A DNA stretch of 24,994 nucleotides from Candidatus Poribacteria bacterium. Its GTDB lineage: Bacteria > Abyssobacteria > SURF-5. The stretch is taken from NCBI GenBank assembly GCA_016215705.1, contig JACRIR010000013.1:1-24994 (forward strand), written 5' to 3'. How positions within the stretch are numbered: position 1 is the first letter of the stretch; each line of letters starts with the position of its first letter. This document shows positions 1 to 24,994 of this stretch, piece after piece. The position numbers were made by a program, and so were the translations under genes. The notes under the pieces were generated by a model. It had not been told where the DNA came from. It made no database searches and worked only from the letters and a program-made list of their open reading frames with translations.

Positions 1-646
1 CGTTCATCGGCAGGCTGACCCCGCCTCAGAGGGGGAAGTCCCGCGCCCCGCAGGATTCCAAAAGCAATTGGATACTTTAAGTCCAACAATTTATGAAACG
101 AAACACGAATTCCTGCGTCACTGCGTCACCTGCGTCACCAATCGCCTCAAAAAGCTCTCCAAGACCTACCCTTTCCGGCTTCAGAAGTCATTACCAACAC
201 CACACTTCCAACTCCCCTTTCGCCTTGCTCCTTGCTCCTTTCGCCTGCCCGATCTTCATCGGGCTATCGCGTCACCAGCGCGTCACCCGCGTCACCTCGC
301 GTCACGCTTCGCTACATTATTCATCATTCATCAGTTTCTTAGGAGCGAAGCAATCTTTCTTTGTGATTTCGTGGTCAGTCTCTTCGGTCCCCCTTTTGAC
401 CTTTTCCCCGTTTCCCCTTTTACCCCTCTTCTTTGGCTTTCCCTTTCGCCTTGCGCCCTGAGGCTTCCGAAGTCCCGCACTTTGCGGGATTGCTCCTTTC
501 GCCTTCTCTCCCCCCCGTGTCCCCAATGGCTTAGTATCGTTGGATTTTGCCTCTTCTTGGCCTTTCTCTGCGCCCTTTGCGCCTCTGCGGTGAAAAGATT
601 TTTTTGGGATAGCAGCGCCCGTGGGCGACTTCGCAACCTGCCAATA
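1..646. repeat. Gene-free region made of degenerate short repeats
   Basis: No protein family is recognisable in any frame. The sequence is a patchwork: seven GCGTCAC units (115-305), a perfect 7-bp hairpin with a CTTC loop (247-264), a TCCCGCA/TGCGGGA hairpin (473-489), and a run of 'TCTGCGCC/CTTTGCGCC/TCTGCGG' units (561-600). The open frames here translate to low-complexity Arg/Pro/Ser-rich strings, which is typical of false ORFs read through such repeats. Confidence 0.6.
561..600 (+). repeat. Family A dispersed repeat, copy 1
   Basis: Reads CTTTCTCTGCGCCCTTTGCG followed by CCTCTGCGGTGAAAAG. The same cadence (CTC-TGNGN-CCTC-TGNGG) recurs before several genes in this window. This copy lies about 50 bp upstream of the candidate promoter at 647-655. 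Confidence 0.55.
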
Positions 647-655
647 TGGTATAAT
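647..655 (+). promoter_or_regulatory. Candidate extended -10 promoter for the amidotransferase
   Basis: TGGTATAAT is a perfect TATAAT (650-655) preceded by the TGn extension. No good -35 hexamer lies 16-18 bp upstream, as expected of extended -10 promoters. The same 9-mer occurs on the minus strand in front of the glycyl radical enzyme. Transcription would start near 662 and give a leader of about 190 nt before the TTG at 853. Confidence 0.4.
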
Positions 656-723
656 TTGCGCCGGTGAGCGGATATGGAAATCCTTCTTCTCGAAGTTTGG
701 CAGCAACCCTGCTCCCGAAGATG

Positions 724-752
724 TCTCGGTGTTCTCGGTGCCCTCTGTGGCG
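724..752 (+). repeat. Family A dispersed repeat, copy 2
   Basis: TCTCGGTGTTCTCGGTGCCC followed by TCTGTGGC. It aligns without gaps to copy 4 (1896-1923), with 4 mismatches over 28 bases by eye. It lies in the leader of the amidotransferase gene. Confidence 0.6.
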
Positions 753-852
753 CAATAGTTTTCGATGTTGGTTTCGTTCGTGCGATTCGCGCCGCCTTGC
801 GAATTCGTGATTGCAGTTTCTCCGGATTCTCTGTGGCAAAAGAGGTGATCCT

Positions 853-1770
853 TTGCGATTCTTGATTATAGATGGCTATTCATCCCAAAGCCGCGAGCGA
901 TTGAGCGCGGCAGGCATGACGCTTGCCTCTGGACTCCACGCTCAAATGCTGCAGCGTTACGACCCAAATGCGGCATTCGATGTTCTCTTCCCCGCCGATG
1001 CGAACACCCGCATACCATCAAAAGATGATCTCCGAGCATACACAGGAATCATATGGACCGGATGCGACAAGACCCTGGCCGATTCTCATGGTCCGGACCT
1101 GCAAAAACAATTGGACCTCGCACAGAGAATACTGCAGGCGGAAGCGCCTTGCTGGGGCACTTGCTGGGGGATTCAGATAATGGCCGTCGCGGCGGGCGGA
1201 AAAGTCGGGCGCAACCCGAATGGAAGAGAAATCGGTCTTGCGAGAAAAATCAAGCTTACATCGGAAGGTCGAGCGCATCCCATGTACGCCGGCAAGAACG
1301 AGGTTTTCGATGCCCTAGCCAGTCATTCCGACATCGTGACAATCGTTCCTCCCCATGCTGTAATACTCGCCTCTAATGATTATAGTGCTGTGCAGGCCAT
1401 GTCGTTCTCTTACGGAAAAGGGATTTTCTGGGGCGTGCAGTATCATCCGGATTTTGATATCTATCAAGTGGCAAGGCTGATGATCGGCAGAAAAGAAGCT
1501 CTCATATCAGAAGGCTTCTTTCAGGACAGCCGGGATTTCGATTCCCATATCGAGCGCATGGAGACGCTTGCCCGCGAACCGAAAAACAAGTGTCTGCGCT
1601 GGCAACTCGGAGTTGATGAAGACATCCTCTCCGCCGATATGCGCCAGCGCGAATTCGCCAACTGGCTGAAGCTGTTCGCCACGGAAAACACCGAGAACAC
1701 GGCGCGGCGGGGCCGCAACCAAACAGATCGCATCGGGCGCGATGAATCGCGCCCCTGCGGGATCTCTTGA
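853..1770 (+). CDS. Class I glutamine amidotransferase (GMP-synthase-like)
   Basis: A 305-residue GATase1-fold protein that should hydrolyse a glutamine or gamma-glutamyl amide. The nucleophile elbow GTCWGIQ places the catalytic Cys at about residue 104, and QYHPDFD places the His at about 198. The third triad position is Asp where Glu is usual (HPD, not HPE). A TTG start at 853 is chosen because AAAGAGGTGATC (839-850), nearly a full anti-SD match, lies 2 nt upstream and the protein then begins MRFLIIDGY; an upstream in-frame TTG at 811 lies within repeat sequence. From about residue 274 the protein is encoded by dispersed-repeat DNA (ATENTENTARRG and following), so the native C-terminus probably ended earlier. 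It precedes an iron alcohol dehydrogenase and a GS-like ligase, so gamma-glutamyl amide hydrolysis is possible; this is inferred from context. Confidence 0.82.
   Translation: MRFLIIDGYSSQSRERLSAAGMTLASGLHAQMLQRYDPNAAFDVLFPADANTRIPSKDDLRAYTGIIWTGCDKTLADSHGPDLQKQLDLAQRILQAEAPCWGTCWGIQIMAVAAGGKVGRNPNGREIGLARKIKLTSEGRAHPMYAGKNEVFDALASHSDIVTIVPPHAVILASNDYSAVQAMSFSYGKGIFWGVQYHPDFDIYQVARLMIGRKEALISEGFFQDSRDFDSHIERMETLAREPKNKCLRWQLGVDEDILSADMRQREFANWLKLFATENTENTARRGRNQTDRIGRDESRPCGIS
1675..1700 (-). repeat. Family A repeat inside the amidotransferase 3' end
   Basis: Read on the minus strand this is the family A cadence (GTGTTCTCGGTGTTTTCCGT, then GGC). It is the only inverted copy noted. It encodes the FATENTENTA residues at the C-terminal end of the amidotransferase. 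Confidence 0.5.
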
Positions 1771-1803
1771 TTTATGCTCGTAGGGGCGCAATTCATTGCG
1801 CCC
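1735..1803. repeat. Two GGGCGC palindromes straddling a stop codon
   Basis: Two perfect 9-bp inverted repeats, each with a 2-nt centre: GGGCGCGAT/ATCGCGCCC at 1735-1754 and GGGCGCAAT/ATTGCGCCC at 1784-1803. They are about 30 bp apart. The first lies inside the amidotransferase CDS and its TGA (1768-1770) sits between them. No T-tract follows, so an intrinsic terminator is less likely than a mobile palindromic repeat, though the hairpins could still affect mRNA decay. Confidence 0.75.
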
Positions 1804-1895
1804 TTGCAATCTGAATGCGTGAGGTTCGCATATGAAAATCACGACAAGAATTGGTGATTCTGAGGACGAGTAGTTCAGAGGGCAAGAGATAAGAA

Positions 1896-1930
1896 ATCTC
1901 TCAGTGATCTCCGTGCCCTCTATGGCTTGG
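1896..1930 (+). repeat. Family A dispersed repeat, copy 4
   Basis: TCTCAGTGATCTCCGTGCCC followed by TCTATGGC. It closely matches copy 2 and ends about 20 bp before the alcohol dehydrogenase GTG start, so it forms most of that gene's leader. Confidence 0.6.
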
Positions 1931-1952
1931 AATTTTGGAAGGAGACTGAATC

Positions 1953-3125
1953 GTGAAAGATGTTGTCAGGTTCTCATTCCCGACCACCATCTACTTTGGC
2001 CCGGGCGCGTTAGAGCAACTGCCGTTGTGCCTTGAAGAGGTCGGCGTAACAAAGCCTCTCCTGGTCACGGATAGCGGACTGCCAAAGACCGGGGCGTTCA
2101 ACATGGTCGAAGCCGTCCTCAAACAATCCCGAATGCGCTTTGCACTCTTTTCTGATGTGCATCCCAATCCGCTGATAGAGGACGTCGAAAGAGCAGCCGG
2201 AGCTTACAGAACCAATGGCTGCAACGGCGTCATCGGCCTCGGCGGCGGAAGCGCTCTCGACGCGGCCAAGGTCATGCCGGTCGCAGTCACTAATAAGGGA
2301 TCGCTCACCGACTACGATGTCCAGACCGGCGGCAATACGCAAATCAAAGGGCCTTTGCCCGCTGTGATAGCAATCCCCACCACCGCCGGCACAGGCTCCG
2401 AAGTGGGAAGATGTTCCGTAATCACCGATCCGCAAGCAAACAGGAAGTTCCTGGTATGTCATCCGGAGATGATGCCCCGTCGCGCCATTCTCGACCCGGA
2501 GCTGACCGTAGGGCTGCCCGCGCATCTCACGGCGGCCACAGGAATGGATGCCTTCACCCATAACCTCGAAGCTCTGACGGTCGACATGTTCCATCCCATG
2601 TGCGACGCAATTGCCCTGAAGGGCATCGAATTCACCGCGCAATATCTCGAGCGCGCAGTCAAGAATCCAAAGGACATAGAAGCGCGCGGACATATGATGA
2701 TCGCGGCCATGATGGGCGCCGTCGCCTTTCAAAAAGACCTCGGCGCCGCTCACTCTATGGCTCATCCGTTATCCACCCTGTGCGGCGTTCATCATGGATT
2801 GGCAAACGCAATCTGCCTCGTTCCCGTGATGAAGTTCAATCGCGATATCGTTGCCGCCAAATATGCGGAGGTCGCCCGCTGCTTCGGCACAGACATCAGC
2901 CGCTTATCCAAACTCGAAGCGGCAGACAAAGCCATTGAGGCGGTAGCGGACCTTAATCGGCGTATCGGAATCCCCGGCTCGTTAGCCCAGGTGGGGGTGA
3001 CCAAAGACCAATTGCCGGTCCTCGCTAAGAAGGCATTTGAAGATATTTGTCATCAGGCAAATCCCAGACTCTGCAGCGAGCAGGATTTTCTTAAGCTGTT
3101 TAAGGAAGCATTTAGGCACAGTTGA
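1953..3125 (+). CDS. Iron-containing alcohol dehydrogenase
   Basis: A 390-residue group III alcohol dehydrogenase, full length for the family, which interconverts an alcohol and an aldehyde with NAD(P). The N-terminal nucleotide-binding half has GLGGGSALDAAK (about 95-106) and PTTAGTGSE (about 142-150). The C-terminal helical half supplies the metal ligands: Asp199 and His203 in GMDAFTH, His267 in GAAHSMAH and His281 in GVHHG. Their spacing (4, 64, 14) matches the known FucO-type set. The GTG start at 1953 has AAGGAG at 1939-1944. It lies between the amidotransferase and an aldehyde:ferredoxin oxidoreductase, so a two-step alcohol to aldehyde to acid oxidation is likely. The natural alcohol cannot be read from the sequence. 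Confidence 0.93.
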   Translation: MKDVVRFSFPTTIYFGPGALEQLPLCLEEVGVTKPLLVTDSGLPKTGAFNMVEAVLKQSRMRFALFSDVHPNPLIEDVERAAGAYRTNGCNGVIGLGGGSALDAAKVMPVAVTNKGSLTDYDVQTGGNTQIKGPLPAVIAIPTTAGTGSEVGRCSVITDPQANRKFLVCHPEMMPRRAILDPELTVGLPAHLTAATGMDAFTHNLEALTVDMFHPMCDAIALKGIEFTAQYLERAVKNPKDIEARGHMMIAAMMGAVAFQKDLGAAHSMAHPLSTLCGVHHGLANAICLVPVMKFNRDIVAAKYAEVARCFGTDISRLSKLEAADKAIEAVADLNRRIGIPGSLAQVGVTKDQLPVLAKKAFEDICHQANPRLCSEQDFLKLFKEAFRHS

Positions 3126-3174
3126 ACCAAAGGGAGAACACATCGATGTTTCTGCTTCCGGTTTTGGGTTCTAT

Positions 3175-3213
3175 GTCCCCCTTTATCCCCCTTTGCAAAG
3201 GGGGAAAGAGGGA
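3175..3213. repeat. C/G-rich hairpin repeat (CCCCCTTTGCAAAGGGGG)
   Basis: A perfect 18-bp palindrome lies at 3187-3204, extended by imperfect arms (TCCCCCTTTAT on the left, AAAGAGGGA on the right). A related, longer copy is at 21524-21568. It sits between the alcohol dehydrogenase stop and the oxidoreductase start. No U-tract follows. Confidence 0.7.
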
Positions 3214-3278
3214 GATTTCGCCTCTCGCCTGCTCCGCGCTCTCGGCGACATGGTGGTTAATCCCATTCTTGTGTCTCC

Positions 3279-3308
3279 AACCAGGAACCAGGAACCAAAA
3301 ACCAGGAA
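3279..3308 (+). repeat. AACCAGG direct repeats before the oxidoreductase start
   Basis: AACCAGG/AACCAGG/AACCAAAAACCAGG occupies the 30 bases ending 9 nt before the ATG at 3318, where a Shine-Dalgarno site would be. The AGGAA in the last unit is the only candidate ribosome site. A similar AACCACAAACCAGAAACC run is near 21684-21702. Confidence 0.5.
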
Positions 3309-3317
3309 TTTCCTATA

Positions 3318-5243
3318 ATGCCTAACGGTTTTAGTAGAATCATTCTGAAGATCGACCTCGGCGGCCCACGAGTGGAACGCCGGCAGTTCGATGAAGCTTT
3401 CTACCGGATGTATATGGGCGGCTCGGCCATCGGAGCATATTTTCTGCTCAAAGAGACAGAACCTGATACGGACGCCCTTAGCGAGGGAAATGTTTTGACA
3501 ATTGCATGCTCCGTCACTACCGGCGCGCTCGTAAGCGGAGTCAGCAGGTTTTGCGTCACGGCCATTTCTCCGGAGACCGGCGCTATCGGCGACAGCCAGG
3601 CCGGCGGCAGTTTCGGACCTATGCTAAAACGCGCCGGCTTCGACGCAATCGTCATCACCGGTCGGGCCAGGCAACCATGCTATATTCTCATTGACGATGA
3701 CAACGTACAAATAAAAGATGCGGCTGATCTGACCGGCAAGTCCGTTCTGGATGTCCACGATATTCTTTCAAGAGAATATGGGAACAAGAACATAAGCGTT
3801 TTGCAATGTGGACCTGCCGGCGAGAAACTCGTTCGATTCGCATGTCTTCTGGCTGATCTGAATGACGTCGCCGGACGAACGGGGATGGGCGCGGTGTTTG
3901 GCTCCAAAAACCTTCGCGCCATTGTTGTGCGCGCTTCAAGAAACATTGATTTCGCAGACGCCGAAGGTCTGAAACAGCTTGCCCGCGTCGCTTCCGGGAA
4001 TCTGCCCAAAGCGGAGTTTCCAACTACGCTCGCCAGGTATGGAACGCCCGGCGTACTCGGCTTCCAGGCCCAATCGGGCAACCTTTGCACGCATAATTAT
4101 TCAAGAAGTTTTCATGAAGACTACAACAAGCTTGACGGCTCCGAATTCGAACCCGCGATGGGCGCCGGCAAGACGACATGTTTCGCCTGCATTGTCGGCT
4201 GCCGAAAAAAGGTGAAATGCCGGGAGCCCTACGAAGTGACGGACAGGCTCGGCGGACCGGAATTTGAGACCCTTGGTTTGTTGGGCTCCAACCTTGACAT
4301 GACCGATCCGGTGGCCGTCGCCAAAGCCAATGAGTTGTGCAACAACTATGGGCTCGACACCATCACTATGGGCGGCTTGGCATCTTACCTATTTGAATCT
4401 GTGGAAAAGGGCCTCATCTTGACAGTGTCCGACGAATTCGATTTCGAGCCGGCATTGTCAGTGGGGACACGGCACGCCGTGCCACCACAACAGCCTGCGC
4501 TCAGATTCGGCAATGCAGAAGCGTTGCTCTGGCTCATCGAGCGCGTGGCCAATCGCAAGGGCATAGGCGACATACTGGCGGAAGGATTCGATGCCGCCGT
4601 CAAGAGATTCGGCCCAGCGACAGCGCCTTACGCAATCAACGTCAAGAACCACGCCCTGGCCGTTCACATGGCGCAGGTCAAGCCCAGCCAGGCGTTGATG
4701 TACGCGGTATGTCCCATCGGCGCCGACCACATGTCCTCGGAACACGACTGGCTTTTGGCCTCCGACTCGGAAGCATCCAAAGGTCTCGGAATCCTTGGCC
4801 GAGGCACACGGGAAAGTTGCGACCTCGACAAGGTTCGCATGACGGTCTACTCCCAGTATTACTATAGTCTGCTCGATACGCTCTGCTTGTGCATGTTCTG
4901 CTGGGGACCCGGAAACCTTTTCAGTTACAACCATCTTGAACAGCTTGTGCGCGCCGCCACTGGCTGGGAATGCACTTTCTGGGAATTGATGAAAGTCGGA
5001 CAACGCCGAGTCAACATGATGCGTCAGTTCAACGCCAAGAGGGGTTTCTCGCGCAAAAACGATACGCTGCCTGACAGGCTGTTCGAGCCGTTGCCGGACG
5101 GACCCGCCAGGGGGAAATGTGTTGACAAGGATAACTTCTCACGGATGCTGGATCAATACTATGCTCTAATGGGTTGGGACCAGCGCTCAGGCAACCCAAG
5201 CCAGGGTGTCCTTCTTGAGTTGGGACTCGAGTGGACAATCTGA
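3318..5243 (+). CDS. Aldehyde:ferredoxin oxidoreductase (tungsten pterin type)
   Basis: A 641-residue AOR-family enzyme, expected to oxidise an aldehyde to its acid and pass electrons to ferredoxin. The N-terminal pterin-binding domain has GGSAIGAYFLLKE and the block ending QAGGSFGPMLKRAGFDAIV. The 4Fe-4S cluster motif CFACIVGC places Cys at 288, 291 and 295. A late Cys in DTLCLCMFC (523 or 525) is the likely fourth ligand. The family's GIGDILAEG motif is present. Family AORs are about 605-620 residues; the excess is partly a 45-bp repeat-like in-frame insert (residues 381-395) carrying GTRHAVPPQQ. The ribosome site is weak (AGGAATTTCCTATA). It follows the alcohol dehydrogenase and precedes the GS-like ligase. 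W versus Mo use and the substrate are not visible from sequence. Confidence 0.93.
   Translation: MPNGFSRIILKIDLGGPRVERRQFDEAFYRMYMGGSAIGAYFLLKETEPDTDALSEGNVLTIACSVTTGALVSGVSRFCVTAISPETGAIGDSQAGGSFGPMLKRAGFDAIVITGRARQPCYILIDDDNVQIKDAADLTGKSVLDVHDILSREYGNKNISVLQCGPAGEKLVRFACLLADLNDVAGRTGMGAVFGSKNLRAIVVRASRNIDFADAEGLKQLARVASGNLPKAEFPTTLARYGTPGVLGFQAQSGNLCTHNYSRSFHEDYNKLDGSEFEPAMGAGKTTCFACIVGCRKKVKCREPYEVTDRLGGPEFETLGLLGSNLDMTDPVAVAKANELCNNYGLDTITMGGLASYLFESVEKGLILTVSDEFDFEPALSVGTRHAVPPQQPALRFGNAEALLWLIERVANRKGIGDILAEGFDAAVKRFGPATAPYAINVKNHALAVHMAQVKPSQALMYAVCPIGADHMSSEHDWLLASDSEASKGLGILGRGTRESCDLDKVRMTVYSQYYYSLLDTLCLCMFCWGPGNLFSYNHLEQLVRAATGWECTFWELMKVGQRRVNMMRQFNAKRGFSRKNDTLPDRLFEPLPDGPARGKCVDKDNFSRMLDQYYALMGWDQRSGNPSQGVLLELGLEWTI
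4458..4502 (+). repeat. 45-bp in-frame palindromic insert within the AOR gene
   Basis: The core is the palindrome GGCACG-C-CGTGCC (4471-4483), flanked by GTGG and CCAC. It encodes SVGTRHAVPPQQPAL. The residues Pro-Ala-Leu occur just before it (4449-4457, CCGGCATTG) and at its end (4494-4502, CCTGCGCTC), as if the target had been duplicated and then diverged. Removing 45 bp restores a smooth family-like segment, EPALRFGNAEALL. Confidence 0.5.
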
Positions 5244-5390
5244 GAACCAACTTTTCGCCACAAGAGAGCGCCGTGATATGAAAGAGGAAAAACTAACTGG
5301 ACTACTCACTTTCAAAGTCGCGAATTTCCATCGTGATTTCCCTGCCGTCTTTTTTGGAAGTTGAATGGCCACGGCGCGATGGACCGCGAA

Positions 5391-5448
5391 GGGGACTGTC
5401 CCTATTTACGGGCCGAGTTCTTTAGGCCGTAGAATAGGGATTGTCCCC
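5391..5448. repeat. 58-nt imperfect hairpin (GGGACTGTCCC family)
   Basis: The left arm GGGGACTGTCCCTATT (5391-5406) pairs with AATAGGGATTGTCCCC (5433-5448), 14 of 16. An inner stem follows: TACGGGCC (5407-5414) with GGCCGTA (5425-5431). It lies in the AOR to GS-like intergenic space. A shorter relative, GACTGTCCCTGACTATCCC, sits at 15841-15859 after the YgiQ gene. There is no T-tract. Confidence 0.7.
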
Positions 5449-5479
5449 GAAGCTTTGGTTGCGGCTATGCCGGGCTGTG

Positions 5480-5503
5480 AACTCGGTGATGTCCTCTGTG
5501 GCA
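5480..5503 (+). repeat. Family A dispersed repeat, copy 5
   Basis: ACTCGGTGATGTCCTCTGTG followed by GCAA, the family A cadence again, 29 bp upstream of the GS-like ATG at 5532. Confidence 0.5.
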
Positions 5504-5531
5504 AGAATAAATCTGCGGAAAGGCGACAAAC

Positions 5532-6893
5532 ATGAAACCGAAAAAGAATAGCGCTTTGCCCGAGTGGTTCACTAAGGAAGATATCGAAACCGTGATATTC
5601 GCTTTTCCCGACGTGTTCGGTCGCCTGATGGGAAAACGGATGACCTTAGATCATTTTGTCAGCGACGCGCTCGAATCAGGAATGCACGCATGCAGCTATC
5701 TCATGACCGTCGATATCCCCATGCAGGTGGTCGAGGGATTCAAGATCGCAAGCTGGCAGACAGGCTTCGGCGATTTCTGCATCCGGGCCGACCTCGGCAC
5801 AATCAGAAGACTCCCCTGGCAACAAAAGACCGCTGTCGTACTCGGCGATATGCTGCATCACGACGGCAAACCGGTGGAAGAATCACCGAGACGCATTCTC
5901 TCCAGACAGATTCAAAGGCTTGCCTCAAAGAATCAGAAAGCGTTTCTCGGCTCCGAACTCGAGTTCTTCCTCTTCGATGAGACATACCATGGCGCGCGAA
6001 ACAAGAGCTACCAAAACCTGACGACAGCGTCGGATTATTCGATAGACTATCACATCTTGCAGCCGGGCAAGGATGAGGATATTCTTCGACGGCTCAGGAA
6101 CGAGATGACCGCCGCCGGCATCACGGTCGAATGCAGCAAAGGCGAAACAGCCGACGGCCAGCATGAAGTGAATCTGCTCTATAGCGAAGCGCTGGAAATG
6201 GCGGACAGGCATGTGCTCTATAAAGCCGGCGCAAAGGACATCGCTTTCCAGCAGGGAAAAGCGGTCAGCTTCATGGCCAAGTTGAACACCGCCCAGGCCG
6301 GCAACGGTTTCCACATTCATACCAGCATCTGGGACACCAATAAGAAGGCGAATCTATTCTGGGATGAGAAAGCTTCTGCGCCCAGCCGATTGTTCAAACA
6401 GTTTCTTGGCGGCCTTCTGGCTTACAGCCGCGAACTGACGTACTTCTTTGCGCCGACCATAAACTCCTACAAAAGATTTCAGGCCGGCTCGTGGGCGCCG
6501 ACCGCCATCGTGTGCGGGCAAGACAACCGCACATGCGGCTTCAGAATTGTAGGCCACGGCAACTCATTGCGGATCGAGAACCGCATGCCCGGCGCCGATG
6601 CGAACCCTTACCTCGCTTTTGCTGCAACACTTGCAGCCGGCCTGAAGGGCATCGAAGAAAAACTGGATTGCGGTCAGATTTACATGGGCAATGCCTATGC
6701 CGATTCGACACTGCCGCGTTTGCCGTTTTCACTTGAAGAGGCTGTAAGCCTTCTTGATGCGAGCAAGCTCGCTCACGAGGCCTTTGGCAACGAAGTGGTC
6801 GATTTCTATGTCCACACCGCTGCTTCCGAAGTCAAGGCTTTTGCACAAACCGTCACCGATTGGGAAAAAGCGCGCTACTTCGAGCAGATATAG
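5532..6893 (+). CDS. Glutamine-synthetase-family gamma-glutamyl ligase
   Basis: A 453-residue GS-fold enzyme, expected to join glutamate through its gamma-carboxyl to ammonia or an amine using ATP. Metal and substrate motifs are GSELEFFLF (Glu142, Glu144), DGQHEVNL (Glu212) and GNGFHIHTS (His261/His263). The ATP-side loop KRFQAGSWAP and the closing RIENRMPGADANPY are present. The phrase AGAKDIAFQQGKAVSFMAK is like the GlnA4/PuuA/GmaS side of the family rather than housekeeping GlnA, and I see no adenylylation tyrosine motif. The GCGGAAAGG before the ATG is an acceptable ribosome site. Clustering with an amidotransferase, an alcohol dehydrogenase and an aldehyde oxidoreductase favours an amine-glutamylating role. 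The amine is unknown. Confidence 0.88.
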   Translation: MKPKKNSALPEWFTKEDIETVIFAFPDVFGRLMGKRMTLDHFVSDALESGMHACSYLMTVDIPMQVVEGFKIASWQTGFGDFCIRADLGTIRRLPWQQKTAVVLGDMLHHDGKPVEESPRRILSRQIQRLASKNQKAFLGSELEFFLFDETYHGARNKSYQNLTTASDYSIDYHILQPGKDEDILRRLRNEMTAAGITVECSKGETADGQHEVNLLYSEALEMADRHVLYKAGAKDIAFQQGKAVSFMAKLNTAQAGNGFHIHTSIWDTNKKANLFWDEKASAPSRLFKQFLGGLLAYSRELTYFFAPTINSYKRFQAGSWAPTAIVCGQDNRTCGFRIVGHGNSLRIENRMPGADANPYLAFAATLAAGLKGIEEKLDCGQIYMGNAYADSTLPRLPFSLEEAVSLLDASKLAHEAFGNEVVDFYVHTAASEVKAFAQTVTDWEKARYFEQI

Positions 6894-6965
6894 AACGTTG
6901 CTACAGAAAAGTAGCGCTGAAACCGACAAAAACAAGCTTGACAGAGCGATAGCAGAGAGGACAAC

Positions 6966-7862
6966 GTGACCGACGAGAAAAGACAATCGCCTATGTCCTT
7001 CATTTCCGCCCGAAGAGAAAGCAATAGGGCCAACGCTATGGTAAGAAAACTGATGCTCGTTTGCTCTCTGGTCGTCAGTCTCTTGCTGCCGTCGAGGCTA
7101 TTGGCAGAAGAGCTTGTAAGGTTGGTGATAGAAGAGAGCGCTAAAGAGAACACGTTGTATGTGCAGAATGACGGGCCGGTTGATATCACCGTCAGCTTCA
7201 AGTTCACACTGAGGAACGCGGAATTAGATCAAAGTCGGACCACATTTGTGGTCCACCCGAAAGAGACGGCCCTTGCTTTTCGGGTCATGAGAAAGACGCG
7301 GAACGCACCGTGGAACTACTCATATGAGTGGCACTACAGATTGGGGAATATTGATGCTCGACATGATGATGGTTTCAATTACAGATTACCTTTTGAGGAA
7401 GGCAGGAAGGTGTGGGTGACACAAGGATTCGACGGCAAATTCAGTCACCAGGGTGAGTGGAGGTATTCAATTGATTGGCGGGTTCCGGAGGGAACGGCTG
7501 TTCACGCAGCGAGAAAGGGGACTGTCGTTGCGACGCAATCCCGGTATTCGGAGGGTGGGCCGACAACTGAATTCGAGGAAAAAGCAAACTACGTGGTGGT
7601 CGCGCATGATGATGGCACGCTCGGATTCTACGTTCATCTCAAGAAGGATGGAGTGGTCGTCAGCGTCGGCGAAAGAATACGAGAAGGACGGTTGATCGGT
7701 TATTCCGGCAACACGGGTTATTCCACGGTGCCACACTTGCATTTCAGCGTGTACAAGCCAAAAGACGGATGGAAGACCGAGTCAATACCAATAAGATTCA
7801 GGACCGAAGAGGGTTCCGGCATCACCCTGGAGGAAGGCAAAGAATATACGGTGTCAAGATAG
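6966..7862 (+). CDS. Secreted M23-family metallopeptidase
   Basis: A 298-residue predicted envelope peptidase, likely cutting peptidoglycan cross-links, or a non-enzymatic activator. A signal-like segment (about residues 25-47, RKLMLVCSLVVSLLLPSRLLA) precedes a beta-rich domain. The M23 core follows: His161 and Asp170 in SHQGEWRYSID, then VPHLHFSVY with His257/His259; YVHL replaces the common YAHL. The zinc set is therefore complete. The GTG at 6966 is chosen because AGAGAGG lies 6 nt upstream, but it leaves 24 residues before the signal segment; the ATG at 7038 would give a conventional signal peptide with a weaker ribosome site. It is 72 bp after the GS-like gene, with no metabolic link evident. 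Confidence 0.85.
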   Translation: MTDEKRQSPMSFISARRESNRANAMVRKLMLVCSLVVSLLLPSRLLAEELVRLVIEESAKENTLYVQNDGPVDITVSFKFTLRNAELDQSRTTFVVHPKETALAFRVMRKTRNAPWNYSYEWHYRLGNIDARHDDGFNYRLPFEEGRKVWVTQGFDGKFSHQGEWRYSIDWRVPEGTAVHAARKGTVVATQSRYSEGGPTTEFEEKANYVVVAHDDGTLGFYVHLKKDGVVVSVGERIREGRLIGYSGNTGYSTVPHLHFSVYKPKDGWKTESIPIRFRTEEGSGITLEEGKEYTVSR

Positions 7863-7929
7863 ACCGTGCTCTCACAGGCGACATCCCGGGAAACACGCAG
7901 CTCCAATAAATAAGGGAGCGGGAGACGAA

Positions 7930-8640
7930 ATGCAGAACACTGACCGACCGAGAGAGAATTCACACGACTGGCTTGCGTCCATGCGCGACGGAACCGAAAA
8001 GAGATTCCTGGCCGGAACCCGCGAGCATCCGGAAGAACTGGCAAGCGCGGCCAGATTCTTTCTGGAATTCGTCCGCGGATTCAAGGTCCTCGGGGCGCTC
8101 GGGCCATGTGTGACGGTCTTCGGTTCCGCCCGGTTTCCCGAAGAGCATCGTTATTACAGGCTGGCGCGCCAGCTCGGGAACAGACTTGCGGCGGAGGGGT
8201 TTACCGTGATGACGGGTGGCGGACCCGGCATCATGGAAGCGGCCAACCGGGGCGCCAAGGACGCAGGCGGACTCAGCATCGGCTGCAACATAGAGCTTCC
8301 TCTCGAGCAGAAACTGAATCCATATCTTGACCGCTTCGTGGAATTCGAACATTTCTTTGTGCGCAAAGTCATGCTCGTGAAGTATTCGCAGGCCTTCGTG
8401 GTGATGCCGGGAGGATTCGGCACCCTCGACGAGGTTTTCGAAACATTGACATTGATGCAAACGAACAAGATCGAGGCGTTTCCTGTCGTCGCAATGGGGA
8501 GGGATTTCTGGGGCGAGTTCAGAGAGTTCCTGCGCCACACATTAGTTGCGGAGGGAACAATAGCCGCCGCTGACCTCGATCTTATTCATGTCACCGACTC
8601 CGTTGACGAAGCGGTGGCAATCATTCGACACAGGACTTAG
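7930..8640 (+). CDS. LOG-family protein (TIGR00730-type Rossmann fold)
   Basis: A 236-residue LOG-family protein. Family members are nucleoside 5'-monophosphate phosphoribohydrolases of the cytokinin-activating type, or related nucleotide-binding proteins. The loop GGGPGIMEAANRG starts at about residue 96. The signature PGGFGTLDE (160-168) carries the catalytic Glu168. The N-terminal 40 residues are an extra charged helix. GGGAG precedes the ATG by 5 nt. Its stop overlaps the stop of the convergent FMN split-barrel gene by a few bases. The bacterial substrate is usually uncertain; AMP is a common in vitro one. Confidence 0.9.
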   Translation: MQNTDRPRENSHDWLASMRDGTEKRFLAGTREHPEELASAARFFLEFVRGFKVLGALGPCVTVFGSARFPEEHRYYRLARQLGNRLAAEGFTVMTGGGPGIMEAANRGAKDAGGLSIGCNIELPLEQKLNPYLDRFVEFEHFFVRKVMLVKYSQAFVVMPGGFGTLDEVFETLTLMQTNKIEAFPVVAMGRDFWGEFREFLRHTLVAEGTIAAADLDLIHVTDSVDEAVAIIRHRT

Positions 8641-9482
8641 AACTCTTCCACCGGCTTCAATTCGACTTCGGGATATATCTGTCCGTGGCACGGCGGCATT
8701 GAGTTGTAGACCCAATCTATGTCGACGGCGCCCATCCGAAAAAATCTGTATCTTTTGAATCCCGCGAACGTCCCTCGCACGAGAACGTCCTCCATTCCCA
8801 TAGTTAGGCCGAACACGGCGACGTGTGCGCCCTTCGGGATTTCGCTGAGTTCCTCGCCATAGGCTCGCGGTGAAAAGACCAGCCGCCTGCTATCGGCCGC
8901 CTGGCACTGAATGACTGGCGCAATGATCGGGAATCCATCGCCGCCGACGTAGGCGATGAACTTGAGTGAATCCAGCTTGTTGAATAGGTCTTCCGCGAAC
9001 GGCTTGAGAATGCGTTCCTTTATCCCTGTCGCAGCGGCGCCCTTGGCAAACTTAGTGATAAGCGCGGCGCGGGTGATGAGAGGAACCGGCAGTCGTTCGC
9101 CGTCCGAAGTTTCCACGAGGTCGAGATAATGGACGGTGTTTATGCCGAAGTAAGCGTTGTACCGGAACAAAGGCATTTCGTTATACTTTTCATATTCAGG
9201 GCCGTCTTTTCTCGTATGAGTCCACTTTGCTTTTCCGCGCCAAATCTTTCTATCGAGGGTCATTATCAAGAACGCGACTTTGGGATTTCGCTGAATATAC
9301 TGCTTGCTCATTCCTTTGCAGAATTCTCCGAGGGTCAACTGTGCGGGGCTTGCCGCCATTATCGAAGTGATGAGAGAAATGTGCGGGAGCCCCTGCGGGC
9401 TGACGCCGGCGACAAGTCCGATTTTCTCCGCAGGCTCAAACGCCTTGATTTCTTCTGCGCTGAAGAGTGTTCTTGTGTTCAA
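8637..9482 (-). CDS. FMN-binding split-barrel (PNPOx-like) protein
   Basis: A 281-residue protein with a pyridoxamine-phosphate-oxidase-like N-terminal half: IGLVAGVSPQGLPHISLI is the usual first barrel strands, and RNPKVAFLIM the following one. The C-terminal half (about residues 160-280) contains a second similar segment (LKFIAYVGGDGFPIIAPVI), suggesting two related halves. Function is unknown; relatives bind FMN, F420 or heme. It starts with a TTG that overlaps the TGA of the activase (TTGA), so translation is probably coupled; GGAG lies about 10 nt upstream. Position as third gene of the glycyl radical operon suggests a role with that enzyme, for example flavin redox protection or product handling, but this is only inferred. 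Confidence 0.72.
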   Translation of the reverse strand: MNTRTLFSAEEIKAFEPAEKIGLVAGVSPQGLPHISLITSIMAASPAQLTLGEFCKGMSKQYIQRNPKVAFLIMTLDRKIWRGKAKWTHTRKDGPEYEKYNEMPLFRYNAYFGINTVHYLDLVETSDGERLPVPLITRAALITKFAKGAAATGIKERILKPFAEDLFNKLDSLKFIAYVGGDGFPIIAPVIQCQAADSRRLVFSPRAYGEELSEIPKGAHVAVFGLTMGMEDVLVRGTFAGFKRYRFFRMGAVDIDWVYNSMPPCHGQIYPEVELKPVEEF

Positions 9483-10501
9483 AGAGATGTCTCCAACATT
9501 GCATGCCTAGATTCACCCTTATCCTCGTCCAATTTGGTCGAGCCGCTCCAGCGCACTATCTCGGGTTTCGTCACTGAATCACGAGCGATCTCTGCCAACT
9601 CTTCCATAAATTCTTTCGTCAACAGTTCGGCATTCTTAAACGGCCAATCGAGCCCAAGTCGAACGTACTTATCCCGGCAAAGGTTGTTGAATGCGCACAA
9701 GTCCCAGCGGCTCACCGTATCATGCAAACGTGAAGCGATGAACTTGCCTATGCCCCTGATATTGTCTTCTCTCGCGGTTGCCCCCGGGATGATCGGAGTC
9801 CGCACCCATAAGTGATCGGGCTGCGAGCATATCAGCATATGTTCCGACACTCGAACAAGGTTTTCCAGGATCTTCTCGTTGGGCTTGCCCGTGAATTGCC
9901 TGTGCTTGTCAGCATCAATTTCCTTAATGTCAAACAGGACCATATCCACGTGAAACAATATCCTATCGAGGACGTCTCTTGAGCACATACCGCAGGTGTC
10001 AAGAGCCGTATGTATTCCCGCCTTTTGGAGGCGCATAAGAAAATCTTCGACAAACTTTGCCTGCACGGTAGGTTCGCCGCCAGACACAGTGACACCGCCG
10101 CCAGACTTCTCGAAATAAGCCCTGTCCTTGACGACCTCTGCGGTCAGTGAGTCGAGCGTCCATCTTTTTCCGAGAAGCTCGAGCGCGTTGGAAGGACATG
10201 CTTCGGCGCATGTGCCGCAACCTTTGCACATGTTTCGATCGATGAGAACGCCGCTTTCCGTGAACAACAAAGCACCGTTGGGGCACACATCCCGGCATGT
10301 CTTGCACCCGATACATCTGGAACCGATCCAATGCAGTTGCGGATGCAGTGATATGCTTTCCGGATTATGACACCACGAGCACTTCAGGCTGCAACCTTTG
10401 AAGAAGACGGTTGTTCGAATGCCCGGCCCGTCTTCAGTGGACATTCGCTGTATTTCAAGAACGACGCCCTCGGAGATATTGGATTTTTCTTGCTCGGACA
10501 T
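9479..10501 (-). CDS. Glycyl radical enzyme activating enzyme (radical SAM)
   Basis: A 340-residue activase that uses a SAM-cleaving 4Fe-4S cluster to make the glycyl radical on the neighbouring enzyme. The radical SAM motif is CSLKCSWC (Cys37, 41, 44). An inserted two-cluster ferredoxin domain follows, with CIGCKTCRDVC (63-73) and CKGCGTCAEAC (92-102), which is typical of eliminase/decarboxylase activases and absent from PflA. GGGVTVSGGEP is the SAM-contacting glycine motif. AGGAAAATA precedes the ATG. The gene lies 52 bp after the glycyl radical enzyme and overlaps the next gene, so it belongs to that operon. Confidence 0.95.
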   Translation of the reverse strand: MSEQEKSNISEGVVLEIQRMSTEDGPGIRTTVFFKGCSLKCSWCHNPESISLHPQLHWIGSRCIGCKTCRDVCPNGALLFTESGVLIDRNMCKGCGTCAEACPSNALELLGKRWTLDSLTAEVVKDRAYFEKSGGGVTVSGGEPTVQAKFVEDFLMRLQKAGIHTALDTCGMCSRDVLDRILFHVDMVLFDIKEIDADKHRQFTGKPNEKILENLVRVSEHMLICSQPDHLWVRTPIIPGATAREDNIRGIGKFIASRLHDTVSRWDLCAFNNLCRDKYVRLGLDWPFKNAELLTKEFMEELAEIARDSVTKPEIVRWSGSTKLDEDKGESRHAMLETSL

Positions 10502-10518
10502 TATTTTCCTATTGCCCT

Positions 10519-10549
10519 GACTTTCGACCTTGCACCTTCGACTTTCGAC
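10519..10549. repeat. GACTTTCGAC direct repeat between GRE and activase
   Basis: Two exact copies of GACTTTCGAC at 10519-10528 and 10540-10549, separated by CTTGCACCTTC, give a 21-bp period (two helical turns). They fill most of the 52-bp gap between the two genes. Confidence 0.6.
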
Positions 10550-10553
10550 TCCT

Positions 10554-13070
10554 TCACATCCCGCTATGACTAATCCTCTTTATCACTTCGTTCTGGAGCT
10601 CTTTGCCGACTGTGGTGAAGTAAGCGTTGTAGCCGGTTATCCTCACCAAGAGATGGCGATAATCCTGCGGATGCTTCTGCGCATCGCGCAGCATCTCAGG
10701 ATCGAGCATGTTTAGTTGAAGCGCGGTTCCCCCATTTTCGACGTAGCCCCTCAGAAAGGCCTTGAATTTTTCCTTGTGCTCGGGGTCGCACATGATTGAA
10801 GGATTGAAGGTTATGGTGTGGCTGGCGCCGTTCGGAAGCATGTTCAGGTATCCGTCCCAGTCGCCGTTTCCGTAGGTCGCCTTTCCGCCCAGGGCTTTTC
10901 CGACGGAGTTGGCGTTGGCGGTCGGCCCGTTGATATCCGCTCCATTGGATGGGCATATCGCGTTCGAGAGGAACTGTCCCATCGGCCTTCCGTCGGCGCT
11001 CGCAGCCATGACATATCCATCTCCTGCCCAGTAATTCCAGCTCAGCATGCCAGGCCGGAACCGGCGATTCGTTGACGCGGTCTTGTGCTTCCACGTCTCC
11101 TCGCACCAGAGGCTCATGACCCTGGCCGCCATTTCGTCGGCAGCGTCGTCATCCCTGCCGTACTTTGGCGCTTTGTTTTTCGCAATAGCCTGAAGCTTTT
11201 CGTGACCGCGCCAGTTTGCCTTGAGCGCGTTTATCAGTTCGGCCATGGTACATGCCTTCTTGTCGAAAACGAGATACTTTATGGCGAGCAAAGAATCAAC
11301 CGTCGTTGCGTAGGTCACCGCTTCGAGTGTGGTAAAGCTGATCTCCGCCCCTCCCTGCGTTATATCGAGGCCCTTTTCTGCGCATCCTTTGACAAGACAT
11401 GAGAGATATGGAGTAGTGAAGAACTTCGACCGAAGCGCCTCGGAGAATTCGTAGGTCTCGGCGCACTTTTGGACGATATACCGCGTCTGCTTTTCGTAGG
11501 CATTCCAGAACTCATCCCAGGTTTTGAAAGTCGCGGCGTCTCCGGTGGCGGGGCCGTCCTGTCCGATCTCTTCGGTCTTGCCGGTGATTCGATTTACGTA
11601 CGGCAGCAGGTCTTTGCCGCCCGTGAGCGCGAGTTCGACAGCTTTGAGCAGGTTGAGATTGTTGTCCACGGTGCCCGACCTGTCGTTGCCGACCATTGTG
11701 TTTTCGAGGCAGCCGACGGGCGCGTAGTCGTGCGCGTTGCTCTCGTTTACGAGATGGGTGATGCCGGCCTTCTTTGCCTCGAGCATCATGCCGGCCATCG
11801 AGCGCTCGTCGAAATTCAGGAGAAAGGGGGCTCCCTGGCTTGATGAGACCATGTCAACAATCTTGTCGAGGAGTTTGTCGGGTGAGTTGCGGTGCAATCT
11901 CACGTTGGGTTTCGGTTCGAGGATGGGGGTCATCTCGTCGATGACCTCAAGGATCGCATAAGTGAGGTCATTGGTCATATCCTGGCCGTCCTTGCCGACG
12001 CCCGAGAGTGTGATAAGTTGGCCGAAGCCTGCGGTGATGCCCTGGTTGCCGTTGCGGATCATGGCGTCATAGGCCGTATTACAGTGAACCCAGAAGCATT
12101 TCAGAATCTCTTTGCCGAACTCCCGGTCCATTCCGTGAGACAACGAGTATTCCCAGTAAGGCAGAAGGTATTGGTCAATTCTGCCGAATGAGACACCGGG
12201 GCCCGGGTAGTTCTCATCGCTCATGACGAGCATGTGATTCAGCCACAGGGCCTGCACCGCTTCCCAAAAAGTCCGGGCGGGTTCCCACGGGACTCTGTCG
12301 AGATTCCGCGCCGTTTGTGAGAGTTCTTCTTTTCGGGTCGGGTTCGATTGCTTCGCGGAGAGGCCCCGGCAGAGGTTTGCGTATTTTGCCGCAAGCTCTT
12401 TAGACATGGTCGCGGAAGTCATCATGGCTCTGATCTGCGCGCCTGCGGAACCGTTTTGTTCGCTTTTATTCAGGCGATTGCGCTTGGTCTCGAGGTCGGC
12501 AAGAATTCCTTTCCAGCCGAGTTTGAGCGCGCGTTCATGGCCGGGGATGAGGTGGCCGCTTGTGCTGCCGGAGTTGCCATAGCCGTGGTCGTGGAACCAC
12601 TTCATTTTTGTCCTGGCGCCGTCCTTCCCGAGTGTCAGCCTGTCGTACTCCTCGGTCTCTTTCCTGGTCAGGCACATCGAGGTCTGTATGTTGAATCGGC
12701 CGCCGGCCAAGAGATCACCGGGAAGCATGTCTTGTGGCAGATAGCTCACCATCACTTCTTTTACAAACCATGCCCTCCTCTCGGGTAGGCTCCATGACCA
12801 GAAATCCTTGTGCAGTTTTACGTTTCGCGCCGCCTGACGGTACGATGCCCGCATGGTCTGAAGGAAAACATAAACCTCGGGGATGATGTAGTATGTGAGT
12901 TCCTGAAACTGGATGTCCCAGGGTGTGCCTGTGCTCCAAGCGGTGAACTCGTTGTTCCAGGCTCTCTCGGCGCCCTTGAAGTAGTAATCTCTAAGCCAGG
13001 AGATTCTGGGCGAGAGGTATTTCGCCACCTTGATTTTGTGTTGCGTTTCTTTCGCGGTGAGAACGCTCAT
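10554..13070 (-). CDS. Glycyl radical enzyme, eliminase/decarboxylase-like, substrate unknown
   Basis: An 838-residue PFL-domain enzyme, about the length of choline lyase or arylacetate decarboxylase. The thiyl Cys is Cys454 in DYAPVGCLENTM, with Glu456 two residues on. Cys-x-Glu marks dehydratase, lyase and decarboxylase types; formate lyases have Cys-Cys. The family usually continues Cys-x-Glu-Pro, but here Asn follows. The radical site is Gly813 in VRITGYNAYF, 25 residues from the end. SNAICPSNGADINGPTA precedes it. No microcompartment genes, PFL partner or small HPAD-type subunit is nearby. CGGAGG precedes the ATG and a TATAAT lies 39 bp upstream. The activase and a flavin-type protein follow. 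Arylacetate or aryl-succinate chemistry is possible, but the residues seen do not decide it. Confidence 0.93.
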   Translation of the reverse strand: MSVLTAKETQHKIKVAKYLSPRISWLRDYYFKGAERAWNNEFTAWSTGTPWDIQFQELTYYIIPEVYVFLQTMRASYRQAARNVKLHKDFWSWSLPERRAWFVKEVMVSYLPQDMLPGDLLAGGRFNIQTSMCLTRKETEEYDRLTLGKDGARTKMKWFHDHGYGNSGSTSGHLIPGHERALKLGWKGILADLETKRNRLNKSEQNGSAGAQIRAMMTSATMSKELAAKYANLCRGLSAKQSNPTRKEELSQTARNLDRVPWEPARTFWEAVQALWLNHMLVMSDENYPGPGVSFGRIDQYLLPYWEYSLSHGMDREFGKEILKCFWVHCNTAYDAMIRNGNQGITAGFGQLITLSGVGKDGQDMTNDLTYAILEVIDEMTPILEPKPNVRLHRNSPDKLLDKIVDMVSSSQGAPFLLNFDERSMAGMMLEAKKAGITHLVNESNAHDYAPVGCLENTMVGNDRSGTVDNNLNLLKAVELALTGGKDLLPYVNRITGKTEEIGQDGPATGDAATFKTWDEFWNAYEKQTRYIVQKCAETYEFSEALRSKFFTTPYLSCLVKGCAEKGLDITQGGAEISFTTLEAVTYATTVDSLLAIKYLVFDKKACTMAELINALKANWRGHEKLQAIAKNKAPKYGRDDDAADEMAARVMSLWCEETWKHKTASTNRRFRPGMLSWNYWAGDGYVMAASADGRPMGQFLSNAICPSNGADINGPTANANSVGKALGGKATYGNGDWDGYLNMLPNGASHTITFNPSIMCDPEHKEKFKAFLRGYVENGGTALQLNMLDPEMLRDAQKHPQDYRHLLVRITGYNAYFTTVGKELQNEVIKRISHSGM

Positions 13071-13108
13071 GGTTGCCTCCGTAACGGATGATGTTACCGA
13101 CAGATATC

Positions 13109-13117
13109 ATTATACCA
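13109..13117 (-). promoter_or_regulatory. Extended -10 promoter of the glycyl radical operon
   Basis: On the minus strand TGGTATAAT is a perfect -10 (13109-13114) with TG extension and no clear -35. It predicts a start near 13102 and a leader of about 30 nt. That leader holds a GTAAC/GTTAC inverted repeat (13081-13097), placed where a regulator or a leader hairpin could act. Confidence 0.5.
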
Positions 13118-13172
13118 AATCCGAAGAAGAAGATGGGAACACAAATCTTCTGATTTTTGGGGATTCCCTTGT

Positions 13173-13550
13173 TCAGCCTTGGAAGGGAGGGTGGTAGTCA
13201 GGCGGTTTGATAAGGCGTTGAACCCAGGCCAGCAGCTCTTTTTCTCCAAACGGTTTACAGAGAAAAGCGTCGGGGTCGAGTTCTTCTGTTTCTTCCGGAT
13301 AGGCGGTGATAAGGACAACTGGAACATCTTGAAAGAATATCTTGATGTATTTGAGAAGAGAGATGCCATCCAGGCAAGGCATTCGAATATCGGTCAGGAC
13401 AAGGTCTGCTTTTCGGGCATGGAGCATGCGGATGGCCTCAAGCCCTTCGCACGCCTCATATACATTGTAGCCGGCCTGGAGTAAAACGCGGGCTATTTGT
13501 CGCCTCTGTATGGAGTCGTCCTCCACAACAAGTATTGTGCTTGCGGACAT
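13173..13550 (-). CDS. Stand-alone response regulator receiver domain
   Basis: A 125-residue CheY-like single-domain protein. All receiver residues are present: the acidic pocket Glu10-Asp11-Asp12 in VVEDD, phospho-acceptor Asp54 in LTDIRMP, Thr82 in ITAY and Lys99 in CKPF. There is no output domain, so it would act by binding a partner or within a phosphorelay. The ATG at 13550 is preferred over the GTG at 13577, because GGAAAG lies upstream of it and the protein then starts directly at the first strand. No histidine kinase is in the window. It is 102 bp upstream of the glycyl radical operon, which has its own promoter. Confidence 0.87.
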   Translation of the reverse strand: MSASTILVVEDDSIQRRQIARVLLQAGYNVYEACEGLEAIRMLHARKADLVLTDIRMPCLDGISLLKYIKIFFQDVPVVLITAYPEETEELDPDAFLCKPFGEKELLAWVQRLIKPPDYHPPFQG

Positions 13551-13616
13551 GGTTTTTGTTCTTTCCAAGCTTTTCACAGGCAGTGCGGATATGGGACAAT
13601 CGTCCTCCTCAGATTC

Positions 13617-13645
13617 ATTATGTCAGAAAACGGGACACGAGACAA
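13617..13645 (-). promoter_or_regulatory. Sigma-70-type promoter of the receiver gene
   Basis: On the minus strand TTGTCT (13640-13645), a 17-bp spacer, then CATAAT (13617-13622). This matches 4/6 and 5/6 of consensus. It predicts a start near 13610, about 60 nt before the ATG at 13550. Confidence 0.5.
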
Positions 13646-14026
13646 TTGAGAAGTTTCTGAGAAGGAGGGGGAATGGGGAAAAAGGACACGGAGCAGGACG
13701 GATTTGGGCAATGCCGCAATAATGTAGCGTGGAGGAATTGTAAGCCAAGACATTGATTGAGCAACGGCGGAAGCGTTATACTTATTTAGGTTGCGGCATG
13801 GTCGGGCATATTCCTTTGACGTCGGAGGCCAAGGTGTCCGAGTGCCGTGCTAACTTTGTATGGTTCATGTCCAGAAGATATGGATTTTCGCTCCCGTTCA
13901 GGTTGATGGCAAGCTTTAGCGGGAATGACAAAAGCTTGGTAATTTCTCGAGTTCCATGTCTCGCGTCGGCAGGGAAGCCGTGGGAGTTCATTTGGTCAAG
14001 AGGTCGTAAAGTGTTAGAGTAAGGAT
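13646..14026. other. Gene-free spacer between receiver and YgiQ genes
   Basis: No supported gene. It contains the start of the divergent receiver promoter, a candidate plus-strand promoter (13753-13782) and a CAAGCTTT/AAAGCTTG inverted repeat (13910-13938, 13-nt loop). An 84-residue minus ORF spans most of it but shows no family features and no convincing ribosome site. Confidence 0.5.
13753..13782 (+). promoter_or_regulatory. Candidate promoter for the YgiQ-type gene
   Basis: TTGATT (13753-13758), an 18-bp spacer and TATACT (13777-13782): 4/6 and 5/6 of consensus. It would leave a leader of about 235 nt before the ATG at 14027, unusually long for this window. Confidence 0.35.
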
Positions 14027-15841
14027 ATGCCAACAATATCGTCCAATAATCCGAACCTTTTTCTTCCGGTCACTCGTGATGAAATGCATGCGCGCGGGTG
14101 GGATCAGGCAGACATTATCCTTGTTACTGCTGATGCGTATGTCGATCACCCCGCTTTCGGCGCCGCGTTGATAGGCAGGTGGTTGGAGAAATTGGGTTAC
14201 CGGGTGGCTATACTTGCCCAGCCGGACTGGCGAGACGCGGACGCTTTCCGTATTTTCGGGCCTCCCCGGCTATTTTGGGGGATTACGTCGGGCGCTATCG
14301 ATTCGCGGCTTAACGATTATGCTTCGATGGGGCATCGCCGGAAGAAAGACGCCTATAGCCCCGGTGGAGCTTTGGGGCTCCGCCCGGGACGCCCCCTCCT
14401 GGTCTATTCAGCCCGTGCGCGGGAGGCATTTAAGGGAATCCCGATTATTTTGGGCGGTCTTGAGGCCAGTATTCGCCGAGTTGTTCACTATGACTATATC
14501 GAGAACAAACTGAAAAGAGCCGTTCTGGCTGACGCGAAAGCGGATTTGCTTGTGCACGGCATGGGCGAGCGCGCCATTGAAGAGATTGCGCAACGACTGA
14601 GCGACGGCCAATCTGTCGCCCGATTGACGGACATACCGGGAACCGCGTACAGAGTTACAGGCAAAATGGATGCGCCGGACAATGCAGTGCGACTGCCTTC
14701 ACTGTCGCAGCAGGAGGAAGATCACAGCAAAGTAATGGCTGCCCAAATGGCGTATCAAGCCCAAGGGTATCCGTACGGGCTGCCGGTAATCCAGGATCAG
14801 GACCCGGGCACAATCGTGGTAATGCCGCCGTCGCAGCCACTGAGCGGCTCCGAAATGGACGAACTATATGATCTGCCTTTTACTCGCAGATGGCATCCTC
14901 GTTATGACAAGCTTGGCGGCGTGCCGGCGCTTGAACCGATTCTTTTCTCGATAACGACGCATCGAGGTTGTTTTGGCGGCTGTTCGTTTTGTTCCATTCA
15001 TCTTCATCAAGGCAGACATATTTGTTCGCGTTCCATCGAGAGCTTGCTATCAGAAGCAGACTCTTTCAGGCATCACCGCCAATTTCGCGGCACTATCAGC
15101 GATATAGGCGGTCCGACAGCCAATATGTACGGCGTGAAGTGCAGCCATTCTGGCGATTGCCGCCGGATTAGTTGCCTTGCTCCGACGGCGTGCAAACATT
15201 TCAAGGCTGGCGCCGAACCATTAATAAACATGATGGAATCATTTCTGAGATGGCGGAATCGGCAGTCAGCGCCAACAAATATATATGTCGCTTCAGGCAT
15301 TCGCCACGACCTGGCTCTTCAAAGCAATGAATACATCAGTCTTCTGGCCCGGCATTTTGTGGGGGGTCATCTTAAGGTAGCCCCCGAACATTATTGCCCA
15401 AGGGTGCTCACCTTGATGGGCAAACCTTTGTTTGAAATCTTTGAAGAGTTCGAGGCCCGCTTTCAGGAGGCATCCCATCGGGCCGGCAAGGAACAGTACA
15501 TTGTGCCATACTTCGTCAGCTCACATCCCGGCTGCACTGACGATGACGCATTAGCGCTAATGGAATACTTGGTCTCGCGTTCGTGGCGTCCGCGTCAGGT
15601 TCAGGATTTCGTTCCCATACCTTTGACTGCGTCAGCGGCGATGTACTTATCCGGTCTTGACACAAGAGGCAAAGCGATCTTTGTTCCACGCGGGCATAGG
15701 GAGAAAACACTCCAGGCCGCGCTGCTGCAATACTCTGAGCCGAGAAACAAGAAGACGGTAGCTGATTTTCTTCGCCGCAGTCACCGAACCGACTTGATTA
15801 GCCGAATCAATCATCTCCAATCGCGCAAACTCCCTTCATAG
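14027..15841 (+). CDS. ygiQ: YgiQ-family radical SAM protein
   Basis: A 604-residue member of the YgiQ (UPF0313) radical SAM family; its reaction is not established. The N-terminal region has the family phrases [18 protein letters not shown] and [19 protein letters not shown]. The radical SAM cluster motif is [13 protein letters not shown] with Cys315, 319 and 322, followed by [11 protein letters not shown] second Cys set ([15 protein letters not shown]) after the SAM core is conserved in the family and may bind another cluster. The C-terminal part keeps FISSHPGC-like (FVSSHPGC) and QVQDFVPIP segments. The ribosome site is weak (AAGGAT, 2-nt spacing). It stands alone, with gene-free stretches on both sides. 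Confidence 0.92.
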
Positions 15842-15852
15842 ACTGTCCCTGA

Positions 15853-15880
15853 CTATCCCATAATTGGCGAATCGGGATAG
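15853..15880 (+). terminator. Weak hairpin after the YgiQ gene
   Basis: CTATCCC (15853-15859) pairs with GGGATAG (15874-15880) around a 14-nt loop, 12 nt after the stop. No T-tract follows, so it may be a repeat remnant (GACTGTCCC family, compare 5391-5448) rather than a terminator. Confidence 0.3.
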
Positions 15881-15881
15881 C

Positions 15882-15941
15882 ATTCTGTAGACGCGAACCC
15901 TTTCCGCGTCGCGCGTGCGAATGAATTCGCGCCTGCAGAAT
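15882..15941. repeat. 60-bp imperfect inverted repeat
   Basis: ATTCTGTAGACGCGAA (15882-15897) pairs with TTCGCGCCTGCAGAAT (15926-15941), 13 of 16. It contains GCGAATGAATTCGC (15917-15930), which resembles the GGGCGC palindromes at 1735-1803, so it may be another member of that family. Confidence 0.55.
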
Positions 15942-16283
15942 TGCGGGACAAACCACGACAAGGATTCAGGGAATCAAGCATGTCGGCGAGCATCTCGAAT
16001 TCGGCGGATTCAGTGTCGGCTTGCCAGCAAATTCCTTATGTGGACAGTTATGTTCTGTTTGATGGATTTTTCAAGCATTGTTCAGGTAATTTGACGAAAT
16101 CCACAGAACACGAGATGTTTAGATTTGTCCAGAGTTGTTCAGATTATATCACAATTGTCAAAAACATGGTGGGCATAATTGTTGCCTATTGATCCGAAGG
16201 ACATTCACGCACAGTGTGTTCCGTTCTTGCTTAGAAGCCACATGCCGGAGAGGGGATGTCCGGTATTAAGAGGGAGTAACGCC

Positions 16284-16649
16284 ATGTCACTGCAAGGAAG
16301 GCTATTTGCAAGAGAATTCGTCAGTATCATGGCCGGGAATCTTGGAATAATTCTATTCCTATTCGGGATCATGTTGTTTATTGTGTTATATCCGCGTCTG
16401 GCTGAGAGCATGCAAGGTGATTCAAAGAATCTTAAGCTGATCGAAGAGGAAGTTGCGATGGATAACTTCCTGATTATTGGCAGGGAACTCAAGTCAAACA
16501 AGAATGTGGACCCTCAAGATGTTGCTTTCTATTTGAGTTTTGCCAATTCGCATTGGCATGAATGTGCGAAGAAGTTTGGTTCGAACGGGTTGCCTGCCCC
16601 CGAAATCGTAGCCAGGAGATTTGAAAAGAAATTCGTCTGGCCGAATTAG
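16284..16649 (+). CDS. Small membrane protein of unknown function
   Basis: A 121-residue protein that I do not recognise. One strong membrane helix lies near the N-terminus (about residues 17-37, LGIILFLFGIMLFIVLYPRL), followed by a soluble, charged C-terminal part of about 80 residues ending HECAKKFGSNGLPAPEIVAR. The ATG at 16284 is chosen because AGGGAG lies 8 nt upstream and the reading frame before it has no features. The topology suggests a single-pass anchor with a cytoplasmic or periplasmic tail. The neighbours give no functional clue: the YgiQ gene ends 440 bp upstream and the hydrolase gene converges on it. Confidence 0.6.
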   Translation: MSLQGRLFAREFVSIMAGNLGIILFLFGIMLFIVLYPRLAESMQGDSKNLKLIEEEVAMDNFLIIGRELKSNKNVDPQDVAFYLSFANSHWHECAKKFGSNGLPAPEIVARRFEKKFVWPN

Positions 16650-16707
16650 GAGATTGGAACACGAAGGGTCACATGGCGGAGAGACAAAGGGAAAAGGAAT
16701 CTCTCCC

Positions 16708-16735
16708 GAACCTCGGCGGTCTCTGCGGAAAAAGT
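16708..16735 (+). repeat. Family A-like remnant between convergent genes
   Basis: ACCTCGGCGGTCTCTGCGGA has the family A cadence. A 7-bp perfect stem (GGAGAGA/TCTCTCC, about 16678-16706) precedes it. There is no T-tract, so no terminator is claimed for the two converging genes. Confidence 0.35.
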
Positions 16736-16746
16736 TGGTTTTCGGC

Positions 16747-17712
16747 TCACCTATTTAGCTTCCAGACAAGCTTTCCCTCCTCTTTTTGAAGAGCGACTTT
16801 CCCCTGTTCCTGCAAGTACTTAAGGATTGTCAGGATTTGCATCATTTTCATGCCTTTGAGGGAGAACGGAGTTCCCGGCATGAGGGTGCTGAAGATTTCG
16901 GTGAGCGTCGCGTCGCGGCCAGAGAGGCAGCGAGTTACGTCGGTTACGTATCCGTGGGTATTCTTTATCAAGCGGTCGAACAATGCGCGCACGTTGTCTT
17001 TGCCGCGAACGGGGTCGCCGTGCGCCGGCAGGAAAACCTCGATGTCCATCGCCCGGACTTTATCGAGAGTGGCGAGACCATCGGGATAACTTGAATGCGG
17101 GTTATTGAGGTCTGCGCCCGAGCCGGTTTCGAGATCGGTCAGGTCGCCGCCGATAAGCGCCTTTTCGTCCGGGATGTAGTACGCCATGTGACCGGGAGAA
17201 TGACCGGGAGTATGGCATGCGACAACACGCACGCCGAAGTCCAGTTCCTCTCCGCCCTTGAGCGTTTCGTCGACGCGCAGGCCGCTATATGATCCTCCTA
17301 GGTACCAGAGAAGAACCCTGTAAACGATAGCAGGAGAGCCGAAGACCTCTTTGTAGAACTCGCCAATGTCAAGGAGGAGCGCCTTGAACGCAGCCTCTCG
17401 TGATTCTATGATTTGCTTTTCCCACGGATGAGCATAGACTTTTGCGCCGTATTTCGACTGGACGATGCAATCTCCGGAGATGTGGTCCCAGTGCGAGTGC
17501 GTGTGCAATATGGCGCGTGTTCGGCTGAGGTCCAAGCCGTCGGCCGCAGCATTCCTCGAGAGATCGCTGAACGCGCCGCCTACAACCAGCCCCGTATCGA
17601 ACATGACCTGGCGGTCGGTCTTCAGCACAATCACGTTGCATGAGCCTACTCCGCGCACGAGCTTAAGTTCCTCACGTCCTTTGTAGAAGTATACTCTGTC
17701 GCTGATTTTCAT
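16747..17712 (-). CDS. MBL-fold metallohydrolase with C-terminal helical domain
   Basis: A 321-residue metallo-beta-lactamase-fold hydrolase. The dinuclear metal motif is HTHSHWDH (His72, His74, Asp76, His77). Further ligands are His171 in CHTPGHSPGH and Asp190 in IGGD, and PAHGDPV supplies the last His region. After about residue 235 a helical, winged-helix-like tail (ILTILKYLQEQGKVALQK) resembles that of LACTB2/glyoxalase-II-like members. The substrate is unknown; thioesterase or lactonase activity is the usual guess for such proteins. GGAGACC lies before the ATG. It is transcribed divergently from the acetoacetate-decarboxylase-like gene. Confidence 0.88.
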   Translation of the reverse strand: MKISDRVYFYKGREELKLVRGVGSCNVIVLKTDRQVMFDTGLVVGGAFSDLSRNAAADGLDLSRTRAILHTHSHWDHISGDCIVQSKYGAKVYAHPWEKQIIESREAAFKALLLDIGEFYKEVFGSPAIVYRVLLWYLGGSYSGLRVDETLKGGEELDFGVRVVACHTPGHSPGHMAYYIPDEKALIGGDLTDLETGSGADLNNPHSSYPDGLATLDKVRAMDIEVFLPAHGDPVRGKDNVRALFDRLIKNTHGYVTDVTRCLSGRDATLTEIFSTLMPGTPFSLKGMKMMQILTILKYLQEQGKVALQKEEGKLVWKLNR

Positions 17713-18045
17713 TGTAGGTCTCCTCAGAAGATCGGGTCACGAATCGAGCGAATGCAACGAATCACGAATGACTCTCAAGAAGAAGGGGCAGAAGGGCAAG
17801 CATCGCCCTGTCTCCCGGGCCGCCACATGTGGCAATCAATAGCAGAACCGGAGTAAAAAGTCAAATTGGGAACGAATTTGGGGAGAGGAAGAAAGGGGGG
17901 AACCCCTTTTGCTGAATGGCCGGATGCGCGTTATATTATGTAAGCATTTGTGAAGAAACAACCGCGAGACAAGATGGATTTCCATCCCCGACGAGGTTGA
18001 GGACAAGCTCTCCGCGGGATTGGCAAAGAGAGTAGGAGAATTATC
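17713..18045. other. Divergent intergenic region with repeats
   Basis: This separates the divergent hydrolase and decarboxylase-like genes. Near the hydrolase it has four CGAAT units in 35 bp (about 17741-17769). Near 17893-17910 there is a G-run/C-run (AAAGGGGGGAACCCCTTTT). A candidate promoter for the plus-strand gene is listed separately. No gene is supported. Confidence 0.5.
17909..17937 (+). promoter_or_regulatory. Candidate promoter for the decarboxylase-like gene
   Basis: TTGCTG (17909-17914), a 17-bp spacer and TATATT (17932-17937). The -10 matches 5/6 and the -35 only 3/6. It predicts a leader of about 100 nt. Confidence 0.35.
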
Positions 18046-18834
18046 ATGGGTTTTATTAAAACAACTGATGAGATAGCGAAGGCATACCGCGAGACGGGAG
18101 AGTTTTATGACGCGGAAATGTTGACGGTAGTATGGGAGACGAGACAGGACGTAGTGAAGCATTTGCTGCCACCACCGCTCAAACCGACTGAAAGACCGCT
18201 TGCGGTTGCTTTTGTTGCGAACTATCCGAAGACTAATTTCGGCGTGAAGTATCTCGAGGGCGCGCTTTTTCTGCGGGCCGAGTTCAATGGTGAGAAGGGC
18301 CTGTATTGCCTGGGGATGCCGGTGACAAATGATATGGCGTTGGCGCTCGGGCGCGAGGTTTTCGGGTATCCCAAGAAGATTGCGAGAATCGAATTGAAGC
18401 GCAACGGAGAAGACGTGGAAGGCTGGACCGAGCGGCATGGTGTTCGTTTTTTCGAGATTCGCTCGAAACTGACCGGCAGATTCAACATCGAGGGGACTCA
18501 GAACATCTTTTCCGAGATACTGAGCTCCAACGGTGACACTGTAGTGGTGACTTTCAATTTCAAACATTTTCCTACGCCCGATGGAAGCGGATTCGACTAT
18601 AACCCGCGACTGGTGCGAGAAGAGGTCGAGTTCAGGCCCAACCTGATAGATGCCGGCGAGGCTGAGATAGCGCTCAAACCTTCCGACTTCGACCCATGGG
18701 CCGAGGTCGAGATCGTCAAGGTGTTGGGTTCCATCTACACGAGAGGCAACAACACGATGCGCAGAGGTAAGGTTGTCGCCGAAGCAGATGCCGCCGCATT
18801 TGCGCCGTACGCTTTTCTGAAGTGGGACATGTAA
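18046..18834 (+). CDS. Acetoacetate decarboxylase family protein
   Basis: A 262-residue ADC-fold protein. The Schiff-base motif GREVFGYPKKIARIEL is intact: Lys110 is the catalytic lysine by alignment with Lys115 of clostridial ADC, and the adjacent Lys111 is the pKa-lowering neighbour. Early family phrases (PPPLKPTERPLAVAFVANYP) are present. Activity is probably decarboxylation of a beta-keto acid or another Schiff-base reaction; many ADC-like proteins do not act on acetoacetate. TAGGAG lies 8 nt before the ATG. No CoA-transferase or thiolase is nearby, so solvent formation is not implied. The next gene in the same direction is the DUF2284 protein, 186 bp on. Confidence 0.9.
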   Translation: MGFIKTTDEIAKAYRETGEFYDAEMLTVVWETRQDVVKHLLPPPLKPTERPLAVAFVANYPKTNFGVKYLEGALFLRAEFNGEKGLYCLGMPVTNDMALALGREVFGYPKKIARIELKRNGEDVEGWTERHGVRFFEIRSKLTGRFNIEGTQNIFSEILSSNGDTVVVTFNFKHFPTPDGSGFDYNPRLVREEVEFRPNLIDAGEAEIALKPSDFDPWAEVEIVKVLGSIYTRGNNTMRRGKVVAEADAAAFAPYAFLKWDM

Positions 18835-18865
18835 CGGCATTTTAGATTCTGAATTGCAGAGGTAG

Positions 18866-18920
18866 TTTGCGATTCTTTGCCTTACGCCTTTGCGCGTTGG
18901 GTCTGCGATCCTTTGCGGCC
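18866..18920 (+). repeat. Family A-like repeat before the DUF2284 gene
   Basis: GTTTGCGATTCTTTGCCTTA, then CGCCTTTGCGCG and TCTGCGATCCTTTGCGGCC. The phrase GATCCTTTGCG also occurs at 848-858 at the amidotransferase start. It lies 100 bp upstream of the next ATG. Confidence 0.5.
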
Positions 18921-19020
18921 TAATGGAATGTTGTTGATTTGATTAGTCGCAAGACGGCATGATAGACTTGAAGTCGCCGCACGCTCTCCCGCAAGATTTA
19001 TTCGAGAAAGGACGATTCAC

Positions 19021-19551
19021 ATGGCGAAGGCAAAGAGAAAAGCCACCGTGAAACCCGAAATCAAGCGTTTACGCGAGCGCGCGCTCGAACTTGGAGCGAA
19101 GGAGGCGAAGGTCATTCCGGTGGATAGCGTCGTGACGGCGCCCTGGGTGAGGATGCGGTGCCAATACGGCTGCGCCGGTTATGGTCAACGGCTCTCGTGC
19201 CCGCCCTTCTCCCCCACCCCGGAGCACACGCAGAAAATACTCGATTCCTACAAGACCGGCATCTTAATGAAAGGCGAGCTTTGGAAGGTCAACCCGATCA
19301 TGGTTGCGCTTGAGCGCGAGGTGTTTCTTTCCGGTTTCTACAAGGCATGGTCGATGGGTGAAGGCCCATGCCACCAGTGCGAGGCGTGCGCGCTCAAGGC
19401 AGGATGCCGTTTCCCATCACAACTCAGACCCTCGATGGAAGCCTCCGGCATTGACGTTTTCAAGACTGTCAGGAACAACGGTTATGACATAGACGTCGTG
19501 AAGGACTACGATTGTCCGGCGCAGTATTTCGGGTTGGTGCTAGTGGAGTAA
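19021..19551 (+). CDS. DUF2284 Cys-rich metal-binding protein
   Basis: A 176-residue DUF2284 protein, full length. The signature is two Cys groups: MRCQYGCAGYGQRLSCPPF (about residues 41-60) and GPCHQCEACALKAGC (about 117-131). The family-typical ending FRPSMEASGID-like (LRPSMEASGIDVFKTV) follows. Members are predicted to bind a metal or Fe-S cluster and are common in anaerobes. No activity is established that I know of. AAAGGA lies 8 nt before the ATG. It may be co-transcribed with the decarboxylase-like gene, but a 186-bp gap with a repeat separates them. Confidence 0.85.
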   Translation: MAKAKRKATVKPEIKRLRERALELGAKEAKVIPVDSVVTAPWVRMRCQYGCAGYGQRLSCPPFSPTPEHTQKILDSYKTGILMKGELWKVNPIMVALEREVFLSGFYKAWSMGEGPCHQCEACALKAGCRFPSQLRPSMEASGIDVFKTVRNNGYDIDVVKDYDCPAQYFGLVLVE

Positions 19552-19571
19552 AATTCCTCTTTTGAAACTTC

Positions 19572-19611
19572 CAGCCGTTGGCTGCAGGGGCGCGTGGCCG
19601 TGCGCCCCTGC
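19572..19611. terminator. Double hairpin between converging transcription units
   Basis: CAGCC-GTT-GGCTG (19572-19584) abuts a perfect 10-bp stem GCAGGGGCGC/GCGCCCCTGC with an 8-nt loop (19584-19611). It lies 20 nt after the DUF2284 stop and 28 nt after the minus-strand small ORF. No T-tract exists on either strand, so it may work only as an mRNA-end stabiliser. The GGGGCGC arms relate it to the palindromes at 1735-1803. Confidence 0.4.
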
Positions 19612-19638
19612 GGTATCGTGTCAGTCTCTAATTCCGTT

Positions 19639-19812
19639 TCATTCCGTTCCCGCCAGAACTCCAATCGCATCGCGCTTAGTATTGATTCCATGAATGCAAT
19701 AGCATTTGCCGCAATCGGAGCATGTGTCTATCCCCAGGTTTCGCGCCTGTTGGCGGCGATCCAGCGTGAAGTCATACGATATCAATTCTGAGGAGCAACA
19801 CGGGCTATGCAT
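19639..19812 (-). CDS. 57-residue Cys-rich small protein (possible Fe-S subunit)
   Basis: A short ORF that overlaps the last 31 bases of the flavoprotein gene in another frame. It starts with an ATG preceded by AAGGA at 7-nt spacing, which is a good ribosome site lying inside the flavoprotein gene. The product has a CxxCxxCxC cluster (Cys31, 34, 37, 39 in TCSDCGKCYCIHG) plus Cys5 and Cys6, and ends IGVLAGTE. I do not recognise the family. The spacing could bind a 4Fe-4S cluster or zinc. The overlap suggests translational coupling and a partner role, for example electron transfer to the flavin. An alternative is the remnant of a longer C-terminal extension lost by frameshift. Confidence 0.45.
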   Translation of the reverse strand: MHSPCCSSELISYDFTLDRRQQARNLGIDTCSDCGKCYCIHGINTKRDAIGVLAGTE

Positions 19813-21458
19813 TCGCCGTCCTTCGATTCTGTAATGACGTTGTATATTGGTTGCTTGTCATCACGCTCGGGGAAATCGGCCCTTACATGCGCGCCTCTTG
19901 ACTCCTTGCGTTCGAGGGCCGATACTACTATTGCCTCAGCCGATTGAATCATGTGAGCCAACTCGATCGCATCGATAACCTCCGAGTTGTAGTTCTTGAT
20001 CTTTGAGACGCGAAGGCTTTTCGCCGCGCTCGCAAGACTTCTGATCTGTTCGAGCGCCTCCGCCAAACCACGCTCGTCACGCAATGGGCCGACTTTCTCC
20101 CACATGAGTTTTTGGAGCCTGCGTTTCAGATCAATGGGACGATTTGTTCCCGATGAGCCTGAAAGCGACTCCAATTTCTCGAGTGGTTCCCTAGCAACCG
20201 CCGCGTCGGCGAATGAGCGCTCCTTCGCCTCGCGCGCGGCTGTTTGGCCGGCGCGCTTTCCGAAAACGAACACCTCCGTGAGCGAAGTAGAGCCCAGCCT
20301 GTTGCCGCCCATGACGCCGCCTTGCGCCTGTCCGCAAGCATACAGTCCAGGGATTCGAGCGCGGCACCACTCATCGGTCTTTATTCCCCCCATGTTGTAG
20401 TGGACTGCAGGCAAGACGTCCCATGGTTCCTCGAGGTTAGCCGCTTTTTCTCCGTATGCCTTGCGCACAATGTCGAGGAAGACGCCCGCAAGCTTCTTCA
20501 TCATCGCGAAGAAAATCTCCCCACCGGGCGACTCGATATTGGGTCTGAGGTCGAGGATCAGGCCGCCGTGTTCCGTGGCTCCGCCGCGGCTGATTTCTTC
20601 CATCATCACTCTCGAGACAGCGGCCCGGGTCATCGGCATGATATTTTCGAGCACAAGCTCGCCCTTGTTGTTGAAGAGCTTGCCGTAAGGGCCTGCCATT
20701 GCGGGCTCGCCGCACGGAGCGCCGAGCATCGAAGCGGGATACGTGACGGCGAACGGGATGAACTGCACCTGTTCCATGTCCACAAGGTCCGCGCCGGCCT
20801 TGAGAGCGAGGCCGAAGCTGTCGCCGCTTACTGACGGCATACAATCGGTGTGGGGATAGTAGAGCGCTCCCGCGCCACCGGCTGCAATAATCGTGGATTT
20901 CGCCAAGAGCGCGACGGGCTCACCGGAAACCGTCCGGACCGCAACGGCTCCCGCAACTTCTCCGTCACGCACGATAATTTCCGAGCAAACCGCCTCTTCG
21001 ACAACATCAATGTTCGCGCGAGCGGCGGCAGATCGCATGGTGTGCCCCATCGAGATTCCGACTCCGGGACTGGAGATGGCCCGGGAAATGCTGTGGCCGC
21101 CGGGAGGCACCATGTGTATTTTCAGTTTTCCTTCCTCGTCACGGCTGAAAATGTGGCCGAAGCTTTCAAATGTGACAGTCGCATCGAGGGCATCATGAAC
21201 CAATGCGCGCACGAGCTTCGGGTCATTCAGCCCCTCGCCGCCGCGTATCATATCTTCGGCGAATTGCTCTTCGCTGTCGCCGATGCTCGTATCGGGCGCG
21301 GTCGACATGACGCCGAGAGAGATGCGCGTATCGCCGTATCCGAGAGGCTCCTTCGATACAATGGTCACACTTGCGCCTGCCGCTGCGGCCGCGGCTGCGG
21401 CAGTAACGCCAGCGCCGCCGGAACCGATTACAAGCACATCTGATCTCTTTGTCTGCAT
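19782..21458 (-). CDS. FAD-dependent flavoprotein (fumarate reductase/SDH-A family)
   Basis: A 558-residue flavoprotein of the fumarate reductase / L-aspartate oxidase superfamily, likely transferring hydride to or from an enoate-type substrate. The FAD motif VLVIGSGGAGVTAA is at residues 8-21. PPGGHSISRAIS matches the substrate His region. GLYACGQAQGGVMGGNRLGS and TSLTEVFVFGKRAG form the second FAD block, and a C-terminal helical domain follows. The SDH-type covalent-FAD His-Thr is absent (GYGDTRISLG there), so FAD is probably non-covalent. The ATG at 21458 is preferred over the TTG at 21491, whose ribosome-site spacing is too short. No anchor or classic iron-sulfur subunit adjoins; the small Cys-rich ORF at its 3' end may serve. 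It lies 273 bp after the SDR gene. Confidence 0.88.
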   Translation of the reverse strand: MQTKRSDVLVIGSGGAGVTAAAAAAAAGASVTIVSKEPLGYGDTRISLGVMSTAPDTSIGDSEEQFAEDMIRGGEGLNDPKLVRALVHDALDATVTFESFGHIFSRDEEGKLKIHMVPPGGHSISRAISSPGVGISMGHTMRSAAARANIDVVEEAVCSEIIVRDGEVAGAVAVRTVSGEPVALLAKSTIIAAGGAGALYYPHTDCMPSVSGDSFGLALKAGADLVDMEQVQFIPFAVTYPASMLGAPCGEPAMAGPYGKLFNNKGELVLENIMPMTRAAVSRVMMEEISRGGATEHGGLILDLRPNIESPGGEIFFAMMKKLAGVFLDIVRKAYGEKAANLEEPWDVLPAVHYNMGGIKTDEWCRARIPGLYACGQAQGGVMGGNRLGSTSLTEVFVFGKRAGQTAAREAKERSFADAAVAREPLEKLESLSGSSGTNRPIDLKRRLQKLMWEKVGPLRDERGLAEALEQIRSLASAAKSLRVSKIKNYNSEVIDAIELAHMIQSAEAIVVSALERKESRGAHVRADFPERDDKQPIYNVITESKDGECIARVAPQN

Positions 21459-21523
21459 CTCACCAAGCCCCTTCTCGAATCTGTTCCACAATTCCTTTTT
21501 TTCACCCCGCCCCTTTTTTCAGA

Positions 21524-21568
21524 AAATCCCCCTCGCCCCCCTTTTTCAAAGGGGGGAAGGGGGGATTT
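21524..21568. repeat. C/G-rich hairpin repeat, second copy
   Basis: Left arm AAAT-CCCCC-TCG-CCCCCC-TTT (21524-21544), right arm AAA-GGGGGG-AA-GGGGGG-ATTT (21548-21568). This is the same family as 3175-3213. It lies in the leader between the SDR and flavoprotein genes, upstream of the latter's start. Confidence 0.7.
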
Positions 21569-21590
21569 ATGAAGCATCCAGTCATCCACA

Positions 21591-21674
21591 ATACAATTGC
21601 CGGCGCTGTCTATTTAGATACAATTGCGGGCGCATTGTCTATTGGGCGCAATTGCCAGCGCGTTGTCCCTTGAC
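21591..21674. repeat. Three imperfect tandem 27-29-bp units
   Basis: Units start at 21591, 21618 and 21647 and share the pattern CAATTGC-SRGCGC-N-TGTC. The first two begin ATACAATTGC and end CTATT. Units 1 and 2 are closest; unit 3 has diverged at its ends. They lie between the SDR stop and the flavoprotein start, a position for a regulator site or a repeat remnant. Confidence 0.6.
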
Positions 21675-21731
21675 AGAAGATTCAACCACAAACCAGAAAC
21701 CATAGACCCGCGACTCGCAACTCTCTTGGCG

Positions 21732-22574
21732 CTACCACCCCATTATTTTGTCTATGTCTCTGGCAATTTCTTGCGGGGTCCACATGCCGTCCTTCTTGAG
21801 TCCCTCGTTGTTCTTGACCTCCAGCATCGAGATATGCGGCCCGCGGATGAGGAAGAACTTCCCCGTCACATCTTTGGCAAGGTCGGAGGCAAGGAACACA
21901 AGCACGGGCGAGATATGCGCAGGATCAAGCTCACCTTCCGTAAGGTTTGCGAAGAAAGGCAAATCCTCGGTCATTCGCGTCTTTGCTACCGGGACGAGGG
22001 CGTTGACCGTTATTCCGCTCTTCGCAAGCTCGAGCGCGCACACGCGGGTGAAGCCCGCGATGCCCGCCTTGGCCGCGCCGTAATTGGACTGTCCGAAATT
22101 GCCGAGCAGGCCGGAAGTTGAGCTGGTGTTGATTATGCGGCCGCCCTGCCCCTGATCCTTCATGAAAGCGGCCGCAGGCTGCGTGCACGCGAACGTGCCT
22201 TTCAGATGCACGGCAATAACGGCGTCCCACATGTTTTCTTCCATCTTGAGTAAAGTCTTGTCTCTCAGGATGCCCGCATTATTGACAAGGATATCGAGCC
22301 GCCCGAACTTGTCGACGGCGGTCTTCACTATGTTCTTGCCGCCTTCCATGCTTGAGACGCTGTCATAATTCGCGACGGCCTGCCCACCCAAAGCTTCGAT
22401 CTCATCGACGACCTTGTCGGCCATCGATTTGGCAGCGCCGGTACCGCTGCGGTCGCCTCCAACGTCGTTGACGACCACCTTTGCGCCTTCTTTTGCGAGC
22501 GCGAGGGCATGGCATCGGCCTATGCCGCCGCCGGAACCTGTAACAATCGCGACTTTTCCATCAAGCAGTCCCAT
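21732..22574 (-). CDS. SDR-family dehydrogenase (MFE-2-like)
   Basis: A 280-residue short-chain dehydrogenase/reductase. The NAD(P) motif is TGSGGGIG (residues 12-19). Asp37 in VVNDVGGD favours NAD. NNAG is at 98-101, and the catalytic set is Ser152, Tyr165 and Lys169 in NYGAAK. VVVNDVGGDRSGTG and the DKVVDEIEALGG stretch resemble the 3-hydroxyacyl-CoA dehydrogenase domain of MFE-2 and related enzymes, so a hydroxyacyl-CoA or hydroxy-acid substrate is plausible but not shown. The C-terminal 40 residues (after LASDLAKDVTGKFFLIRG) extend past the usual SDR end. GGGAGGAGA lies 6 nt before the ATG at 22574, which is why that start is preferred over one 33 bp upstream. It is the first gene of the SDR-flavoprotein unit. 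Confidence 0.9.
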   Translation of the reverse strand: MGLLDGKVAIVTGSGGGIGRCHALALAKEGAKVVVNDVGGDRSGTGAAKSMADKVVDEIEALGGQAVANYDSVSSMEGGKNIVKTAVDKFGRLDILVNNAGILRDKTLLKMEENMWDAVIAVHLKGTFACTQPAAAFMKDQGQGGRIINTSSTSGLLGNFGQSNYGAAKAGIAGFTRVCALELAKSGITVNALVPVAKTRMTEDLPFFANLTEGELDPAHISPVLVFLASDLAKDVTGKFFLIRGPHISMLEVKNNEGLKKDGMWTPQEIARDIDKIMGW

Positions 22575-22605
22575 GTGAGTTCTCCTCCCTTCGGATTTTG
22601 TCCGC

Positions 22606-22650
22606 AACCTAGAGTGAGTCAGCAGGTAAATCGGAACCTAAGTAAACCTA
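22606..22650. promoter_or_regulatory. Three AACCTA sites in the SDR leader
   Basis: AACCTA occurs at 22606-22611, 22635-22640 and 22645-22650. The last two are exactly 10 bp apart, one helical turn, just downstream of the predicted start. They could be a repressor site, though chance is not excluded for a 6-mer. Confidence 0.25.
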
Positions 22651-22676
22651 TTGCCGGGGCGTTTAGAGGTGGCTCA

Positions 22677-22705
22677 ATTCTATTGGCTTTTGTCTCAGGT
22701 GTCAA
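22677..22705 (-). promoter_or_regulatory. Near-consensus sigma-70 promoter of the SDR-flavoprotein unit
   Basis: On the minus strand a perfect TTGACA (22700-22705), a 17-bp spacer and TAGAAT (22677-22682, 5/6). It predicts a start near 22670 and a leader of about 95 nt to the ATG at 22574. It is the best promoter match seen in the window. Confidence 0.65.
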
Positions 22706-22777
22706 GGGGCGATTGTTCTCGCCGCGGAGGGTCACCCGGCGAGAGTTGCGTCGCCGTGCAAAGATGTGGGTTTTCGC

Positions 22778-24937
22778 TCATTCCGACTCGCGGCGCAGCG
22801 GGAGAGATGCGTCTATCGCGTCTATGACGTGTTGCTCCTGGGTGGCGTCGTATTGTTTGGTGGGAGCGGTTCCTGATTGATATGCCTGAGTGATCTTTTC
22901 CGCGCTGCCGGCAGGCGCCAGCAGGCCGCTCTCGGGCTCTACGTCCACGAGATCGATTCCTCGGGGAGCAACGAAACTCTCGACCGGCTTGCCCGCCAAG
23001 GCTTTCTTCATGAACTCCGTCCAGATGGGCGTTGCAATGCGTCCTCCGGTCTGTTTGTCCCCAAGAGATCTCAAGTCGTCATATCCGATCCAGACTCCGG
23101 CCACAACTTGCGGGGTGTATCCGATGAACCATGCGTCGGTGTAATCGTTAGTGGTACCGGTCTTGCCGGCTGCGGGACGGCCAAGATTGAGCGCGGCGCG
23201 GCCCGTGCCTCTTCGTATGACGCCTTCCATCAATGTCGTCATTATATAGGCTGTCTGCTCGGAGATAGCGATTCTTTCTCTCGGTTGTCTTTCTTCAATG
23301 ATCTCGCCGTCGGGGCTGGTTATCTTAAGAATGGAGTCGGGGTCACGGTAGATTCCATTGCTGGCAAACGTCGCGTAGGCTGAGGTGATCTCAAGGAGCG
23401 TCACGCCACTGGAGCCGAGGGCCAGAGAGAGGTTCGGCTGAAGCGGGCTTTTTATGCCCATCCTCGATGCGAGTCTGCTGACGGGAGCGACTCCAAGTTG
23501 ACTCATCAGCCGGATGGATACCACGTTGCGGGACTCCTCGAGCGCTTTTCTCAGAGTGACGGGACCATGAAACTCGTTGTCGTAGTTCCCGGGCCGCCAT
23601 ACCTTGTCACCATAATGGAATACGATCGGCGAATCGAGTATCTTGTCCGAGGCAGTCATGCCGCTGTCGATAGCCGTTGCCCATACGAACGGCTTGAAGC
23701 TGGAACCGGGCTGACGCCGCGCCTGTACGGCGCGATTGAACTCGCTCACGTCGAAGTCGCGCCCGCCGATCATGGCGCGTATGTCACCGTTATGGGGGTC
23801 TATCGCGACAAGTGCGGCCTGAGCGACGTTGGTCGCCATTTCCCTCGGAATCCGGCCTGCCTCTTTCTGCGCCATCATATCCTCGGGCAGACCCTCACCG
23901 GTTACGCCTGCTTCCGCGTCGTCATAGACCTCGGCCGACTCGACGCCATGCTGGCGATCATATTTCCTGAGACCATCGTTGAGAGCCTCTTCGGCGGCTT
24001 GCTGCATCTTGTAGTCGAGCGTGGTATATATCTGCAAGCCTCCTTTATAGAGCATATCGTATCCATATCTGTCAATGACCTGCTGCCGCACGTATTCCAC
24101 GAAATAGGGCGCAAGCCCTCCGCTCTCCCTCATGAACCGCGCCGCCAGCACAATAGGCTCGAATTTGGCCGAGATGCATTGCTCTCTCGTGAGATAGCCC
24201 TCATCGGACATCATCTCCAGGACAAGGTTTCGTCTCTTTAGCGCGGCCGACGGATTATTTTTCGGAGAGAATTTGTTAGGCGCTTTCGGAAGGGCTGCGA
24301 GCAAAGCGGATTGGGCGACCGTCAGGTCCTCGACGTGCTTGCCGAAATAGAGCCGTGAAGCCTCCTCGACGCCGTATGCGCCGTGCCCCAGGTATATCTG
24401 ATTCAAATACATTTCGAGTATTTGTTTCTTCGTGTAACGTCTCTCGATCTGTATCGCCAGGATGGCTTCACGAAGTTTGCGGCCAAAGTCTCTCCGCTGG
24501 GTCAGAAAGAGGTTGCGGGCCAATTGCTGCGTTATCGTGCTACCGCCCTGTACCACGCGGCCGGCCCGCAGATTCTCGAATGCCGCCCGGAGAATTCCCA
24601 ATGGATTGACGCCGAAATGCCGATAGAATGCCTGGTCTTCTACGGCCATGATGGCTTGCTGGAGATGGAGAGGTATCCGTGAGAGCGAGGTTGGCTGCCT
24701 CCGTTGAATGCCAAGGTCGGCGATCACCTGCCCGTCAGAAGAGTAGATGACGGAGGAGAGCATCGGCTTATAGGTTGCCAGGTTCGTTATCTGAGGCAGG
24801 TCACGACTCAGCCCAAGCGACATCCCGCAGGCGGCGCCAAAAAGACCACCAGCCAGCACCAAAGACAGCACGTGTTGGGGATTAAAGGGAAATCGTCTCA
24901 AGAGCGGGTTATCGGAGGACTGCTGCTCTTCTGCCAT
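22778..24937 (-). CDS. Class A penicillin-binding protein (PBP1A-type)
   Basis: A 719-residue bifunctional peptidoglycan synthase. A cytoplasmic tail and one membrane helix (about residues 23-43) come first. The GT51 glycosyltransferase domain follows, with AVEDQAFYRHFG (catalytic Glu at about 100), QGGSTITQQLARN and KKQILEMYLNQIYLGHGAYG. The transpeptidase domain has the serine motif SSFK (nucleophile about Ser412), SRNVVS and KTGTTNDYTDAW. Length matches typical PBP1A/PonA. The start may be the ATG at 24937 or a TTG at 24958; neither has a strong ribosome site. The gene upstream is outside the window. The C-terminal tail after the domain is short and acidic, ending LRRESE. Confidence 0.95.
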   Translation of the reverse strand: MAEEQQSSDNPLLRRFPFNPQHVLSLVLAGGLFGAACGMSLGLSRDLPQITNLATYKPMLSSVIYSSDGQVIADLGIQRRQPTSLSRIPLHLQQAIMAVEDQAFYRHFGVNPLGILRAAFENLRAGRVVQGGSTITQQLARNLFLTQRRDFGRKLREAILAIQIERRYTKKQILEMYLNQIYLGHGAYGVEEASRLYFGKHVEDLTVAQSALLAALPKAPNKFSPKNNPSAALKRRNLVLEMMSDEGYLTREQCISAKFEPIVLAARFMRESGGLAPYFVEYVRQQVIDRYGYDMLYKGGLQIYTTLDYKMQQAAEEALNDGLRKYDRQHGVESAEVYDDAEAGVTGEGLPEDMMAQKEAGRIPREMATNVAQAALVAIDPHNGDIRAMIGGRDFDVSEFNRAVQARRQPGSSFKPFVWATAIDSGMTASDKILDSPIVFHYGDKVWRPGNYDNEFHGPVTLRKALEESRNVVSIRLMSQLGVAPVSRLASRMGIKSPLQPNLSLALGSSGVTLLEITSAYATFASNGIYRDPDSILKITSPDGEIIEERQPRERIAISEQTAYIMTTLMEGVIRRGTGRAALNLGRPAAGKTGTTNDYTDAWFIGYTPQVVAGVWIGYDDLRSLGDKQTGGRIATPIWTEFMKKALAGKPVESFVAPRGIDLVDVEPESGLLAPAGSAEKITQAYQSGTAPTKQYDATQEQHVIDAIDASLPLRRESE

Positions 24938-24994
24938 GTTGAAATCCGTCTTGCTCAAAACTGTGAATTCTTTTCCTGTCCGGTCTCATACAAA

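Follow-up and report, generated by a model that had tools for sequence, protein, structure and literature searches.

Which reaction is catalysed by the glycyl radical enzyme (GRE) encoded in a 24,994-nucleotide stretch of DNA from Candidatus Poribacteria bacterium (contig JACRIR010000013.1, positions 1 to 24,994; this whole stretch is called the window below), and which proteins accompany it? GREs are oxygen-sensitive radical enzymes, and their functions have mostly been discovered through gene neighbourhood. The original prediction drew attention to a Cys-Leu-Glu-Asn loop at the thiyl site, and read the Asn, found in place of a Pro, as the sign of a distinct subgroup with perhaps a new substrate.

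Judged by its sequence, the gene product is an intact GRE. The open reading frame, read directly from 13070 to 10554, starts with ATG and has zero internal stops, and it encodes a PFL-like domain (PF02901, 412 bits) and a Gly_radical domain (PF01228, 76 bits). Together with an RVxGY-type radical loop, a catalytic Cys and an adjoining cognate radical-SAM activase, the PFL-like domain places the protein within the GRE superfamily. The loop around Cys454 is DYAPVGCLENTM, and a re-reading of the sequence puts Cys454, Leu, Glu456, Asn and Gly813 just where they had first been placed (Table 1).

Table 1. Features of the GRE locus, with positions counted along the window
Feature	Positions	Strand	Basis
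GRE gene, 838 aa	10554..13070	minus	motif set GC[LIM]EN / R[IV]TGYN[AT]YF / LSWNY[WF] of the clade
GGAGG ahead of the GRE gene, its likely ribosome-binding site	13076..13080	minus	read directly from sequence
Cys454-Leu-Glu456-Asn457 codons (thiyl site and proposed acid/base)	11700..11711	minus	computed from start 13070
Gly813 codon (glycyl radical site, RITGYNAYF)	10632..10634	minus	sequence and alignment
Radical-SAM glycyl radical activase with ferredoxin-like insert	9479..10501	minus	TIGR02494, 312 bits vs cut-off 174; Radical_SAM and Fer4
PNPOx-like two-domain split-barrel partner, 281 aa	8637..9482	minus	PF01243, AlphaFold2 fold, linkage
RYNAYF motif, partner residues 107-112	9147..9164	minus	invariant in divergent partners

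To which branch of the superfamily does this enzyme belong? In a maximum-likelihood tree of 40 GREs other than PhdB, BssA and AssA, the window GRE falls in a clade whose eight rows sit on a single branch with a support of 100/100, separate from the rows of HPAD, HypD, HpsG, YbiW and PflB. The tree speaks for this grouping and not for the order in which the clades branch; no characterised member of this clade was found. In the first genomes searched by BLAST, relatives of 69–89% identity are present in two genomes and of 42–48% in three, all other matches being at 33% or less, while identity to solved or characterised GREs is about 30% or less. According to Fu et al. (PMC11528403), 40–50% identity is already under the threshold that sets most GREs of different function apart, and the clade lies far below this figure with respect to each characterised GRE tested. 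None of the curated NCBIfam equivalog or subfamily cut-offs is reached by the window GRE, whose scores (bits/cut-off) are 406/678 for TIGR01774, the PFL2/glycerol dehydratase subfamily, 362/1100 for HypD, 318/1050 for CutC, 362/1000 for HpsG, 371/1000 for HpfG, 172/1150 for HPAD, 229/1100 for IAD and 78/994 for PFL. The other GREs of the window's genome score 572–727 bits against TIGR01774. Three related GREs of the window's genome are L005 and L007 in G000:C182 and L006 in G000:C250; two of them form a tandem with a spacing of about 1 kb. Two of the three have a Gln (CVQP, CIQP) where a Glu would follow the Cys, a feature reported for PAD.

The clade is not restricted to this genome, since a scan of genome contigs returned at least 504 loci with clade relatives. 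The best 80 of these are 70–78% identical and every one is labelled MAG; they come mostly from Desulfobacterota and Syntrophales, but also from Spirochaetota and others. The hosts among the matches listed are sediment and digester bacteria which include, as labelled, Desulfobacterota, Syntrophales, Spirochaetota and Myxococcota. The viral contigs searched held zero relatives, and the plasmid records yielded only GREs of about 30% identity, none of them from the clade. In the open-access literature, no account was found of the clade or of the split-barrel partner described below. The window GRE belongs to a widespread and apparently unstudied family of anaerobes, for which a new substrate is plausible. 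Uncharacterised GRE clades being common, however, this one would by itself be only moderately remarkable.

What does the Asn of the loop then mean? The C-x-E-N motif is no accident: it is kept in all 84 family members from the fetched loci, as well as in seven from further genomes that reach down to 44% identity, and it is present in none of the 32 non-family GREs of the comparison set; no characterised Cys-x-Glu-Asn enzyme with which the window GRE would cluster was found. Among the 84 members, GC[LIM]ENT, R[IV]TGYN[AT]YF and LSWNY[WF] are essentially invariant, and a Glu occupies the Glu456 position in every family member read. Pro after Cys-x-Glu had been taken as shared by choline lyase, glycerol dehydratase and 4-hydroxyphenylacetate decarboxylase, but this is not general. 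Where known enzymes could be recognised by a curated model, by their annotation or as a PDB entry, this position is held by Thr in the HPAD large subunit (L130, GCLET, 1568 bits for a cut-off of 1150), in HypD (GCVET in L016, L133 and PDB 6vxc) and in YbiW (GCIET), by Ala in IslA (GCTEA, 5ymr), and by Ala or Pro in HpsG (GCTEA or GCTEP). Because several characterised GREs do without Pro there, Asn is a mark of the clade and not a departure from a universal Pro. The distinct subgroup of the original prediction is borne out by the tree, whereas the argument first given for it is not supported.

The main new finding lies next to the enzyme: it is a near-constant split-barrel partner, which was not found described before. 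In the window, its gene and that of the activase overlap by 4 nt at the stop codon of the latter, and the gene order GRE-activase-partner recurs across phyla. Of the 80 loci fetched, 71 can be tested for the activase, which comes next after the GRE in 68; 63 can be tested for the partner, which holds the third place in 62 and lies 4.5 kb further on in the last one (L101). It adjoins the GRE even where the latter is only 42–47% identical. In L066 it comes directly after the GRE, without activase, and in the divergent members L119, L121 and L165 the GRE adjoins the partner and the activase is not adjacent. Because the partner stays in these four loci, the GRE seems to be tied more firmly to it than to the activase. 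In 41 of 70 loci, the gene immediately upstream of the GRE encodes a GntR regulator that carries FCD and FadR_C domains, its place being taken in the window by a response regulator. Beyond activase, partner and this GntR/FadR-type regulator, no gene is conserved around the clade GREs, so that the neighbourhood gives weak substrate clues; a clade of this size (at least 504 loci) that offers no pathway genes may for this very reason have been overlooked. It had been stated that the known operon types do not fit, and indeed neither microcompartment genes nor an adjacent HPAD small subunit nor beta/gamma subunits are seen. The locus is nevertheless not devoid of partners, as activase and split-barrel protein follow directly. 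The near-constancy of the latter provides an expressible and testable two-gene system, as well as a marker for the substrate search.

Does the association go beyond gene order? Clade GREs (above 1000 bits) are present in 13 of 386 genomes. The partner profile matches 11 of the 386, all within these 13, an overlap whose probability under random placement is 1e-19 when the relatedness of the genomes is ignored. In the remaining two (G318 and G186) the sequence, once read, has the partner adjoining the GRE, which brings the count to 13 of 13 GRE-positive genomes and none of the rest. In G258, G384 and G121, it lies on a different contig from the GRE; the co-occurrence is therefore not merely adjacency. 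The gene surroundings of these three unlinked partners are mutually discordant.

The AlphaFold2 model of the partner (pLDDT 85.7) is made of two split barrels. The first (residues 6–130) matches HupZ, 2htd and FMN-binding proteins with Z scores of 12–14 (14.2 at most), the best match being the haem-related HupZ, and the PNPOx_N domain (PF01243) is recognised at a borderline 28.7 bits for a cut-off of 28.1. On domain and predicted fold, the protein is a PNPOx-like split-barrel member. The split-barrel fold also houses haem, F420 or nothing, and the flavin of the partner is putative. A [RK]YN[AST]Y motif is found in 14 of 14 partners compared, some of them near 25% identity; residues 107–110 of the window's partner, which belong to it, form a low-confidence loop in the model. 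Among 30 control proteins of the PNPOx fold, drawn from 31 genomes and a few of them with short translations, YN.Y occurs once, in a protein that is itself a partner. The RYNAYF of the partner resembles the GRE radical loop, GYN[AT]YF, a likeness that may be due to chance since L032, a GRE outside the clade, also has a GYNAYF loop.

With moderate confidence, we consider that the window GRE is an eliminase-like enzyme of its own clade working with a dedicated PNPOx-like split-barrel partner. The partner could otherwise be a radical helper rather than a pathway enzyme, that is, a flavin or haem protein feeding electrons to the activase, quenching the glycyl radical or shielding it from oxygen. 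This is possible, if doubtful: the partner alone is retained beside the GRE throughout the clade, whereas the pathway genes differ from locus to locus, and its invariant motif, absent from 29 of the 30 controls, sits in a loop of low confidence and recalls the Gly loop. However, its persistence in the four loci without adjacent activase makes service to the activase alone less likely, and a likeness of five residues, shared moreover by a non-clade GRE, carries the risk of coincidence already mentioned. It is rather unlikely that the partner is the obligatory second component of a two-component GRE, in which radical and flavin or haem redox chemistry would be coupled on one substrate, or that it docks via a YNAY loop mimicking the glycyl radical loop. 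Should catalysis truly need the partner, GREs would have gained a new type of accessory protein.

Why an eliminase-like enzyme? The AlphaFold2 model of the window GRE (pLDDT 78.5, with low confidence in the pocket stretch 679–712) aligns with diol dehydratases, GD, CutC and HypD at Z scores of 30–32, against 26.9 for HPAD, 26–27 for BSS and 22.5 for PFL, and the nearest NCBIfam models by bits are eliminases as well (PFL2-3 406, HpfG 371, HypD 362, CutC 318). Cys454, Glu456 and Gly813 are conserved in the alignment with these enzymes, and in HypD and the diol dehydratases the place of His173 is taken by the His of GHxxx. Elimination is favoured because, in structure and sequence, the eliminases are closer to the window GRE than decarboxylases, fumarate-adding enzymes or PFL are, and because the catalytic residues are kept. 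The pocket is different. The two Asp of HypD align with Pro291 and Phe349; the substrate-binding Asp of diol dehydratases (PD/GD), which we take to stand 14 residues after the catalytic Cys, aligns with Val468, a Val that is invariant in six aligned clade members; and SWNYW replaces the usual xxTxH segment, the roles of all these residues in the known enzymes being presumed. Given an identity of about 30% to the eliminases and the change from Asp to Val468, the substrate class may therefore differ, and another reaction is possible. We think that the enzyme is likely a C-O or other C-X lyase with a pocket unlike any characterised one; elimination, a bound flavin and the role of the partner are what we infer, while the analysis itself shows the residues, the clade, the operon, the fold of the partner and its joint occurrence with the enzyme.

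In such a reaction, the adjoining radical-SAM activase would take a hydrogen atom from Gly813, and the glycyl radical would pass to Cys454, whose thiyl radical would attack the substrate and abstract a hydrogen atom. With the help of His173, Glu456 would then serve as acid/base while the leaving group is expelled, water being the likeliest candidate. Cys454 would finally give the hydrogen atom back, and a carbonyl or unsaturated product would be released. The flavin-fold partner would most likely act on this product or maintain the working redox state of the GRE. As to the substrate, we can offer no more than a weak guess, an organic acid: most loci have a regulator of the FadR/FCD type upstream, and a few have a transporter of the lactate type downstream.

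These same hints of acids could also suit a decarboxylase of the arylacetate type (HPAD/IAD/AAD-like) with a carboxylic acid as its substrate, which we hold to be improbable. Cys-x-Glu is found in both HPAD and IAD, and GCLENT has its nearest match, letter by letter, in the GCLET of HPAD. The window GRE however lies outside the HPAD/IAD clade, at 26–27% identity and far under both cut-offs, its post-Cys loop is shorter, and an adjacent small subunit is absent; HPAD has a second Glu in YNVETCG, where the window sequence differs, although the alignment is uncertain there. The search for IAD itself brought up only HPAD/IAD-like proteins, all under the cut-off. PhdB/PAD, compared for PhdB by published description, has in common the GRE superfamily and the activase, but where the window GRE has Glu456, the second residue past the catalytic Cys, PAD has a Gln (PMC9248008), which makes a PAD identity unlikely. 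A diverged member of a known eliminase class (diol, glycerol, choline, hydroxyproline or sulfonate) is very improbable, for although fold, His173, Cys454 and Glu456 fit and a glycerol kinase stands directly upstream in three loci, the curated cut-offs are far off, notably those of the subfamily and of HypD, the aligned pocket differs, and the window's genome has two genuine HpsG copies elsewhere.

The eliminase-like enzyme with its dedicated partner thus shares with 1,2-propanediol and glycerol dehydratases, CutC and HypD the fold, the Cys-x-Glu and Gly loops, the GHxxx His and the adjoining activase, but differs in its 26–32% identity, in C-x-E-N instead of C-x-E-P/T, in Val for the diol-binding Asp and in LSWNYW; its locus differs in the presence of the partner and the absence of microcompartment genes. 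In the comparison with BssA/AssA, which are not in the tree, BSS gives the lower structural Z scores stated above, and beta/gamma subunits are not found nearby. The nearest mention found of a PNPOx-type protein alongside a GRE, likened here by description only, is LssP, a putative PNPOx-type protein of unassigned role in the limonenylsuccinate synthase operon of a Syntrophobacteraceae bacterium; that synthase, on the other hand, is a fumarate-adding GRE with other subunits (PMC12583861). Benzene-activation clusters were rejected as a counterpart, as they involve no GRE.

Several neighbours deserve mention. The glycerol kinase directly upstream of the GRE is that of L083, L095 and L103, and in L095 and L103 an MFS transporter lies directly downstream of the partner, the one of L095 matching the SfMCT L-lactate transporter model with 448 bits for a cut-off of 320; kinase and transporter recur in a few related loci only. 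In L083, the GRE reads as two pieces (8962–10791 and 10825–11514). In L121 (3390–11073), a divergent GRE and a one-domain partner precede an AcpS-like protein, a crotonase, EtfB, EtfA and an old-yellow-enzyme homologue, a single case in which the set from crotonase onwards fits the reduction of an unsaturated product. In the window itself, a glutamine amidotransferase, an iron-containing alcohol dehydrogenase, a tungsten-type aldehyde ferredoxin oxidoreductase and a glutamine-synthetase-like protein stand in a row at 811–6893 on the plus strand and possibly form one pathway. At 19021–19551, also on the plus strand, lies a stand-alone DUF2284 metal-binding protein related to selenoprotein domains (NF041536, NF045648).
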